Below are positions 1 through 64,000 of a stretch of DNA of 64,000 nucleotides, piece after piece. The stretch is from Candidatus Sulfopaludibacter sp. SbA3. Lineage in GTDB: Bacteria > Acidobacteriota > Terriglobia > Bryobacterales > Bryobacteraceae. The stretch lies in NCBI GenBank assembly GCA_945890485.1, contig CAMDCN010000018.1, positions 62,001 through 126,000 of the forward strand. Reading direction: 5' to 3'. Both the position numbers and the translations under genes were made by a program. Numbering within the stretch: the first letter of the stretch is position 1; each line of letters starts with the position of its first letter. The notes under the pieces were generated by a model that was not told the DNA's origin, searched no databases, and saw nothing but the letters and a program-made list of their open reading frames with translations.

Positions 1-762
1 GCCGAGCTGCTCGACGGCTATCGTGCCATGGCCAAGCGGATCGACCCCACGCTCGTGAAACTGTTCCGGAAGTTACCGCGGACGCCCTATGGCGTTGATC
101 CGATTCCCGCTGAGATTGCGCCGGACACGACGGCGGCCTACTATCAGCCGCCGGCAGGCGACGGTTCGCGTGCTGGCATGTATCACGTGAATCTCTATAA
201 GCCGGAGATGCGGCCCAAGTGGGAGATGATGGCGCTGAGCTTGCACGAATCCGTGCCGGGCCATCACACCCAGATCGCTTACGCCCAGGAGATGGGTGAA
301 GTGCCGAAGTTCCGGCGTTTTCAGGCGAGTTTCACCGCCTATGTCGAGGGCTGGGCGCTCTATGCCGAAAGCTTGGGCGACGAATTGGGCCTCTATGACG
401 ACCCATATTCCAAGTTCGGCCAGTTGACGTATGAGATGTGGCGGGCGGTGCGTCTCGTTGTCGATACCGGCATTCACCATAAGCGCTGGAGCCGTCAGCA
501 GGCGATCGACTACTTTCTGGCCAATGCGCCGAAGACCGAGCTTGACGTGACCAACGAAATTGATCGGTATATCGGCTGGCCGGGCCAGGCCCTGGGCTAC
601 AAGATCGGCGAACTCAAAATCAAAGAGCTGCGGCGGCGAACGCAGGAAAAACTTGGGCCGAAATTTGATGTGCGTGAGTTCCACGACGTCGTGCTATCGA
701 CCGGCGCCGTGCCGCTGGATGTGCTGGAAAAGCGAGTAATGGACTGGGTGAATGGGAATTAA
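1..762 (+). CDS. DUF885 family protein (M2/thermolysin-like metallopeptidase fold), C-terminal part
   Basis: The reading frame is open at the left edge, so only the last 253 residues are present. They contain the DUF885 hallmark HESVPGHH at about residues 82-89 of the fragment, a HExxPGHH zinc-binding motif like those of metallopeptidases. It is followed by the family's [11 protein letters not shown] stretch, where the Glu is the probable third metal ligand. Members are usually exported proteins of about 550-600 residues and probable peptidases; the substrate is unknown. The signal peptide and N-terminal half lie outside the window. The stop codon overlaps the start of the next small membrane-protein gene, so the two are probably co-translated. 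The family call is firm; enzymatic activity is inferred from the motif. Confidence 0.88.
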
Positions 763-982
763 ACGAGCGCTGGCGCACGTGATGATCGGGATTGGCGTCG
801 GCCTCTTGGGCTATGTGGGCTACTGGATCGTAGGCTTGCTACAAGCAGCCAAAGCTGCCGCGGATGCAGGGCAACGGGCCTCCGCCGGCCCGATGCTCGT
901 CTGGGTGATGGCGATCGTTCCGGCCGCGATGGTGCTGATTATCGTGGGTATTGTGATGCGGACTAAAAGCCGCTCGGCTTAA
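752..982 (+). CDS. small two-TM membrane protein, unknown function
   Basis: A 76-residue protein with two clear hydrophobic segments (about residues 7-30 and 48-68), joined by an Ala/Gly-rich polar loop and ending in a basic tail (RTKSRSA). It starts inside the last codons of the DUF885 gene with an 11-nt overlap, consistent with co-translation. Its 3' end overlaps the convergent epimerase gene by 20 nt. I do not recognise a family. A small inner-membrane protein is all the sequence supports. Confidence 0.6.
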
Positions 983-2012
983 CCCAGAAGCTCTCTTTCC
1001 ACACGCCGCCGCCGGGAATCGACTGGAGTTCCGGGTACTTGCCGGCATGCGCGAGATTGGCTCCGTTCGTGATGCCGGTCATCGGCTCGAAGCAGATGAA
1101 GTTGCGGCCTGGGGGCGCATAGACGACAGCCACTGGATATTTGGGGCCATAGACCACCTCAATCTTCTGCTGCTTGCCCTTTACCGAAAACGTGGCGTTG
1201 GCGGCTAGGCCCGTGAAGACGTCGTCGAGCTGTTTGCCGCGCAGGGTGACCGGTGAGGTGTAGGGGTTCGGAGTGCGCTCGCCCGTGGGGGTCAGCTTTT
1301 CGTTGAGCTTGACGTGTTCGCGCGCTGGCAACGTCACCTGCCAATCGTCGCGGGGCGCGTCAGTGAGCTGGTAATAGGGATGGTAGCCGATGACGAGTGG
1401 CATCGCGTCGAAGGCGAGGTTGGTTACCTCCGTGTGGACTTCGAGGTTGCCGTTCTGCAGGCGATAGGTGATGTCGATCGTATGCGCGAAGGGCCACTGG
1501 GCCATATAGGCCGGGATGCGGAAAAACTCGAGGCGGAAGGTCAGCCACGCCTGATCGGGGCCGTCGTAGATGCCGATCATCTTCCATTCCGGCGCATAGT
1601 TCAGCAGGCCGTGGATGGGCTGCTTGTTGCCGTCGAAACGGTAGTTGCCGATGCCGGCGTCGAGCGCGTAGTGCTTGCCATTGGCGTAGAAGCCTTCATG
1701 GTCAAGTCGGTTGGCCCATGGGGCCAGAAACGGCGTGCCGAGCAGAGTGGGCTTGGCCTTCAACTGGCTGAGCTTCTCGTAAGGAGAGAAGAGGATCTCC
1801 TGGCCCTTCACCTTCATGCTGTACGCGTTGGCGCCGAGAGTGGGGGCGATCCGGACTGCGACGTCCGCCGTCGTGTCCCGTAGGGTGTAGATGCCGATGC
1901 CGTCATCGACAGCGGACTTCGCTTCGTAGCGGGCAGCCGTAAGTTCAGAAGTCATGAGAAGAGCGAGGAAAAGAGAGGAGCGCAAGTTAGTCGTACCGTT
2001 CGCGAAGGTCAA
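963..2012 (-). CDS. aldose 1-epimerase family protein, exported
   Basis: A protein of up to 349 residues with the galactose mutarotase fold, interconverting alpha and beta anomers of aldoses. Visible landmarks are NRLD near the N-terminal third, PIHGLL and GYHPYYQL (the two conserved catalytic or substrate-binding His regions), and CFEPMTG with the general-base Glu near the C-terminus. A hydrophobic stretch SSLFLALLM followed by TAA suggests export. The start is uncertain. TTG at 2012 has an AGGAG about 10 nt upstream and is used here. A second TTG at 1985 lies directly after the upstream gene's stop, and an ATG at 1955 would remove the signal peptide. The N-terminus overlaps the upstream Cys-rich gene, so they are coupled. 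Confidence 0.85.
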   Translation of the reverse strand: MTFANGTTNLRSSLFLALLMTSELTAARYEAKSAVDDGIGIYTLRDTTADVAVRIAPTLGANAYSMKVKGQEILFSPYEKLSQLKAKPTLLGTPFLAPWANRLDHEGFYANGKHYALDAGIGNYRFDGNKQPIHGLLNYAPEWKMIGIYDGPDQAWLTFRLEFFRIPAYMAQWPFAHTIDITYRLQNGNLEVHTEVTNLAFDAMPLVIGYHPYYQLTDAPRDDWQVTLPAREHVKLNEKLTPTGERTPNPYTSPVTLRGKQLDDVFTGLAANATFSVKGKQQKIEVVYGPKYPVAVVYAPPGRNFICFEPMTGITNGANLAHAGKYPELQSIPGGGVWKESFWVKPSGF

Positions 2013-2379
2013 GCTCGGTCTGCTCCTGACAGCACCAACACTGTCCTGGCGTATAGGTGCGGATGGAGCAGATGTCGCACCAGTATGTCACGAAGAGGCG
2101 TTTTCCGTCCTTCAGTGCGTACATCGCCTTCTTGTGAATCGGGTCTATTTCCAGGGCGTCCGCGGCGCTGGACTGGCCGATGAGTTCGAGTTCGAGGCCG
2201 ATGACGCGCGGATCGTTCAATACACCCAACGTGGGTTCGTCCCCGGTCAGCCGGATCCGTCCTGAGGCGGTATCGAGGAGTTGTCCGGCAAGCAATTTGC
2301 CGCGGAAGGTGGCCGCAGCGGTCTGCGCCCAAGCGGCTATGACGGGAAAAAGTGCGGCGAACAAGCGGCGACGGTTCAC
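1987..2379 (-). CDS. small exported protein with paired-cysteine C-terminus
   Basis: 130 residues. GTG at 2379 is chosen because it follows AAAGG and begins directly with a signal peptide (NRRRLFAALFPVIAAWAQ, likely cleaved after AWAQ). The mature part holds a beta-rich segment, then a C-terminal cysteine cluster of pattern CDIC, about 12 residues, CWCC. This resembles a metal-binding or redox knuckle. I recall similar CxxC/CxCC tails in exported proteins of Solibacter-type Acidobacteria, but that memory is not proof. It overlaps the epimerase start and is divergent from lutA with only 45 nt between. Function unknown. Confidence 0.65.
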   Translation of the reverse strand: MNRRRLFAALFPVIAAWAQTAAATFRGKLLAGQLLDTASGRIRLTGDEPTLGVLNDPRVIGLELELIGQSSAADALEIDPIHKKAMYALKDGKRLFVTYWCDICSIRTYTPGQCWCCQEQTELDLRERYD

Positions 2380-2424
2380 CCTTTCATTGTACAGATCGTC
2401 ACAGTCCTGATACGCTGGGCAGCA

Positions 2425-3087
2425 ATGACCAAACGGGTCTCTCTCTTCGTGACGTGCGTGGTGGACCAACTGCTGCCGCGCGCGGGGCTGGCCATGGCTG
2501 AAGTGTTGACTCAGGTGGGCTGCGAAGTGGAGTTCCGTCCGGCGCAGACCTGTTGCGGAAGGCCCGCGTACGAGGCGGGCTGCCGGGAACAGGCGAAACT
2601 CGTGGGCGAACATTTTCTGGCTAGTTTTGCCGATGCGGAGTTTATCGTTACGCCATCGACCAGTTGCGCTTCGATGCTGCGAAAGCGCCTCCCCGAGTTG
2701 AGTGGCGCGGCAGCGCGAGAGACGGCTGCGCGGGTTTGGGAGTTCTCCCGGTTTCTGGTGGAGATTGCGAAGGTGGACGATGTCGGCGCCCGGTTCGAGC
2801 ACTCCGTGGTGGTGCAGGATGCCGAAGGACTGAATTGCGGCCATCGGTTGCTCAGCCACGTGAAGGGACTGGAGCAGTTGCCCCTGAATGACTGGACAGG
2901 CAGTGGGAATCTATGGGGTCGCAGCGAGCCGGTGACCCCGGCGCTGGTCAACCGGATCGTCGCCAGTGGAGCAAGCCACGTTATCGGAATGGAGACCGAA
3001 CGGTTGCTTCTGTTGCGGGGGGCGTTGCAGCGGGGCGGTCATGCCATTGAAACGGTACACCTGGCCGAGGTCCTGGCGAGCCGATGA
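2425..3087 (+). CDS. lutA: LutA/LldE-type lactate utilization Fe-S protein, second cluster motif lost
   Basis: 220 residues, a little shorter than usual LutA (about 240). LutA, LutB and LutC form the iron-sulfur L-lactate oxidase complex in the cytoplasm. The first CCG half is intact: Cys11 (FVTC), Cys43-Cys44 (TCCGRP) and Cys81 (STSC). In the second half the expected HDSC, CCGFGG and GCL motifs are replaced by QDAEG, GSGNLWG and TERLL, so its cluster ligands are missing. The ending HLAEVLAS is normal for the family. The start is ATG 2425; the last codons overlap lutB by 4 nt. A 45-nt gap separates it from the divergent gene and must contain the promoter. Confidence 0.85.
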   Translation: MTKRVSLFVTCVVDQLLPRAGLAMAEVLTQVGCEVEFRPAQTCCGRPAYEAGCREQAKLVGEHFLASFADAEFIVTPSTSCASMLRKRLPELSGAAARETAARVWEFSRFLVEIAKVDDVGARFEHSVVVQDAEGLNCGHRLLSHVKGLEQLPLNDWTGSGNLWGRSEPVTPALVNRIVASGASHVIGMETERLLLLRGALQRGGHAIETVHLAEVLASR

Positions 3088-3950
3088 CGAAGCCTGCCGA
3101 AATTCGCGCCCATGTGTTGGCGAACCTGGACCACTATCTGGCGGAGCTCGAAAAGCAGCTCACGGGTCAGGGAGGCACGGTCGTCTACCTGCGCAGCGCG
3201 GACGAGGCGGCCGACTATATTGAACTGCTGGCCCGGGAGCGCGAAGTTCGAGTGACCGGTGGGGCAGAGGGAATTCGCCGGCAGATAGAGCAGCTGGAAC
3301 CGCGGCTAGAAGATTATCTCAAGGGCGAGCCCTGCGTGGCCGTGGAGAGTGTGGCGATAGAAGGCAGCGGGATTGGACTCGCCGGCGCGGCGTTTCTGAT
3401 TGCGGACGCCGGGGCGATTTGTCTCGCCGGCGAGCGCACAGGCGCTGCGCGGCCCCGCGTCCAAGTGGTGCTGGCGGGCATTGAGAAAGTGTTGCCGCGC
3501 ATGCGCGACATGGCGGTGTTTTTGCCGTTGGTCGGCGGTAGCGATGTCCGGTTCCTGACCGGACCCCGGCGCGCCGGGGAGCTGGACGGGCCGGAAGAGC
3601 TCTACCTGATTCTGCTGGATGGAGGCCGTTCCGAATTGCTGGCCAACCAGGAGAAGCGGGACCTTTTGCGCTGTGTCCGGTGTGGTGATTGCTTGCCCGG
3701 CCAAGCAGGTGGAAGGGCGGTGACCTGCCCCGTGGCGATCGACATCGAGAGCCTGCCGCTGCTGCTGCGCGAAGAGGCTCCCGCGGAAGTGAGTGGTTGG
3801 AAGTTCCGGCTGTGGGGGTTCGTGATGGGGAGACCTCGCCTCTACGAGTTTGCCGGGCAGATGCTGCGCGCATTCTGGCGAGAACAGTGGGGGCTGCCGG
3901 CGCCCGCGGCGAAGACCTTTCGACAATTGTGGCGGGAGGGCAAGAAGTAA
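3084..3950 (+). CDS. lutB: LutB-type lactate utilization protein, compact form
   Basis: 288 residues against about 470 for standard LutB. A LUD domain is recognisable from IADAGAICL, GIEKVLPRM, LTGPRRAGELDGPEEL and LLDGGRS. It is followed by CVRCGDC (Cys197, 200, 203) and CPVAID (Cys215), and the family's closing segment FRQLWREGK. Canonical LutB binds two 4Fe-4S clusters through eight cysteines. Here the stretch holding the second CxxC set is deleted, leaving ligands for one. About 60 N-terminal residues and the LUD central loop are also missing. It overlaps lutA by 4 nt and lutC by 1 nt (TAATG). The compaction runs through the gene without frameshifts, so it looks selected and not decayed. 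Confidence 0.85.
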   Translation: MTKPAEIRAHVLANLDHYLAELEKQLTGQGGTVVYLRSADEAADYIELLAREREVRVTGGAEGIRRQIEQLEPRLEDYLKGEPCVAVESVAIEGSGIGLAGAAFLIADAGAICLAGERTGAARPRVQVVLAGIEKVLPRMRDMAVFLPLVGGSDVRFLTGPRRAGELDGPEELYLILLDGGRSELLANQEKRDLLRCVRCGDCLPGQAGGRAVTCPVAIDIESLPLLLREEAPAEVSGWKFRLWGFVMGRPRLYEFAGQMLRAFWREQWGLPAPAAKTFRQLWREGKK

Positions 3951-4537
3951 TGTCGCGCGACGCACTCTTCGAAAGCCTGCGCTTGGCGCTGGGCCGCAAG
4001 AAATTTCAGAAGCCCTCGACGCCACCGGAACCCTTGCTCTTGAACCGGAACTGGACGCTCGAGCAGAGGTTGGAGCGGTTTCGCGAAGCCTTTGCAGCGC
4101 AAGGCGGAATGCTGCATGAAGTGAGTTCCGCCGAACAGGCCCAGGCGCTGGTGGCGGAACTGTTGGCCGGAGGCGAGGCCGTGGCTTCCGGCGCTCCGCT
4201 GTTGGCCGAGTTAGGGATTTTGGCGCTGGCGGGCGTTCAATCGGGATTCACCGATGCGGAACTTCTTCGTAACGCATGCCGGACGGCGCGCATCGGAATT
4301 AGTAGTTGCCATTGTCTCCTGGCGGAGAGCGGCACGGTGGTTCTGCGGTTTACACCGGAAGAGCCCAGGTCGATCGCCCTTGGTTTACCGTTGTCCTTAA
4401 TCATCGTTTCGCGCCGAAAGTTGCTTACGAATTTGGACGAACTGCTTGGTCTAAATCCTCGCAGTTTCGAGTCAGCCAGTGAAACAGCAATGGTTAATGG
4501 GTCCGAAAGCAGTGAAATCCACCTGATCTTGGTCTAG
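3950..4537 (+). CDS. lutC: LutC-type LUD-domain protein
   Basis: 195 residues, LUD (LutC/YkgG) family, third component of the lactate oxidation complex. Family features are ASGAPLLAELGI, the central GISSCHCLLAESGTVVL segment and the C-terminal EIHLILV strand. The usual GPSRTADIE signature before the last strand is replaced by a shorter VNGSESSEIH, so this subunit is also reduced. The ATG at 3950 overlaps the lutB stop (TAATG), showing strict coupling. The outer-membrane barrel gene begins 6 nt after the stop. Confidence 0.8.
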   Translation: MSRDALFESLRLALGRKKFQKPSTPPEPLLLNRNWTLEQRLERFREAFAAQGGMLHEVSSAEQAQALVAELLAGGEAVASGAPLLAELGILALAGVQSGFTDAELLRNACRTARIGISSCHCLLAESGTVVLRFTPEEPRSIALGLPLSLIIVSRRKLLTNLDELLGLNPRSFESASETAMVNGSESSEIHLILV

Positions 4538-4543
4538 AGGAAG

Positions 4544-5128
4544 ATGCGCTTCACGATTCTCTTCGGTTGTCTTGCCATTGTCTGTCCGGCGCAATTGCTT
4601 GAGGTTGGGGTCCATGGGGGCCAGCACCGCTTTTCCAGGGCGGCGATTGGGAGTAGCTCCGAGAGTCCGGATGCTCCGAATGAGTACAGCCTCGACGGGG
4701 GATTCCGCTTGGGATTCCGCATGACGACGAACACGGACACCTACTTTGGTCACGAGTTCGGATACGCCTATAACCGGACGAAGCTGGTATTCGACACGAC
4801 CGGCGAACGGCAGGGCATGGCGACGCATCAGGGAATGTATAACTTCTTGACCTACGCGACGCGGGAAGGCACCAGGGTTCGCCCGTTCGCCACTGGCGGA
4901 GTGCACTTTTCGAACTTTGTCCAGCCCGGTGCCTCGGCGACGCAGGGGGGCGGTTCAACAAAGTTCGGTGTTAACTACGGCGGAGGGCTGAAAATCAGAG
5001 TGAGCCAGATGTTTCTGATTCGCTTTGACGTGCGGCAATATGCCACGCCGAAACCATTTCCGTTGTTCAATCGTTCCGGCTGGATAGGACAGACCGAATA
5101 TTCCGCAGGCTTCTCGTTCGTTCTGTGA
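4544..5128 (+). CDS. outer-membrane beta-barrel protein
   Basis: 194 residues beginning with a signal peptide (RFTILFGCLAIVCPAQ). The rest alternates polar and aromatic residues in amphipathic strands (for example GFRLGFRM, TYFGHEFGYAY, FLIRFDVRQYA) and ends in a strand, YSAGFSFVL, as in OmpA-like eight-stranded barrels. Start ATG 4544 is preceded by AGAGGAAG. It lies 6 nt after lutC, so it may be read from the lut promoter, although a role in lactate use is not evident. It ends convergently against the DUF3592 gene. Confidence 0.7.
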   Translation: MRFTILFGCLAIVCPAQLLEVGVHGGQHRFSRAAIGSSSESPDAPNEYSLDGGFRLGFRMTTNTDTYFGHEFGYAYNRTKLVFDTTGERQGMATHQGMYNFLTYATREGTRVRPFATGGVHFSNFVQPGASATQGGGSTKFGVNYGGGLKIRVSQMFLIRFDVRQYATPKPFPLFNRSGWIGQTEYSAGFSFVL

Positions 5129-5836
5129 CTATTTGGCGGGTCGAATTCCGAAGAGGTCGACCTCACTCCGCCGTGGTTCATCGCGATCGAAGACGATCCG
5201 AATGGACTGGCCTACGGGGAACTTATCCATGTAGTTCGGGGGCACCGTTGGAGAAATGCCTTCGTACCATCGTCCGTTGGGGCCTTGGTAGGCGTAAGTG
5301 AATTGGGTCGGCCCGATGGTCTTATCTTCAATCACATGGGCTCGCACCGAACTGTTGATGGGGAACCCATGTTTCAGTAGATGCACAATGCGGAAGATCT
5401 GAAACGCTCGTCTTGCCAGAATGACCAAGGCCACCGCCATGATCAGCACGCCTAGCACCAGCACGCCGATACGCAGAGTTCTATCCATACTCTGCCGCCC
5501 ACTTGTAGCGATGTCATAGAGCTCCGGCCGCCGCCGATCATAGCGGATCTCGACGAAACCCGCAGTCCGCGCCGCAGACGCTCCAGGACCTTCAAGCAGA
5601 GCTTCGCCACGGTGCAGCGCCGACTTATCGTCGAGATACTCAAACAGCACCCAATAGCGATCACCACGTGTCTCGCTCTCGCGGACGCGCGCCCGCACCA
5701 CATCTCCATGGATTTCGAGATCCGCTGAATTCCGGGTCAGAAAATAGCCGGACAGCGCCAAGGTGAATCCAATGGAGAGTGGCGCCAGGAAGCCTAAAAA
5801 GACCAATCGCAGCGAAAGCTGCCAGTAACCCCACAT
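5129..5836 (-). CDS. DUF3592-type membrane protein
   Basis: 235 residues with two hydrophobic helices (about residues 9-31 and 117-140). Each is followed by a soluble beta-rich domain of the DUF3592 type: GDVVRARVRE...YWVLFEY...VEIRYDRRRPELYDI, and a second copy with FTYAYQGPNGRWYEG...IRIVFDRDEP. The duplicated pattern of a V-x-A-x-V strand, a Y-rich strand and a phi-x-Y/F-DR-x-x-P ending is typical. Function unknown. No operon partner is obvious. Confidence 0.6.
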   Translation of the reverse strand: MWGYWQLSLRLVFLGFLAPLSIGFTLALSGYFLTRNSADLEIHGDVVRARVRESETRGDRYWVLFEYLDDKSALHRGEALLEGPGASAARTAGFVEIRYDRRRPELYDIATSGRQSMDRTLRIGVLVLGVLIMAVALVILARRAFQIFRIVHLLKHGFPINSSVRAHVIEDKTIGPTQFTYAYQGPNGRWYEGISPTVPPNYMDKFPVGQSIRIVFDRDEPRRSEVDLFGIRPAK

Positions 5837-5881
5837 GCCAAACCCTAGTGTCTCATGGCCGGCAAGACAGCGCGAGGTTCG

Positions 5882-6175
5882 TTAAGCGCGTTGAGAGGCT
5901 TGCTCGCCCGCGGCTTGAACGGCGGGGCCTTCACTACGCGCCACGCTGAGCATTAACCGGCGACCTTGATAGTCGCCGCCATTGAGAGAGTCCACCGCCT
6001 GCTGGGCTTCGTCTGGAGTGGCGAAATCAGCAAATCCGAACCCGCGGGAGTCTCCGGTCAGACGATGATGAACAATCGCTACGGCCGTAGGAGAGAATCC
6101 TTGCTGGGCGAACCATGACTCAAGTTCGGTTTCGGTTGCTTGGAAGGGAATATTCCCGATGAAGAGTTTTTTCAT
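5882..6175 (-). CDS. RRM-domain RNA-binding protein
   Basis: 97 residues comprising one RNA-recognition motif. RNP-2 is KLFIGNIP (residues 3-10) and RNP-1 is RGFGFADF (about 45-52), both with the aromatic residues that stack on RNA bases. The C-terminal tail is short and low-complexity. Bacterial single-RRM proteins of this kind resemble the cyanobacterial cold-inducible Rbp proteins, and the AT-rich leader upstream would suit such regulation. Target RNAs are unknown. It is monocistronic, with a weak hairpin and T-tract between it and the preceding minus-strand gene. Confidence 0.85.
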   Translation of the reverse strand: MKKLFIGNIPFQATETELESWFAQQGFSPTAVAIVHHRLTGDSRGFGFADFATPDEAQQAVDSLNGGDYQGRRLMLSVARSEGPAVQAAGEQASQRA

Positions 6176-6224
6176 AAGCTTACCCGGACGCCTTCTGAAA
6201 AGGATCCATAAATATAACTTAATG

Positions 6225-6242
6225 AAAAAGCGCTAACCGCGC
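6225..6242 (-). terminator. weak intrinsic terminator candidate
   Basis: On the minus strand a GCGC-GGTTA-GCGC hairpin (4-bp stem) is followed directly by TTTTT. It sits 23 nt after the stop of the exported hypothetical gene and upstream of the RRM gene. The stem is short, so it could be chance. Confidence 0.3.
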
Positions 6243-6264
6243 AAGTAAATTCAAGTGCCTGTAG

Positions 6265-6729
6265 CTACTTTACAGTAGGGTCTTGCCGTTCGAAGACGAC
6301 GGATTGCTCCAGCACCCCATTCGGAGTGTCGAGTTTGCGTTGGAGGGTCAAGGTCTTTTTGTCGGCGGAGAGGGAGAGGCGGTCGTCCAGTTCGATGGGC
6401 GTTCCGTTAAATTCAAACTTACTTTTGACTGTAAGCACTTCGCCGTCCCAGCGGGATACGGATTTCAGAGCATTGCCACGAATTTCGCTGGTTGTTTCGG
6501 TCCCATCCGTTTTCAGGTTGATGGTTCCCGCCCACTCCCCGCGTTCGGAGGACTGGCTCTCGTCGATCTTGACCGTGGGTTCCTTGTGCTCAATCACCCG
6601 GGTGTACTTGTCGGGGCTCGGCATGGCGCCGAAGTTGCTTTTGGCGACATTTGCCTTCCAGGAGCCGCTGAAATCTGGTGCGGCGAAGACGGCAAGCGAA
6701 CACGCGAGGAAGGCGACGACGGACTTCAT
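6265..6729 (-). CDS. exported hypothetical protein
   Basis: 154 residues with a signal peptide (KSVVAFLACSLAVFAAPDFSG, cleavage near FAA). It then has a beta-rich sequence opening with SGSWKANVAKSNFG and containing GEWAGTINLKTDGTE and LSADKKTLTLQRKL. I have seen this SG-x-W-x-x-x-x-x-KS-x-FG opening in many exported acidobacterial hypotheticals, and a lipocalin or beta-sandwich fold is plausible. No catalytic motif is visible. It is divergent from the HEAT-repeat gene. Confidence 0.6.
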   Translation of the reverse strand: MKSVVAFLACSLAVFAAPDFSGSWKANVAKSNFGAMPSPDKYTRVIEHKEPTVKIDESQSSERGEWAGTINLKTDGTETTSEIRGNALKSVSRWDGEVLTVKSKFEFNGTPIELDDRLSLSADKKTLTLQRKLDTPNGVLEQSVVFERQDPTVK

Positions 6730-6794
6730 ATTTTGGAGTATATCTCACGAGCTGCTCAAATTATCGGTGGGTTGGTCGATAAAGGCGGCATACG

Positions 6795-7661
6795 ATGCGC
6801 TCAAATGCGGAAAATTGGACGTCCGTTCTAGCCGGTTGCGCCACGAGCGCAAGCCGGCAGCTAGAAACGTGGTTCAGCCTGTCGGAACCGCCTGATCTGT
6901 TTGAGCACCTGATGACGACACTCCAAGGAGATACGGAGGGGCAGGCGGAGTTCCTGATGGAGTCTCATATCGTCTCGAGAGCGCTCTTGGCGCCGGAGGT
7001 CTTGACCGACACCCAGGCCCGAGAGTTGATGTCGATTGCCATGGCTCGGGATTCGTTGTTTGATATGAAGCTGCTGCAGCGGTTGCTCGCGCAGCGGGCT
7101 TGGCCATTGGAGGTGCCCTACACGGAGATCCAACGGTGCCTGTTTCTGGTGGAGGACGCCCCGGAGCCCAACCGGATCACCGTGACGCTGCTGAAGTTCA
7201 CGCGCCATCCCGACATCCGTGTGCAGTCAAAGGCGGCGAAGTTGCTGGGGCGGCACCTGTCGAGCATGGACAAGATTGAGGAACTCTATTCGAGCCCGAA
7301 TGAACGAGTCCGGGCAAACCTGATTGAAGGAATCGCCCGGCGGAAGGACCTCGAACACATCATGCCGCTGGTGGAGCGAGCCGCGCAGGACCCGTCCAAC
7401 CGGGTCTCCACTATGGCGCTGGCCATCTTGGCCCGGAGAGGGCACAAGATGAGCCAGACTTTGTTGGCCATGCGCCGTCGTTCCAAGGTGGAGTCGATCA
7501 GCTGGGCTGCGAACTTTGCTCACGAGGTCCTGGTGCGGCCGTTTCAGGCCGGCGACCTGGGGAATCTAGCGGCCGCCCTTAACGGGATGGGTATGGAGCC
7601 GACTGTGGTGCCGGCTGTAGCCGAAGTAGATGGCGAGGCCGAGGCCCATCCAGATAAATAG
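6795..7661 (+). CDS. HEAT-repeat protein
   Basis: 288 residues, entirely helical by inspection, with no signal peptide. Repeating helix pairs such as LLKFTRHPDIRVQSKAAKLL, PNERVRANLIEGIA and DPSNRVSTMALAILARRG are HEAT/PBS-lyase-like repeats (P/D-x-x-V-R-x-x-A). These usually serve as a protein-binding scaffold. Its last 32 codons lie antisense to the 3' end of the amino-acid permease gene, and the tail after about residue 258 loses the repeat pattern. A closely similar architecture precedes effector domains in other acidobacterial proteins, but here no further domain follows. Partner unknown. Confidence 0.65.
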   Translation: MRSNAENWTSVLAGCATSASRQLETWFSLSEPPDLFEHLMTTLQGDTEGQAEFLMESHIVSRALLAPEVLTDTQARELMSIAMARDSLFDMKLLQRLLAQRAWPLEVPYTEIQRCLFLVEDAPEPNRITVTLLKFTRHPDIRVQSKAAKLLGRHLSSMDKIEELYSSPNERVRANLIEGIARRKDLEHIMPLVERAAQDPSNRVSTMALAILARRGHKMSQTLLAMRRRSKVESISWAANFAHEVLVRPFQAGDLGNLAAALNGMGMEPTVVPAVAEVDGEAEAHPDK

Positions 7662-9020
7662 GCGCAGCCAGTTCGACCAGCCGAGCCCGGCCATCAGGCC
7701 CAGGTTGACCAGAACGCCGAGGACGGGGACCAGGGGCACGAGCGGGGTTTTGAATGGCCGCGGGAGATCCGGGTGGGTCTTCCGCATCACCAGAATGCCG
7801 CCGCAGACCAGCACGAAGGCGAACAGGGTGCCGATGGAGGTCATTTCGCCGACCACCGAAATGGGGGCGAAGGCGCTGAAGCAGCTCACGAACACCATGA
7901 ACAGCAGGTTGCTGCGCCACGGGGTCTGAAACTTCGGATGGATCTCGCTGAACAGCTTCGGCAGCAGTCCGTCGCGGGACATGGAGAAGAACACGCGGCT
8001 TTGGCCGAGGAGCATGACCAGGATGACCGATGTCAGGCCGGCCAGCACGGCCAGCTTCATCAAGATAGCGAGCCACGTGTACGGCATCTTGTTGAGCGCC
8101 AGGGTGATGGGGCTCGGCACGTTGAGTTCTTTATAGTTCACGATGCCCGTGAGCACGTGTGCGTACAGAATGAAAAGAACCGTGCAAACCAGCAACGAAC
8201 CGATGATCCCAATGGGCATATCGCGCTTCGGGTTCTTCGCTTCCTGTGCTGCGGTGGAGACGGCGTCGAAACCGATGTAGGCGAAGAAGATGACGCCGGC
8301 GGCCCGGAGGATGCCCGACCATCCGTAACGGCTAGGCCCTTCGTTGACGGGAATATAGTTGGCGTGATTGGAGGAATCGACGAAGGACCAGCCGATGGCG
8401 ATGAAGACAATAATCACGGCCACCTTGATCACGACGATGATCGAGTTCGCGCGGGCGGACTCCTGAATGCCACGCATGAGAAGAAGCGAGATAGCGCAGA
8501 CGATGAAGACCGCCGGAAGATTGATGAGTCCGGTCGCCATGCTGCCATCGGCCATTTTGATGGGTTCAAAGGGAGACGTGATGAGTTGCGGCGGGAGATG
8601 AATGCCGAGATTCTGCAGAAGTGAGACCAGCGTTCCGCTCCACCCCACTGCCACGGTGGCCGCGCCAACAGCGTACTCCAGCACCAGGTCCCATCCAATG
8701 ATCCATGCCAGCAGCTCGCCCATGGTGGCGTAGGCGTAGGTATACGCGGAGCCGGCAATCGGGATCATCGTGGCGAATTCGCTATAGCAAAGGCCGGCGA
8801 AGGCACAGCCGATGGCCGCGGCGATGAAGGCCAAGGTGATCGCCGGTCCGGCGTGTTCGGCTGCGGCGACGCCCGTCAACGTGAAGATCCCGGCGCCGAT
8901 GATGGCGCCGATGCCGAGAGCGACCAACTGCGCCGCCGACAACGTTCGTTTGAGCGTATGCTCTCCGCCTTCTGACTCTTCAAGAATCCGCGAGAGCGGC
9001 TTGGTTGCAAATAGACTCAT
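7566..9020 (-). CDS. APC-family (cationic) amino-acid permease
   Basis: 484 residues and about 12-13 transmembrane helices. The signature GIGAIIGAGIFTLTG lies in TM1 and SAYTYAYATMGE in TM3, and the KNPKRDMPIGI loop is typical of the CAT (cationic amino-acid transporter) branch of the APC superfamily. Start ATG 9020 is chosen because it forms a 4-nt ATGA overlap with the stop of the upstream permease gene, and the protein then begins MSLFATKPLSRILEE as in relatives. The 3' end overlaps the convergent HEAT gene by 96 nt. Substrate is inferred from family only. Confidence 0.9.
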   Translation of the reverse strand: MSLFATKPLSRILEESEGGEHTLKRTLSAAQLVALGIGAIIGAGIFTLTGVAAAEHAGPAITLAFIAAAIGCAFAGLCYSEFATMIPIAGSAYTYAYATMGELLAWIIGWDLVLEYAVGAATVAVGWSGTLVSLLQNLGIHLPPQLITSPFEPIKMADGSMATGLINLPAVFIVCAISLLLMRGIQESARANSIIVVIKVAVIIVFIAIGWSFVDSSNHANYIPVNEGPSRYGWSGILRAAGVIFFAYIGFDAVSTAAQEAKNPKRDMPIGIIGSLLVCTVLFILYAHVLTGIVNYKELNVPSPITLALNKMPYTWLAILMKLAVLAGLTSVILVMLLGQSRVFFSMSRDGLLPKLFSEIHPKFQTPWRSNLLFMVFVSCFSAFAPISVVGEMTSIGTLFAFVLVCGGILVMRKTHPDLPRPFKTPLVPLVPVLGVLVNLGLMAGLGWSNWLRLFIWMGLGLAIYFGYSRHHSRLHTHPVKGGR

Positions 9021-10348
9021 GCCTTGACCTTCCCTTTCGTCCACCAAAAATATACCGGGATGCCGAGTAAAACGATGATCAGCCCGGGCCACGTGAAACT
9101 AGGTTTGTACAGCAACAGCAACAGCTCAATACCACTCGCGAGGAGGATGTAGAGAGCTGGCAACACCGGATATCCAAACGCCTTGTAGGGTCGGTCGGCC
9201 TCGGGGCGCGACTGGCGCAGCACAAAGATCCCCACAATCGTCAGGATGTAGAAAAGCAAAACAGCGAATATAACATAGTCGAGCAGATCGCTATAGCTGC
9301 CCGTGAGCGTCAATCCACAGGCCCAAAGGCACTGAATCCACAAGGATGTGACTGGCGCCTGGGTCTTCGGATCGAGCCGGGCGGCCTGGTGGAAAAACAG
9401 GTTGTCGAGCGCCATGGCGTAATAGACTCGGGCCCCGGCCAAGGTAAGTCCATTGGCGCAGCCAAACGTGGAGACCATGATGGCGGCGGCCATCACCTGA
9501 ACCGCCACCGGGCCCAGGATGGCACTGGCGGCGGCGGTGCCGACCCGATCCTGGGCGGCATTCTGAATCTGTTCGAAGGGCAGGACCAGCAGGTAGGCAT
9601 AGTTGGCGAGCAGGTAGAGGATGGAAACCAATCCCACGCCCAGCAGGAGCGAAAGCGGGACGTTTCGCTGGGGGTTGCGGGTCTCGCCGGCCGTGAAGGT
9701 AACGTTGTTCCAGGAGTCCGACGAGAAGAGCGAGCCGACCAGGGCGACGCCGAGGACGCGGATGGCGGTGAGCCCGTCGAAGCCTCCGGCCCAGAAGTTC
9801 TCGCCGAAGTTGCGGGCGACGGCGGCGTCGTTGCGCCCGACGAAGAAGGCCGCGCCGATGAGGCCGAGGAGAGCGCCGGTCTTGGCCACGGTGAAGATGT
9901 TTTGCACCAGGGCCCCAGTGCGGAGGCCGCGTGTATTCAACCACGTGAGGAATACGATGAGGACGATGGCGACAGCTTTCTGCGAAAGGTCCGGCAGGAA
10001 CACGCCCAGGAACTTGGCGAAGGCGACGGCAACGGCGGCGATGGTGCCGGTCTGGATGACGGTGAAGAACGTCCAGCCGTAAAGGAACCCGTAGAGTGGC
10101 CCGAACGCTTCGCGCAGATACACATACTGGCCACCTGCCTTCGGCATCATGGCGGCGAGTTCGCCATAGCTGAGCGCGGCGATGAGGGTGAGCAGCGCCG
10201 TGGCCACCCAAGCCATCAGCATCATCCCGGGCGAACCGACTTGGCGGCCGATGTCCGCCGCAACGATAAAGACGCCGGACCCGATCATGGAACCCATGAC
10301 GATGGTGGTGGCGTCGAAGAGTCCCAGACTGTGTTTTTGGGTGGTCAT
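9017..10348 (-). CDS. APC-family amino-acid permease (LAT-like)
   Basis: 443 residues and 12 predicted helices. TM1 carries GSMIGSGVF, the APC substrate-binding G-S/A-G break, and a PKAGGQYVYLREAFG loop is present, as in the L-type amino-acid transporter branch. ATG 10348 is used. An in-frame TTG at 10384 would add 12 residues not expected from the family. It is translationally coupled to the second permease gene through ATGA. Two different permeases in one transcript suggest uptake of more than one amino acid, or exchange. Confidence 0.88.
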   Translation of the reverse strand: MTTQKHSLGLFDATTIVMGSMIGSGVFIVAADIGRQVGSPGMMLMAWVATALLTLIAALSYGELAAMMPKAGGQYVYLREAFGPLYGFLYGWTFFTVIQTGTIAAVAVAFAKFLGVFLPDLSQKAVAIVLIVFLTWLNTRGLRTGALVQNIFTVAKTGALLGLIGAAFFVGRNDAAVARNFGENFWAGGFDGLTAIRVLGVALVGSLFSSDSWNNVTFTAGETRNPQRNVPLSLLLGVGLVSILYLLANYAYLLVLPFEQIQNAAQDRVGTAAASAILGPVAVQVMAAAIMVSTFGCANGLTLAGARVYYAMALDNLFFHQAARLDPKTQAPVTSLWIQCLWACGLTLTGSYSDLLDYVIFAVLLFYILTIVGIFVLRQSRPEADRPYKAFGYPVLPALYILLASGIELLLLLYKPSFTWPGLIIVLLGIPVYFWWTKGKVKA

Positions 10349-10360
10349 CGTTTGGTCACA

Positions 10361-10373
10361 CTCCAGTATGGAG
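10361..10373. promoter_or_regulatory. short perfect inverted repeat in divergent intergenic region
   Basis: CTCCA-GTA-TGGAG lies in the 101-nt gap between the divergent permease and small exported-protein genes. It is a possible operator for either gene. It is short enough to be coincidence. Confidence 0.2.
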
Positions 10374-10431
10374 GAGTCCTGCAAAGTTGTGTAAAAGGGG
10401 AAATTTGGCGGCGGCCGCGTCCATCTGAGAA

Positions 10432-10449
10432 GGCAGAGGGCTTTCTGCC
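10432..10449 (+). promoter_or_regulatory. hairpin immediately before a start codon
   Basis: Inverted repeat GGCAGA (10432-10437) and TCTGCC (10444-10449) with loop GGGCTT abuts the ATG at 10450. The purine-rich ribosome-binding sequence (AGAGGG) lies in the 5' arm and loop, so folding would hide it. Either translational control or chance. Confidence 0.3.
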
Positions 10450-10779
10450 ATGAAGAAAAAATTGATGATGCTAGCGGCTTGCGCCGCTGTTGGGATTGCC
10501 GCGGAAATCGCCACCGTGCGCCTGCCGTTTGCGGCCCGTGTCGGGACTACGTTGCTTCCCGCGGGCCAGTATCGTGTTGGCACGGTGGAGAACGGCGGCT
10601 CGACGTCCGTGCTCACTCTGGTGGATGACGAGGGCCATTGTGCGACGGTGCCTGCGAAAAGAGTGCTGCAGGAGGGTGCAGGTTCGGCTGAACTGAAGTT
10701 CACGCGTTCGGGGAGCGAGTTGAAGCTCCGCCGGATTTTCGTCGAAGGCCGCGCGTATGCCTACGACTTGGAGCCCTAA
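10450..10779 (+). CDS. small exported protein
   Basis: 109 residues. The N-terminus is a signal peptide (KKKLMMLAACAAVGIAAE). The remainder is beta-rich: TVRLPFAARVGTTLLPAGQYRVG, then SVLTLVDDEGHCATVPAKRV and ELKFTRSGSELKLRRIFVEG. The phrase 'pF.a.vg...LpAGqYrv' is common in short exported acidobacterial proteins. No function is known. It converges on thiE with a 4-nt overlap. Confidence 0.6.
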   Translation: MKKKLMMLAACAAVGIAAEIATVRLPFAARVGTTLLPAGQYRVGTVENGGSTSVLTLVDDEGHCATVPAKRVLQEGAGSAELKFTRSGSELKLRRIFVEGRAYAYDLEP

Positions 10780-11348
10780 CGCAGGTGCTGAATCCAGGTG
10801 CGGGCGGTCTTCTCGACATCGCCTTGCTGCAGTGCCCCAATGACGGCGATGGAGTCCGCGCCGGCTTCAATCACGCTGGCGGCGGTTTCGAGCGTGATCC
10901 CGCCAATAGCAACGACGGGGCGGTTCGACAACGGCGCGATGGCGCGTAGGCCTTCGAGACCTACGACTGGCTCCGGGTTCGCCTTCGACGTGGTGGCGAA
11001 GATGGGGCCTAATGCGTGGTACACCACGGGTTCTTCATTAGCCGCTTCCATCTGTTCGGCATTGTGGGTCGACAAGCCGATCATGTAGACCATCTGCCGG
11101 GCGAGGACCGCAGGCAAATCATCCTGCCCCAGATGCAGCATGGCGCCCAGGAGGACGGCGACGTCGGCGCGGTCATTGATCACCAGCGGCACGCTGCGGC
11201 AGAGCTCCGAGATGGCGGATGCGGTCTCAAAGGCCTGGCGGGTCAGGGGACCCTTGTGGCGCCACTGCACGATTGTCGCACCGGCCTGCAGAACGGCGTC
11301 TGCGGCATCCACGGAGTCAACAATGGGATAAAAACGGGGCACGATCAT
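10776..11348 (-). CDS. thiE: thiamine-phosphate synthase-family protein
   Basis: 190 residues with the ThiE/TenI TIM-barrel motifs: VQWRHKG (the Q-x-R-x-K pyrimidine site), VINDRADVA, HLGQDDLPA, a shortened phosphate loop FATTSKA and VAIGGI near the C-terminus. ThiE joins hydroxymethylpyrimidine-PP and thiazole-P to make thiamine phosphate. No other thiamine gene or TPP riboswitch is nearby. The start overlaps the S9 peptidase stop by 4 nt. Because the barrel is short, TenI-like activity is possible, but the HMP-PP-binding residues look present. Confidence 0.8.
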   Translation of the reverse strand: MIVPRFYPIVDSVDAADAVLQAGATIVQWRHKGPLTRQAFETASAISELCRSVPLVINDRADVAVLLGAMLHLGQDDLPAVLARQMVYMIGLSTHNAEQMEAANEEPVVYHALGPIFATTSKANPEPVVGLEGLRAIAPLSNRPVVAIGGITLETAASVIEAGADSIAVIGALQQGDVEKTARTWIQHLR

Positions 11349-13474
11349 GGCTTGAGATGCTCTTTAAAGAAATGCGCGGTCCGACTAAATGCGTCGATCA
11401 GCGTCTCATCTCGCACAAACCCATGATCTTCTTGCGGATAGAAGATCTCTTCAAACGGTTTGCGTTCCTGAATTAGCTTCTCGGTCAGTTGCACCGCATC
11501 TTGGAACAGTACATTTGAATCTATCATGCCGTGAACAATTTGTAATGGATCACGCAGGTTCCCGGAGAACGAGATAGGGGAACTGCGGCGATAGGCCTCC
11601 GGGTGGGCCGCCGGTGTTGAGAGGCGCTGCTGCGTATAGCCCGGGTTGTAGTTTTCCCAGTTGTTGACGGCCGCCCAGGAACTGCCGGCCTTAAATGTGC
11701 CCGGCGATAAGAACAGCGCCATATTCGTCATGAACCCCCCGTAACTGACGCCCCAGATGCCTAAGCGATTCATATCCACGCCGCCGCGGGACTTGAGATA
11801 GTCGACCGCGCCAAGGACATCCTGAAGGTCAGGACCACCCATGTGGAGATAGACACCTGTGCGCCAGTCGCGGCCGTATCCGGAAGAACCGCGATAGTCG
11901 AGATCCATCACGACATAGCCGGAGTTGGCCAGATAGGCATTGAAGACGTATCTCAGCTCCTGGTAGGAGCCCCACTGTTGCAGCACGGAGGAGGCGATGC
12001 CGGCGCCATGGATGAAGAACACGCAGGGGTATTGTTTTTGAGGGGAATAGCCCGGCGGCAGGAGCAGCTTGGCCTTGACGAGGGCGCGGTCGGTGCGGGA
12101 AGGGAACTCGATGAACTCGGTCTTTGGCCAGTCGTAGCTGGCGAACTCCGCGCGAGGCGACGTAGTGACGCGATCGTTGTTGACGAACAGGTCCCAGGGT
12201 GCGTTGAGGTTGGCGTGACGGACCGCCAGGAACTGGCCATCCTTGCTCATGGCGCCTACGTTGAGCCCGGGGCGCGTGGTCAACGGACGCTTTCCGGTGC
12301 CATCAGGCGCCACGCGATATAACTGCCGCTGGTTCGTTCCGGCTTCCGTGGAGCAATAGACAATCTGATTGCCGATCCATTGCGGCGGATAGCTGAAGCT
12401 CTCGGTGTCGATCTCCCATTTGCCCTTCGTAAGCTGCACCGGGTCGCCACCCGCTGCCGGGGCTTTCCAAAGGTGGATGAAGCCGTCGCGGTCGCTGGCA
12501 ATGAGGAGCGACTTCGAATCGGGCGACCAACCTTCGAACTCGGCGCTTACCCAGCGGTCGTCTCGATCTTCAAAAACAGACTTCCCCTTGCCGGTTTTGG
12601 CGTCGAGAACCCAGACCTGTTTGGTGTGATGATCGGCGGACATGGCGGTGACCAGAAGGGAGCGGCTATCCGGTGACCAGACCGGCTGACCGAAGCGGCC
12701 ACGCTGCCCGGGGAAGGCGTCCTGGAGCTGGACCGGCTTGCCGCCGGTGCTGGCGACCACGTAGCGGGAAGAGGCGGCGCTCTCGTCGCCGGCCACGCCG
12801 CGGTCGAACGACTGCGCCCGGGCGAACTGGCCGGAGTAGTTCATCAATACCTGCGTTCGCGTGGTGCCGGGAGTCGATTTGACGTACGCGATACGGGTTC
12901 CATCGGGGGACCAGGTGGCCGCTCCGGTGGGGCCTTCCGTAATCTGAGCCAGAAAGCCGGTTTGCAGGTGTTGGGTGAAGAGTTCGCCGCCGCGCCGGAA
13001 GAGAAGTCGTGTGCCGTCGGGGGAGAACGCCGGGGCGCTTTCGGATGCCTTGGTTTGCGTGAGCCGCTCGCGTTTGGAGCCGTCGGTTTGGGCGAGATAG
13101 AGGTCGCCGCGCCAGACGTAGGCGACGCGGGCGCCGTCGTCTGAAACGGCGAAATCAGAGAGGCCGGCGTCGGGCATCCGGTTCGCCTTCAGCCGTTCGT
13201 CATTTTCGTCGGACAACGGGTTGAACTCGTCACGGGCGAATTCGAGCTCCGTGATCCGGACGCGGCGCTTCGCCGGGGCGTGCCAGGCGTAGAGATCCAG
13301 AAAACGCCGTCCCTCCTCATTCCAAAGGAAGACGAGCACCGGCTTGTTCTCGGCCCAGGTGAGGCGGTCTGGGGCAGTTCCCCACACAAAGGGTCGCGTA
13401 TAGAGTTTTTCGATTGACCAATCCGCGGCGGTAGCCGAGAACGCAAGAGTGAGGCTGAGCAGAATCCGGCGCAT
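11345..13474 (-). CDS. S9 family serine peptidase (DPP IV-like), exported
   Basis: 709 residues. A signal peptide (RRILLSLTLAFSATA) is followed by a beta-propeller with repeated 'WSPDG/FSPDG' blades over about residues 100-400, then an alpha/beta-hydrolase domain. The nucleophile lies in GVSYGGF, the acid Asp in GMIDSNVLF and the His in QEDHGF, so the Ser-Asp-His triad is complete. It is expected to release N-terminal dipeptides or oligopeptides in the periplasm. ATG 13474 gives a direct signal-peptide start; longer in-frame starts add non-family sequence. The stop overlaps thiE. Confidence 0.92.
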   Translation of the reverse strand: MRRILLSLTLAFSATAADWSIEKLYTRPFVWGTAPDRLTWAENKPVLVFLWNEEGRRFLDLYAWHAPAKRRVRITELEFARDEFNPLSDENDERLKANRMPDAGLSDFAVSDDGARVAYVWRGDLYLAQTDGSKRERLTQTKASESAPAFSPDGTRLLFRRGGELFTQHLQTGFLAQITEGPTGAATWSPDGTRIAYVKSTPGTTRTQVLMNYSGQFARAQSFDRGVAGDESAASSRYVVASTGGKPVQLQDAFPGQRGRFGQPVWSPDSRSLLVTAMSADHHTKQVWVLDAKTGKGKSVFEDRDDRWVSAEFEGWSPDSKSLLIASDRDGFIHLWKAPAAGGDPVQLTKGKWEIDTESFSYPPQWIGNQIVYCSTEAGTNQRQLYRVAPDGTGKRPLTTRPGLNVGAMSKDGQFLAVRHANLNAPWDLFVNNDRVTTSPRAEFASYDWPKTEFIEFPSRTDRALVKAKLLLPPGYSPQKQYPCVFFIHGAGIASSVLQQWGSYQELRYVFNAYLANSGYVVMDLDYRGSSGYGRDWRTGVYLHMGGPDLQDVLGAVDYLKSRGGVDMNRLGIWGVSYGGFMTNMALFLSPGTFKAGSSWAAVNNWENYNPGYTQQRLSTPAAHPEAYRRSSPISFSGNLRDPLQIVHGMIDSNVLFQDAVQLTEKLIQERKPFEEIFYPQEDHGFVRDETLIDAFSRTAHFFKEHLKP

Positions 13475-13510
13475 GAGCTTTAGGCTACAGCACTGGATTA
13501 CGATGGGATT

Positions 13511-13987
13511 ATGGATCGCCGCAATTTTATTTGGACCTTTCCGGCCGCCGCGTACGGGTTTGGCGCCGGGCAACGGGTGCCCGCGTTCTCCGGCAAGACG
13601 ATGTCCGGGGAAAAGTTCGACTCGAACTCATTGAAGGGCAAGCCGGCCCTGATCCAGTTTTGGACCACTTGGTGCGGGTACTGCCGCCGGGAGCAGCCGG
13701 CCCTCGAAACGATCTACAAAGAGTACGCGCCGGGCCAGTTGACGATGCTCGCCGTGAATGTCGGCGAGACGCGCGCGCAGGTAACTGAGTTTCTGGCCAA
13801 GAGTCCGCGGTCGCCAAAGGTCGTGCTGACGCAGGACACGGACTTGGTGCGTCTGGTTGATCCGAAGGGATTTCCGGTTTACATTCTGTTGGGGAAAGAT
13901 GGTCTGATGGAGCACCGGCAGGACGGGGCCGGTGGGCTGCTGGCGCTGCGGCAGATGCTGCTCGAAGTGGGTTTGGGGAAGGGCTAG
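13511..13987 (+). CDS. TlpA/ResA-like thioredoxin-fold protein
   Basis: 158 residues. The Tat-like or Sec-like leader begins MDRRNFIWTFPAAAYGFGAG. The thioredoxin domain has W-C-G-Y-C at residues 54-58 and a cis-proline in GFPVYIL. It lacks the long insertion of cytochrome-maturation TlpA/ResA, so it is a generic periplasmic disulfide reductase or AhpC/TSA-like thioredoxin. It starts 36 nt from the divergent peptidase gene and overlaps the next convergent gene by 4 nt. Confidence 0.85.
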   Translation: MDRRNFIWTFPAAAYGFGAGQRVPAFSGKTMSGEKFDSNSLKGKPALIQFWTTWCGYCRREQPALETIYKEYAPGQLTMLAVNVGETRAQVTEFLAKSPRSPKVVLTQDTDLVRLVDPKGFPVYILLGKDGLMEHRQDGAGGLLALRQMLLEVGLGKG

Positions 13988-14349
13988 CCGAGGTCTTCGG
14001 GTAAGAGTTCAATATTCTTTTCGCCGGCCATCTTCTTTTCGATGTACTTCTTCATCCATGCTTCCCAGCTCTTGCCAGCGGCGGTATTGCGGCCGGTGAA
14101 GTGAAGGGCGCCAACATCGGAATAGGGGACCGCAATCTTCTGGTCGGAGTTTTTGGGGAAGAGACGGACGTAGCTGTCAGACAGGGTGGGACCTGTCCAG
14201 CGATCGAAGATAAAGCCTTCGATGGAGGTGCCGTCGCGACGCGTGATGGTTACGTCACCCCGGTAGTCGAAGGCCTTTTCGAGCGCATCCAGGACTTCCG
14301 CCTCAGACGCCATCTGATAGGAAGCGCCTTCTAGTTCTTCTTTATTCAC
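13984..14349 (-). CDS. conserved hypothetical protein coupled to hpnH
   Basis: 121 residues. The start is GTG 14349, which overlaps the hpnH stop (GTGA). Longer in-frame starts run through hpnH coding sequence. The protein has a helical N-terminus, a beta stretch (GDVTITRRDGTSIEGFIFDRW, then YVRLFPK and KIAVPYSDVGALHFTG) and a basic C-terminal helix KSWEAWMKKYIEKK. The beta part resembles a small SH3/Sm-like barrel. A partner of hopanoid side-chain synthesis is possible only from position. I do not recognise a named family. Confidence 0.6.
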   Translation of the reverse strand: MNKEELEGASYQMASEAEVLDALEKAFDYRGDVTITRRDGTSIEGFIFDRWTGPTLSDSYVRLFPKNSDQKIAVPYSDVGALHFTGRNTAAGKSWEAWMKKYIEKKMAGEKNIELLPEDLG

Positions 14350-15464
14350 TGCTTGACTCCGGTTTTGTGTCCTTCGAGCTGGACCAGCTTGTCTGGGGTG
14401 AACAAGGGCCGCGCGGGCTCCTTGAGAATTTCGAGCGCTTCGGCGTCGGGATGCCGGTCGAAGAACATCGCGCGGCCGCTTTCCCATAGACCGCGAAGCG
14501 AGCCAAAGGTGAAGTCGACGGCCGAAGCCTCGTAGCCGCTATGAACCATGCAATTGGCGCACTTGGGGTTGCCGCTTTCGGTGCCGTACTTGTGCCACTC
14601 TACGGATGCCATCAACTCGGCAAACGATTCGGCGTAGCCATCCTGCAGCAGGTAACAAGGCTTCTGCCAGCCGAAGAGGTTATACGTCGGCATGCCCCAC
14701 GGCGTGCAGTGATACTCCTGCTTGCCCATCAGGAATTCGAGAAACAGTGGCGACATATTGAACTTCCACGACGGCTTGCGATTGGACAAGATCGCGCGGA
14801 ACAGGCGCCGGGTGCGGGCGCGGCCCAGGAAGCTCTTCTGGTCGGGCGCCTTGTCGTAGGAGTAGCCGGGCGAAAGCATCATGCCCTCGACGCCGAGCGC
14901 CATCATGTCGTCGAAGAACTGGCGGACGCCGTTGGGGTCGGCGCCATCGAAGAGCGTCGTGTTGGTGGTAACGCGGAAGCCGCGGGCCAGAGCCGCCTGG
15001 ATGCCTTCGTAGGCGAGTTCGTAGCCGCCTTCTTTGCAGACCGAGAGGTCGTGATGATCCTTGTCGCCGTCCATGTGCACGGAGAAGCTCAGGTACCTCG
15101 AGGGGGTGAACAGATGCAGCTTTTCTTTGAGCAGCAGGGCGTTGGTGCAGAGGTAGATGTACTTCTTACGTTCGACCAGGCCGGCGACGATTTCGGCGAT
15201 CTGCGGGTGCATTAGCGGTTCGCCGCCGGGGATGGATACCATCGGCGCACCGCACTCGTCGACGGCGCGGAGAGCGTCGTCGACGGACATGTTTCTCTTC
15301 AGCACATGGGCCGGATATTGAATCTTGCCGCAGCCGGCGCACGCGAGGTTGCACCGGAAAAGCGGCTCCAGCATCAGCACCAATGGGTACTGTTTTCGCC
15401 CGGCCAGCTTCTGCTTGAGCACGTAGCTGGCGACGGTCCACATCTGCGAAATCGGTACGGGCAT
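14346..15464 (-). CDS. hpnH: adenosyl-hopene transferase HpnH (radical SAM)
   Basis: 372 residues. The radical-SAM cluster motif is C38-x3-C42-x2-C45 (FRCNLACAGC), followed by GGEPL (SAM-binding GGE) and the family's C-terminal cysteine-containing segment PKCANCMVHSGYEASAV. HpnH joins a 5'-deoxyadenosyl group to diploptene, the first step to extended C35 hopanoids. The start ATG 15464 abuts a 26-bp palindrome that covers its ribosome-binding region, and a TetR regulator is divergent, so repression is likely. The stop is coupled to a small hypothetical. No other hopanoid gene is in the window. Confidence 0.93.
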   Translation of the reverse strand: MPVPISQMWTVASYVLKQKLAGRKQYPLVLMLEPLFRCNLACAGCGKIQYPAHVLKRNMSVDDALRAVDECGAPMVSIPGGEPLMHPQIAEIVAGLVERKKYIYLCTNALLLKEKLHLFTPSRYLSFSVHMDGDKDHHDLSVCKEGGYELAYEGIQAALARGFRVTTNTTLFDGADPNGVRQFFDDMMALGVEGMMLSPGYSYDKAPDQKSFLGRARTRRLFRAILSNRKPSWKFNMSPLFLEFLMGKQEYHCTPWGMPTYNLFGWQKPCYLLQDGYAESFAELMASVEWHKYGTESGNPKCANCMVHSGYEASAVDFTFGSLRGLWESGRAMFFDRHPDAEALEILKEPARPLFTPDKLVQLEGHKTGVKQ

Positions 15465-15489
15465 AAAAGCGAAGTCCTATTCGCTTTTA
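15464..15489. promoter_or_regulatory. perfect palindrome, probable TetR operator for hpnH
   Basis: Ten-base arms TAAAAGCGAA (15464-15473) and TTCGCTTTTA (15480-15489) are perfect inverted repeats around a 6-nt spacer GTCCTA. The site lies between the divergent hpnH (ATG 15464) and the TetR gene (GTG 15518). Size and symmetry suit a TetR-dimer operator. It would cover the hpnH leader and could serve both genes. Confidence 0.65.
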
Positions 15490-15517
15490 CCATTCCGGGC
15501 ATGATAGTGTCAAAAAA

Positions 15518-16105
15518 GTGCGCCGAACGCCGGTCCAGGAACGCAGCCTTGATACGATCCAGCAGATCTATGCGGGGACGTCCGCGCTGTTGGCCGAGAT
15601 GCCGCTTGAACAGATTACGACCAGCCGGATTGCGGAGGCGGCGGGGATCTCCGTTGGAGCGTTGTACCGTTTCTTTCCCGGCAAGCAGGAGATTATCGAC
15701 GCGATTGCCGTGCGGCACATGGACGAGTTCCGGGCGCGTTTGCAGAAGATTCTGATTAAGTCTCTGCTCGCCGATGGGCCGAAGTTCCTGAGCAAAGTCG
15801 TCGATGCGTATGTCGCGTTCCTGGACGAGCGGCCGGACTTCCGGGCCATTGCGCTCGGGCAGCACATCAGCCCTTCGGCAAAGAATCAACAGACGGCCCC
15901 GGGGGCTGGTCCGGGTGGGCTGGTGCGGCTGTTTATGGTCAACTGGCTGGGCGTGAAGAGTTCGGCTTCGCTCGATCTGAAGCTTCGCATTGCGACTGAG
16001 GCGGGGGAACGGCTGATCGCTTATGCCTATGCGCAGCCGACGGTGGAGGAGCGCAAAAAGGTGTTGGCCGAGATGAAGGAGCTACTTGCAGCGTACCTGT
16101 TCTAA
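15518..16105 (+). CDS. TetR/AcrR family transcriptional regulator
   Basis: 195 residues. The N-terminal helix-turn-helix fits the TetR consensus: ITTSRIAEAAGISVGALYRFF followed by PGKQEIIDAIAVRHMDEF. The helical ligand-binding domain (about residues 70-195) is unspecific. GTG 15518 is the only reasonable start before the HTH. The gene is divergent from hpnH with a perfect 26-bp palindrome in the 53-nt gap, so it probably controls hpnH and itself. The ligand is unknown; a membrane-lipid or stress signal would fit. Confidence 0.88.
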   Translation: MRRTPVQERSLDTIQQIYAGTSALLAEMPLEQITTSRIAEAAGISVGALYRFFPGKQEIIDAIAVRHMDEFRARLQKILIKSLLADGPKFLSKVVDAYVAFLDERPDFRAIALGQHISPSAKNQQTAPGAGPGGLVRLFMVNWLGVKSSASLDLKLRIATEAGERLIAYAYAQPTVEERKKVLAEMKELLAAYLF

Positions 16106-16578
16106 GGCTCTTCGTCAGCGGAGATGAACTTGCCGGCGCGCAGGTCCTGCTCCAACTCCTGCGCCTCTTTTCGGAACTCTGGCGTATCGCCGACGTTGAA
16201 CGCCCAGAAGTAAATTTCTTCGGTATCGGTCAGAAATGTTTCGAGTTCGGAGGAAAGCGGCGCGGGCAACAGCGGGCCGCGGTAGTTCGGCGCGGTTTCG
16301 ACGCGCCAACTCCCGTTGTCGAAACGAAGCCACAGGATGCGGTCGCTGCCGAAGCTGGCCGGCTTGCCTGGGAGCCGGAGGTGGGCCAGGAGCCGGCCAA
16401 AGTAGACGCGGTCCGGTTGGGCGGCGGGCGTGTAGGAAAACCAGTTTTCTTGGCGCTGCCAGCCGGCTTTGGCCGCGGGTTGTCCCGGCGCCGCGGGGGA
16501 TGGCGCGGGCGCCGGGGGCTTGGAGCAGCCGAGGCCCGTGGCCAGCAGCGCGGCCGGCCCGAGTTGCCGCCGTGTCAC
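16102..16578 (-). CDS. putative lipoprotein
   Basis: 158 residues. The leader TRRQLGPAALLATGLGC looks like a lipoprotein signal, with Cys at about residue 18, although the residue at -3 (G) is off consensus. A Pro/Ala-rich linker follows, then a soluble domain rich in aromatic residues (WFSYTPAAQPDRVYFG, ILWLRFDNGSW, IYFWAFNVGDTPEF). GTG 16578 overlaps the cyclotransferase stop (GTGA), so the two are coupled. No family recognised. Confidence 0.6.
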   Translation of the reverse strand: MTRRQLGPAALLATGLGCSKPPAPAPSPAAPGQPAAKAGWQRQENWFSYTPAAQPDRVYFGRLLAHLRLPGKPASFGSDRILWLRFDNGSWRVETAPNYRGPLLPAPLSSELETFLTDTEEIYFWAFNVGDTPEFRKEAQELEQDLRAGKFISADEEP

Positions 16579-17306
16579 TTTTTCACCAGCTTGATCTCAA
16601 ACAGCTTCGGCCATAGCTTGCCAGTCACGAATAGCCGCTTGCCCGCAGCGTCGTAGGCGATGCCGTTGAGAACGTCCGTGCCGGCACGCTCGTGCCAGGG
16701 CAGTATCCCGGCGAGATCGATCGAACCGGTGACCCGGCCGTCCAGCGGGCTGATTTTGACGATCCGGTCTGTCTGCCACACATTGGCAAGGATCTCGCCC
16801 TCCACCCACTCCAGCTCGTTCAACTCTTTCACTGGTCGGCCGTTCTCCCGTACGCGGATGCGGCGAGTTTCGGTCAGCGTCTTGCCATCGAGCACGCGGA
16901 TCTCATCCGTACCGTCGCTGAAGTAAAGGTTCTTGCCGTCGGTCGTGAGCCCCCAGCCTTCCCCGCGATAGGTAAATTTATTCTGCAACTTGAAATCGTG
17001 CAATCCCCAAACGAAGCCAACCTCGCCTTGCCAGGTGAGTTGTACGATGCGGTCGCCGACGACCGAGATGCCCTCACCGAAGTACTGCGCGGGCAGTGTG
17101 AGCTTCTGCAGCACGACACCCGTCTCGAGTTTTACCTTGCGGAGCGACGAGCGGCCATGTAGCCCCGTACCCTCGTACAGGAACCCGTTCCGGTATTCAA
17201 GACCCTGCGTGAACGCCTCCCGATCGTGCGGATACGCCTTCACAATCTGGTAGGTCCACTGAGCACACAGTGGGCTCGCGAGCAGGAATAAGGCCAAAAC
17301 TCTCAT
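16575..17306 (-). CDS. glutaminyl-peptide cyclotransferase, five-bladed propeller type, exported
   Basis: 243 residues, signal peptide RVLALFLLASPLCAQ. Matches the plant/bacterial glutamine cyclotransferase family: YPHDREAFTQGLEY, FLYEGTGLHGRSSLRKV, LTWQGEVGFVW, NELEWVEGEILANVWQTDRI and VLNGIAYD. These calcium-containing beta-propellers convert N-terminal Gln to pyroglutamate. The ligand-bearing motifs all look intact. It is coupled to the downstream lipoprotein and lies 46 nt from the divergent enolase gene. Confidence 0.9.
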   Translation of the reverse strand: MRVLALFLLASPLCAQWTYQIVKAYPHDREAFTQGLEYRNGFLYEGTGLHGRSSLRKVKLETGVVLQKLTLPAQYFGEGISVVGDRIVQLTWQGEVGFVWGLHDFKLQNKFTYRGEGWGLTTDGKNLYFSDGTDEIRVLDGKTLTETRRIRVRENGRPVKELNELEWVEGEILANVWQTDRIVKISPLDGRVTGSIDLAGILPWHERAGTDVLNGIAYDAAGKRLFVTGKLWPKLFEIKLVKK

Positions 17307-17322
17307 TCGACCGTTAGCTTAG

Positions 17323-18639
<1,317 letters not shown>

Positions 18640-18641
18640 TT

Positions 18642-20168
18642 ATGGCCAAGAAACCCGTCGTCCTCACCATCCTTGACGGTTGGGGCTATTCGCCCGAAAC
18701 CCGCGGCAACGCGGTGTATCTGGCGAAGACCCCCACCTTCGACATGTTGCAGCGGACGTTCCCCAATACTTTGATCCAGACCTCGGGAGAAGCCGTCGGG
18801 CTTCCTCCGGGGCAGATGGGCAATAGCGAAGTGGGACATCTGAACATCGGCGCCGGGCGCGTCATCCGCATGGATGTCACCCGGATTGATCTTCTCGTCC
18901 TAACCGGCGACATTTATCAGGACCCGACGCTGAAGGCCTTAATGGCCGCGGCGCGGGGCCGCCGGCTGCATCTGCTCGGGTTGGTGAGTGACGGCGGCGT
19001 CCATTCCTACAACACGCATCTCTATGCGCTCCTCGCCATGGCGAAGCGCGAAGGGCTGACCGACGTGGCAGTGCATGCCTTCATGGACGGGCGGGACACT
19101 CCGCCGCATTCGGGCATTTCGTATATGAAAGAGCTCGAAGCCAGGATCGCCGAGATCGGGGTGGGCCGCGTGGCGACCGTAACCGGCCGCTACTACGCCA
19201 TGGACCGCGATAAGCGCTGGGAACGCGTGGAGATGGCATTCCGCACGGTGGTGCTGGGGCAAGGCGAGAAGGCGCCGGATGCGCTGACCGCGGTGACCCA
19301 AAGCTACGATCGTGGCACGACTGACGAATTCGTGCTACCGACGGTGATTGGCGACGGCGCGCCGATTCGTGACGGCGACGCCGTGATGTTCTTCAACTAC
19401 CGGGCCGACCGTGGCCGGGAGTTGACACAGGCGATTCTCGATCCGAGCTTCGAACCGATCTCCCGCTCGCTCGCGCCGAAGAACTTGCACTACGTCACCA
19501 TGACGCAGTACGACAAGAACTTCGCCGATTGGGGCGTCAAGCATGTGATTCCCGTTGAGACTCCGAACAACATTCTGGGTGCAGTGCTCGAACAGCACAA
19601 CCTGCGGAACCTGCGCACCGCGGAGACGGAGAAGTATCCGCACGTGACGTTCTTCTTCAACGGCGGCATCGAGAAACCGTTTTCCACCGAAGAGCGCGCC
19701 ATGGTCGCTTCGCCCAAGGTCGCTACCTATGACCTCGCGCCCGAAATGTCGGCGCAGGGCGTCTGCGACATCGTGAAGAAGGGCCTGGTCGACGACACCT
19801 TCGACGTCATCGTCGTCAATTTTGCCAACCCCGATATGGTGGGCCACTCCGGAAAGCTCGAACCGGCCATCCGAGCCTGTGAAAAGGTCGACGATTGCCT
19901 CAGCCAGATCTGGCCGCTCATCCAGCAGCGCAACGCCGCCTGGATCGTGACTGCCGACCATGGCAACGCCGAGACCATGATCGACCCGGAGACCGGCGGT
20001 CCGCACACCTACCACACGACGAACCCGGTGCCCTTCATTCTTGCAAGCGACGGCATGCAGCAATTGCGGAGTGGCGGTAGCCTGCGCGACATCGCCCCGA
20101 CGATTCTTGGGCTGCTCGGCGTACAAAAGTCGGCCGAAATGACGGGTGTTGACCTTCGCGTTTTATAA
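18642..20168 (+). CDS. gpmI: 2,3-bisphosphoglycerate-independent phosphoglycerate mutase
   Basis: 508 residues, full length. It interconverts 3- and 2-phosphoglycerate using two Mn ions. The phosphatase core starts with LTILDGWGY and has the phosphoserine in GNSEVGHLNIGAGR. The transferase domain carries AFMDGRDTPP and GRYYAMDRDKRWERV. The C-terminal metal sites are NFANPDMVGHSG and TADHGNAE. It directly follows eno, its pathway neighbour, and is 6 nt from yhhQ. Confidence 0.98.
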   Translation: MAKKPVVLTILDGWGYSPETRGNAVYLAKTPTFDMLQRTFPNTLIQTSGEAVGLPPGQMGNSEVGHLNIGAGRVIRMDVTRIDLLVLTGDIYQDPTLKALMAAARGRRLHLLGLVSDGGVHSYNTHLYALLAMAKREGLTDVAVHAFMDGRDTPPHSGISYMKELEARIAEIGVGRVATVTGRYYAMDRDKRWERVEMAFRTVVLGQGEKAPDALTAVTQSYDRGTTDEFVLPTVIGDGAPIRDGDAVMFFNYRADRGRELTQAILDPSFEPISRSLAPKNLHYVTMTQYDKNFADWGVKHVIPVETPNNILGAVLEQHNLRNLRTAETEKYPHVTFFFNGGIEKPFSTEERAMVASPKVATYDLAPEMSAQGVCDIVKKGLVDDTFDVIVVNFANPDMVGHSGKLEPAIRACEKVDDCLSQIWPLIQQRNAAWIVTADHGNAETMIDPETGGPHTYHTTNPVPFILASDGMQQLRSGGSLRDIAPTILGLLGVQKSAEMTGVDLRVL

Positions 20169-20174
20169 TGCGGC

Positions 20175-20882
20175 GTGGCTGCGTCTTCATTCTTAACTCG
20201 ACTCACTGAGCAACACCGCTTTCGGTACTACGACCTCTGTCTTTCCTTTTTCGTGGTCGTACTGCTGATTTCCAATCTTGTCGCCCCTAAAATTTGCCAG
20301 ATCGGGCCGTTCACCCTGTCTGGCGCACAACTTCTTTTCCCGCTGACCTACATCTTCGGAGACATCTTCACCGAGGTCTACGGCTATGCCGGTTCGCGGC
20401 GGGCCATCTGGCATGGTTTCCTGGCCCAGACCCTGCTGACGGTGCTGGCGATGACGATCGTGACGCTCCCGCCGGCGCCCGGTTGGGAGAACCAGCAGGC
20501 GTTTGAGACCGTGTTCGGCTTCCTGCCTCGGCTGGTCGTCGCCAGCTTGATCGCCTACTGGTGCGGCGAGTTTGCCAACTCCTTCGTCATGGCCAAGATG
20601 AAGGTCATCACGAAAGGCAAGATGCTTTGGGCGCGGACGATCGGCTCGACCGCCGTTGGTCAATTGGTCGATACCGTGATCGTGATGATCATCGGTTTCG
20701 GCGGCACGATGTCGTGGGACCTCATTTTCAGCCTGATCTGGTCGGGCTACGTGGTGAAGGTGCTCTACGAGGTGGCGGCGACGCCGGTGACCTACCTGGT
20801 AGTGAATTTCCTCAAGAAGGCCGAGGGCGTGGACCTCTACGATACGGACACGAACTTCAACCCCTTCGCCCGCATGAGCTGA
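20175..20882 (+). CDS. yhhQ: queuosine precursor transporter (VUT/YhhQ family)
   Basis: 235 residues with six hydrophobic helices. Family motifs: LLISNLVAPKICQIGPFTLSGA, LTYIFGDIFTEVYGYAGSRRAIW and YWCGEFANSFVMAKMK. YhhQ imports queuine or preQ0/preQ1 for tRNA modification. The start is GTG 20175, 6 nt after gpmI. No preQ1 riboswitch fits in that gap, so expression follows the glycolytic genes. Confidence 0.9.
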   Translation: MAASSFLTRLTEQHRFRYYDLCLSFFVVVLLISNLVAPKICQIGPFTLSGAQLLFPLTYIFGDIFTEVYGYAGSRRAIWHGFLAQTLLTVLAMTIVTLPPAPGWENQQAFETVFGFLPRLVVASLIAYWCGEFANSFVMAKMKVITKGKMLWARTIGSTAVGQLVDTVIVMIIGFGGTMSWDLIFSLIWSGYVVKVLYEVAATPVTYLVVNFLKKAEGVDLYDTDTNFNPFARMS

Positions 20883-20916
20883 GTTTGCTATTATAGTGGC
20901 GTTGTTGTTACACACT

Positions 20917-20936
20917 GAGGGGGTGAATTTTTTTTG
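20917..20936 (+). promoter_or_regulatory. strong Shine-Dalgarno and TTG start of rpsU
   Basis: GAGGGGGTG (20917-20925) lies about 9 nt before a TTG start (20934) that ends an 8-T run. A GTG inside the SD is out of frame. The SD decides the start of ribosomal protein S21. Confidence 0.6.
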
Positions 20937-21131
20937 GCTGAAGTCCTAGTCCAAGACGGCGAAACGCTTGAAAATGCGTTGCGTCGCTTTAAGCGCAAGG
21001 TGCAACAGGAAGACATCATTAAGGAGATCAAGCGTCACTCCTTCTACCTGAAGCCCGGCGAAAAGCGCCGCACGAAAGAAGCGTTGGCCCGCAAACGAAA
21101 CCGCAAAAAGCGGAACAAAGATGTCGAGTAA
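20934..21131 (+). CDS. rpsU: 30S ribosomal protein S21
   Basis: 65 residues, highly basic C-terminus. The sequence follows the family closely: AEVLVQDGETLENALRRFKRKVQQEDI, then a KPGEKRRTKEALARKRNRKKR tail. S21 binds the 30S platform near the anti-SD helix. It starts with TTG. Its last 11 nt overlap the start of the amidohydrolase gene, and a terminator-like hairpin lies 20 nt after its stop, inside the next ORF. Confidence 0.97.
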   Translation: MAEVLVQDGETLENALRRFKRKVQQEDIIKEIKRHSFYLKPGEKRRTKEALARKRNRKKRNKDVE

Positions 21132-22572
21132 CCTCCTCGGCAAAACAGTAGGGCGCCTCTTAACGGGCGCCCTTCTTGCGTTTGGCCTCCAGGCGCAGCC
21201 GTTCGATCTCGTGATCGCCAACGGCCGGGCCATGGACCCGCAAACCAAGCTCGATGCCGTCCGATACATTGGCATCCGAAACGGCCGCATCGCCGCGATC
21301 AGCGCGACGCCGTTGCAAGGCAAGCAGACATTGGATGCGAAGGGACTCGTTGTCGCGCCGGGGTTCATCGATTTGCATTCGCATGGGCAGTCCGATGAGA
21401 ATTACCGGTACAAGGCCCGCGATGGCGTCACCACGGCTCTCGAAATGGAAGTTGGCGTTTCGCCCGTGAAGCCCTGGATCGCTGAGCGGCAGGGCAAAGC
21501 ATTGATCCATTTTGGCGCCTCCGTCGGCCATATCCCGACGCGCATGGCGGCGGTGGGTGATAACTCGGATTGGCTGCCGCGCGGCCCGGCGGCGACGCGG
21601 GCGGCCTCGCAGGCCGAGCAGGAAAAGACGTTGGCGCTGATCCGGCAAGGCCTGCGCGAAGGCGGCCTTGGCGTTGGAATGGGCATCGCCTATACGCCAT
21701 ACGCCAGCCGCTCTGAGATTTTGGACGTCTTCAAGCTTTCCGCCGCGGCGAAAGTGCCGATCTTCGTCCACATGCGCAGCGGCGGCCGGAAAGATCCCGG
21801 TGTCGTCGATTCGCTGCAGGAAGTGATCGCGGACGCCGCAGCGACCGGTTCGCCTCTCCATGTGGTCCACATCAATTCGAGCTCCGGCCGCGCTTGGGCC
21901 GAAGCGATCGGAATGGTCCGTGGCGCGCGTTCGCGCGGCATCGACATAACGACCGAAGCCTATCCTTATGTCGCCGGGATGACCCGGCTCGATTCGGCCA
22001 TCTTCGATCCCGGCTGGCAGGAGAAGCTCGATTCGACGTTCAAAGACCTGATGTGGGTCGATACCGGCGAGCGGTTGAACGAGAAAAGCTTCGCCGAACG
22101 GCGCAAGCAGGGCGGCACCGTGATCACCTTCACAATGCGCGAGCAGGACGTGGATCAAGCGATCGCCGCCCCGGACGTGATGGTGGCGAGCGACGGCTGG
22201 ATTACGGAAGGCAAAGGCCATCCGCGGGCTTCCGGCACGTATGCGCGCGTTCTCGGCGTCTACGTCCGCGAGCGCAAAGTCCTTACCTTGATGGAAGCGC
22301 TGAACAAGATCAGCTACATGCCGGCGAAGCGTCTCGAAAGCTTTTCTCCGGTGATGAAGCGCAAGGGGCGGATTCAGGTGGGTGCGGACGCCGATATCGC
22401 CATCTTCGATCCGGCGACGGTGATTGACCGCTCCACCTATCAGAATCCGGCCCAGTATTCCACCGGCATCAAACACGTTCTCGTAAACGGTGTCGTGGTC
22501 GTTAAGGACGAAAAGCTGGCCGAAGGCATCTTCCCCGGCCAGCCGATTCTCAGCTCCGTTACAGTCCCTTAG
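21121..22572 (+). CDS. exported D-aminoacylase-type amidohydrolase
   Basis: 483 residues. A signal peptide (VGRLLTGALLAFGLQAQ) is followed by an amidohydrolase-superfamily TIM barrel: FDLVIANGRAMDP, the metal motif GFIDLHSHGQSD, FVHMRSGG, HVVHINSSS, DITTEAYPY and MVASDGWITEG. This pattern matches N-acyl-D-amino-acid deacylases. The C-terminal MKRKGRIQVGADADIAIFDP is typical. ATG 21121 overlaps rpsU by 11 nt. The signal-peptide codons contain a GC-rich hairpin that may terminate rpsU transcription. Substrate is uncertain within the family. Confidence 0.88.
   Translation: MSSNLLGKTVGRLLTGALLAFGLQAQPFDLVIANGRAMDPQTKLDAVRYIGIRNGRIAAISATPLQGKQTLDAKGLVVAPGFIDLHSHGQSDENYRYKARDGVTTALEMEVGVSPVKPWIAERQGKALIHFGASVGHIPTRMAAVGDNSDWLPRGPAATRAASQAEQEKTLALIRQGLREGGLGVGMGIAYTPYASRSEILDVFKLSAAAKVPIFVHMRSGGRKDPGVVDSLQEVIADAAATGSPLHVVHINSSSGRAWAEAIGMVRGARSRGIDITTEAYPYVAGMTRLDSAIFDPGWQEKLDSTFKDLMWVDTGERLNEKSFAERRKQGGTVITFTMREQDVDQAIAAPDVMVASDGWITEGKGHPRASGTYARVLGVYVRERKVLTLMEALNKISYMPAKRLESFSPVMKRKGRIQVGADADIAIFDPATVIDRSTYQNPAQYSTGIKHVLVNGVVVVKDEKLAEGIFPGQPILSSVTVP
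21151..21172 (+). terminator. terminator-like hairpin after rpsU, inside next coding region
   Basis: A 7-bp perfect stem, GGGCGCC (21151-21157) with GGCGCCC (21166-21172), has loop TCTTAACG and is followed by the moderately T-rich TTCTTGCGTTT. It is 20 nt after the rpsU stop. It lies inside the signal-peptide codons of the amidohydrolase. Confidence 0.45.
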
Positions 22573-23569
22573 CCTTCACTTGTTTAAAGCCGGCGGGGAC
22601 GGCGAATGCCGCCGCGTCGACGGATTGCGCCGAGAAGTTGAGCGTCTCCGTCGTCATCTCCATCATGCTGGCCGGCGACGAGAAGCTGCCTTCGACGGGC
22701 GCGGCGCTCTTGGCCGGTTCGGCTGCCGGAGCGGCCGCCGGGGCGGGAGCCTCTTCCGTCTTCTTCTTTCGGCCAAAGCCGCCGAGGCGTCCGCCCAGCG
22801 CGCCGGAAAGAGCATCGCCCATGGTGGGCCGGCCCGGACCCGCCGCCGGCTGCGCCTGCATGGCTTCCATCTGTTTGATCTGCTCGGGATCGGTGGGGAT
22901 CATACGCATCACCGTGACCACCGGCACTCCGCCCATTTCCGCCATTTTCTTCGCCAACTCAGCCATTCCCTTGGCCATTCCCGGCTGCGCCATGGGGCCC
23001 GCCGCTCCGGCCAGCGTCGCCAAACCCATCTTTTCCACCATCTTCTTCTGGAAGTTGGTGACTTCGTCGAAGCCCGCGACCTTGTTCTTCGAAATCCAGT
23101 TGCTCATCTCCATCCGCATCTGGCCTTTCTGGCCGCCGGAGTTGCCTTCGACGAGCATCGTCATGAACCACTCGCTCGTGGCCATGCCGTTGACGGTCGC
23201 GGTCTTCCCGGTCTCCTTGCCATCAACGCTGACGCTGGTTTCCGACTTGCCGCCCTTCGAGAGCAGCTTTTCCATTTGTGCCTTGGTCTCGGCAAACGTC
23301 ATCACGGAGTAGGTCTGGTCCTTCAGATTCACCGTCGTGGTGGTCTCGGCCGCCAGATCGACAATCAGGATCGAGTCCTTCGACCGGGTGGCCATCTTGT
23401 CGCCTTTCACTGCAATCGTGCTGGTCTGCGGGTCGGTGGCGCCGCGGCCCACCATTTGCATCATGCGCAGCATGGAACCACCGGTCATCCGGGTGGTCTG
23501 ATCGTATTTAAAATCGGCAAAACAGAGACTACTGAGGACTAGCGCGGACGAAAGAGTGCGAAAATACAT
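22559..23569 (-). CDS. exported Met-rich protein, DUF4412-like
   Basis: 336 residues. ATG 23569 is chosen because GGAGG lies 5 nt upstream and the signal peptide (YFRTLSSALVLSSLCFADF) starts there. The N-terminal half, with repeating beta strands (TSTIAVKGDKMATRSKDS, SILIVDLAAETTTTVNLKDQTY), looks like the DUF4412 family. The middle is unusually Met-rich (GMAKGMAELAKKMAEMGG). A low-complexity Ala/Pro linker precedes a short C-terminal domain. Function unknown; binding of a ligand or metal at the cell surface is speculative. It converges on the amidohydrolase with a 14-nt overlap. Confidence 0.6.
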   Translation of the reverse strand: MYFRTLSSALVLSSLCFADFKYDQTTRMTGGSMLRMMQMVGRGATDPQTSTIAVKGDKMATRSKDSILIVDLAAETTTTVNLKDQTYSVMTFAETKAQMEKLLSKGGKSETSVSVDGKETGKTATVNGMATSEWFMTMLVEGNSGGQKGQMRMEMSNWISKNKVAGFDEVTNFQKKMVEKMGLATLAGAAGPMAQPGMAKGMAELAKKMAEMGGVPVVTVMRMIPTDPEQIKQMEAMQAQPAAGPGRPTMGDALSGALGGRLGGFGRKKKTEEAPAPAAAPAAEPAKSAAPVEGSFSSPASMMEMTTETLNFSAQSVDAAAFAVPAGFKQVKAKGL

Positions 23570-23605
23570 ATTTCCTCCAGAACTCATATAATAACGAACG
23601 CCACC

Positions 23606-24052
23606 ATGAAGCCTCTTGTCATTAAGTCCACCGCCAAGGTCGTCATGGGGTGGCTGGTTTTTTCAACCCTTCTGCTTCTGGGCATCGCCTATTATCTGTA
23701 TACGCGGAATTGGGAGCCGCAAGCCTTGCTCGGGCTTTTTGCGATCCCGATCGGCATCGACCTCTGGGCAACCTTTCGCCTTTTCCAGCTCCAAGCCCGG
23801 CAGATTACCCTTACCGAAGACATGCTGCGCTTTGAAGAGGGGTTCTTTGGCAAGTCCCAACGGAACCTGATGCTCACGAAAATTGAAGATGTCCGCGTGG
23901 AGCAAAGCGTGGGCCAACGGATGTTGGGCGTCGGCAATCTCGCCGTCCAGGCGACGGGCGATTCGACACCGTTATGTCTTGATAACATCGACAACGCCCG
24001 AGCCGTCGCTGACCGAATTCTCAATGCGGCCAAAGCCGCCCGGAAAAACTAA
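23606..24052 (+). CDS. bacterial PH-domain membrane protein
   Basis: 148 residues. Two hydrophobic helices (about residues 12-31 and 40-57) are followed by a bacterial pleckstrin-homology domain of the YdbS/DUF304 type: ITLTEDMLRFEEGFFGKSQRNLMLTKIEDVRVEQSVGQRMLGVGNLAVQ with the characteristic 'kIEdVrveQs...r.lGvGnl' core. The role in membranes is unclear. The gene starts a plus-strand run, and the SDR gene follows 3 nt after its stop. Confidence 0.8.
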   Translation: MKPLVIKSTAKVVMGWLVFSTLLLLGIAYYLYTRNWEPQALLGLFAIPIGIDLWATFRLFQLQARQITLTEDMLRFEEGFFGKSQRNLMLTKIEDVRVEQSVGQRMLGVGNLAVQATGDSTPLCLDNIDNARAVADRILNAAKAARKN

Positions 24053-24055
24053 CTC

Positions 24056-24814
24056 ATGTCTGATCAATTTCTTGCTAACAAAGTAGCTGTCATCACTGGC
24101 GGCAGCCGCGGCTTGGGCCGTGCGATGGCCGTTTCGCTCGCCGCCAAGGGCGCGCAGATCGCGCTGGTGGCCCGCGACGTCGCGGCGCTCGAGGAAAGCG
24201 CCCGCCTTGTTGCCGAGGCCGGTTCCACGGCCCATTGCTTCGCCGCCGACGTCACGGACGAAACCCAGGTGGCGGCGATGGCCGAAGCCGTGCTCTCCGC
24301 CTTTGGGGGCGTCGACATTCTCATCAACAACGCTGGCATCAACATCCGGAAGAACGTCCATGAGTTCACCCTGGCCGAATGGAACTCCGTCATCGGTACG
24401 AATCTCAGCAGCGCCTTCCTGCTTTGCCGCGCTTTCGTGCCCCACATGAAGGGCAAGGGCTATGGCCGCATCATCAACATGACGTCGATCATGAGCCACG
24501 TCTCGCTAGGCGGCCGTACGGCCTACTCCTCCAGCAAGGCTGCCCTGCTCGGCTTCACCAAGTCGCTGGCGCTCGAACTGGCCAATGAGGCGATCACCGT
24601 TAACGGCATCAGCCCCGGACCGTTCGCCACCGAGATGAACATCCCGCTGATGAACAACCCTGAAACCAACGCCATCTTCATGTCGAAGATTCCGCTGGGC
24701 CGTTGGGGCAAGGTGGAAGAGATCGGCCAACTCGCGGCGTACCTGTGTTCGCCCGACGCTGGCTTCATCACCGGAACCGACATCCTCATCGATGGGGGCT
24801 GGTGTGCGCAGTAG
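24056..24814 (+). CDS. SDR-family NAD(P)-dependent oxidoreductase
   Basis: 252 residues, classical short-chain dehydrogenase. Rossmann motif TGGSRGLGRA, NNAGI, catalytic Ser in NMTSIMSH, Tyr-x-x-x-Lys in AYSSSKAAL, and C-terminal GTDILIDGGW. Closest by eye to gluconate 5-dehydrogenase or FabG-like enzymes. With the sugar-binding protein and Ldh2-type dehydrogenase that follow, a sugar or sugar-acid oxidoreduction role is plausible. Its end overlaps the next gene's start. Confidence 0.88.
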   Translation: MSDQFLANKVAVITGGSRGLGRAMAVSLAAKGAQIALVARDVAALEESARLVAEAGSTAHCFAADVTDETQVAAMAEAVLSAFGGVDILINNAGINIRKNVHEFTLAEWNSVIGTNLSSAFLLCRAFVPHMKGKGYGRIINMTSIMSHVSLGGRTAYSSSKAALLGFTKSLALELANEAITVNGISPGPFATEMNIPLMNNPETNAIFMSKIPLGRWGKVEEIGQLAAYLCSPDAGFITGTDILIDGGWCAQ

Positions 24815-25757
24815 CGTTTTTCTACTGACTCTACTTCTCCTGGCCGGCTGTCAAAAGAGCGAAAAGAAGATCATCGCCGTTGTGCCGAAGGCGACCTCGC
24901 ACCTGTTCTGGCTCTCGGTGCAGGCCGGCGCCATGGCGGCGGGCGAAGAGTATGGCGTTCAGGTGGAGTGGAACGGCGCGGCCTCGGAAACCGATTACAC
25001 GCGCCAACTCCAGATTCTCGATAGCTTCATCTCCCGGCGCGTCGACGGCATTGCCGTGGCCGCCACCGAACGGAAGGCATTGCTCAGCTCGCTCGATCGG
25101 GCCGCCGCCGCGGGAATCCCGGTGACGGTATTTGACTCCGGCATCGACGGCGAAAACTACATGAGCTTCCTGGCTACGAACAACTACGAGGCCGGGCAGA
25201 TGGCCGCTCGCAGCCTTGGGCGGCTTCTTGAGGGCAAAGGTAACGTCGCGGTGCTGATGCATACCCCGGGCAGCGGCTCCACCATGGATCGCGAACGCGG
25301 CTTCACCGAAGCGCTGCAATCCGAGTTTCCTGGAATCAAAATTGTCGCGTCGCAGTACGGACAATCCGACCGATCGAAGGCGATGGCCGCGGCGGAGAAC
25401 ATCCTTACTGCGCATCCGGGTCTGAACGGTATCTTCGCCTCTTCGGAGCCGTCAAGCGTCGGCGCGGCGCTGGCGATCAAGTCGCGAAATCTGGTGGGCA
25501 AAGTGCGGCTGCTTGCCTTCGATTCGAGCGACGGCATGATTGAGGATCTCAAGGCCGGCGTCATAGACGCCATGGTCGTGCAGGATCCGTTCCGTATGGG
25601 TCATGATGCCGTAAAGACGCTGGTCGACAAGCTCAACGGCCAGACTCCGCCGAAGCGGATCGACCTTTCGGCGCGCGTCGTCACGCGGGCCGATCTTGAA
25701 AAAGCAGAGGTGCAGCGCCTTCTGCATCCGGATTTGAGGCGATGGGTCAAGCAGTAA
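24804..25757 (+). CDS. sugar ABC transporter substrate-binding lipoprotein (ribose type)
   Basis: 317 residues from GTG 24804, chosen because GGGGG lies just upstream. An in-frame ATG at 24792 has no SD. The signal peptide ends in LLLLAGC, a clear lipobox. The periplasmic-binding-protein type I fold of the RbsB/LacI class is seen in KATSHLFWLSVQAGAMAAGEEYGV, RRVDGIAVAATE, VFDSGIDGENYMSFLATNNYEAGQMA and GIFASSEPSSVGAALA. No permease or ATPase gene is adjacent, so it is either an orphan component of a distant transporter or a sensor input. It overlaps its neighbours on both sides. Confidence 0.88.
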   Translation: MRSSVFLLTLLLLAGCQKSEKKIIAVVPKATSHLFWLSVQAGAMAAGEEYGVQVEWNGAASETDYTRQLQILDSFISRRVDGIAVAATERKALLSSLDRAAAAGIPVTVFDSGIDGENYMSFLATNNYEAGQMAARSLGRLLEGKGNVAVLMHTPGSGSTMDRERGFTEALQSEFPGIKIVASQYGQSDRSKAMAAAENILTAHPGLNGIFASSEPSSVGAALAIKSRNLVGKVRLLAFDSSDGMIEDLKAGVIDAMVVQDPFRMGHDAVKTLVDKLNGQTPPKRIDLSARVVTRADLEKAEVQRLLHPDLRRWVKQ

Positions 25758-26800
25758 AGGCCGAGGCGCTGGAGCGCTTCGGCATCGCTTTGCTGGAGGC
25801 CGCGGGAACGCCGCCGGCCTACGCCCGAGAGGTGGCGGCCAACCTTGTCTTCGGCAATCTGCGCGGCGTCGATTCGCATGGCATTCGCCTGTTGCTGTAC
25901 TACTTGGAGCACATCCGCCATGGCCTGATCCTGCCCGCGGCTGGCGGTGAACCCTTGACTGAATTTGGCGCCATCTGCGTCTACGACGCCGCCTTCGGCC
26001 TCGGCGCGGCGACCTCCGCCGAATGCTGTGCAATTGCCAATCGCCTGGCGTCGACGCACGGCGTCGGCGTCGTCACCGCCCGCCGGGCCAACCATTTCGG
26101 CGCGGCAGCCTACTGGGCGCGGAAGATGGCGGACGCGGGCCATATCGGCATCGCGTTCTGCAACGCCTCGACCATCGTCGCCCCGTGGCAATCGAAAGAG
26201 GCAAAATACGGAACGAACCCAATTTGCATGGCGGTTCCCGGTCCGTACGAAGACAGCTTCCTGCTTGACATGGCGACGACCACCGTCGCCGCGAACCGAA
26301 TTTTTAAGGCTTTTCAGAACCACGAACCTGAAATCCCCATCGGCTGGGCCATGGACCGCGACGGCCGCCCGACCACCGACACCAAGGCCGCCTACGAAGG
26401 ACTGGTCGCCCCACTCGGCGGCTACAAGGGCACTGGGCTCGCGCTGATGGTGGAGATCCTCACCTCCGTCCTAGCCGGTGGCGCGATGGGCTCCGAAATT
26501 GGCGGCATCCGGTACACGGCGAAGCCTCTCAGCGTCAGCCATTTTTTCCTGGCCATCGACGTACGGCGCTTTATGCCGGCTGACGAGTTCGAAGCCCGGA
26601 TGCGGCGTCTACTGCACGAAATCCGCACCGCCACCCCGGCCGCCGGGTACGACGAAGTGCTGGTTGCCGGAGACCCGGAGATCCGCATGGAACGCGAACG
26701 GCGCGAGCGCGGCATCCCATTCTCGGATACCGACCTGCAAGCTTTACGCGAAGCCGCCGAGGCCTTGGGCATTGAGCCGCTACAATTAGAAAATGCCTGA
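25742..26800 (+). CDS. Ldh2/malate-lactate-type NAD(P)-dependent dehydrogenase
   Basis: 352 residues of the malate/L-sulfolactate/ureidoglycolate dehydrogenase family, which is unrelated to classical LDH. Motifs: GVDSHGIRLL (catalytic His), ARRANHFGAAAYW, YGTNPICMAVP, LDMATTTVA, and LGGYKGTGLALMVEIL. Members reduce 2-keto acids such as 2,3-diketogulonate or oxidise 2-hydroxy acids. Context with an SDR and a sugar-binding protein points to a sugar-acid substrate. It overlaps the sugar-binding gene at the start and xseB at the end. Confidence 0.88.
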   Translation: MGQAVKAEALERFGIALLEAAGTPPAYAREVAANLVFGNLRGVDSHGIRLLLYYLEHIRHGLILPAAGGEPLTEFGAICVYDAAFGLGAATSAECCAIANRLASTHGVGVVTARRANHFGAAAYWARKMADAGHIGIAFCNASTIVAPWQSKEAKYGTNPICMAVPGPYEDSFLLDMATTTVAANRIFKAFQNHEPEIPIGWAMDRDGRPTTDTKAAYEGLVAPLGGYKGTGLALMVEILTSVLAGGAMGSEIGGIRYTAKPLSVSHFFLAIDVRRFMPADEFEARMRRLLHEIRTATPAAGYDEVLVAGDPEIRMERERRERGIPFSDTDLQALREAAEALGIEPLQLENA

Positions 26801-27023
26801 GGAAAAGCCGCCGTCGTTTGAGACCGGCCTGTCGGAATTGGAAGCCGTCGTAAAGGAACTGGAGGGCGGTGACCTGCCGCTTGAACAGGCCATCGCGCTG
26901 TTTGAGAAGGGCGTCCACCTGTCGGACAACTGCCGCAAACAACTGGAAGAGGCGGAGACCCGCGTCGAGATTCTGCTGAAGAAAAACGGTCAGGTGAAGG
27001 CCGAGCCGTTCGAAGGAAACTAG
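26793..27023 (+). CDS. xseB: exodeoxyribonuclease VII small subunit
   Basis: 76 residues: FETGLSELEAVVKELEGGDLPLEQAIALFEKGVHLSDNCRKQLEEAETRVEIL, the full XseB coiled-coil consensus. It forms multimers with XseA for single-strand DNA degradation. xseA is not in the window. The xseB-ispA adjacency is widespread in bacteria. Confidence 0.95.
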   Translation: MPEEKPPSFETGLSELEAVVKELEGGDLPLEQAIALFEKGVHLSDNCRKQLEEAETRVEILLKKNGQVKAEPFEGN

Positions 27024-27029
27024 TCGTTC

Positions 27030-27899
27030 ATGGATTTGAAAGCTTACCTGGCCCGTCAGGCCGAGCGATGTGATGCAGCTCTCGAACGTTGGGTACCGTC
27101 GGAATCGACCCCGCCCCAGACTATCCATAAAGCCATGCGCTACAGCCTGTTTGCCGGCGGCAAGCGTGTGCGCCCCGTGCTTTGCATGGCGGCTTTTGAA
27201 GCGGTGGGCAGCGGACGCGAAGGGATCGCCGACGCGGCCTGCACGCTCGAAATGATTCACACCTATTCGCTGATCCACGACGATCTGCCCGCGCTTGACA
27301 ACGACGATCTCCGCCGTGGCCGCCCGACGAATCACAAAGTGTTTGGCGAAGCCATGGCGATTCTGGCCGGCGACTCGCTGCTCACGCTTGCGTTCGAGGT
27401 GCTGGGCCGATTACCGCATGGCGGCCCGCTTGTCGCTGAACTCGCGCGCGCCTCGGGAACCGTCGGCGGCATGATTGGCGGCCAGGTGCACGACATCGAA
27501 GGAGAACGCCAAACGCCTACGGCGGAACTGCTCGACCAGATCCACCGGGCGAAGACCGGCGCACTGCTGCGTTGCTCGCTTCGCATGGGCGCGCTCTACG
27601 CGGAAGCGACGCCGGAGCAGTTGGCTGCTTTAACGGCGTACGGCGAACATGTCGGCCTGGCGTTCCAGATCGTGGACGACATCCTCGATATCGAAGCCTC
27701 GCCCGAGGAGCTTGGTAAGACGCCGGGGAAGGACGAGGCGCAGGAGAAGATCACCTTCCCGGCGGTTTATGGACTCGAGCGCAGCCGGAATATGGCCGAG
27801 GCCGAGCGCCTTGCCGCCCATTCCGCGCTAGCCGGCTTCGACGCCAAGGCCGATCCGCTGCGGGCTCTCGCGGACTTCATCGTCCAGCGCAAAGGATAG
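27030..27899 (+). CDS. ispA: polyprenyl synthetase (farnesyl/geranylgeranyl diphosphate synthase)
   Basis: 289 residues. First Asp-rich motif DDLPALDNDD, second DDILDIEA, plus FAGGKRVRPVL and GQVHDIEGE, typical of IspA-type FPP synthase with the extra two residues in the first Asp motif. It supplies isoprenoid chains, including for hopanoids made with HpnH elsewhere in the window. It is 6 nt after xseB and 3 nt before tlyA. Confidence 0.94.
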   Translation: MDLKAYLARQAERCDAALERWVPSESTPPQTIHKAMRYSLFAGGKRVRPVLCMAAFEAVGSGREGIADAACTLEMIHTYSLIHDDLPALDNDDLRRGRPTNHKVFGEAMAILAGDSLLTLAFEVLGRLPHGGPLVAELARASGTVGGMIGGQVHDIEGERQTPTAELLDQIHRAKTGALLRCSLRMGALYAEATPEQLAALTAYGEHVGLAFQIVDDILDIEASPEELGKTPGKDEAQEKITFPAVYGLERSRNMAEAERLAAHSALAGFDAKADPLRALADFIVQRKG

Positions 27900-27902
27900 C
27901 TG

Positions 27903-28631
27903 ATGGCGAAGGTGCGCCTCGATCAACTGGTTGTCGAGCGCGGCTTGGCCTCCTCCCGCGAAAAAGCGAAGGCTCTCATCCTGGCCGGGCAAGTGCTGCT
28001 CGACGGGCAAAAGTCCGACAAGGCCGGCCGTGAGGTTTCTGAAGACGCGCGGGTCGAGCTGCTGGCTCAGCCGCGCTTCGTCAGCCGCGGCGGGCTGAAG
28101 CTGGAAGCCGCACTCGACCATTGGCACATTGACCCGACCGGCAAGGTTGGGCTCGACGTTGGCTCCTCTACCGGCGGCTTCACCGATTGCCTGCTCCAGC
28201 GCGGGGCGCGGATTGTCTACGCCTTCGACGTTGGTTCGAATCAGATGGATTGGAAGCTGCGCACGGACCCCAGAGTCGTTATCCGGGAAGGGGTCAACGC
28301 CCGCTACCTGCAACCGTCCGATATTGCCGAGCCGGCGGACCTTCTCGTTGCCGATGTCTCGTTCATCTCCATCACCTTGATCCTGCCCGCCGCCGTGGCG
28401 CTGTTGCACCCGCACGGCGAACTCGCTATCCTCGTGAAACCCCAGTTCGAGGTGGGACGCGGGCAAGTGGGCAAGGGCGGTATCGTCCGCGACCCGGCGT
28501 TGCATGAAGAAGCGGTGGCAAAAGTTTCGCACGCGGTCCAAGCGCTCGGCTTTGTAACGGATGTGATCGATAGTCCGATTCTCGGCGCCGAAGGTAATAA
28601 AGAATTTCTCCTCTATGGCAGAAAGCAATAA
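27903..28631 (+). CDS. tlyA: TlyA-family rRNA methyltransferase
   Basis: 242 residues. An N-terminal S4 RNA-binding domain (VRLDQLVVERGLASSREKAKALILAGQVLLDG) precedes a FtsJ-type SAM methyltransferase domain with DVGSSTGGFTDCLLQRGA (motif I) and ADVSFISITLILPA. TlyA 2'-O-methylates cytidines in 16S and/or 23S rRNA. Some homologues are annotated hemolysin for historical reasons. It overlaps nadK by 17 nt, the standard isoprenoid/NAD kinase cluster order. Confidence 0.93.
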   Translation: MAKVRLDQLVVERGLASSREKAKALILAGQVLLDGQKSDKAGREVSEDARVELLAQPRFVSRGGLKLEAALDHWHIDPTGKVGLDVGSSTGGFTDCLLQRGARIVYAFDVGSNQMDWKLRTDPRVVIREGVNARYLQPSDIAEPADLLVADVSFISITLILPAAVALLHPHGELAILVKPQFEVGRGQVGKGGIVRDPALHEEAVAKVSHAVQALGFVTDVIDSPILGAEGNKEFLLYGRKQ

Positions 28632-29481
28632 GAGCGTCGGCGTCATCGCCAAACCCGGTATCCCGAACGCTACCGAACTCCTCGAGAACCTGTTGGCATG
28701 GTTCGCGGAACGGCAAGTCACCGTTCGTTACGACGAACAGAGCGCCATCTACCTCGGCCGTTCCGATGGCATGGCGAGAGCCGATCTTCCAGAAGGCACG
28801 GAGTTTGTCATCGTACTGGGCGGCGATGGCACGCTGCTTTCGGCGGCCCGGGCGATCGGCGGCCGAGACATTCCGCTGTTGGCCGTCAACCTGGGTCATC
28901 TTGGGTTCCTTTCCTCTATCTCGCTCGACGAGCTCTATCCTTCACTCGAACTTGCCATGCGGCACGAGTATCGGATTGGTCCGCGCCGTATGCTGCACTG
29001 CGAAGTCTTCCGCGGTGAGGAGTCCATCGCAGAATTCGAAGCGCTCAACGACATCGTGTTGACGAAGGCCTCCATCGCCCGCATGATCGATCTTGACTGC
29101 TTCGTGGACCGGCATTTTGTCGCCTCCTTTAAAGCTGACGGGTTGATCATCGCGACGCCCACCGGCTCGACCGCCTACTCGCTCTCCGCGGGTGGCCCCA
29201 TCATTTTTCCGACCGTCCAAGCCTTGGCGATCACCCCGATCTGTCCGCATACGCTGACCAATCGCCCGGTGATTGTAAATGATGCTAGTGTTATTACGAT
29301 CCAGGCGAAAAGCGAGGACGAAGGCATCTTCCTCACTGTCGATGGCCAAGTGGGCCAACCGCTGAAGAGAGGCGACCGCGTGGTCTGCCGCAGCAGTGAA
29401 AATTACATCAAGCTGATTCGGCCGCCGCAGATGCTCTTCTTCGATGTGTTGCGGGCGAAGCTCAAATGGGGAGAACGATGA
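28615..29481 (+). CDS. nadK: NAD kinase
   Basis: 288 residues. GGDGTLL (diphosphate-binding GGDGT), NLGHLGFLSS, ADGLIIATPTGSTAYSLSAGGPI and VDGQVG near the end are all present. It phosphorylates NAD to NADP in the cytoplasm. It overlaps tlyA upstream and the symporter gene downstream (ATGA). Confidence 0.97.
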   Translation: MAESNKSVGVIAKPGIPNATELLENLLAWFAERQVTVRYDEQSAIYLGRSDGMARADLPEGTEFVIVLGGDGTLLSAARAIGGRDIPLLAVNLGHLGFLSSISLDELYPSLELAMRHEYRIGPRRMLHCEVFRGEESIAEFEALNDIVLTKASIARMIDLDCFVDRHFVASFKADGLIIATPTGSTAYSLSAGGPIIFPTVQALAITPICPHTLTNRPVIVNDASVITIQAKSEDEGIFLTVDGQVGQPLKRGDRVVCRSSENYIKLIRPPQMLFFDVLRAKLKWGER

Positions 29482-30707
29482 TGAAGATTTCGCAGACGAG
29501 CTGGATTTTTATCGCCATGGTGGCCGGCATCGCGCTCGGCTTTTTCGCGCCGGAGTTTTCAAAAGAACTCGCGCCCATCTATAAGATCTTCATCAATCTC
29601 ATCAAGAGCATCATCGCTCCGTTGCTATTCGCGACGCTCGTCTACGGCATCGCCAGCTCCGGCAACGTGAAGACCATGGGCCGCATCGGCGGTAAGGCCA
29701 TCCTCTATTTTGAAATCGCCACCACGCTGGCCCTGATCGTTGGTTTGGCCGCCGTCAATCTCATCCAACCGGGCGTCGGCCAGCATATTGATCCGGCCAA
29801 GGTCGCGGCCACCAACCTGCCCGCCCAGAAGACACAGACCCTCACGCAGATCATCGAACACGCCTTTCCGGCCAGCGTAATCGACGCGATGGCGAAAGGC
29901 GACGTTCTGCAGTTGGTTGTCTTCTGCTTCCTGTTTGGCACCGCCTGCGTAGCTGTTGGGGAGAAAGCGAAATTCATTGTGGAGTGGTGCGAATCCCTCG
30001 CCGAGGTGATGTTCAAATACACCTCCTATGTCATGTATCTGGCGCCGATCGCCGTAGGCGCTGCCATCGCCGTTACGGTGGGTACCTACGGCGTAGGCAT
30101 CCTGAAAACGCTGGGCCTGCTCGTTCTTACTGTATTTGGATCACTCGTATTTTTCGTTGTCTTCGTGCTCGGGCCGATTATCTATCTATCGAAGATTCCG
30201 CTGGGCCGCTTCATTGAGGCGGTGAAGGAGCCGTGGCTCATTGCGTTCTCGACGGCTTCTTCAGAAGCCGCTCTGCCCAAGGCCCTCGAAAACATGGAGC
30301 GCTTCGGGGTCCCGAAGCACATCGTCAGTTTTGTGCTGCCGACGGGCTATAGCTTCAATCTCGACGGTTCGACACTTTACCTCGCGGCGGCCAGCATCTT
30401 CTGCGCGCAGGTGGTCGGCATGGAACTCACCATCGGTACGCAGGTCATGCTGATGCTTACCCTGATGCTGACGAGCAAAGGCGTCGCCGGCGTTCCCCGA
30501 GCCTCGCTGGTAATCCTCGCCGGCACCATCGCCGCGTTCAACATCCCACCCGACGGCATCGCACTCATCCTGGGTGTCGACGCGATCCTCGATATGGCAC
30601 GGACGTCCGTCAACCTGCTGGGTAACTGCTTGGCCTCCGCGGTCGTGGCGCGCTGGGAAGGCGTCGATTTGAGCAAAGCACCGGAGCAGATCGCCGAAAC
30701 CGTCTGA
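29478..30707 (+). CDS. dicarboxylate/amino-acid:cation symporter (DAACS)
   Basis: 409 residues with the glutamate-transporter fold. HP1 serine-rich tip TASSEAALPKAL, TM7 motif FNLDGSTLY (NMDGT equivalent), HP2 LTSKGVAGVP, and TM8 GVDAILDMARTSVNLLGN. It imports glutamate, aspartate or C4-dicarboxylates with Na+ or H+. ATG 29478 is preferred over ATG 29466 because GGGGAG lies just upstream and it makes the ATGA overlap with nadK. Substrate not resolved. Confidence 0.92.
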   Translation: MMKISQTSWIFIAMVAGIALGFFAPEFSKELAPIYKIFINLIKSIIAPLLFATLVYGIASSGNVKTMGRIGGKAILYFEIATTLALIVGLAAVNLIQPGVGQHIDPAKVAATNLPAQKTQTLTQIIEHAFPASVIDAMAKGDVLQLVVFCFLFGTACVAVGEKAKFIVEWCESLAEVMFKYTSYVMYLAPIAVGAAIAVTVGTYGVGILKTLGLLVLTVFGSLVFFVVFVLGPIIYLSKIPLGRFIEAVKEPWLIAFSTASSEAALPKALENMERFGVPKHIVSFVLPTGYSFNLDGSTLYLAAASIFCAQVVGMELTIGTQVMLMLTLMLTSKGVAGVPRASLVILAGTIAAFNIPPDGIALILGVDAILDMARTSVNLLGNCLASAVVARWEGVDLSKAPEQIAETV

Positions 30708-30740
30708 CGCGATTCGCCCGTATCTCTCGCTGATTCCAGC

Positions 30741-32186
30741 ATGAGGTACCTGCTCGCCCTGATCGCATTGTCCGGACTAACGGCTGCTCCCTATCGGGAT
30801 CCAGATGGCTTTGCGCTGGACCTGCCGGCCGGCTGGCAGGTGAAGAAATTTGGGCAAGGCGGGGTGGTGGCGATCTCCACGGACCCCTCCCGCTTCGCCC
30901 TGATATTGCCCGTTCTTGGCCGCAGCGGCGATTGCTCCGCCACCTTGCGTCAGGCACTTTCCAGCGGTTGGAATGCCTTCCCGGGCATTGCGGATGTCCA
31001 GTTGCAAGCGGCCGGCCCTCGCGCCGCCGTGGCCGGGTTTTCTGTTCGTCAGCGACAGGGCCGTGGCGCCATGCTTTGCGCTGAAACCGGCCCACGCTCG
31101 GCGATGTTCTATGCCTTGTCGGCCCCCGCCGCGCAGTATGGAACGGACCGGCCCGCACTCCTGGCCATCTTGAAGAGCTTCCGCTACACCGGCCGGCCCG
31201 GCGCGGCATCGCCTGCCGTCGCTGCCGTACCGCCCATGGAGCCCTGGCGCGAGCCCACCGAAGGCGCCTACCAAAGCGTGAAGCCAGCCGGATGGCAGGT
31301 TGGCGGAGGCGTACGCCGCGTCTCGAACAACGATGTCCGCGTCGGCGTGCAACTGCTCAGCCCGGATCGTTCTTCCGCCATCTTCCTCGGTGATACCCGG
31401 CTCAACAAATGTTTTGTCGCCGGCACGTTCTCCTCGCAATACGCCTCCGCGCCGCTCGGCCAAGGCGTGGAGCGTTGCCCGTACCGGGATGGGGTGCAGA
31501 TGGCCGAGTTCTATGCGGCGCGCGCCCTAGCCAGCGACTGGCGCCTCGAAGGTGTCCAAGTTATCTCCCGGCGGCCACGTCCCGATCTCAACCAGCTCGG
31601 CGCTCAGGCCTCGGCCACCTTAGGCCAGATGGGGATGAATCAATCCTATGGCGAAGTCCGGTTCGTTGGCTCTCGCGGCGGCGTTCCCATGGAGGGCATC
31701 GTGATCGGCGCGACGCTCTTTACCACGTCGGGCAGCGTGGATCCCAACGGCGGCATGTACACCTCCTACGTCACCGGCTACCTTGCACCGGCCGATCGCG
31801 CCGCCACCGTTGGCGCCGCGGCCAACCGAGTCATGAGCAGCGTTCGCTGGGACTACGGCTGGATCACCGGCAATCGCCAGGCGGCCATCAATGATACCCG
31901 GATGGCTCTCGAATACAACCGGCAGATCGCCGCCCTCGGCCAGCGGATGTTTGAAGAGCGGGACGCCTCCAACCAGCGTCGCGCCAACGCCTCTGGCCAC
32001 CTGCTCTCCGGCACTGTCGAACTGCAGGGGCCCGACGGGCAGAAGTATCAAGCCAAGGCCGGTAGCAACTATTACTATCTCGATACCGACGCCGCCCGCC
32101 GGGTCTCCGATCCGAACGACGCCGTCACGCGCCGGGACGTCTGGGACCGCGATGTCGACCTGCAGCCCTTGGCGATCGTTCCCTAA
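30741..32186 (+). CDS. exported hypothetical protein
   Basis: 481 residues with signal peptide (RYLLALIALSGLTAA). The mature N-terminus YRDPDGFALDLPAGWQVKKFG and a later SVKPAGWQVGGGVRRVS look like two PsbP/DUF1795-like beta-alpha-beta modules. The C-terminus changes to a helical stretch (INDTRMALEYNRQIAALGQRMFEERD) followed by a beta segment with GQKYQAKAGSNYYYLDTDAARRV. The last part resembles a conserved tail seen in other exported proteins. No enzyme motif. It converges on the kinase gene with a 4-nt overlap. Confidence 0.55.
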   Translation: MRYLLALIALSGLTAAPYRDPDGFALDLPAGWQVKKFGQGGVVAISTDPSRFALILPVLGRSGDCSATLRQALSSGWNAFPGIADVQLQAAGPRAAVAGFSVRQRQGRGAMLCAETGPRSAMFYALSAPAAQYGTDRPALLAILKSFRYTGRPGAASPAVAAVPPMEPWREPTEGAYQSVKPAGWQVGGGVRRVSNNDVRVGVQLLSPDRSSAIFLGDTRLNKCFVAGTFSSQYASAPLGQGVERCPYRDGVQMAEFYAARALASDWRLEGVQVISRRPRPDLNQLGAQASATLGQMGMNQSYGEVRFVGSRGGVPMEGIVIGATLFTTSGSVDPNGGMYTSYVTGYLAPADRAATVGAAANRVMSSVRWDYGWITGNRQAAINDTRMALEYNRQIAALGQRMFEERDASNQRRANASGHLLSGTVELQGPDGQKYQAKAGSNYYYLDTDAARRVSDPNDAVTRRDVWDRDVDLQPLAIVP

Positions 32187-34585
32187 CGGAGCGCGGCTTC
32201 GAGCTCTTTCTTCAATTGCGAACCCGGTGTGAACAGCGGTCCCAGCACGGTCAAGGCCTCCCGCACCCGCTGTTTGCCCAGCTCGGCTCGTCCCGTCCGC
32301 ACGAGGCACAAGCCTTCTGTATAAAGCCGGTTGCCGCGCCACTGCGCCGGCAGGCTGGGCCCCGCGATGGCGTCGACCTCCTGCATGAGTTCCGGCACCC
32401 CGTCGCAGTTGCCGGACCGCAAGAGCGCCATACCGGCATCACTCAGAATCATCCAGCGCTGCGGGCCAATCTCAGCGGCCCGGCGATGGGTCTCGGCGAT
32501 TGTCTCGTTGGCGATCGCCGCCGGCCTTTCCTTTTCGCCCGCCAATCCCAGCTTGGTGGCCCACATCACCTTCAGGCGCAAGAATTCGAACGGGCTGGTG
32601 AACCCCTCGCTCAACTGCACCGCCTCGCCCAGAGCCGCAGCCGATTCGCGCGCCCGGCCCTTGCCCCCTTCGACAAATGAGATTGACCGCAGCAGCGCAA
32701 TCCGTACGCCCGGCGAGTCGGGCCCCTTCCCCGCATAGCGCAGACCCTCGTCAATGATGGCCAACGCATCGTCGAACCGCCGGGCCCGGTACAGAGCCAT
32801 CGAATAGCTGTTTAGCGCCAGCGCCTTGAAAAGGCCAGCCCGCATGGGGACGTCCCGGGCGTCGTCGGGTATTTGCCGAACGATGTCCGGCAGCGGCTGC
32901 AGAAACGCCAGCACCTCTCCACTTTTGCCCTCACACGCTCCCATTAACTCACTGCGGGTGGACATATAGCTGACTTTGGCGGAGGGAGGCAGATTCTGGG
33001 CTTTGGCGTCATCGTCGGCATTGCGCGCCATCGCTATAGCCTCTTCGCATCGCCCCAGGCCCATCGTCAGGCCCGCCAAGGCAATGTTGGCAGAGAGCTG
33101 CTCTGCCGGAGTTGCCGCTCTCCGGCTCGCCTCCTGCATCATCCGGAGCGATCCCTCGGCATCGCCAGCCTCGGCCAGGTAAGATCCCAGGCTCAGGAGC
33201 AACGTCGTCGCCGCCGGATCGCTCAGGTCCCGGCGGCGGCCTACTTCGGCGCCGGCCTTCTGCACCAGTTCGCGTACCGGCATATCCTGACGGCCACCGT
33301 ACATGGGCCTCGAACTCTGGACCATCCAGTTCAAAAAGTCGCTGGTCTCCTGCGCCACGCGGGCGGCCCGCAGGCGCTCTCGCTGCTGCCACCAACCATA
33401 GCCCAGCGCAACTGTAAGTCCGGTGAGCAATAGGGTCGTCAGAGTCAATACGCCCCGGTTGCGCTGCGCGTACTTCCGCAGCCGGTAGAGCCGCGTCTGC
33501 TTCTGCGCGAGTACCGGACGGTGCTGCAGATACCGTTCGAGATCGTCGCCCAGGGCCGACGCACTGGGATACCGGCTACTTGGCTCCAGCGCTAGCGCCT
33601 TGCTTAGAATTACCTGCAGGTCGCCGTGCAGCACCCGGCGGAGTTCGGCAACATCCGTGCCGCGGCGGGCGGCGGCCTCTGGGGACAATATTTCTGTCAG
33701 CTTACGGCTCTCGGAATAGCCGGCGGCTCGCTCCCAGACGGAGACCATGGAGTCGCGGCTGCCGAATGGCCACTCCCCTGTCAGCAACTCGAACAGAACC
33801 ACCCCAAGGCTATAGACGTCGCAGGCCGTCGTCACGCTCTCACCCCGCAACTGTTCCGGACTCGCATAGAGCGGCGTCATTTGCCGGGTCATCGTCAGGT
33901 CCCCGGGGCGCACCAGTTTTGCCGTGCCGAAGTCGAGCAGTTTCGCCCGGCCATCTTGAGTCACCAGCAGGTTCGACGGCTTCAGATCGAGATGCACGAT
34001 CAGCGACCGGTGAGCCGCCTGCACCGCGTCGCAAACCTCCATCATCAGCCGGAGCCGGGCTTCTACCGTCAGTTTGTGGCGGTCGCAATACGCGTCGATC
34101 GGCTCGCCGTCCACCCGGTCCATCACCAGGTACGGCTGCTGATCCTCCGTCACTCCCGCGTCGATGACTCGCGTGATGCCGGGATGATCGAGTTGGGCGA
34201 GCATCTGTTGCTCGCGGCGGAATCGCGACTCGGTCTCTCCGTCGCTCAGATGCGCGTGCAGGATCTTGACGGCCACCTGCTGCTTCACTCCCGCGCGGTC
34301 AATCTCGGCGGCATACACCGTGCCGGTACCGCCCCTGCCGAGATAGTCGAGGATCGTATAGGGGCCGACTGTCTTCAGTTCCGTTGGCGCAGGCTCGACT
34401 GGTTGTCGATATTCCCTCCGCGCCTTTGCTTCGTCCTCGAGGGCGCCCAGCATCTGCAGGACCTCTTCGCGAATCGCCGAATCGCTCTCCACCCGTTCGA
34501 GGTACGCCGATTGCTCCGGGGCGGGCAGGCGCTCCATCTCTTCGCAGAGCGTCTGCACTCGAGCCCAACGTGCTTCGCGGCTCAT
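32183..34585 (-). CDS. membrane serine/threonine kinase with TPR-like region
   Basis: 800 residues. The kinase domain spans about residues 74-345: P-loop GRGGTG (83-88), VAVK (Lys107), catalytic HLDLKPSN (Asp200) and DFG (218-220). The Arg of the usual HRD is Leu, so this is a non-RD kinase not needing activation-loop phosphorylation. One TM helix lies at about 379-399. The rest, expected outside the cytoplasm, is helical TPR-like repeats. The N-terminal 50 residues are helical and may contact the sigma factor. ATG 34585 overlaps the stop of the ECF sigma gene, so kinase and sigma are made together. Confidence 0.92.
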   Translation of the reverse strand: MSREARWARVQTLCEEMERLPAPEQSAYLERVESDSAIREEVLQMLGALEDEAKARREYRQPVEPAPTELKTVGPYTILDYLGRGGTGTVYAAEIDRAGVKQQVAVKILHAHLSDGETESRFRREQQMLAQLDHPGITRVIDAGVTEDQQPYLVMDRVDGEPIDAYCDRHKLTVEARLRLMMEVCDAVQAAHRSLIVHLDLKPSNLLVTQDGRAKLLDFGTAKLVRPGDLTMTRQMTPLYASPEQLRGESVTTACDVYSLGVVLFELLTGEWPFGSRDSMVSVWERAAGYSESRKLTEILSPEAAARRGTDVAELRRVLHGDLQVILSKALALEPSSRYPSASALGDDLERYLQHRPVLAQKQTRLYRLRKYAQRNRGVLTLTTLLLTGLTVALGYGWWQQRERLRAARVAQETSDFLNWMVQSSRPMYGGRQDMPVRELVQKAGAEVGRRRDLSDPAATTLLLSLGSYLAEAGDAEGSLRMMQEASRRAATPAEQLSANIALAGLTMGLGRCEEAIAMARNADDDAKAQNLPPSAKVSYMSTRSELMGACEGKSGEVLAFLQPLPDIVRQIPDDARDVPMRAGLFKALALNSYSMALYRARRFDDALAIIDEGLRYAGKGPDSPGVRIALLRSISFVEGGKGRARESAAALGEAVQLSEGFTSPFEFLRLKVMWATKLGLAGEKERPAAIANETIAETHRRAAEIGPQRWMILSDAGMALLRSGNCDGVPELMQEVDAIAGPSLPAQWRGNRLYTEGLCLVRTGRAELGKQRVREALTVLGPLFTPGSQLKKELEAALR

Positions 34586-35166
34586 ATCGCAGCGGTGGCG
34601 GAACCGGTATCGGCCACGTTCAGCCGCCGGAAGAGCCACGCCCGTGCCAGGCGCACTTTCCGGTCGACGCTGGACTTCGAAGTGCCCAGCAACTCCGCGG
34701 TCTCATCCACGGTATGGCCGATCAAAAAACGCAACTCAAACATCTGAGCTTGCTCGGCGTCGAGCTCCGCCAATTCGTCCAGGGCCCTATCCAGATCCAC
34801 CATCTGCGGACCGCCCGCGTCCACCCACGGAATCTCCTCATGCAGCGGGACGGGAAACGTCGCCCCGCCTCGCTTTCCGGCTTTGGCGGTACGTGCATGG
34901 TCAATCAGCGCCAACCGCATCAGCTTTGCGGTCAGCGTGTAAAAGTGGTGGCGGCCCTCAAAGTGTGGTTCCCGCCGCGTCATCAGCTTTAGAAAGAGCT
35001 CATTGACCAGTGCCGTCGCTTGCAGCGTGTGTCCGCCCCGCTCCCGCCGCAAGTAAGCCCCGGCGATCTCCCGCAATTGCGGATACACGAGCGGCGCGAG
35101 GCGATCGAGCGCCGTCTTGTCGCCACGCTCCCATTCTTCGAGAAGAATGGTGATGTCCTGGGCCAT
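34582..35166 (-). CDS. ECF sigma factor, TIGR02999-type
   Basis: 194 residues. Region 2: DKTALDRLAPLVYPQLREIAGAYLRRERGGHTLQATALVNELFLKLM...HFYTLTAKLMRLALIDHARTAKAGKRGG. Region 4: MFELRFLIGHTVDETAELLGTSKSSVDRKVRLARAWLFRRL. This is the acidobacterial/planctomycete 'sigma-70 X6' (TIGR02999) group, typically paired with Ser/Thr kinases. It has no anti-sigma factor gene next to it. The coupled kinase is the likely regulator. Confidence 0.9.
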   Translation of the reverse strand: MAQDITILLEEWERGDKTALDRLAPLVYPQLREIAGAYLRRERGGHTLQATALVNELFLKLMTRREPHFEGRHHFYTLTAKLMRLALIDHARTAKAGKRGGATFPVPLHEEIPWVDAGGPQMVDLDRALDELAELDAEQAQMFELRFLIGHTVDETAELLGTSKSSVDRKVRLARAWLFRRLNVADTGSATAAI

Positions 35167-35186
35167 AGGGAAACAATAGTATAGCG

Positions 35187-35858
35187 TCAGCGCTGCCGGA
35201 GCAGCAGATACCCGGCCAGTAGTCCGCCTAGAGTGCCACCGGCCAGGATTCCGCCGTGCCAGACCATCAGATGCGTAGCCTCCTGATCGGGGCACATCAC
35301 ATGCAGCAGCGCCGCCCCGGTCAGCCCGCAGAACGCTCCCAGCGTCCCCGCGGTTCCGGCCCAGTTCGTCACGTATCCTCGCCGCACGAGCCAAATCACC
35401 CCGACGGAGGACGCCAAGGCGACATAGAGGCCTTCCTTCAAACAGCCCCATCCGTGGGCAAACGTTTCCGGCATCCACCGCCATGGAAACGCCAAGGCCG
35501 CCACGGCGAGAAACCCCAGCAGCGGCAGTACATTCGCCCAGCGCACACTCACCCAAACCTTCGAGCCTGGGCGCAGGCACTGCGCCATCGCCAAGCCGAG
35601 AATCACCACCATCGTCGTGCCCAGCGCGGCCAGAATCATCACCTGCGCCACGGTCATTGCCTCCATGCCGCGGGACCCGAGCAGGTAGCCCCCGCCCACC
35701 GTAATCCCGCTGAGCAAGGTGGCAAAGAGCGTCAACACGGCGCCGGTGGAGAGGCCGGGGCGAACGGGGCTCAGATCCGGCACCAGGCCCGCCGGGGCCG
35801 GCTTGCCGGGAGGAAGCTCCCGCTCCAGGGCGGCTAGTATCTTCTCCTCGTCGCTCAT
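35187..35858 (-). CDS. NrsF/DUF1109-like membrane anti-sigma factor
   Basis: 223 residues. A short cytoplasmic N-terminus (SDEEKILAALERELPPGKPAP) is followed by six hydrophobic helices and a closing HVMCPDQEATHLMVWHG segment. This layout, with CP near the last helices, matches NrsF (DUF1109), which holds SigF-type ECF sigma factors at the membrane and senses heavy metals or oxidants through cysteines. Four Cys are in or near membrane loops (AQC, GWGC, AFC, VMC). ATG 35858 overlaps the sigma gene (ATGA). Confidence 0.72.
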   Translation of the reverse strand: MSDEEKILAALERELPPGKPAPAGLVPDLSPVRPGLSTGAVLTLFATLLSGITVGGGYLLGSRGMEAMTVAQVMILAALGTTMVVILGLAMAQCLRPGSKVWVSVRWANVLPLLGFLAVAALAFPWRWMPETFAHGWGCLKEGLYVALASSVGVIWLVRRGYVTNWAGTAGTLGAFCGLTGAALLHVMCPDQEATHLMVWHGGILAGGTLGGLLAGYLLLRQR

Positions 35859-36379
35859 TTCGCCTCCGCCATTAGCCTGCGCAATGTCTCGTAGGCCCGG
35901 TGCGCCTTCTGCTTCACGCTGCCCACCGTGGAGGCGGTCGCCCGGGCCACCTCCTCCAGGCTCATCCCCGTCACCTTCAGCATCAGTAGCACCTCTTTCT
36001 GGCTGGCCGGTAGCTGCTCCAGGAGGGGAAGAACGGTCGGGGGGGCATCCGGCGCCGGGGCTGCAAACTCCACTCCCTCGGGCAGGGCCACTTCGCGACT
36101 CGAACGCCGCATCTGCCGGCGAAACACGTCCACTCGCGTGTGCCGGGCGATCGCGAACACCCACGGCAATACCGGCTCCGGTGGCCGGTAGGAGTGTCTC
36201 GCCCGGTGTAGCCGCATCCAGCACTCCTGCGCGAGATCATCGGCCCGGTCGTATTCACCCAAGCTCCCATAGAACCGGTGCAGCAGTGGATAGACTCGGG
36301 CGGCGAACGCTTCCGCCGCCGCCCGGTCTGCTGCTTGATACAGCGTCATGAGTTCCACCAGCTCTTGTTTATCGTCCAC
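35855..36379 (-). CDS. ECF sigma factor, SigF-like
   Basis: 174 residues from GTG 36379. This start is chosen because DDKQELVELM corresponds to the N-terminal helix of SigF-type factors; ATG 36349 is the alternative. Region 2: YDRADDLAQECWMRLHRARHSYRPPEPVLPWVFAIARHTRVDVFRR. Region 4: LPASQKEVLLMLKVTGMSLEEVARATASTVGSVKQKAHRAYETLRRL. It sits in a four-gene run, oxidoreductase - polyferredoxin - sigma - anti-sigma, with overlaps throughout, so redox state is the likely signal. Confidence 0.9.
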   Translation of the reverse strand: MDDKQELVELMTLYQAADRAAAEAFAARVYPLLHRFYGSLGEYDRADDLAQECWMRLHRARHSYRPPEPVLPWVFAIARHTRVDVFRRQMRRSSREVALPEGVEFAAPAPDAPPTVLPLLEQLPASQKEVLLMLKVTGMSLEEVARATASTVGSVKQKAHRAYETLRRLMAEAK

Positions 36380-37400
36380 CGCTAATCTGCACAAGTCCCG
36401 ATTGGTTCTCAAGACGCAGAACCCCTCGCGGGCAGACCTCCGAGCAGATGCCACAACCGACACAGGAGGCCCGCGTAAAGCTCTCGTTCCTCTGCGCGTA
36501 GGCCCGCACATCGATGCCCATCTCGCAATACTTCGAGCAAAGCCCGCACGAGATGCACATATCCTCTTTCACACGGATGTGGAACCGTTTTCCCGCTTTC
36601 TGCGTGATGCCGAGCAGCGCGGCCATGGGGCAGAAGAAACGGCACCATACCCTCGTCCCGCCCAACGGATAGAGACCCGTACCCACCGCGCCGGAGAGAA
36701 TGCTGCCCACGATCAGCCCGTACCAGGTTTGGAACTGCACCACTTCCGGCGCCTTGCTCTTCGTGAACCAGGAATAGAATAGGAGGCCGGTCAACAACAG
36801 ACTGATACCGAATACAGAATAGATACTGACCTTTTCAAACTTCCAGGCCGCGCTCGACTTGTCGCTCAAATGCCGCCACGGCTCGCCCATCGTGTTCGCC
36901 AACCCGCCGCAGCCGCAGACCCACGAACAGTACCAGCGCTTGCCGATCAGCGCCCCCAGCAGCGGCACGATCACCAGACTCGCCGCTAGCGTATACACCA
37001 CAAACGGCCAAGGCTGCGCGAACAGATACTCCGGGTTCATGTAGTCGAACTTCAGCGGCCAGAAATAGCTCAGGTAGTATTCCGGCTGGTGCAGCGCTTT
37101 CAGCATCATCGGAATCGAAAACGCGAACACCACCTGGACGAACATCACCACGCCGGTCCGCACTACCTGATACCGGTTGTGCCCATACTTCCGGATCATC
37201 GCGATGCCGCCCACCAGGATCACCACGGTATATAGAACGCCGTACAGGTCCCACTTGCTGCTCAGGCCCACCTTCTGGGCCCACGGCGTCAGGCTCTCCG
37301 TGAAGTAGAGCGCGATGTAGAACCAAACGAGCAGCGCCGCGACGATCCACCCGGTGATGCCCCGGTTCGTCAGGTCATGATACAGCCGGTCCCGGATCAT
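36369..37400 (-). CDS. membrane polyferredoxin, NapH/CcoG-like 4Fe-4S protein
   Basis: 343 residues from ATG 37400, which overlaps the oxidoreductase stop (ATGA). Five or six TM helices with conserved WYCSWVCGCGG and WCRFFCPMAALLG cysteine loops are followed by two C-terminal ferredoxin clusters: CISCGLCSKYC (with CEMGID) and CVGCGICSEVCP. These proteins pass electrons across or along the membrane. The neighbouring FAD enzyme may feed it. Which acceptor it uses is unknown. An 11-nt overlap with the sigma gene shows one transcript. Confidence 0.88.
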   Translation of the reverse strand: MIRDRLYHDLTNRGITGWIVAALLVWFYIALYFTESLTPWAQKVGLSSKWDLYGVLYTVVILVGGIAMIRKYGHNRYQVVRTGVVMFVQVVFAFSIPMMLKALHQPEYYLSYFWPLKFDYMNPEYLFAQPWPFVVYTLAASLVIVPLLGALIGKRWYCSWVCGCGGLANTMGEPWRHLSDKSSAAWKFEKVSIYSVFGISLLLTGLLFYSWFTKSKAPEVVQFQTWYGLIVGSILSGAVGTGLYPLGGTRVWCRFFCPMAALLGITQKAGKRFHIRVKEDMCISCGLCSKYCEMGIDVRAYAQRNESFTRASCVGCGICSEVCPRGVLRLENQSGLVQISGGR

Positions 37401-38596
37401 AGCGCCACCTTCCCGAACTCGACATCGTACTGCGCCTCGCTCAGGCGGCCCATCACTTCGTCCACGCGCCGCCGCTCCTCCACCCACTTCACGAGCACCC
37501 GATGGTTCCACCGCGTGCCCAGCATCGAGAAGCCCACTGCAAGTCCGTCCCGCTCAATCACCCGCACGCTCGCCTCGCGTCCCGGTAGCTTCCGAAAGCG
37601 TCCCGGCCCCTTGGTCTCGCCCGCGCAAGTCCATTCGAGGTGGAAGAACTTTGCGCTGTTGTAGTAGGTCGGTGGCGCATACTCCACCGGCTCGCCCATC
37701 ATTGCCCGCGCCACCGCTTCGCCCTGCCGCTTCGCCGCGTACCATAGCGGCTCAATCCGGCCCTCCACCTCCGCCACATCCCCCGCGGCAAAAACATCGG
37801 GCAGGGAAGTGCGGAACGCTTGATCGGTCACCACCCCCCGGTTCAACTCGGGCGGCGTTTTTACGGTTCGAAGCCATTCCACGTTCGGCTCTACGCCAAT
37901 CGTCACGCCGACCATCTGACAGGCGATCGTCTCGCCCGCTGTCGTCGTCACTCCCGTCACCCTGCCATCGCCTTCCATCGACTTCACTTCCGTACCGAGT
38001 CGCAGATCCACGCCCTGCGCGCGGATATGCGCCGCCACCAAGTCTCCCTCTTCCACGCTCAGCGCCGCCGGCCAGTAGCTGGGTTCCCGGACGAGAAACG
38101 TCACCGGCACCCGGTGGTGCATCAGGCACTCCACCAGTTCCACCCCGATCAGCCCGCCGCCCGCCACCACGGCCCGCCGCGTTCCTGGCGTCAGCCGCTC
38201 GCACGCGTCGAGGTCCTGCAGCGATACGAACCGGACCACCCCTTCCAAGTCCCGCTCCCACGGCGCCCGCCGCCCTCGCGACCCAGTCGCCAAGAGCAGC
38301 TTGTCGTAACTTACCGTGGCGCCGCCCGCCAGTCGCAGCTCCCGCGTACCAGCGTCCAGGTCCACCACCCAATCGCGCAGCAGCGTCAGTCGCTGCTCCC
38401 GGAACACCTTGCGCTCGTACGGCTCCAGATCGCGCCGCTGCATCACGTCCATGTAGGCGTACATCAGCGCCGTCCGCGAAAAGAAGTATTCGCTCTCGCC
38501 GCTGATTAACGTGATCTGCGCTCGCGGATCCGCCGCCCGCGCGTCCATTGCCGCCGTGACTCCCGCTACTCCATTGCCGACAATGACGAGGTGCAT
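37397..38596 (-). CDS. FAD-dependent pyridine-nucleotide oxidoreductase
   Basis: 399 residues. The N-terminal FAD site is VIVGNGVAGVTAAMDAR, the second Rossmann NAD(P) motif is AVVAGGGLIGVELVECL, and the FAD ATG/GD motifs LLLATGSRGR and VFAAGDVAEV are present. The group is the NirB-N/rubredoxin-reductase-like branch of the disulfide-reductase fold, without a redox-active CxxC. It is translationally coupled to a membrane polyferredoxin, so it probably transfers electrons from NAD(P)H to that protein or the reverse. The physiological substrate is not evident. Confidence 0.9.
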   Translation of the reverse strand: MHLVIVGNGVAGVTAAMDARAADPRAQITLISGESEYFFSRTALMYAYMDVMQRRDLEPYERKVFREQRLTLLRDWVVDLDAGTRELRLAGGATVSYDKLLLATGSRGRRAPWERDLEGVVRFVSLQDLDACERLTPGTRRAVVAGGGLIGVELVECLMHHRVPVTFLVREPSYWPAALSVEEGDLVAAHIRAQGVDLRLGTEVKSMEGDGRVTGVTTTAGETIACQMVGVTIGVEPNVEWLRTVKTPPELNRGVVTDQAFRTSLPDVFAAGDVAEVEGRIEPLWYAAKRQGEAVARAMMGEPVEYAPPTYYNSAKFFHLEWTCAGETKGPGRFRKLPGREASVRVIERDGLAVGFSMLGTRWNHRVLVKWVEERRRVDEVMGRLSEAQYDVEFGKVAL

Positions 38597-38636
38597 AGGC
38601 CTGCTTGTGACACTTTCGCTGCCTGGCCCCGAAAAG

Positions 38637-38948
38637 TTACGGCAGCAGCGCCAGCGCGCCTTCCAGTTCCATCCGCGTGTGGGTATCGCCTGCCTGACGG
38701 GCGGCTTCAATTCCGCGCCGGTACATGGCCGCGGCCTTTTCCACTTCGCCCGCTTTCTCTAGCGTCTGGCCGCCGTGGAAGTAGGCCGCGCAGTAGTCCG
38801 GCTTGTTCTGGATCAACTCTTCAAACTGCTGCACTGCATTGGCATACTGGCCCTGATTCGCCAATTCCATCGCCATTCCATAGCGGGCGAACGTGTTGGC
38901 GGGGTCCTGGGACAGCATCCCTTGCAAAATTTCTAACCGGGAACTCAT
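38637..38948 (-). CDS. small TPR protein
   Basis: 103 residues forming about two and a half TPR units: LEILQGMLSQDPANTFARYGMAMELANQGQYANAVQQFEELIQNKPDYCAAYFHGGQTLEKAGEVEKAAAMYRRGI. The pattern W/Y-x-x-G/A-x-x-x ... P at the turns is clear. No signal peptide. A generic protein-interaction adaptor, divergent from the thioesterase gene. Confidence 0.85.
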   Translation of the reverse strand: MSSRLEILQGMLSQDPANTFARYGMAMELANQGQYANAVQQFEELIQNKPDYCAAYFHGGQTLEKAGEVEKAAAMYRRGIEAARQAGDTHTRMELEGALALLP

Positions 38949-38955
38949 CGTTCTT

Positions 38956-38988
38956 TATAGTACCCCTTGGCTTTATCGTACCCTTTGG
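38956..38988. repeat. 15-bp direct repeat, 18-bp period
   Basis: TATAGTACCCCTTGG (38956-38970) and TATCGTACCCTTTGG (38974-38988) differ at two positions and occupy the short gap between the divergent TPR and thioesterase genes. They may be regulator half-sites on nearly the same DNA face. Confidence 0.5.
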
Positions 38989-38990
38989 GT

Positions 38991-39476
38991 ATGCTTCCCG
39001 ATCAGCCCGGCCGCCCGGTCTCGGAGTCTGCCTCCGAAATGAGCGAGTTCGCGCTCCCTAACGACGCTAATGTCCTCGGCACTCTTTTCGGTGGAAAAGT
39101 GATGGCCATGGTCGATCTCGCTGCGTCCCTCGCCGCCGCGCGCCACGCCCGGTGTGCCGTCGTCACCGCGTCCATCGACCAGATGACGTTCATTTATCCC
39201 ATTCACATCGGCCAGTTAGTCACGCTGAAGTCCAGTGTCAACCGCGTCTTCCGTACGTCGATGGAGGTTGGAGTGAAGGTATTCATCGAAGACCTGCACT
39301 CCCGCGAAATCAAACACACATCGTCGGCCTATTTGACGTTTGTTGCCCTCGCGCAGGACGGCAAAAAAATTCCAGTCACTCCTGTCATCCCACAAACCGA
39401 GGACGAACTGCGGCGCTATCAGGAAGCGGGGGAGCGCCGTGAGCAGCGGCTCTCGATGAAGGCGAAGGTTAAATAA
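38991..39476 (+). CDS. acyl-CoA thioesterase, hotdog fold (BFIT/YciA-like)
   Basis: 161 residues from ATG 38991. A TTG at 38967 would add eight residues and run through the upstream repeat. Hotdog motifs: NVLGTLFGGKVMAMVDLAASLAAARHA (helix with the catalytic Asp) and ASIDQMTFIYPIHIGQLVTLKSSVNRV. These hydrolyse acyl-CoA thioesters. The C-terminal tail is basic. Substrate chain length cannot be told. Confidence 0.88.
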   Translation: MLPDQPGRPVSESASEMSEFALPNDANVLGTLFGGKVMAMVDLAASLAAARHARCAVVTASIDQMTFIYPIHIGQLVTLKSSVNRVFRTSMEVGVKVFIEDLHSREIKHTSSAYLTFVALAQDGKKIPVTPVIPQTEDELRRYQEAGERREQRLSMKAKVK

Positions 39477-39479
39477 GCG

Positions 39480-39734
39480 CTATTCGCCGTCTTTGTACAT
39501 GTATTTGATGTTGTGTTTGTACAGCATCAAGTTCGGGGCGCCTTCGCGGTTGAACTTTAGGGCGCACTTGTCGTACCACTCGATCACTCCTTTCAGAATC
39601 TCGCCGTCTTTCATGACGATGCACATTGGCGTCTTCGCCTGCATCTGCTTCATGTAATAGAAATTTTCGGCGTTGGTCTGATCGGGCGGTACCGGCTTCT
39701 TGGTCGGGGAGGCGCTACGAGTCGGAGGAGGCAT
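39480..39734 (-). CDS. divergent Hfq-like RNA chaperone
   Basis: 84 residues. A disordered N-terminus is followed by an Sm-like core: [34 protein letters not shown], then the Sm2-like [10 protein letters not shown] in place of the canonical YKHAISTI. Hfq forms hexamers that pair sRNAs with mRNAs. Unlike classic Hfq the N-terminal helix is short ([11 protein letters not shown] in place of LQDPFLN...). It lies 23 nt after holB in the same direction. Assignment by motif, not by overall identity. Confidence 0.7.
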
Positions 39735-39757
39735 GGCGGTTATTGCCCTCTATTGCA

Positions 39758-40798
39758 TCACAAACGGACGCTGCCGCGCAGTTCGAGCACCATCGCGTCC
39801 AAAGCAATGCCCTTTTGAATATTCCGCCGCAGCAAATCCACCAATTCGTCGGTCTTCTTTACGGCCTTCTGGATCCATTCAAACGTGATCACCCGCACCA
39901 GCCCATCTAACTCCCGCTGAATGTCGAAGTTTCGCAAGGTGGCATTTCTTGCTTCGCACCGCAGAAGCAGCAGATCGTCGAGAAGCAGATAGAGCACTTT
40001 CAAATGATTTTCCAGCTTCTCTGACCGGCTGGCGTTCAGCGCCTCGGACGTTTTCGCCCAATCCGCCCACGGAAGCAGGCCGCACGCCGCGCCGAGCAAC
40101 GCCAACATCTGCGCCCGCCGCTTGTCATAGGCCTGCAAGTCGATGCTCATCGCCAGGCCCGGAGAACCCGCCGCCAGCGCCACCCGCCGGTCTACGTCCT
40201 TCAGCCCTTTCTCCTGGGCAAACGCCGCCATCTCCGCCTTGTTCAACGGCGTCAGGTAGATCGGCACCGACCGGGACCGGATGGTCGGCAGCAGATCATA
40301 CGAGTTCGTCGCCGTCGCTACAATGATCAGGTACTCCGGGGGCTCTTCGAGGGTCTTCAGTAACGAATTCGCCGCTTGTTCATTCGCCCGGTCGATCTGG
40401 TCGATCAGGAACACTTTGCGCGGGCCCTTCAACGGCCCGTATTGCGCCCGTTCTTTCAAGACGCGCATCTGCGGAATCGAGATCTGCCGCAGCGGGCCCT
40501 CGGGGCAAAACGTTAGAAAATCAGGATGCGAACTGAACAGAATCGGATCTTCGTTTCTTTTCTCCGCGGTCCACTTCTCCCGCTCGGCAATCACGTCCTG
40601 GTTCTTTTCAAGCGACAGGTCGTCCTGCTCAATCAACTCCGGGTGGCCGACAATCGAAGCGGCGAAGCGCCGGGCGAGCGTTGCCTTGCCAATGCCTTCC
40701 GGGCCCGCCAGCAGGATCGTCTGCGGCATCCGCTGCCCGCGCACCATCTCCTGCAGCACGCGTTGCGCTTCGGCGTTGCCGTGGAAGTTCTCATACAT
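39758..40798 (-). CDS. holB: DNA polymerase III delta-prime subunit
   Basis: 346 residues. AAA+ fold: GPEGIGKATLARRFA (Walker A), VFLIDQIDRANEQAANSLLKTLEEPPEYLIIVATATNSYDLLPTIRSRS, the clamp-loader delta-prime signature. The usual zinc cysteines after Walker A are absent and replaced by an acidic/charged insertion (EQDDLSLEKNQDVIAEREKW). The SRC motif reads SRS. ATG 40798 overlaps tmk by 8 nt. tmk-holB is a conserved bacterial pair. Confidence 0.92.
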   Translation of the reverse strand: MYENFHGNAEAQRVLQEMVRGQRMPQTILLAGPEGIGKATLARRFAASIVGHPELIEQDDLSLEKNQDVIAEREKWTAEKRNEDPILFSSHPDFLTFCPEGPLRQISIPQMRVLKERAQYGPLKGPRKVFLIDQIDRANEQAANSLLKTLEEPPEYLIIVATATNSYDLLPTIRSRSVPIYLTPLNKAEMAAFAQEKGLKDVDRRVALAAGSPGLAMSIDLQAYDKRRAQMLALLGAACGLLPWADWAKTSEALNASRSEKLENHLKVLYLLLDDLLLLRCEARNATLRNFDIQRELDGLVRVITFEWIQKAVKKTDELVDLLRRNIQKGIALDAMVLELRGSVRL

Positions 40799-41432
40799 GG
40801 GGCTGCACCTCCGCCCAGATTGCCGCTGCGACGGCCTCCACGCTTTGCCCTGCGTCAATCGTCCGGATGCGCCCCGGTTCCGCGGCCGCCAGCGCCAGAT
40901 AGCCCTGCCGCACCCGGTCATGGAATTCCTCGGCCTGCGCCTCCATGCGGGACTCGTCCGGCCCGTCCTGCTCGGCGTTGCGCGCCCGCGCCCGCGCCAG
41001 CCCGGTCCGGTAGTCGATGTCCAGGTAGATGGTCAGGTCGGGCAGAACCTCCTGGCACGCGATCGAGTGCAACTCCCGTACCAGTTCCGCTGTTAGCCCC
41101 CGCCCTTCGCCCTGATAGGCCAACGTCGAATCCGTAAACCGGTCGCTCACCACGATTCGACCCGCTGCCAACGCTGGGCGGATCCATTCGTCTACGTTCT
41201 GCGCCCGGCAGGCGAAATAGAGCAGCATCTCCGCCCGCGACGACAAGGCGTCATTGGCGGAATCGAGCAGAATCCGACGGATCTGCCGGCCAATCGCCGT
41301 ACCGCCCGGCTCGGCCGTCTCCAGCACATCCTTCCCCAGGGAACGAAGCCGCTCCAGCAACAGCCGCATCTGCGTCGTCTTCCCGCAGCCGTCGCCGCCC
41401 TCGAAAGAAACGAAAAAGCCGCGCTTAGTCAT
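40791..41432 (-). CDS. tmk: thymidylate kinase
   Basis: 213 residues. P-loop FEGGDGCGKTTQ, the DRF motif in VVSDRFTDSTLAYQG, and the lid region around RARARNAEQDG. It converts dTMP to dTDP. ATG 41432 is preferred over TTG 41438. It is 4 nt after the uracil-DNA glycosylase stop and overlaps holB. Confidence 0.96.
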   Translation of the reverse strand: MTKRGFFVSFEGGDGCGKTTQMRLLLERLRSLGKDVLETAEPGGTAIGRQIRRILLDSANDALSSRAEMLLYFACRAQNVDEWIRPALAAGRIVVSDRFTDSTLAYQGEGRGLTAELVRELHSIACQEVLPDLTIYLDIDYRTGLARARARNAEQDGPDESRMEAQAEEFHDRVRQGYLALAAAEPGRIRTIDAGQSVEAVAAAIWAEVQPHV

Positions 41433-42315
41433 AGACAAAATGCAGAACCTTCTTCAGGTCCTCCCATGCTTCCCGCTTCGCGTTCTGGTTGTACGGGCGC
41501 AGGAGATACGACGGATGGTAGGTCACCATCACCGGGATATCGTGCCACTTCTGCCAGTTGCCCCGCAGCTTGGTCACTCCTTCTTTGGTGCCCAGCAGCG
41601 CCTTCGCCGCCGTGGATCCCAGGGCGCAGATTGCTTTCGGTTTAATCGCCAACAACTGCCGGAATAGGAACTGCCCGCAGATCTCCATTTCGTCGGGCAT
41701 CGGCGTCCGGTTCTCCGGCGGCCGGCACTTCACGACATTGGCGATGTACACATCCGGCCGCGTGATCGCGATCCCTTCCTTCGACGCCGTGCCTTCGATC
41801 ATTTGCGTCAACAACTGCCCGGCCCGGCCGACGAACGGCAGGCCGCTGGCGTCTTCATCGGCTCCCGGGCCCTCGCCCACAAATACAAGCCGCGACCCTT
41901 CATTACCTGACCCGAACACGATCTTGTTGCGTGCTTCGCAAAGGCGGCACCGGCGGCAATCGCCAATATCCGTCCGGATCGCCTCCATCGTGTCGCCTTC
42001 CGGCGCCAGGGGAATCAAAGTCGGCGGTGTAATTTTCATAGAAACGGCAGGAGGAGGCGTCGGCCTCACCACGGTCTTTGGCGCCGGCTGCGGGGGCAGG
42101 AGCGTGTTCAGGTCTTCCACCAGCTCTGGCAGTTCCTCACGCGCCGGCCGGGGAGGCGGCGCCATGCGGACCGGCGCCGGCGGCAAAAGGGTGTTCAGGT
42201 CCTCGACGAGTTCCGGCAACGCCTCGGCCTGCAACGCCGAGCCGCGCTGATAAATCGTCTTCACTCCCAAGTCCTGATAGAACTCAAGGAACTGTCGAAT
42301 CTCGTCCCGGGTCAT
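41425..42315 (-). CDS. type-4/5-like uracil-DNA glycosylase with N-terminal motif repeat
   Basis: 296 residues. The catalytic domain (about 105-296) carries CRRCRLCEARNKIVFGSGN (4Fe-4S ligands), VFVGEGPGADEDASGLPFVGRAGQLL (uracil pocket and family signature), VVKCRPPENRTP, AICALGSTAA and the C-terminal YHPSYLL. It removes uracil from DNA. The unusual feature is a 100-residue N-terminal extension holding LPELVEDLNTLLPP twice (residues 33-46 and 62-75) in a Pro-rich linker. Sited between coaBC and tmk-holB. It overlaps both neighbours slightly. Confidence 0.92.
   Translation of the reverse strand: MTRDEIRQFLEFYQDLGVKTIYQRGSALQAEALPELVEDLNTLLPPAPVRMAPPPRPAREELPELVEDLNTLLPPQPAPKTVVRPTPPPAVSMKITPPTLIPLAPEGDTMEAIRTDIGDCRRCRLCEARNKIVFGSGNEGSRLVFVGEGPGADEDASGLPFVGRAGQLLTQMIEGTASKEGIAITRPDVYIANVVKCRPPENRTPMPDEMEICGQFLFRQLLAIKPKAICALGSTAAKALLGTKEGVTKLRGNWQKWHDIPVMVTYHPSYLLRPYNQNAKREAWEDLKKVLHFVYD
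42091..42219 (-). repeat. duplicated 14-residue coding motif in uracil-DNA glycosylase
   Basis: 42178-42219 and 42091-42132 both encode LPELVEDLNTLLPP. The two DNA copies differ at several synonymous positions, so the peptide, not the DNA, is conserved. The spacing is 29 residues, in a Pro/Ala-rich linker. Confidence 0.85.
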
Positions 42316-43523
42316 TGCGTTGCGTGGAGCGCCAGCCGCAGCCGTAGCGCCTGATCAAATATCTGATGGGCCACTTCGCGTTTCGAGGCCCGTTCAATAT
42401 GGTGGGTCTCGCCGGTGCGCAGCACCAGCGTCACTTCATTCTCATCGGATTCAAATCCGGTGCCGGCTTGGTTTACCAAGTTGCCCACCACCATATCCGC
42501 GTTTTTCGTCGTCATCTTCCGCTTGGCTTCCGCCACCAGATTCTGCGTCTCGGCGGCAAATCCAATCAAGAGCCGGTCGCCCTTCTTCGCGCCGACCTCG
42601 GCTAGGATGTCCGGCGTTGGGTCTAAATCGAGCGTCACCCGCGCCGCCGTTTTCTTCAGTTTCTGTGGGGCGATTTCCGTCACATGATAATCGGCCACGG
42701 CCGCGGCTTTGATCAGGATGGTCGCCGCCTCCAGGTGTGCCATCACCGCATCCCGCATCTCCCGGGCCGAGCGAACGTGCACTACCTCCACACCTGCCGG
42801 CGCGGCCAGGTGCACCGGACCGCTGACCAGCACGACCTGCGCCCCACGCGCCGCAGCCGCCTCGGCCAGCGCATATCCCATCTTGCCGCTCGACCGGTTT
42901 GAAATGTACCGCACCGGGTCAATCGCTTCCTGCGTGGGACCGGCCGAGATCACTATAGTCTCACCACTTAGATCCTGCCGGCGCGTCGTCGCCATCACCG
43001 CGTCGGCGATCGTTTCGATTTCCGCCAACCGGCCTGGGCCCACGGTGCCACACGCCAAGTCCCCACTGTCCGGGCCAACAATCCGATGACCCCGAGCCCG
43101 CAGCGTTGCCAGATTGGCCTGGGTCGCCGGGTGCTCCCACATGTTCGTATTCATCGCCGGAGCTAGTACGATGGGCCCGATGAAAGCCAGGTACAGCGTC
43201 GATAAAAAGTCGTCCGCCAATCCATGGGCAAATTTTGCCAACAGGTCAGCCGTGGCCGGCGCCACCACCAGCACATCGTTCTCCTGCGCTACTCCGATAT
43301 GCTCGACGGAACTGGCGAGTACCGCCTCCGGTGACCGGCCATCAAACAAGCCGGTGATCACCTTCCGCCCCGTTAGCGCGGCGAACGTCAGCGGCTGGAT
43401 AAACTCCGTGGCGCTGCCCGTCATCACGGTGTTGACCGCGCACCCTCGCCGCATTAGCGCACGCGCCAACTCCGCCGCCTTGTACGCGGCAATCCCGCCA
43501 CCAACTCCCAGGACGACGTTCAT
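42312..43523 (-). CDS. coaBC: bifunctional phosphopantothenoylcysteine decarboxylase/phosphopantothenate-cysteine ligase
   Basis: 403 residues. CoaC half: GVGGGIAAYKAAELAR, SSVEHIGVAQENDVLVVAPATA (catalytic His), APAMNTNMWEHPAT and the flap Cys in GDLACGTVGPGRL. CoaB half: VISAGPTQEAIDPVRYISNRSSGKMGYALAEAAAARGA and AAVADY with K-x-KK. It makes 4'-phosphopantetheine for coenzyme A. ATG 43523 has GAGGGCGGC directly upstream. It overlaps the glycosylase by 4 nt. Confidence 0.96.
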   Translation of the reverse strand: MNVVLGVGGGIAAYKAAELARALMRRGCAVNTVMTGSATEFIQPLTFAALTGRKVITGLFDGRSPEAVLASSVEHIGVAQENDVLVVAPATADLLAKFAHGLADDFLSTLYLAFIGPIVLAPAMNTNMWEHPATQANLATLRARGHRIVGPDSGDLACGTVGPGRLAEIETIADAVMATTRRQDLSGETIVISAGPTQEAIDPVRYISNRSSGKMGYALAEAAAARGAQVVLVSGPVHLAAPAGVEVVHVRSAREMRDAVMAHLEAATILIKAAAVADYHVTEIAPQKLKKTAARVTLDLDPTPDILAEVGAKKGDRLLIGFAAETQNLVAEAKRKMTTKNADMVVGNLVNQAGTGFESDENEVTLVLRTGETHHIERASKREVAHQIFDQALRLRLALHATQ

Positions 43524-43536
43524 GCCGCCCTCGAAT

Positions 43537-43788
43537 TTAACTACGTCTCGACGCGATCTCAGCCAGATTCGCATCGCGAATCGGGTCTTCGTATTGGATT
43601 AAGCCACGGCGCACTTCTTCAAGCGCGGTCACCGTCGGCTTCCGCGAAGTCGTCGGCAGAAACGAACGGTTGCCGTTCTGCAACTGCCGCGCGCGCTTCG
43701 CCGCTACGATGATGAAGCGGTAGGTGCTGGACTCGGGGTCGTCAGGAATGGCGAAATTTGCGTTGCGGGGTGTGGTGTTCTCGGCCAT
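43537..43788 (-). CDS. rpoZ: RNA polymerase omega subunit
   Basis: 83 residues: STYRFIIVAAKRARQLQNG, then KPTVTALEEVRRGLIQYE, the omega core that latches the beta-prime C-terminus. ATG 43788 is chosen; a TTG at 43797 has its SD too close. The gmk-rpoZ-coaBC order is widely conserved and supports the call. Confidence 0.9.
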   Translation of the reverse strand: MAENTTPRNANFAIPDDPESSTYRFIIVAAKRARQLQNGNRSFLPTTSRKPTVTALEEVRRGLIQYEDPIRDANLAEIASRRS

Positions 43789-43802
43789 GAAACTCAATGC
43801 CT

Positions 43803-44405
43803 CTAAAACGAACCCAAAACTCGCTGCACCGGATCTTCCATCCGATGCCGGCGCAAGCGCTCAGCTCGGATGATACTGCGGAGATCCGCCACGGCGGCGT
43901 CCAGTTCATCGTTGATTAGAATGTAGTCGTAGATACCGTATTGGCTCGTCTCGGCCTTGGCTTCCCGCAGGCGGCGCTCAATCACTTCCGGCTGATCCTG
44001 AGATCGGGCTCGTAAGCGGCGCTCCAACTCGGACCGGTCCGGCGGCAGAACAAAAATCAATACGGCGTCAGGTACTCGCTCCCGTAATTGTCTCGCACCC
44101 TGCACGTCGATGTCCATGACCAGGTCGCACCCCGCGGCGGCCGCCCGGTCAATCTCGCTCTTGTGCGTACCGTAGTAATTGCCGAAGACATTGGCATATT
44201 CCAGGAATTCGCCCTGCGCTGCCCGCTGCTCGAAGTCTTCCTTCGACGTGAAGTAATAATCGACGCCGTCCAGTTCCGGGCCCCGCGGCGCTCGCGTGGT
44301 GTAGCTTCTTGAAAACGTCAATTGCGAATCGGTCCGCCGCGCGTCGCGGAGAATCGTCGATTTCCCCGTCCCCGAAGGCGCCGAAATGACAAAAAGGATG
44401 CTCAT
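43803..44405 (-). CDS. gmk: guanylate kinase
   Basis: 200 residues. P-loop SAPSGTGKSTI, FSRSYTTRAPRGPELDGVDYYFTS (GMP-binding), DIDVQGARQLR, and a charged C-terminus. It phosphorylates GMP to GDP. ATG 44405 overlaps the yicC stop (ATGA). Confidence 0.97.
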   Translation of the reverse strand: MSILFVISAPSGTGKSTILRDARRTDSQLTFSRSYTTRAPRGPELDGVDYYFTSKEDFEQRAAQGEFLEYANVFGNYYGTHKSEIDRAAAAGCDLVMDIDVQGARQLRERVPDAVLIFVLPPDRSELERRLRARSQDQPEVIERRLREAKAETSQYGIYDYILINDELDAAVADLRSIIRAERLRRHRMEDPVQRVLGSF

Positions 44406-45295
44406 TCCAGGTTTAGTGATTGCTCCCGGATCTTTTCGATGTCGGCCTTGATTCCCAACGCCACCTCGGTCAAAGATAACCCCTGCTCGCCAATTCCGTT
44501 CGTCTTCGAGAGCATCGTGTTGGCCTCCCGGTTCATCTCCTGCAGCAGGAAGTCCATCTTCTTGCCCACCTCGCCACCGTTGGCCAGCATTTGGTCGAGT
44601 TGTTCGGAATGGATTTCGAGGCGGGCAATCTCCTCACCAATGTCGCTCTTGTCGGCCAGGATCGCCGCCTCCTGCACCAAACGCTGTGGATCGATCGCGA
44701 CCCCGTTCAGCAACTCCGCCAGCCGGTCGCGCAGCCGTTGCTGAAACGCGGGCAACGCCCGGCTTCGAATATCGCGCACAGTTGCCACCGCGCTGCGAAT
44801 TGACTTCGTCCGTTCGACGAGAACGGCGGCCGTCTCCGCCCCTTCGCGTTCCCGCGCCAGGTTCAGATCGGTCAGCGCGTCTTCGAGCAGCGCGACCAGA
44901 AACTCCTGCAACTCCGGTTCCGGCTCTTGTTCCACGACCGGTTCGAACATCCCGGGCACGCGCAGCGCCGCGTTCAAGTCCGGTTCGGAGGTGATGGAGT
45001 GCCGGTGTCCCGCCTGCCGGAAGGCGTCGAGATAGGTGTCCAGCAAGTCGACGTTCAGCGCCAACAGCGCCTGGGCCTTGTTGCGGTGGTACTGCACCCG
45101 GATCTCAATATGTCCTCGGGACATACGTTTGCGGACGAGTCCCCGCATGGCCGTCTCGTAAGGGTCCAGCGCCGCCGGCATCTGGAAGTGAAGGTCCAGC
45201 CCGCGATGGTTCACGCCCTTCACGGTGATCACGGCCTCGCCGTCCGGGCTCTGCCGCCTCACCCGTGCAAATCCCGTCATACTGCGTATGGTCAT
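44402..45295 (-). CDS. yicC: YicC/YloC family endoribonuclease
   Basis: 297 residues. N-terminus RSMTGFAR and GHIEIRVQY, and C-terminus KKMDFLLQEMNREANTMLSKTNGI, are the family signatures. YicC proteins are toroidal endoribonucleases that in E. coli aid RhyB sRNA turnover. The Hfq-like gene in the same strand run fits an RNA-processing neighbourhood, but conserved gene order with gmk is the stronger explanation. The MsbA-like gene is 10 nt upstream. Confidence 0.93.
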   Translation of the reverse strand: MTIRSMTGFARVRRQSPDGEAVITVKGVNHRGLDLHFQMPAALDPYETAMRGLVRKRMSRGHIEIRVQYHRNKAQALLALNVDLLDTYLDAFRQAGHRHSITSEPDLNAALRVPGMFEPVVEQEPEPELQEFLVALLEDALTDLNLAREREGAETAAVLVERTKSIRSAVATVRDIRSRALPAFQQRLRDRLAELLNGVAIDPQRLVQEAAILADKSDIGEEIARLEIHSEQLDQMLANGGEVGKKMDFLLQEMNREANTMLSKTNGIGEQGLSLTEVALGIKADIEKIREQSLNLE

Positions 45296-45305
45296 GAGCC
45301 TTCCA

Positions 45306-47039
45306 TTATGCAGAAGCCGGGGGCTCCGGTTCAAGGAACTGTAACTCGTGCAGCCGTTGGTACATCCCCCCCGCACCCACCAGTTCTTCGTGCGACCCCG
45401 TCTCTACAATCCGCCCCTTCTCCAACACAATGATCTTGTCCGCCCGCCGGATCGTCGACAGCCGGTGCGCAATCACGATCACCGTCCGCCCCTGCATCAG
45501 ATTTCCCAGCGCTCCCTGTACCAGCACTTCGCTCTCGGTGTCCAAGTGCGACGTCGCCTCGTCCAGCACCAACACCGGCGCGTTCTTCAACAATGCCCGC
45601 GCAATCGAAATCCGCTGCCGCTGGCCACCGGATAGCCGCGTCCCCCGCTCCCCAATCACCGTCTCAAACCCCTGTGGCAACTGCTCGATAAACTCAAGCG
45701 CCAACGCGTTCCGCGCCGCCTCCTGCACCTCTTCCTCGCTTGCCTCCGGCCGCCCGTACCGCAGATTGTTCGCCACCGTATCGTTGAACAAAAAAGTATC
45801 CTGCGCCACAATCCCGATCTGCTTCCGCAGCGATTCGAGTGTCAACTGCCGAATATCCACTCCATCCATCCGAATCGCCCCCGCCTCCGGGTCGTAGAAC
45901 CGCGGCAGCAGCGATGCCAGCGTCGATTTGCCCGCGCCGCTCGGACCCACCAGCGCCACAATCTCCCCGGCCTTCACCGAGATCGAGACATCCGCCAGCA
46001 CCGGCCCCTCGCTCGTCGGATAGCGGAATGTCAAATGCTCTATAGCAATCTCCCGCTCAAACCGTCGCAACGCCTTGGTCCCGCTCACCACCGTCGACGG
46101 CTGATCGAGATACTCAAACACCTTCTGCGATGCACCCAGCGCCTGCTGGAAAATGTTGTGGATGCCCACCAACCGCTTCACCGGCTCATAGAGCATCAGC
46201 AGCGCAATCACGAAGCTGGTGAACTCGCCCGCTGTCATCACCCCGGCCCGGATCTCCGTCCTCGCATAGATCAGCAGCCCGATCACGGTCACCGCGCCCA
46301 TAAACTCAATCAGCGGCGACGCAATCGCCTGCTGCATCACGTACTTCAGATTGCTCCGCCGCAGCCGCCGGCCCGCCTCCCGGAACCGCGTCGATTCCAC
46401 TGCCTCGGCTCCGAACGATTTCACCACGTGGTGACCGCTCAGCGTCTCCTGCAGAATCTGGTTTACCTCCGCCGTATCGTCCTGCGCCTTCCGCGTCGAA
46501 CGGCGGATCTTCCGCCCCAGTTGCACCGTCGGCAGCATCACAATCGGCACCACCGTGACACTGAACAGCGCCAGCTTCCACGACGTCTGAAAGATCACGA
46601 ATAGCAACGACAACGCCACAAACGTCTGCCGCATCCAGTCCGCCAGGATGTGCGACGTCGCCACCTGAATCTTCTCAATATCGTTCATGATCGACGACAT
46701 CAACCGGCCCGTGGACGTGGTTTCGAAGAACTGCGCGTCCTGCCGCAGCACTCGCTCGAAGACGGCCTGCCGCAAATCCGTCACCGCCGAGATTCCTACG
46801 CGGTTCACCAGATAGTTGCCAAAGTAGTCAGCCGCGCCGCGCACGAAAAACGCGGCAATCACGATGAGCATTACCCCGGTCACGTATCCGTCCGCCCCAC
46901 CCGGGCTCAGCACCTGGTCATAAATCGGCCGGATCAGATACGCAATCAAACCCTGCGCCCCGCCCGCCATCGCCATCAGCAGCACCGACGCGATCAGCGA
47001 CCCCGCGTACGGCCGCACGTACTGCAGAATCCGCTTCAT
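45306..47039 (-). CDS. MsbA-like ABC exporter (permease-ATPase half-transporter)
   Basis: 577 residues. Six TM helices within about residues 10-310, then the ATPase: Walker A GPSGAGKST, RLSGGQRQR signature, LVLDEATSHLD and switch His in AHRLST. All motifs are intact, so it works as a homodimer. Next to a GT9 heptosyltransferase-like gene, lipid A or another glycolipid is the likely cargo. ATG 47039 overlaps the GT9 stop. Confidence 0.93.
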   Translation of the reverse strand: MKRILQYVRPYAGSLIASVLLMAMAGGAQGLIAYLIRPIYDQVLSPGGADGYVTGVMLIVIAAFFVRGAADYFGNYLVNRVGISAVTDLRQAVFERVLRQDAQFFETTSTGRLMSSIMNDIEKIQVATSHILADWMRQTFVALSLLFVIFQTSWKLALFSVTVVPIVMLPTVQLGRKIRRSTRKAQDDTAEVNQILQETLSGHHVVKSFGAEAVESTRFREAGRRLRRSNLKYVMQQAIASPLIEFMGAVTVIGLLIYARTEIRAGVMTAGEFTSFVIALLMLYEPVKRLVGIHNIFQQALGASQKVFEYLDQPSTVVSGTKALRRFEREIAIEHLTFRYPTSEGPVLADVSISVKAGEIVALVGPSGAGKSTLASLLPRFYDPEAGAIRMDGVDIRQLTLESLRKQIGIVAQDTFLFNDTVANNLRYGRPEASEEEVQEAARNALALEFIEQLPQGFETVIGERGTRLSGGQRQRISIARALLKNAPVLVLDEATSHLDTESEVLVQGALGNLMQGRTVIVIAHRLSTIRRADKIIVLEKGRIVETGSHEELVGAGGMYQRLHELQFLEPEPPASA

Positions 47040-47926
47040 AGCCGGTCCACCGCCGCCAACACTTCCTCCACCGTTACGTTCGCCATCGATCCGCACCCAT
47101 TCACCACCTCCGCCCGCACCCGCCAAGGCGCCCACGTCACCGCATCCGAAGGCCCGAAGATCACCACCTGGTTCACGCCAAACGCCGCCGCCATATGCGC
47201 CGGGCCGCTATCGTTGCCCACAAACAGCGATGCCCCTTCCAGCAGCGTCATCGTCTCCTCAAGCGGGGCTCCCACGACTGTCCGGAATCCGGCAAATGCC
47301 GACAAATCGTCTCCCGGCCCGCCGATAAACACTGGCTCCAATTCCCCCAAATGCTCCGCGACCGCCCGGAATCCCGCCGCGCTCCAAGACTTGTCCGCCG
47401 CCGAGGCCACCGGGTGAATCACCGCGTATGGTCTCTCCACCATGCGGGGCCGGGCGAACAATCGCGCTCGCGGGACCTCCGTCATCGGCACACCCAAATA
47501 GAACATTCCCGATGCTAAATGTTCCGCGGTATGCACCGGCCGTTCCACTCCCAAAACCTCCTGCGCCCGCGGCATCTTCACGTTATAAAGCGCTGGCGCC
47601 GTGAAGTGTTGAAATCCCGCCCGCAGCCCCGCCAAGGCGAACGCTGTTAGCCAGATGCTCCGCGATCCCCCGTGAAAGTTGATCACCAGCTTCGGGCCCC
47701 ACAGCGTCAACTCGCCAATCGCCGGGCTGAACACGGCGTCGACATCCGGGTTCCCGCGAAAGACCGCCGCGAAGCGGTCTTCCACCACGACGGCGATCTT
47801 CAAATCCGGCCGAAAGCTCTTCAGCAAGTGAATCGCCGGCGTCGTCAATACGCAATCGCCCAACGAGCGCAGCCGGAGGATCCCCACCTTCGCGCCCTCC
47901 GGCAGTTGCTCCAGTACGGTGTTCAA
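47036..47926 (-). CDS. glycosyltransferase family 9 (heptosyltransferase-like)
   Basis: 296 residues. GILRLRSLGDCVLTTPAIHLLK at the N-terminus, IHPVASAADKSWSAAGF (the nucleotide-sugar site) and FVGNDSGPAHMAAAFG near the C-terminus, all as in ADP-heptose:LPS heptosyltransferases. TTG 47926 overlaps the stop of the Trm112-like gene (TTGA). It probably adds a sugar to the LPS core, matched with the MsbA-like exporter. Confidence 0.93.
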   Translation of the reverse strand: MNTVLEQLPEGAKVGILRLRSLGDCVLTTPAIHLLKSFRPDLKIAVVVEDRFAAVFRGNPDVDAVFSPAIGELTLWGPKLVINFHGGSRSIWLTAFALAGLRAGFQHFTAPALYNVKMPRAQEVLGVERPVHTAEHLASGMFYLGVPMTEVPRARLFARPRMVERPYAVIHPVASAADKSWSAAGFRAVAEHLGELEPVFIGGPGDDLSAFAGFRTVVGAPLEETMTLLEGASLFVGNDSGPAHMAAAFGVNQVVIFGPSDAVTWAPWRVRAEVVNGCGSMANVTVEEVLAAVDRL

Positions 47927-48093
47927 TCTTCGACTTTCGCTTCGTCAATCAGCATCACCGGAATCTCATCCCGAATCGGGTAGACCCGGTGGCACTGCAC
48001 GCATTTCAGCCCGCTGCCATCCGCCTTCATGTCCAAGCTCGTCTTGCAAAGCGGACAAACCAGAATCTCGAGTAGCTCTTTGCTGATCGCCAT
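47923..48093 (-). CDS. Trm112/YcaR-like zinc-ribbon protein
   Basis: 56 residues. ELLEILVCPLCKTSLDM and LKCVQCHRVYPIRDEIPVML form the CxxC...CxxC zinc ribbon and closing strand of the Trm112/UPF0434 family. Bacterial homologues are often next to LPS genes (lpxK, kdsB), and this one precedes a GT9 gene. ATG 48093 is 2 nt after the aldolase stop. Confidence 0.93.
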   Translation of the reverse strand: MAISKELLEILVCPLCKTSLDMKADGSGLKCVQCHRVYPIRDEIPVMLIDEAKVED

Positions 48094-48095
48094 CG

Positions 48096-48743
48096 TTAAC
48101 CCCGCGCCGCTTTCACCGCGGCCAGGAACAGCTTGGCCCGTTCGGTGAACACTTCGTACTTGCCGGCCTTGATCGTCTCGTTGTCGATCAGTTCGCTGCC
48201 CACGGCCACGGCCGACGCCCCGGCCTTCAAGAAGTCGGCGATCGTGTCCAGATTCACGCCGCCTGTCGGGATCATCTCCACGTGCGGCAACGGCGCCTTC
48301 ACGGCCTTGATGTACTTCGCTCCGCCCATGTTCGAGCACGGGAACACTTTCACGAAGTCCGCTCCCGCTTCCCATGCCGTCAAAATTTCGGTCGGCGTCA
48401 AAGCACCCGGACAGATCACGGTCGAATACCGCCGCGCCATCTCAATCGTTGCCACTTTCAGCGCGGGCGTTACCAGGAAACGCGCCCCCGCGAGAATCGT
48501 GGCGCGGGCGGTCTCCGGGTCGAGCACCGTCCCCGCGCCAAGAATCATCTTGTCGCCAAACGCATCGGCCAGTTTCTCAAGCGCTCGGATCGCCCCGGGC
48601 GTCGTCATCGTGATTTCCGCCGAACGAATGCCTCCTTCGTAAACGGCCTCAATCGACTTGATGGCCGCCTCCTCGGAGTTCACCCGGATGATCGGAATAA
48701 TGCCGATCTCGAGAATGCTGGAAACGATTTGCTGTTTGTTCAT
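48096..48743 (-). CDS. KDPG/KDPGal aldolase (Eda/DgoA family)
   Basis: 215 residues, class I aldolase TIM barrel. IIRVNSEEAAIKSIEAVYEGGIRSAEITMTTPGA (conserved Arg and Glu), GAGTVLDPETA, and the Schiff-base Lys in FVKVFPCSNMGG. It splits 2-keto-3-deoxy-6-phospho-gluconate or -galactonate to pyruvate and glyceraldehyde-3-phosphate. 12 nt from the DgoD-type dehydratase, the KDPGal role is favoured. The kinase for this route is not adjacent. Confidence 0.92.
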   Translation of the reverse strand: MNKQQIVSSILEIGIIPIIRVNSEEAAIKSIEAVYEGGIRSAEITMTTPGAIRALEKLADAFGDKMILGAGTVLDPETARATILAGARFLVTPALKVATIEMARRYSTVICPGALTPTEILTAWEAGADFVKVFPCSNMGGAKYIKAVKAPLPHVEMIPTGGVNLDTIADFLKAGASAVAVGSELIDNETIKAGKYEVFTERAKLFLAAVKAARG

Positions 48744-48755
48744 GAAACGACTAGA

Positions 48756-49967
48756 TTACCAATCCACCACCGAGCCGTCATCCGCGTCATAGCTTTCCGG
48801 GCTTCGCCAGTCGTGGCCGATCTTGTCCGCCATCGCGTTTTCGTCGAGCTCAATTCCCAAGCCCGGACCGGTCGGCAACTCCAAATAGCCTTCCCGTACG
48901 ACGAACGGCTTCTTGATGTATCCCTCGCCCAGGCTGACCTGCTCCTGAATCAGGAAGTTCGGAATCGACGCGGCCAGATGCACGCCCGCCGCCAGCGAAA
49001 TCGGCCCCAGCGGATTGTGCGGCGCGATCGAGGCGTAGTAGGCCTCGGCCATGCCGGCGATCAACCGCACTTCGGTAATGCCGCCCGCGTGGCACATGTC
49101 CGGCTGCAGAATCGTTGCGGCCTTTTTCTCGAGCACCTCGCGGAAGCCCCACTTCGTGAACACGCGCTCGCCGGTCGCAATCGGCAAATGGGTGCCCCGC
49201 GCAATCTCGGCCATGATGTCGTGGTTCTGCGCCTGGCACGGCTCCTCAATGAACATGGGGTTGTACGGCTCCATGCCCTTAATCAGCATCTTGGCGTGCG
49301 CCGGCGAAATCGCGCCGTGGAAGTCCACGCCAATATCGACGTTATCGCCCACCGTCGCCCGCAACTCCGCAAACTTCTCAATCGCGTACTTCACTTCCGC
49401 CGGGGTCTCGATGTACCGCGCCGGCCGCCGTTTCGCCGGGCCAGTCTTGAAGGCCGTGAAGCCCTTCTTCAGGTCTGCCTTCATCGATTCCGGCGTCCGC
49501 GAGTGCGCATACACGCGAACCCGGTTCCGGGTCGGCCCGCCGAGCAGTTCGTACACAGGAACGCCGAGCGCCTTGCCCTTGATGTCCCACAGCGCTTGGT
49601 CGATACCGCTCAACGCCGAGGTCAACACCGGGCCGCCGCGATAGAACGCGTGGCGGTAAATCGCCTGCCAGTGGTGCGTCACCGCCCGCGGGTCTTTTCC
49701 GATCAGGTAGGGTTCAATCTCTTTGATCGCCGCCGCGCAGGTTAACGCGCGTCCTTCCACCACCGGTTCGCCGAGACCCACAATCCCTGCGTTCGTGTGA
49801 ATCTTCAGAAACAGCCAGCGTGGCTTGACGAGAATCGTCTCCAGCTTCGTAATCTTCAGGTTGTCTTTCTTGGCAATCGGCGCGTTTTGCGCCAACGCCG
49901 GGTTCTCTTGGAACAGCGTGGTCAGCCCCGCTGCGCCCAGCCAGTTCCGTCGGGAAAAAGTGCTCAT
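48756..49967 (-). CDS. D-galactonate dehydratase-like enolase-superfamily enzyme, Tat-exported
   Basis: 403 residues. The N-terminus STFSRRNWLGAAGLTTLF is a Tat-like signal; ATG 49967 is supported by GGAGAGC. The enzyme domain shows the DgoD pattern: VDFHGAIS (Asp-x-His), FIEEP, TGERVFTKW and HNPLGPIS (catalytic His). DgoD forms 2-keto-3-deoxy-galactonate. A predicted export leader on a catabolic dehydratase is unusual, since KDGal then has to enter the cell; the adjacent symporter may serve this. The substrate could be another sugar acid. Confidence 0.88.
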   Translation of the reverse strand: MSTFSRRNWLGAAGLTTLFQENPALAQNAPIAKKDNLKITKLETILVKPRWLFLKIHTNAGIVGLGEPVVEGRALTCAAAIKEIEPYLIGKDPRAVTHHWQAIYRHAFYRGGPVLTSALSGIDQALWDIKGKALGVPVYELLGGPTRNRVRVYAHSRTPESMKADLKKGFTAFKTGPAKRRPARYIETPAEVKYAIEKFAELRATVGDNVDIGVDFHGAISPAHAKMLIKGMEPYNPMFIEEPCQAQNHDIMAEIARGTHLPIATGERVFTKWGFREVLEKKAATILQPDMCHAGGITEVRLIAGMAEAYYASIAPHNPLGPISLAAGVHLAASIPNFLIQEQVSLGEGYIKKPFVVREGYLELPTGPGLGIELDENAMADKIGHDWRSPESYDADDGSVVDW

Positions 49968-50000
49968 AGCGCTCTCCACTCTATCAAGCCAACCGCGCCC

Positions 50001-51560
50001 TTAAGCAAAGTGTACCCATAGGCTCCCCACCGCCAGCAGAATCGCCACGGTGGCCGCCACTTCCATCCGCGACCCGCGGATATGGCTAAACGCGATCGTC
50101 AACTCCTCCACGCCCGTCTTCACCACCGAGACCTTGGAGACCAACACCATCAGCAGTACACAGAGCGCAAACACACCCACGCTGAAGTTCAAAAAGCTGA
50201 TGGCCACGACATCGTTAAACATTCCCAGATCCATCTTGAACGCGTTGCGCATCACGTCCATTAGGAATCGAGCCCCGCCAATCACGCCGCCTACAATCAG
50301 CGTCGTAATCGCGGCCCGCGGCGTCGCGCCCTTCCACAGAATCCCCGTCAAAAAGGTCGCCGCAATTGGCGCGCCGACATAGGCTTGCACGCTCTGGAGG
50401 TACTGATACACCTGATCGTTCAAGTTCCGGATGAACGGAATCCAGACCACGGAAAGCGCCACGATCACGCCCGTCGAATACCGGCCAAAATTTACAAGCT
50501 GCCGCTCCGTCGACTCCGGACGCAGTTTTTTGTAGATGTCCATCGTCAGCAGCGTCGAGCAGGAGTTGAAGACGCTCGAAAGCGAACTCATCAACGCCGC
50601 CAACAGAGCCGCTACCATCAGGCCCTTCACTCCCGGCGGCAGCAACCGCATCACCAGCAGCGGATACGCGTTGTCCCCCGTGACTTCGGTCGGCCACAGC
50701 GCTTTGGCGATCAAGCCCGGCAGCACCAGAATGAACACGGGCAGAATCTTCAGCGCCGCGCAGAACAGCGTGCCGTAGCGCGCCTGCTGCAGGTTCCTCG
50801 CCGCCAGCGTCTTCTGCACGATCACCTGATCCGTACACCAATACCAGGTCCCTAGGATGATCGTCCCAAAAATTGTCCCCACCCACGGATACGCCGGGTC
50901 GCTGGCCGGCTTCACCATGTGGAAGAAATCCGGGGGCAGGGAACTGCGTAGCGCCTCGAACCCGCCGACGTCGTTCAGGCCAATCACGGTCAACAGAATT
51001 GCCCCGGCCACCAACAACACGGCCTGGAACACGTCCGTGTAGATCACCGCCGCCAAGCCGCCAAAGATCGTGTAGACGCCCGTCGCCACCACCAGCAGAA
51101 TCGCCGACGTCATATAATCCCAGCCCACAATCTCGCGGATCAGAATGCCGCCCGCAAACAGGCTCACCGAAATCTTCGTAAAGACGTATGCGAACAGGGA
51201 AACTCCCGTCAGATACCACCGGCAACCCGGAGAGAACCGCAACTCCAGGAACTCCGGCATCGTGAATACCTTGCTCTGCAAGTAGTGCGGTACGAAGATC
51301 CAGCCCAACAGCAGCAAACACACTGCCGCGGACCACTCATAGCAGCCCACCGCGAACCCCGTGGACGCCCCGCTCCCCGCCAGTCCGATGAAGTGCTCGC
51401 TGGAAATGTTCGTCGCAAAGAGCGAGGCTCCCACGGCGAACCATCCCACGTTGCCGCCCGCTAGAAAATACCCCGTCGTGTTTCGCTCCTTGAGCGAATG
51501 GTAAAAGCCAATCCCGAACACAATCACGAAGTAGACGGCTATGATAGACCAATCAAGCAT
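50001..51560 (-). CDS. SLC5/SSS family Na+/solute symporter
   Basis: 519 residues, about 14 TM helices. Family signatures are GRNVGWF-like AGGNVGWFAVGASLFATNISSEHFIGLAGSG in TM1 and the conserved central GTWYWCTDQVIVQKTLAARN. The SGLT-like branch transports sugars or sugar acids with Na+. It lies 33 nt upstream of the dehydratase gene, so substrate uptake for that pathway is likely. Its ATG (51558-51560 on the minus strand) overlaps the ATG of the divergent sulfatase in a shared CATG. Confidence 0.92.
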   Translation of the reverse strand: MLDWSIIAVYFVIVFGIGFYHSLKERNTTGYFLAGGNVGWFAVGASLFATNISSEHFIGLAGSGASTGFAVGCYEWSAAVCLLLLGWIFVPHYLQSKVFTMPEFLELRFSPGCRWYLTGVSLFAYVFTKISVSLFAGGILIREIVGWDYMTSAILLVVATGVYTIFGGLAAVIYTDVFQAVLLVAGAILLTVIGLNDVGGFEALRSSLPPDFFHMVKPASDPAYPWVGTIFGTIILGTWYWCTDQVIVQKTLAARNLQQARYGTLFCAALKILPVFILVLPGLIAKALWPTEVTGDNAYPLLVMRLLPPGVKGLMVAALLAALMSSLSSVFNSCSTLLTMDIYKKLRPESTERQLVNFGRYSTGVIVALSVVWIPFIRNLNDQVYQYLQSVQAYVGAPIAATFLTGILWKGATPRAAITTLIVGGVIGGARFLMDVMRNAFKMDLGMFNDVVAISFLNFSVGVFALCVLLMVLVSKVSVVKTGVEELTIAFSHIRGSRMEVAATVAILLAVGSLWVHFA

Positions 51561-52890
51561 GGGCCATAGTTTACTGAACCGCCGCCGATTCCTCTACTCG
51601 CTCGCTGCCGCGAACCTCGCCTTCGCCCAACAGCGTCCTCCCAATGTCGTTTTCATCATGTCCGACGACCTCGGCTATGGCGACCTCGGCTGCTATGGTC
51701 AGAAGCGCATCAAGACCCCGAACCTTGATCGCATGGCCGCCGAAGGCATCCGCTTCACGCAGGCCTATGCCGGTTGCACCGTCTGCGCGCCCTCCCGCTC
51801 TGCCTTCATGACCGGCTATCACACCGGCCACACCCGCGTCCGCGGCAATGGCAAGAACGAAACGTTGCTACGCGCTGACGACTTTGTGCTACCGGAGCTT
51901 TTCAAGAAGGCCGGCTACACGACGGGCATGTTCGGCAAATGGGGCCTCGGCGGCGTCGGCTACCCCGGTTATCCCACGAAGAAGGGTTGGGACTCCTGGT
52001 TCGGCTTCTTTAGCCAATCCCAGGCCCATCTCTACTACCCCGGCATGCTCCTCGACGGCGACCACGCCATCGAACTCAATGGCAACTGGGGCGGCAAGAA
52101 GCGGCAATACGCTCCCGACCTCTTCCTCGACCGCGCCCTTAAGTTCCTGGACGCGAGCCAATCGAAGCCTTTCTTCCTTTACTTTTCTTCCACCATCCCC
52201 CACGCTAACAATGAACTCGGCCGCGACACCGGCGACGGCATCGAGATTCCCGAAGACGCCCCTTACTCCGGCGAGCCATGGCCGCCCCTCGAACGCAAAT
52301 TCGCCGCCACCATCACGCGTCTCGACCGTGACATCGGCCGCATCTTCGACAAGCTCAAAGCTCTCGGCCTCGACAGCAACACGCTCGTGATGTTCAGCTC
52401 CGACAATGGCGCCCACAAGGAAGGTGGCCACGACCCGGAGTATTTCCAGTCCTCCGGCCCGCTCCGCGGTACGAAGCGCAGCCTGACGGAAGGCGGCATC
52501 CGCGTTCCGTTTATTGCCCGCTGGCCCGGCAAAATCAAACCCGGGCAGGTCTCTGACCATCCGTTCGCCTTCTGGGACATGATGGCGACCTGCGGCGAGA
52601 TCACCAACCAACCCGTGCCCAAGGATACCGACGGGCTCTCGATTCTTCCGGCGCTGACCGGCGGCAAGCCCAAGGTTCATGACTTCTTCTATTGGGAGTT
52701 CCATGAAGGCGGCTTCAAGCAAGCCCTCCGCGTGGGCAACTGGAAGTACGTCAAGCCGGCGCTTTACGACCTCAGCAAGGATCTCAACGAAGCCAACGAC
52801 GTCTCCAAGCAGAACCCGGATGTCGTCGCCCGCATGGAGAAGATCCTCTCCACCGTCCGCACCGAGTCGCCGGACTTCCCTATCCGCTAG
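51559..52890 (+). CDS. exported arylsulfatase-type sulfatase
   Basis: 443 residues from ATG 51559. ATG 51541 is in frame but lies inside the divergent symporter gene. A Tat-like leader NRRRFLYSLAAANLAFAQ is present. The alkaline-phosphatase fold shows IMSDDLGYGDLGCYG (metal Asp36/37), formylglycine motif C76-A-P-S-R, and FSSDNGAHKEGG. The Cys needs conversion by formylglycine-generating enzyme; no such gene is in the window. It probably desulfates a polysaccharide, linking to the sugar-acid genes. Substrate unknown. Confidence 0.92.
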   Translation: MGHSLLNRRRFLYSLAAANLAFAQQRPPNVVFIMSDDLGYGDLGCYGQKRIKTPNLDRMAAEGIRFTQAYAGCTVCAPSRSAFMTGYHTGHTRVRGNGKNETLLRADDFVLPELFKKAGYTTGMFGKWGLGGVGYPGYPTKKGWDSWFGFFSQSQAHLYYPGMLLDGDHAIELNGNWGGKKRQYAPDLFLDRALKFLDASQSKPFFLYFSSTIPHANNELGRDTGDGIEIPEDAPYSGEPWPPLERKFAATITRLDRDIGRIFDKLKALGLDSNTLVMFSSDNGAHKEGGHDPEYFQSSGPLRGTKRSLTEGGIRVPFIARWPGKIKPGQVSDHPFAFWDMMATCGEITNQPVPKDTDGLSILPALTGGKPKVHDFFYWEFHEGGFKQALRVGNWKYVKPALYDLSKDLNEANDVSKQNPDVVARMEKILSTVRTESPDFPIR

Positions 52891-54191
52891 GCGTCACCCT
52901 TCAAGATCCGCCGCCTCACCCACCAACCGGTCAGCAGAACCGCGCCGCTCGTCGACGCCAAGAACAGAGCCGGCCCATCTTCCAGGATTGGAAACCGAAC
53001 GAAGGCGTACCACTCGCCCAGGCACACCCGCCCAAAATGGGAGAACAACGGTATGAGCAGCACCCAAGCGCCCAGCAAGTCGAGTGGCGCCCGCCCGCCG
53101 GCCCGTGCAATCGCGGCCAGCACCATCGTCGCCGTCGCGACTAACCCGGTGAACGCAGGCGTGACGACGTACCAGGGGAAGATCGGATACACCTTCCCGG
53201 TCCCGTCGGAATACTCCGTCCAGAGAAAGCTCTCGAGCGCCTCGGGGCCGGAGTACAGTGCCACGCCCGCCCCAACCAGCAGCATACCCGCGACCATTCC
53301 CAGCCACCGGTCCACGGTCGACACCCAAAGTGCCACGCCCGCCATACCCAGCAGCACCAGTTCCGTTTCGTATGCCGCCAACGCTTCGTAGATCCCGACC
53401 CACGGACGGTAGTCTTCCGACCAAGCGACGGCCAATCCGGCCTGTACTCCGGCCATCGTCAGAAAACCCGCGACGACGCTCCATCCCAGCCACCCCAACG
53501 GGCGAACCGTCCCCGCCCCGGCCAGCAGAAAGGCAGGCCAGGCGTACTGTAGAAACGCACGGCCGGCCACCACTGGCACTCGCGACCAGTCCTCCCAGCC
53601 CATCGGCGAGCCATCCAGGTCGAAAACCGTGGTGAAAATTGGGTTCAGTGAAAGCTGCGATAGAGAGAGCAGCAGGCCCGCCGCCGCCCAGGCCAACCGC
53701 GAACTTGGAGATCGGCTCACCAGAAGCCACGCCGCCAGGATACAGAGAAAAGGCGGGAGTACCAAGATCAAAAGCACCGCATGGAGGCTCGGGATCAGGT
53801 AGGTGAACCCACGCCGCTGGTGGACGAGTGTTTCGATCCTTCCGTCTCCCCGCTGCACCGTCAGCGTAAACTCCGCCGCGCCCGGCTGATCGTAGCGGCG
53901 CACCGAGGCCCAGTAAAAAGGCAGATAACTGGCCATCCCGGTAAACGGCTTACCGTTCACCTGAAGCAAGCGGTCGTCTATCCCAAGTCGCCAGTCCACC
54001 GAGCCGTCTCTGTCCTGAGGCGTCAGAGTGTATCCGTAGCCGCTGGCGATTCGGTCCGAAAACGGCGTCAGCCAAACCGGAACCCGAAAACTGTAATCTC
54101 GCTGATGAGCTACCAGATCGGTCGAAAAGCGGACCTGCACTGCACAAACCAACAAGAACCCCGCGCCGATCGCCAGCCGGACCAGTTTCAT
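52887..54191 (-). CDS. PDZ-like multi-TM membrane protein, copy 1
   Basis: 434 residues from ATG 54191. An N-terminal TM helix (LVRLAIGAGFLLVCAVQVRF) is followed by an extracytoplasmic PDZ-like domain (about 60-120: RLGIDDRLLQVNGKPFTGMASYL...EFTLTVQRGDG). Then there are about eight TM helices with short loops (SWAWSEDYRPWVGIYEAL region conserved). The adjacent paralogue at 55401-56705 has the same length. This PDZ-plus-TM layout resembles N-terminal sensory halves of some acidobacterial kinases and phosphatases, but no output domain follows. Function unknown. Confidence 0.65.
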   Translation of the reverse strand: MKLVRLAIGAGFLLVCAVQVRFSTDLVAHQRDYSFRVPVWLTPFSDRIASGYGYTLTPQDRDGSVDWRLGIDDRLLQVNGKPFTGMASYLPFYWASVRRYDQPGAAEFTLTVQRGDGRIETLVHQRRGFTYLIPSLHAVLLILVLPPFLCILAAWLLVSRSPSSRLAWAAAGLLLSLSQLSLNPIFTTVFDLDGSPMGWEDWSRVPVVAGRAFLQYAWPAFLLAGAGTVRPLGWLGWSVVAGFLTMAGVQAGLAVAWSEDYRPWVGIYEALAAYETELVLLGMAGVALWVSTVDRWLGMVAGMLLVGAGVALYSGPEALESFLWTEYSDGTGKVYPIFPWYVVTPAFTGLVATATMVLAAIARAGGRAPLDLLGAWVLLIPLFSHFGRVCLGEWYAFVRFPILEDGPALFLASTSGAVLLTGWWVRRRILKGDA

Positions 54192-54250
54192 GGACGCTCC
54201 TGCCGTGGATAGACGCCACTCGCGAACACCGTGTTCCCAAGTCGCTCCAC

Positions 54251-54940
54251 TCAACCCAGCTTCGTCATCCAGATCTCCCACTCCCGGTCTACGAATCGCC
54301 ACTCGGGGTTTAGGTCTGGGTCCCGCAGCTTCTCCAACAAGTCCCGGAACACTCCCTCGTCCTCGTTCCGGAATTCGAAATAGGTGAGGAAATCGTACTC
54401 TCCGCCACTCCCCTGTCCTGCCGCGTGATAAAGCCTCCGGAACACCCGGTCGATATACGGCTCCCCAATCTGCGTATGCCCCGCCCGCCCCTGCTTCCGC
54501 GCAAAATAGGCAACACGTTCCTCCGCCGGCAGCGCCCACCACGCTGCCGACTTCCGGATCGGAATCAGCACGGCCTGCACCGAACCGTTCCCTCCCCGGA
54601 ACTCTTGCCGCGACTTCGCCAGCGCCGCCACCTGCGCCGGACTCGTGTATTGCAGCGGCCCCGTCGCGCCTCGATAAACGATCGCACCCTTGGCTTCCCT
54701 TGGTGCATGTGATTCCCATCGTGTCATCGCCCAACCCGGCTCCGGCCGGCCCCCGGCCTCTCCCGAAATCACGCGGACTGTCTTCACCCGGTAGCGGTCC
54801 TCCCGCTCCTGACGCGGACCTCTTGCCGCTCGCGCGTCTGCTACGAACGTGGCATGAATAGAATTTGCTCCCAGCATTGTCCCTGGCATCATCGGCGCTC
54901 CTATCAACAGCACCGCCATTCGGCGGCTCAAGTGCGGCAT
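54251..54940 (-). CDS. chlorite-dismutase-fold protein, predicted exported
   Basis: 229 residues from ATG 54940. A leader PHLSRRMAVLLIGAPMMPGTMLGA looks like a signal peptide. The C-terminal half follows the Cld/DyP-like family: VLIPIRKSAAWWALPAEERVAYF, then GHTQIGEPYIDRVFRRLYHA, DFLTYFEF and EWRFVDREWEIWM. The relatives I recall have a conserved EQSxHIxIG before this point; here it reads RKQGRAGHTQIG, with one extra residue before the His. Heme binding is therefore uncertain. It lies between two PDZ-TM paralogues in the same direction. Confidence 0.62.
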   Translation of the reverse strand: MPHLSRRMAVLLIGAPMMPGTMLGANSIHATFVADARAARGPRQEREDRYRVKTVRVISGEAGGRPEPGWAMTRWESHAPREAKGAIVYRGATGPLQYTSPAQVAALAKSRQEFRGGNGSVQAVLIPIRKSAAWWALPAEERVAYFARKQGRAGHTQIGEPYIDRVFRRLYHAAGQGSGGEYDFLTYFEFRNEDEGVFRDLLEKLRDPDLNPEWRFVDREWEIWMTKLG

Positions 54941-55013
54941 GCAATCCCTTTCGCTCGCTGGCTCCCGCAAGTTACGGGCAGCCGATCGGACGGATTGCGG
55001 GTATCCTTCAGCT

Positions 55014-55193
55014 ATGGCCTTTCACATCCGAATCGCTCTCGTTGAGCGTCTGGAGCCTGAGAAGAGCCGGATGGCGTCCGCGGCCACTGCTGGAATGCAA
55101 GAGATTTGGGCCCGCCTAAGCTTGGTGTCTAATCGCGATCCTCGCACCGACGACGAGATCCTTGGCTATGGTCTCGACGGATTGCCGAACTGA
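55014..55193 (+). pseudogene. vapB-like antitoxin remnant (internally deleted)
   Basis: A 59-residue ORF. It begins MAFHIR and ends RDPRTDDEILGYGLDGLPN, the C-terminus of Rv0623/PSK-type VapB antitoxins that fits the VapC groove. Between them, IALVERLEPEKSRM matches the second helix, but the usual 20 or so residues of the first part (the L-x-x-x-TGE-x-x-T-E-A segment) are missing. So the DNA-binding and dimer part is deleted in frame. It is directly followed by a broken vapC. It may still be translated. Confidence 0.65.
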
Positions 55194-55194
55194 G

Positions 55195-55441
55195 ATGGTG
55201 CTCGACACTTCGGCCCGCGAACTAGAGAACGCGACATCCGTTCTGAAACTCAATGTGCAGCCGGTATCCTTAGAGCAAGGACGGTGCCTACTGGCGCTAC
55301 GGCAGAGGCATCCACCCAGCCGCTTTGAACTTCGGTGAGTGCTTCCCCTACCGCCTCGCCAGGTCAACCGGCCAACCACACCTCTTCAAAGGGAACGACT
55401 TCAGCCAAACTGACCTTCGTTCCGCGACAGTCTTTCCCTAG
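55195..55441 (+). pseudogene. vapC PIN-domain toxin pseudogene
   Basis: Starts 1 nt after the vapB remnant with MVLDTSA, the first PIN strand with its Asp. The next residues jump to KLNVQPVSLEQGR (55246-55284, normally near residue 90), so about 70 residues are deleted. A +1 shift then moves to another frame that encodes WRYGRGIHPAALNFGECF, then LARSTGQPHLFKGNDFSQ (from 55292), the VapC C-terminus. The first frame stops at 55338, the second at 55441. The 3' end lies antisense to the last codons of the second PDZ-TM gene. Clearly inactive. Confidence 0.75.
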
Positions 55442-56705
55442 CTCGCTCCACGACCCACCAACCCGCCAGCAGCACCGCCCCGGCCGCCGACCATAGAAAC
55501 ATCTCCGGACATTCTTCCAGGAACGGTATTTGAAAAGCGATCCAGTAGCCGCTCCATGCCCGGCCCAGATGGAACAGGAGCGGAACGAATAGCGCCCATG
55601 CGCCCACCAACTGCCACGGCGCCTGTCGACCTGCCCGCACCAGGGCGGCCAGTATCATCGCCGCCGTCGCCACCAGCACCACGAACTGCGGCGTGACAAC
55701 GCACGGCGGATACTCCGGCACCACCTTTCGCGTGTCGTCAGAATAGTGGGCCCAGCGAAAGCTCTCCAACGTCTCCGGAACCATGTAAAGCGTCACTCCC
55801 GCACTCAGCAGCAGCACCCCCGCAACCACTCCCAGCCAACGGTCCACCGTCCACACCCAGAGCGCCACCCCGCCCATTCCCACCAGTGCCAGCTCCGTTC
55901 CCCGCGCCGCCAGGACCTCGTAGAGTCCCACCCACGGACGGTAGTCCTCCGACCACGCCACCGCCAACCCGGCCTCTACCCCGGCCATCCCCAGAAACCC
56001 CACAACCAACCCCCAGCCTAGCCACCCCAGTGGGCGAATCGTCCCCGCCCCTGCCAGCAGAAACGCGGGCCATGCGCTCTGCAAAAACGCGCGCCCTGCC
56101 ACCACCGGCAAGTGCGCCTCATCCGCCAAGCCCATCGGGGAGCCGACCAGCTCCAACAGGGCGGCATAGTCCGGCCAAAGCGAAACCTGCGACAGCGAGA
56201 GCAGCGCTCCCCCAAAAGCCCAAGCCAGCGAAGAGCGTGGATATTGCAGCACCGCGAAACATGCCGTGAAAAGGCAAAAGAATGGAGGCAGGGCCCACAC
56301 TGAAATTGCCCAGGCACGGCTCGGGCTTCCGCAGGTGCGAGGCCTCCCGTGATACGCGAACGTCGCCTCCTTGCCCTCTGCGTTTCGCACCGTCACAGTG
56401 AACTCGCCCCCGCCCGGCACAGCCCGGAATGCGCGCAGATAGTCCGCCATCCCGACAAACGGCGCCCCGTTCACCAGCAGCAAGCGGTCACCTTCCTCCG
56501 GCCGCCAGTCGATCCCAACATCTGCCCCTTGGGGCGTCCAGGAGTACCCACTGCTCACGCCAATCCGATCCGAGAAAGGCGTCAGCGCCGAAGGGATTCG
56601 ATAGTACAGGTCCCTTTGCTGCCTCACCATCTCGTCCGACAGACGAAACTGCGCAACGCCAATCAGCAGAAACCCTGCGCCAATCGCCAGCCTGACCAGC
56701 CACAT
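55401..56705 (-). CDS. PDZ-like multi-TM membrane protein, copy 2
   Basis: 434 residues from ATG 56705 (a TTG two codons earlier is possible). Same plan as copy 1: TM1 LVRLAIGAGFLLIGVAQFRL, PDZ-like domain (EGDRLLLVNGAPFVGMADYL...EFTVTVRNAEG), then about eight TM helices. The middle is near-identical to copy 1 (AGVEAGLAVAWSEDYRPWVG, VDRWLGVVAG). The last residues (RLSRNEGQFG) are encoded by DNA that on the other strand is the tail of vapC, so its original C-terminus may have been replaced. Function unknown. Confidence 0.65.
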   Translation of the reverse strand: MWLVRLAIGAGFLLIGVAQFRLSDEMVRQQRDLYYRIPSALTPFSDRIGVSSGYSWTPQGADVGIDWRPEEGDRLLLVNGAPFVGMADYLRAFRAVPGGGEFTVTVRNAEGKEATFAYHGRPRTCGSPSRAWAISVWALPPFFCLFTACFAVLQYPRSSLAWAFGGALLSLSQVSLWPDYAALLELVGSPMGLADEAHLPVVAGRAFLQSAWPAFLLAGAGTIRPLGWLGWGLVVGFLGMAGVEAGLAVAWSEDYRPWVGLYEVLAARGTELALVGMGGVALWVWTVDRWLGVVAGVLLLSAGVTLYMVPETLESFRWAHYSDDTRKVVPEYPPCVVTPQFVVLVATAAMILAALVRAGRQAPWQLVGAWALFVPLLFHLGRAWSGYWIAFQIPFLEECPEMFLWSAAGAVLLAGWWVVERARERLSRNEGQFG

Positions 56706-56744
56706 CTGCAAGTAGACGCCAATCGCTTCCGCTAAGTGCCCGTC

Positions 56745-58154
56745 CTAACGCATCTGTGCCGGATCCATCGCTACCAACCGATCCCCGTCAAACCGCAGCA
56801 CCAACTGCATCTTCTCGCGGATCTCGTCCTGACGGAAATGAGCCTTGTTCTGCAGCCACACCGAAACGCTGCGATCCTGGAACCACAGGTCCGCTATGAA
56901 CTGCGCATCCCACTCCGGAAACGGATCGTTCACCAGCAACACCGAACTTCCCGGCGTCGCCCGCGGCTCCAACTCCCTGAACTGCCGGATCACCCGCGCC
57001 GTTAGCTCATTCGACTGTTCATATTGCGGCATCACCTTCCGCTTCTGCCGGTCTGTCGTCCAAGCCAGACCCAGCAGCGCGGCGCCCGTCAACAAGGCAC
57101 GCGCTGCCCCATTCCCTTGCGATATCCTCCGGACCGCGCAGTCAAAACAAACCGCGGCGTAAATAGCCCACCCGAGCAAGGGCAAGTACAGGCACGAATG
57201 GATGCGTCCGCTCAGAAATACCACCGGCAGGGGAGCCACTATCAGGAGTACCCACGCCAACTGCAACTCCGGGCGGCGGCTCCACCATGCCCAAGCCGCC
57301 ATCGCGGCCCACAGGATGACCACCCGGTTCAGACTGAAAAAATCGGTGCTGTAGACCAGTTCGTTGGCGAACAGGACGCTGTTCTCGAAGAATCGAGCTA
57401 CCGTCAGCACCGGCCGATACTCCGCTTGCGCAAGCAACGAATCCCCGCCCAATAGCTTTCCTGCGATCGATACCGCCGCCAAGGCTCCCATCGCCAACCC
57501 CGGCGCCCAAGTCCGCTCCCGCTCGAAGAGCCACTCGTATGCCAGCACCACCACGGGTAATGTCGCCGCCATTTCCTTCGAATTCAAAGCGGAGAGGCAC
57601 AGCACAAAACCCCATGCCCACTCTGCCTTCCGCGGCTTCCGGCCCTCCCTTCGAATTCTCACGTAGCCCGTTAGAGTCGCGCAGTAGAACAGATAGCAAA
57701 GCACGTCGTAGACCACGGCCGTGTTGTAGTGCAGGTCCGCCAGCCCAGCGTGATAGCTCGTCAACAGCGCTGCCAATCCCGCGGCCACCTCCCCGCCTCC
57801 CAACTGCTTCACTAACCGGTACGTCAAAATTGTGTTGAGGATCAGCAGAATCAGAATCGCCACACGGAACGGCATGGGGTCCAGCCCAAAAAGAGCATAG
57901 ATCGGTAAATAGAACGCCGCGCCCATCGGCCGGTAAGCGTCGGAGCCGATCAGAATATTGGAGAGCAAGGAACGGGCCATTCCCGCATGCCAGTACTGTC
58001 CCAGGTTCATCATGTCGTCGGGTGCGAATGATGCGCCCAGGCCATCCCAGCCGAACCACAGCATCCAGCCCAAAAGAATCGCGGCACCTCCCGCCCGCAT
58101 CCACCCTGCGGCGCGGCTTCCCTCAATTCTGCGTTCTTCTCCGGTCCCTGCCAC
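56745..58154 (-). CDS. GT-C-type polytopic membrane protein
   Basis: 469 residues, about 11 TM helices. The first periplasmic loop contains FAPDDMMNLGQYWHAG, placing a DD pair where GT-C lipid-dependent glycosyltransferases keep their catalytic acid. The C-terminal 110 residues form a soluble domain (VLLVNDPFPEWDAQFIADLWFQDRSV). This resembles PMT/ArnT-like or 'DUF2029/Dol-P-Man' proteins of unassigned function. Start GTG 58154 is tentative. 32 nt separate it from the divergent DinB gene. Confidence 0.6.
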   Translation of the reverse strand: MAGTGEERRIEGSRAAGWMRAGGAAILLGWMLWFGWDGLGASFAPDDMMNLGQYWHAGMARSLLSNILIGSDAYRPMGAAFYLPIYALFGLDPMPFRVAILILLILNTILTYRLVKQLGGGEVAAGLAALLTSYHAGLADLHYNTAVVYDVLCYLFYCATLTGYVRIRREGRKPRKAEWAWGFVLCLSALNSKEMAATLPVVVLAYEWLFERERTWAPGLAMGALAAVSIAGKLLGGDSLLAQAEYRPVLTVARFFENSVLFANELVYSTDFFSLNRVVILWAAMAAWAWWSRRPELQLAWVLLIVAPLPVVFLSGRIHSCLYLPLLGWAIYAAVCFDCAVRRISQGNGAARALLTGAALLGLAWTTDRQKRKVMPQYEQSNELTARVIRQFRELEPRATPGSSVLLVNDPFPEWDAQFIADLWFQDRSVSVWLQNKAHFRQDEIREKMQLVLRFDGDRLVAMDPAQMR

Positions 58155-58186
58155 TACGGAGACCTAGCATACCGTACAGTAAGCTC

Positions 58187-58756
58187 ATGCAATACCCGCA
58201 AACCGCTCTCCCCGATGCGGAGATTCCCACGGCCGCCGATCCCACCCACCAGCACCTGCTCGATACCTACGCCAGCGAGACCAACAAAACTTACTCCGTC
58301 TGGTCCTCCCTCCCGCCCGAAGCCCTCACCTACCGGCCTCACCCCAAATCCAGCACCGTGCAGGAGATCCTCAGCCACCAACTCCTCTCCGAACGCCGCT
58401 TCTTCGGCGAATTCCTCGGTACGCCTGAACCGCCCCCAGCCGAAGTTCTTCCTTCCCAACAGGACCCCGCGGCCTATGCCGCACGCCTCATTGAACTCGC
58501 CCGCCCTCGCTTGGCCCATCTCGCCAGCCAGCCCGCCGCTTGGTGGCACGCCCACGTCCCCTTCTTCGACGTCGAACGCGAGCGCATCTGGGTCTTTTGG
58601 CGGCGCGTCCTGCACACCGCCCACCACCGCACCCAGCTAACCGTCTACCAGCGCCTCCGGGATCAACCCGTCCTCCCTACCTACGGCCCCACCGCCGACG
58701 TCACCTGGGACGGCGCCGATCCCACCCTCACCGTCGAAGCGGCCGGTCGCCAATAG
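58187..58756 (+). CDS. DinB-family protein
   Basis: 189 residues forming a four-helix bundle. HQHLLDTYASETNKTYSVWSSLPPEALTYRP, SSTVQEILSHQLLSERRFFGEFLG, and VLHTAHHRTQLTVYQRLRDQPVLPTYGPTADVTW fit the DinB/YfiT superfamily. His in LSHQ and HTAHH are in the usual metal positions. Most members are metal-dependent thiol transferases or uncharacterised DNA-damage-inducible proteins. ATG 58187 is chosen from the start of the bundle. Confidence 0.85.
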   Translation: MQYPQTALPDAEIPTAADPTHQHLLDTYASETNKTYSVWSSLPPEALTYRPHPKSSTVQEILSHQLLSERRFFGEFLGTPEPPPAEVLPSQQDPAAYAARLIELARPRLAHLASQPAAWWHAHVPFFDVERERIWVFWRRVLHTAHHRTQLTVYQRLRDQPVLPTYGPTADVTWDGADPTLTVEAAGRQ

Positions 58757-58765
58757 CTCGTTTTC

Positions 58766-59047
58766 TCAAAACTGTAACGGCACAAGCTGATCGCCAGCCA
58801 GCGCCGCGGCCGCCGTCGCTCCCCGCACCGCCCCGTCCAGATCCTCCTGCCGGATCGTCATCCCCGCCTTCCGCGAGCCCCACACCGCCCACGAATGAAA
58901 ATTCGGCCCGCTCTCTCGCCCCAGTGCCTCCCGCAGCGCATTCGAAAGTTCATAGTGCAGCCGCGTGATCTGCCGGTTGCATCGCGCCGGATCGGGCTCA
59001 GCACAAGCCTCTGCAATCGCCCGCCTCCATCGCTCCGCCGTCGTCAT
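58766..59047 (-). CDS. small conserved hypothetical protein
   Basis: 93 residues from ATG 59047. Longer starts enter the divergent VOC gene. The segment NRQITRLHYELSNALREALGR, then NFHSWAVWGSRKAGMTIRQEDLD, resembles the N-terminal 90 residues of larger bacterial proteins with an 'NW..fa.WaS..AG..IR.ED' motif, as I remember them. The C-terminal remainder is absent, so this is either a stand-alone form or a fragment. No function is known. Confidence 0.45.
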   Translation of the reverse strand: MTTAERWRRAIAEACAEPDPARCNRQITRLHYELSNALREALGRESGPNFHSWAVWGSRKAGMTIRQEDLDGAVRGATAAAALAGDQLVPLQF

Positions 59048-59096
59048 GCCATCAGTATAGGCAACCCGGCCTCGAAATCTTCGGCGACAATCGGCT

Positions 59097-59462
59097 ATGC
59101 CGCAAATCGTCAACTCCCGCTTCGTCCTCGCCGTTCGCAACCTTGCAATCTCCACCCGCTATTACGTCGACGTCCTCGGCTTCGAGAAGGATCCCATCGA
59201 TGCCGAAGGCTGGAGCTTTCTAACCCGCGACTGCATCCGGCTCATGATCGGCGAATGCCCCGAGGATCGCTCTGCCAGTGAACTCGAAAACCACTCTTAT
59301 TTCGCGTACTGGAACGTCGAAGGCGTCGATGACCTCTACCGGGAGTTCGTCTCGAAAGGGGCCTTCCTCATGTCGCCTCCCACCGACAAACCCTGGGGCC
59401 TGCGCGAGTTCGGTCTCACTACCCCTGACGGCCATCGCATTACCTGCGGGCAAATCGTCTGA
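59097..59462 (+). CDS. VOC-family (glyoxalase-like) protein
   Basis: 121 residues with two beta-alpha-beta-beta-beta modules: VLAVRNLAISTRYYVDVLGFEKD and NVEGVDDLYREFVSKGA, ending in LTTPDGHRITCGQ. VOC enzymes use divalent metals for isomerisation, lyase or antibiotic-resistance reactions. The expected metal residues are only partly present (no clear N-terminal His). A role cannot be stated. Monocistronic. Confidence 0.85.
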   Translation: MPQIVNSRFVLAVRNLAISTRYYVDVLGFEKDPIDAEGWSFLTRDCIRLMIGECPEDRSASELENHSYFAYWNVEGVDDLYREFVSKGAFLMSPPTDKPWGLREFGLTTPDGHRITCGQIV

Positions 59463-59467
59463 AGGGT

Positions 59468-60214
59468 TCAGCCGAAACGCCCAGCGATGTAGTCCCCCGT
59501 CCGGGCATCCCGCGGATTCGTGAAAAGTTGCTCGGTCGGGCCATGCTCCACCACCTCCCCCAGCAGCATGAAGAAACACTCCGCGCTCACGCGCCGCGCC
59601 TGCGCCATGCTGTGCGTGACGATCACAATCGAATACTCCGCCGCAAGCCGGCCCAGCAACTCCTCAATCGCCAGCGTCGCCTTCGCGTCGAGTGCGGAGC
59701 AAGGCTCGTCCAGCAGAATGATCTCCGGCTTCAGCGGCAACAGCCGCGCAATGCAAAGGCGCTGCTGCTGTTCGAGGGCGAGTTCGGTCGCCGGGCTGTG
59801 CAGCCGGAAACGGAGATCTTCCCATAGGCCCACCGCTGTCAGCGCCTCTTCGACGGCAGCCTCCACCGCGGCATCCGGCTCATGAATCCGCAGCCCAAAG
59901 GCCACGTTCTCGAAAATCGAGATCGGCAGCGGGTTAGGGCGTTGGAACACCATACCCACCGCCCGCCGCAGAGCGATCAAGGAAACCTCGGGCGAGAAAA
60001 TCTCCTCGCCGAGAATTCGGATCGAGCCCTCGACGCGTACCGACGCATCCCGTTGGCTGATGCGGTTAAACGTGCGAAGCAGGGTAGACTTGCCGCAGCC
60101 GGAAGGGCCGATGAGCGCGGTGATCTGCCGCTCTCGAATGCGGACGCTCACGTTCCGAAGCGCTTGGAAGTCGCCGTACCAAAGGCTAAGCCCGTCCACC
60201 TCAATGCAGTTCAT
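59468..60214 (-). CDS. pstB: PstB-type phosphate ABC ATPase, degenerate signature motif
   Basis: 248 residues, overall PstB-like (LWYGDFQALRNV, RTFNRISQRD, GDYIAGRFG end). Walker A GPSGCGKS (36-43), Q-loop Gln91 (VFQRPNP), Walker B ILLDE (Glu170, then PCSALD) and switch His201 (VTHSM) are intact. The LSGGQ signature is LALEQ (145-149), lacking the Ser and Gly that contact ATP across the dimer. The partner gene just upstream has the opposite defect. ATG 60214 overlaps its stop (ATGA). Predicted to power phosphate import as half of a heterodimer. Confidence 0.92.
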   Translation of the reverse strand: MNCIEVDGLSLWYGDFQALRNVSVRIRERQITALIGPSGCGKSTLLRTFNRISQRDASVRVEGSIRILGEEIFSPEVSLIALRRAVGMVFQRPNPLPISIFENVAFGLRIHEPDAAVEAAVEEALTAVGLWEDLRFRLHSPATELALEQQQRLCIARLLPLKPEIILLDEPCSALDAKATLAIEELLGRLAAEYSIVIVTHSMAQARRVSAECFFMLLGEVVEHGPTEQLFTNPRDARTGDYIAGRFG

Positions 60215-60969
60215 CCGAAGGCCCCGCGAATGTAGTCGTAGGTCAGAGAGTTGGCCGGATGGTCGGAGAACATCGCCTCTGTGGTTCCCTGCTCGATGAT
60301 TGAACCGTTCCAGAGAAAAAGGGTGCGGTCGCTCAAGCGGCGCGCCTGCTGAATCAGATTCGTCACCAGGATGATGGTCAGCTTGGTCTTCAGCTCCCGC
60401 AGCACCTCTTCGATGCGCATCGTCGTCACCGGGTCGATCGCAATGGAAAACTCGTCCAAGCACAACAGATCCGGCGTATGCGAAAGCGCTCGTGCAATCG
60501 TGAGCCGTTGTTGTTGGCCGCCGGAGAGACGCGTCCCCAGTTGATCCAGGCGGTCCTTCACCTCGTCCCACAGAGCCGCCTGCCGAAGACACGATTCCAC
60601 CAGCCCGTCGAGATCCGCCCGCTTGCTCACCCCGGCCAGGCGCGGGGCGAAGGCGACATTGTCATAGATCGAGAGAGGCAAGCCCACCGGAAGCGGCGCC
60701 ACCATGCCTACCTTCCGGCGCAGATCATGTACATGCGGAGTCGTCAGCACCTGCTCGCCATCAAGCAGGACGCTGCCGGATACGCGGGCGTCCGCATTGA
60801 AGTCAATCGTCCGGTTCAAAATCCGCAGTAGCGACGACTTGCCGGATTGCGTCGGCCCGATAATCGAGAAGATCTCGAAGCGCGGCACCTCGAAGGAGAT
60901 GCCGTTCAGCGCGGTTTGGTCACCGTAGCGAAGCGTCAGGTCGGAGATGGCGAGAATGTTGTCTACCAA
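60211..60969 (-). CDS. pstB: PstB-type phosphate ABC ATPase, degenerate Q/H-loops
   Basis: 252 residues from TTG 60969, which overlaps the pstA stop and has GGAG upstream. Walker A GPTQSGKS (38-45) and LSGGQ (148-152, RLSGGQQQR) are intact. The Q-loop Gln is gone (VAPLP, positions 90-94, where PstB has VFQKP). The D-loop reads SIAID, not SALD. The switch His is Asn204 (VTNLI). Glu173 remains. This is the complement of the following PstB, so the two are predicted to pair with one active and one silent ATP site. The end TYDYIRGAFG is normal. Confidence 0.9.
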   Translation of the reverse strand: MVDNILAISDLTLRYGDQTALNGISFEVPRFEIFSIIGPTQSGKSSLLRILNRTIDFNADARVSGSVLLDGEQVLTTPHVHDLRRKVGMVAPLPVGLPLSIYDNVAFAPRLAGVSKRADLDGLVESCLRQAALWDEVKDRLDQLGTRLSGGQQQRLTIARALSHTPDLLCLDEFSIAIDPVTTMRIEEVLRELKTKLTIILVTNLIQQARRLSDRTLFLWNGSIIEQGTTEAMFSDHPANSLTYDYIRGAFG

Positions 60970-61883
60970 TTCTTCCGGCTCCGCAGATAGACGCGCAGGG
61001 CGATCGAAAGCGCATTCACCCCGAGAACCGTGGCGACCAGCACCACCGCAATGGCATACGGCAGGGCGTCGGAAACGTTGGGTACCTGCGTCGACACCGT
61101 GAACAAGTGAACGGAAAGCGCCATGCACTGGTCAAGCAGGCTGTAGGCAAAGAGATCGCCGCCCGCGATCGACTTGTAGAAAACGGCCCCCGTAAACAGC
61201 ACCGGCGCGGTCTCCCCCGCCGTGCGGGAAACCATCAGGATGATTCCGGTGAAGATTCCCGGCAACGCGTTCGGCAGCACAATGTGCCGCGTCGTCTGCC
61301 AGCGCGTCGCACCCAGATTCCAGGACGCTTCCCGGAACGACTGCGGGACGGATTTCAGCGCCTCGGTCGTGCTGGCGATAATCACCGGAAGCGACATGAC
61401 GGCCAAGGTCAGCGACGCCGCCAGAATCGACCGGCCAAAACCTGCGAACGCAACGAATGCGCCCAGCCCGAACAACGCATGCACAATGCTCGGCACCCCG
61501 GCCAGGTTGATCACCGCCAGACTAACGAGCCGGGAGAACCGTCCTGGCCGCGCGTATTCATTCAGGTAGACGGCGGCCAGAACCCCAACGGGCGTCGCCG
61601 CCGCCAACGAAGCGCCGACCAGGTACAGCGTGCCGAGCAGCGCGGGCCACAGGCCGCCCGAGCGCATGCCGTCGCGCGGCGATTCCACCAGAAAACCCCA
61701 CGAAAGCACCGGAGCGGCCTGCCAAACCAGATAGATCAGAATGGCGAACAGCGGCACCAGACTCAATATTAGAGTGGTCCCTAACAGCCGCCGGGCGATG
61801 ACTTCCTGACGATGCCGGCGGGCGATGGCCGGGGTCTCGCGGAAGCGAGGCGTAGTGGGACTGGGGGCCAGCGCCGGTTTCAT
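60963..61883 (-). CDS. pstA: phosphate ABC transporter permease PstA
   Basis: 306 residues, six TM helices after a basic N-terminus. The cytoplasmic coupling motif EASWNLGATRWQTTRHIVLPNALPGIFTGIILMVSRTAGETAPVLFTG is the MetI-type EAA loop of PstA. ATG 61883 is coupled to pstC (ATGA). It forms the membrane channel with PstC. Confidence 0.95.
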   Translation of the reverse strand: MKPALAPSPTTPRFRETPAIARRHRQEVIARRLLGTTLILSLVPLFAILIYLVWQAAPVLSWGFLVESPRDGMRSGGLWPALLGTLYLVGASLAAATPVGVLAAVYLNEYARPGRFSRLVSLAVINLAGVPSIVHALFGLGAFVAFAGFGRSILAASLTLAVMSLPVIIASTTEALKSVPQSFREASWNLGATRWQTTRHIVLPNALPGIFTGIILMVSRTAGETAPVLFTGAVFYKSIAGGDLFAYSLLDQCMALSVHLFTVSTQVPNVSDALPYAIAVVLVATVLGVNALSIALRVYLRSRKNW

Positions 61884-62788
61884 CGGGAACTCCTGCGGCG
61901 GCCGCGCACCAGAAAGTCTGCGGCGAGATTGAAAGCGGACGTTATCGCCAGCAGGTAGATGCCCACCAGAAAGAGAAGTTGATAGTGGTGGGAGCCCACC
62001 GATGCTTCGCCCAGTTCCGCCGCGATGGTGGCCGTCAACGTCCGTACCGAATCGAGCACACTCGTTGGGACGTGGACGCTGTGGCCCGTTGCCATCAGAA
62101 CCGCCATCGTCTCCCCGACCGCCCGGCCCAAACCCAGCAGCACGGCCGCCAGCAATCCCGGCCGCGCGGCGGGCAGCAGCACTCGGTAGACCAACTGCCA
62201 ACGGCTCGCCCCCAGGGCGAGTCCGGCCTCTCGATACGAATCGGGAACGGCTTTGAGAGCGTCCTCGCCCAGCGAGGCGATGATGGGGATGCTCATCAGC
62301 GCCAGCAGCAGCCCGCCGTTCAGAATGTTCAAGCCGATCGGCGCGCCAGTAACGGCGATGATCAGCGGGTTCATTACCATTAGGCCGATAAATCCCCAGA
62401 CGACAGAAGGAATCGCCGCCAGGATTTCAATCACCACCTTCAGGGTCTCGCGGCGGTACGGAACGCAGAATTCGGAAAGATAGATCGCCGAGCCGAGGCC
62501 GAACGGGATCGCGATCGCCATGGAAAGCAATGTCACGCTCGCGGTGCCGGCCAACAGCGCCAGCGTACCGTAGGCCGGCCCGGATTGGCTGGCGGGGTTC
62601 CAGTGGGTATCGAACAGAAAGTGGCCGAGCCGGAAGTCGCCCCCGGGCAGAAGGCCATAGGCCTCCCGGAACACAAAGAAGAAGATTCCAAACACCAGCA
62701 AAATAGCGCTCACGCCGCACAGGCGAATTACCCCTTCGATGAGGATTTCGGGCAAGCGGTCGAAAATGCTGCGGCGAAGGGGTTTCAT
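61880..62788 (-). CDS. pstC: phosphate ABC transporter permease PstC
   Basis: 302 residues, six TM helices. IAIPFGLGSAIYLSEF, EILAAIPSVVWGFIGL and the EAA loop EAGLALGASRWQLVYRVLLPAARPGLLAAVLLGLGRAVGETMAVLMATGH are all PstC-typical. ATG 62788 overlaps the pstS stop. With PstA it forms the translocation pathway served by two distinct ATPases. Confidence 0.95.
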   Translation of the reverse strand: MKPLRRSIFDRLPEILIEGVIRLCGVSAILLVFGIFFFVFREAYGLLPGGDFRLGHFLFDTHWNPASQSGPAYGTLALLAGTASVTLLSMAIAIPFGLGSAIYLSEFCVPYRRETLKVVIEILAAIPSVVWGFIGLMVMNPLIIAVTGAPIGLNILNGGLLLALMSIPIIASLGEDALKAVPDSYREAGLALGASRWQLVYRVLLPAARPGLLAAVLLGLGRAVGETMAVLMATGHSVHVPTSVLDSVRTLTATIAAELGEASVGSHHYQLLFLVGIYLLAITSAFNLAADFLVRGRRRSSR

Positions 62789-63639
62789 GCGACGGCGCTC
62801 GCTGGAACAAATCCGGTCCGCACGACGACTTGCTGGCCCGGTGGGGAGAGGGTCCAGTCCAGGTAGCGCTTTAGTTCACCGCTCGGCTGGCCCAAAGTGT
62901 AGACGTACAGGGGACGAGAAATCGGATAGCGCCCCGACAACGCATTTTCGAGCGTCGGCGCATAGGCCGGCTGGCCAGGGCCGGCTGACACGGCGAGCAT
63001 CTTGACCCGGTCGCTGTCGTATCCCATGCCGGAGTAGCCGAGCGCGGCTAGCGTTTCTCCAATCAATGAGACCACTTCCTTGGAACCATTCAGGTCGCGC
63101 GTGCCTTGGCGAAAATCTCCTTTGCTGCCCAGCAGAGCGCGACGGAAGTACTGTGCGGTGCCGGAGTTCGATTGGCGGCTGATCAGGATAATCTCCTCAT
63201 CGGGCAACCCCGCGCCCAGCTGCGACCACCGGGTGATCTGGCCGCCCGCGCCATAAATTGCGGCCAGCTGAGGAATCGTGATTTCGTTCAGAGGATTGTC
63301 GCGATGGACGTAAACCGCTAAGGCGTCATGTCCGATGATCCATTCCACCGGATCCACGCCGCGCTTCCTCCGGGCTGCTTCGCGCTCTTCCGGCTCAATC
63401 CGGCGGCTGGAGTTGGCCAGGTCCGCAGCGCCATCGATCAGCGAAGCCAACCCGGTGCCGGAACCGCCCCCGGAGACTTCTACCGAAACGGTAGGCTCCA
63501 CCTCGGCGTAGGCCTCGGCCCACGCCTGCGCCAGATTCACCACTGTATCTGACCCCGCCGAACGAATCACCGAACGGATCCGCGATCGGCCGCAGGAGAG
63601 GCTGGCGAACACCGCAAGAACAAGTCGGCGAGGAAGCAT
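62785..63639 (-). CDS. pstS: phosphate-binding protein PstS
   Basis: 284 residues. The leader RRLVLAVFASLSC could be Sec or lipoprotein (Cys16). Phosphate-ligand regions: SAGSDTVVNLAQAWAEAY, SGGGSGTGLASLIDGAADLANSSR and SRQSNSGTAQYF, as in the PstS-2/SphX-like branch. ATG 63639 has GGGGAGGG directly upstream. It leads the pst operon. No phoU or phoBR is present, and I find no convincing Pho box in the 60-nt gap to the upstream gene. Confidence 0.93.
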   Translation of the reverse strand: MLPRRLVLAVFASLSCGRSRIRSVIRSAGSDTVVNLAQAWAEAYAEVEPTVSVEVSGGGSGTGLASLIDGAADLANSSRRIEPEEREAARRKRGVDPVEWIIGHDALAVYVHRDNPLNEITIPQLAAIYGAGGQITRWSQLGAGLPDEEIILISRQSNSGTAQYFRRALLGSKGDFRQGTRDLNGSKEVVSLIGETLAALGYSGMGYDSDRVKMLAVSAGPGQPAYAPTLENALSGRYPISRPLYVYTLGQPSGELKRYLDWTLSPPGQQVVVRTGFVPASAVA

Positions 63640-63699
63640 ATCCCTCCCCGAGGCTAGCAGTGCAATGTATCAATCTGATTAACAGAGTCGTCAGCGCCA

Positions 63700-64000
63700 C
63701 TAGTCACATCGGAGCGTCTCCGCCGGGTCAAGCCGCGTCAGAGCCAATGCGGGAAGCAAACTCGCCGCCCCCACCGCGCCTAGCAGCACCGCTGCGATCC
63801 CTGCGTACGTCCACGGATCCAGCGCGGAAAACCCATAGATCATCCCCGCCAGCATCGACCGGCCCATGTACAGCAGCGGCACTCCCGCCGCCAACCCCGC
63901 CACTGCCCACAGGAGCCCCGGCCGCATCGCCTGCCGCACCACCCCCGCCACACTGGCCCCCAGCGCCAGCCGGATCCCCATCTCCCGCGTCCGTTCTACC
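63700..64000 (-). CDS. ADOP/MacB-type FtsX-domain permease, C-terminal part
   Basis: The reading frame continues off the right edge; only about 100 residues are visible. They open with VERTREMGIRLALGASVAGVVRQ, the conserved motif before the last FtsX TM pair, then three hydrophobic segments and the ending RLDPAETLRCD. This is the C-terminus of acidobacterial duplicated orphan permeases (ADOP) related to MacB. It ends 60 nt before pstS and shares its strand. The rest of the gene is not in the window. Confidence 0.88.
   Translation of the reverse strand, partial: VERTREMGIRLALGASVAGVVRQAMRPGLLWAVAGLAAGVPLLYMGRSMLAGMIYGFSALDPWTYAGIAAVLLGAVGAASLLPALALTRLDPAETLRCD

Follow-up and report, generated by a model that had tools for sequence, protein, structure and literature searches.

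Our finding that the two adjacent ATPase genes of a Pst operon have lost complementary sets of motifs suggests that their products, here called PstB-a and PstB-b, form an obligate heterodimer in which one site hydrolyses ATP and the other is degenerate and holds it, a reading of the sequences to which we would assign a probability of somewhat above 0.8. The motif observation itself is confirmed in the window (the whole 64,000-nucleotide stretch of DNA analysed here), and the asymmetric heterodimer proposed for it in a first-pass annotation appears well supported. The same division of defects is found in every pair with readable motifs, which is beyond chance, and the pair represents an old and widespread subfamily, not a local oddity.

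The operon is encoded on the minus strand in the order pstS (62785..63639; the phosphate-binding protein, PF12849), pstC (61880..62788; membrane subunit, PF00528), pstA (60963..61883; membrane subunit, PF00528, its start set by an ATGA overlap with pstC), PstB-b (60211..60969; P0002, 252 aa, TTG start) and PstB-a (59468..60214; P0001, 248 aa), so that the ATPase pair closes it. Pfam assigns one PBP_like_2, two BPD_transp_1 and two ABC_tran proteins. The two ATPases are encoded together with pstS, a single pstC and a single pstA. The coordinates that the first-pass annotation gave for both ATPases are exact, with only the strand missing, and the overlaps of 4-7 nt that it reported at all junctions were re-measured as 4 nt (PstS/PstC), 4 nt (PstC/PstA), 7 nt (PstA/PstB-b) and 4 nt (PstB-b/PstB-a, ATGA). 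TIGR00972 (PstB) is the best NCBIfam model for both proteins; since both scores (317 bits for PstB-a and 273.6 bits for PstB-b) lie below the curated equivalog cut-off of 343.2 bits, they are to be regarded as PstB-family homologues and not as TIGR00972 equivalogs. No other PstB-like ATPase is encoded in the 7.1-Mb, 97% complete genome, where the two score 316.5 and 273.1 bits and the next match 148.7 bits, and both the operon and the homology suggest that the two serve phosphate import. No match to PhoU (PF01895) at 0.001 was found in this genome, while 13 of 14 control genomes have one; Pst seems to work here without its usual regulator. A small open reading frame on the plus strand (59097-59462), which by eye reads like a glyoxalase/VOC-fold protein, runs convergently towards PstB-a and stops 5 bases short of its 3' end.

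PstB-a retains Walker A (GPSGCGKS), the Q-loop (VFQ, with Gln91 at 59942..59944), Walker B (LLDEP, with Glu170 at 59705..59707) and the switch His (THS, with His201 at 59612..59614), and reads LALEQ instead of LSGGQ at residues 145-149 (59768..59782), all on the minus strand; its ABC signature is lost, precisely as first described. PstB-b, with all positions likewise on the minus strand, has kept Walker A (GPTQSGKS) and LSGGQ (residues 148-152, 60514..60528), and has lost both the Q-loop Gln, replaced by Pro92 (60694..60696) in the region VAPLPVGLP, and the switch His, replaced by Asn204 (60358..60360) in VTNL. These three points of the earlier description of PstB-b stand, and its D-loop (SIAID) is indeed altered, but the Asp of that loop (Asp179) is kept. 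Moreover, Glu170 of PstB-a had been taken for the single catalytic-type Glu of the pair, which is wrong: PstB-b keeps Walker B Glu173 (DEFSIAID, 60433..60456, within the Walker B/D-loop LDEFSIAID). Alignment of both proteins with E. coli PstB, on which the assignments of LALEQ, Pro92 and Asn204 also rest, gave motif registers identical to those read directly. The AF2 models are confident single-chain folds (pLDDT 93.0 for PstB-a and 91.0 for PstB-b).

Among 19 genomes of the window's genus, a TIGR00972 match at 1e-50 is present in 3, in each case a PstB-b/PstB-a pair; the other 16, some of them incomplete, show none at that threshold, a pattern which suggests that high-affinity phosphate uptake was either acquired by transfer or lost repeatedly. 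The pairs of the two congeners (G001 and G009; 93-95% identical) carry the same motif residues, and dN/dS values (NG86) of 0.036-0.058 over six comparisons among the three genomes indicate strong purifying selection. Profiles of the two proteins were applied to 396 genomes of the window's phylum. Core matches (at least 353 bits for PstB-b and at least 399 bits for PstB-a) numbered 38 in 37 genomes for PstB-b and 37 in 36 genomes for PstB-a, and 37 of the 38 PstB-b matches adjoin a PstB-a match by coordinates; the 38th (G176) has no strong PstB-a match, its contig ending inside a partial PstB-a. At a further locus (G410) PstB-a sits at the contig edge, and four more PstB-b matches (305-311 bits) are of the older type considered below. 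Sixteen genomes without a TIGR00972 match above 343.2 bits, picked by eye for their low scores, hold the pair in 13 cases and partial or other matches only in three (G084, G377, G072). The large scans scored 6 to 9 candidates per genome.

Searches with PstB-b peptide patterns confirmed at least 588 relatives, of which the best 80 were read as named loci. The record titles of these best 80 of at least 588 name Verrucomicrobiota, Myxococcales, Poribacteria, Acidobacteria, Eisenbacteria, Desulfobacteraceae, Planctomycetota, Gemmatimonadota, Gammaproteobacteria, Ca. Accumulibacter, Dechloromonas, Ca. Thiodiazotropha, Bacteriovoracaceae, Rhodothermales and others. Pairs in other phyla rule out an oddity of one genus or one phylum. 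Throughout this set (the best 80 of at least 588), PstB-b has Pro at the Q-loop and LSGGQ in 80/80 loci, the latter partly by construction since one of the two patterns searched for was GGQQQRLT, and Asn at the switch in all 79 that are readable. PstB-a lies downstream on the same strand in 78 of these 80 loci; in the remaining two the partner is a fragment at the contig end (L150), or the contig ends 2 bases after PstB-b (L103). The gap between the two genes is at most 150 nt in 72/79 loci of the set, with a maximum of 757 nt (L098). Within the same 80, PstB-a has kept the Q-loop Gln (78/78) and the switch His (75/75, three being cut short), and LSGGQ occurs in none of its 76 readable signatures. 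Of the pst genes ahead of PstB-b, the closest is PstA in 79 of the 80 (L136 is cut), and the full order PstS-PstC-PstA is seen in 70 of them.

Two further phyla were sampled, represented among the named loci by an Accumulibacter genome (L146, identical with G464) and a Pirellulaceae genome (L107, identical with G459), so that the sets overlap at these loci and possibly also at L142/G104 and L159/G451, whose contigs match in length. In the first phylum a core PstB-b is found in 24/299 genomes at 28 loci, 27 of which adjoin PstB-a; 25 of these are complementary, and the sequence of the other two breaks off ahead of the signature. The sole split pair (G611) has pstC-pstA-PstB-b on one contig (L209) and PstB-a, with the signature LSLEEQQK and the switch VTHN, on another contig of the same genome (L214), thus providing a natural test of the need for operon coupling. 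By sequence reading, a PP2C-phosphatase-like gene lies beside this PstB-b and a protein-kinase-like gene beside this PstB-a. In the second phylum a core PstB-b is present in 30/392 genomes, with PstB-a adjoining at 30/30 loci (one cut before the signature, another before the switch). The losses are complementary in every readable pair of the named loci, these two phylum samples and the older pairs, and among the loci examined there was no PstB-b-type or PstB-a-type gene whose partner is demonstrably absent from the genome. Whether the two defects always co-occur had been posed as a question with the first-pass annotation; among the loci examined they do, in the window's phylum as well as outside it. 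A scan of 12 named genomes with TIGR00972 revealed that five hold, in addition, a PstB above the cut-off and seven do not. Ca. Accumulibacter appositus (G464) is among the former. The seven include the complete chromosome of Dechloromonas sp. SSD3 (G466) and one Accumulibacter genome (G465), and in these two the pair is the best, though perhaps not the sole, PstB-like ATPase, further matches scoring 239 and 200 bits and lower.

When 246 full-length open reading frames were classed, 109 were in the PstB-a state, 113 in the PstB-b state (the switch residue of one being unreadable), 18 were canonical and six were third copies. At all 107 loci with both partners, the motifs give the heterodimer exactly one complete composite site and one incomplete one, and either homodimer no complete one; the classes at these loci are motif-defined, and independent support comes from the sets classed by profile score. 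In 107/107 pairs both partners retain Walker A (GxxxxGK(S/T)), the Walker B Glu and the D-loop Asp. LSGGQ is invariant in PstB-b (113/113, in this motif-defined class), and the fourth signature position of PstB-a is Glu in 107/109 proteins and Asp or Ala in the other two. This position corresponds to Gly551 of CFTR, the replacement of which by Asp blocks gating.

For the older type, 20 regions were fetched from the remaining low and intermediate cases; the reading covered 18 of the PstB-a-profile matches of about 336-374 bits (16 complete pairs) and a minority of the canonical-scoring PstBs. Two of the regions are core (L165, L183), one has PstB-a at the contig end (L172), one has a cut PstB-b (L171), and the other 16 are complete pairs, 16/16 of them complementary. 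Their PstB-b proteins replace the Q-loop Gln by Ala (15) or Ser (1) and have a VTNN switch, LSGGQ and a DEP Walker B, and their PstB-a proteins keep the Q-loop Gln and the switch His and have the signature L[ST][LGP]E[QE]. Since the third signature Gly is still present in four of these PstB-a proteins (L168, L176, L180, L181; LTGEQ or LSGEQ), the Gly-to-Glu replacement at position four seems to have preceded the loss of the third Gly. Their signatures are possible intermediates, and these relatives offer a route to studying how symmetry was lost.

In a tree of 86 rows calculated with the motif columns removed, a quick search without bootstrap in which many inner forks are weak, 31 PstB-a sequences are split off by one branch (SH-aLRT 94), and a second group (83) unites 31 PstB-b sequences with the six degenerate third copies; the 18 canonical PstBs fall elsewhere, L038 among them sitting immediately outside this second group. 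The tree fits a single old origin each of PstB-a and of PstB-b, and the hundred-odd loci would then not be independent events but show retention. The distances of the two partners are correlated, with a Mantel r of 0.878 over 96 dereplicated loci (those of the 107 left after removal of PstB-a sequences at least 95% alike; best of 1000 permutations 0.173) and of 0.833 for the 79 core loci (0.142 at most in as many permutations), and the nearest neighbour of both partners agrees in only 36 of these 79. At 107/107 loci the two genes share a strand, with PstB-b leading. The coupling-helix loops of the membrane subunits could be parsed in few matches (18/85 for PstA and 40/78 for PstC).

How the pair might work can be derived from the rule that an ABC site consists of the Walker A/B motifs and the Q- and H-loops of one NBD and the signature of the other (PMC7756269, in excerpt). 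By this rule either homodimer has zero complete sites and the heterodimer exactly one, and when the rule is taken together with E. coli PstB, in which the signature mutant Q160K and the Walker B mutant E179Q each abolish Pi uptake (PMC5775613, in excerpt), we infer one hydrolysing and one ATP-holding site. PstB-a and PstB-b would then be the two non-equivalent NBDs of one Pst importer, located under the PstC/PstA channel. Site I, formed by Walker A, the Q-loop, Glu170 and His201 of PstB-a with the LSGGQ of PstB-b, would be complete and hydrolyse ATP. Site II, formed by Walker A/B of PstB-b, devoid of the Q-loop Gln and the switch His, with the LxLEQ helix of PstB-a, should bind ATP because both Walker motifs are kept, and would hydrolyse it poorly or never, so that it would act as a long-lasting clamp or pivot. 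Import would be driven from site I at the cost of one ATP per cycle, and a complete site would be impossible in either homodimer. Assembly of the heterodimer is suggested by general ABC biochemistry, co-occurrence and correlated divergence; the choice of the hydrolysing site and the one-ATP cycle are proposed from general ABC biochemistry. In MRP1, Asn at the switch His of the active site keeps wild-type-like transport (PMC7756269, in excerpt), so that a His-to-Asn change alone need not kill a site, and site II may retain some hydrolysis given that Walker A, the catalytic Glu and the D-loop Asp of PstB-b are kept. Of the one complete and one dead site envisaged initially, the former stands by motif, but the latter is better called degenerate.

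It is unlikely that the two proteins form a heterodimer without strong asymmetry, in which LxLEQ, Asn and Pro are tolerated and both sites hydrolyse, perhaps at different rates. The Walker A motif, Walker B Glu and D-loop Asp kept in both proteins (107/107), and the tolerance for Asn in the active site of MRP1, would agree with this, but the Q-loop Gln, switch His and signature Gly of one site, i.e., its contacts to the gamma-phosphate, are lost together. These joint losses persist over wide divergence, all three contacts are kept in site I, and the fourth signature position of PstB-a, the equivalent of CFTR Gly551, is Glu in 107/109 cases. We consider it very improbable that PstB-b is mainly a signalling subunit for PhoU/PhoR with a minor part in transport. 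Conformations of E. coli PstB have been proposed to carry the phosphate signal (PMC5775613, in excerpt), and a PhoU-type gene is found in the fetched stretch of 63 of the 80 named loci (the best 80 of at least 588), yet the window genome has no PhoU match while its pair is under purifying selection, PstB-a has no canonical signature and no other PstB-like partner in that genome, and the LSGGQ of PstB-b, which a pure signalling subunit would not need, is invariant (113/113).

Two homodimers serving separate transporters or substrates would be reminiscent of the solved E. coli PstB, which is a homodimer, and we found no other support for them; judged by motif neither homodimer could form a complete site, the window operon has one pstC and one pstA, and gene order is fixed and divergence correlated, all of which leaves this arrangement with a very slim chance. 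Decay after gene duplication, or sequencing error, is hardly conceivable, even though both genes score below the TIGR00972 cut-off of 343.2 bits. The proviso of the first-pass annotation that the LALEQ or VTN residues might be errors was checked in G001 and G009, which have the same residues and render sequencing error very unlikely, and its opinion that the mutual fit is hard to explain by decay is one we share: decay is contradicted by dN/dS values of 0.036-0.058 and by the recurrence of the same states in many phyla.

The obligate one-site heterodimer that we favour is best seen against ABC transporters of known asymmetry. Exporters of the TAP, TM287/288 and BmrCD type have fused TMDs and NBDs and the exporter fold. 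Like the pair, they combine one complete and one conserved degenerate site across two proteins, and such degenerate sites are common in exporters (PMC7756269, in excerpt). The exporter hallmark, however, is a missing Walker B Glu (PMC7544095, in excerpt), which is kept in 107/107 PstB-b proteins here; the exporter-like architecture noted at first sight therefore holds for the one complete and one degenerate site, but not for the Walker B Glu and the D-loop Asp, which are retained. Among importers, RbsA and NupO likewise have one complete and one degenerate site, but on one fused polypeptide and with the second Walker A Lys lost (PMC11466899, in excerpt), whereas here two genes are involved and Walker A is intact. 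One-site importers are thus known, but for a phosphate importer, where the first-pass annotation named no precedent, no account of a degenerate, asymmetric or complementary PstB pair was found among the matches listed, in open-access titles and abstract openings, which is not proof of absence.

With respect to Pst itself, E. coli PstSCAB (PDB 9k3s, 9k3x) has the same operon parts as the window, and its PstB is the nearest solved sequence to both ATPases and the nearest solved fold to the PstB-b model (TM 0.91-0.93, 44% identity). In contrast to the window pair, these entries contain two PstB chains of one sequence, i.e., a homodimer with all motifs kept. Tandem PstBs of Firmicutes (E. faecalis PstB1/PstB2, B. 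subtilis PstBA/PstBB) resemble the window in having two adjacent pstB genes per operon. PstBA/PstBB have been modelled as a heterodimer, and the parts of the source devoted to them do not mention degeneracy in Pst (PMC11466899, in excerpt). In E. faecalis, Walker A, Walker B, LSGGQ and the H-loop are intact in PstB1 as well as in PstB2, and excess PstB2 replaces PstB1 (PMC12096839, in excerpt). The window pair therefore differs from the Firmicutes type, in which, according to this one excerpted source, both PstBs keep all four of these motifs; the same excerpt says that tandem pstB paralogues had not been the subject of a published study in any microbe. Since one-site importers and the PstBA/PstBB heterodimer model are already known, the new element is complementary degeneracy in Pst.

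Pst is a textbook nutrient importer, the E. coli form of which was solved with a PstB homodimer, and a branch of it, present in 37/396, 24/299 and 30/392 sampled genomes, appears to have dispensed permanently with one of its ATP sites. We are inclined to believe, with some reserve, that an old pan-bacterial Pst branch runs on the single ATPase site of an obligate PstB heterodimer, the second site being a permanent ATP clamp. If true, high-affinity phosphate uptake would cost these bacteria one ATP per cycle and not two, and an asymmetric cycle so far known mainly from exporters would apply to these Pst importers. The bacteria concerned include some Ca. Accumulibacter, which are polyphosphate accumulators, and Dechloromonas, so that a changed ATP cost of phosphate uptake is predicted for ecologically important organisms. 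Annotation as two 'PstB' genes conceals this arrangement, and the pair offers a natural system, with soluble subunits, in which to ask what purpose a degenerate ABC site serves.

Third PstB-like genes were observed at a few loci. In Poribacteria (L088:8481-9284, L090:8049-8852, L099:6858-7706, L100:8489-9286) the pair is followed first by another PstA-like gene along with a third PstB-like protein, and then by a PhoU-type gene. This third protein exhibits all three losses (Arg at the Q-loop, LS[IR]GQ and Asn at the switch), and the set is possibly a non-hydrolysing regulatory module. Another third PstB-like gene lies directly after PstB-a at L095:7399-8283 and L063:600-1484 (minus strand); the two sequences, identical in the tree, have LTTSM for LSGGQ, Thr at the Q-loop and Asn at the switch, and this copy is apparently wholly degenerate.
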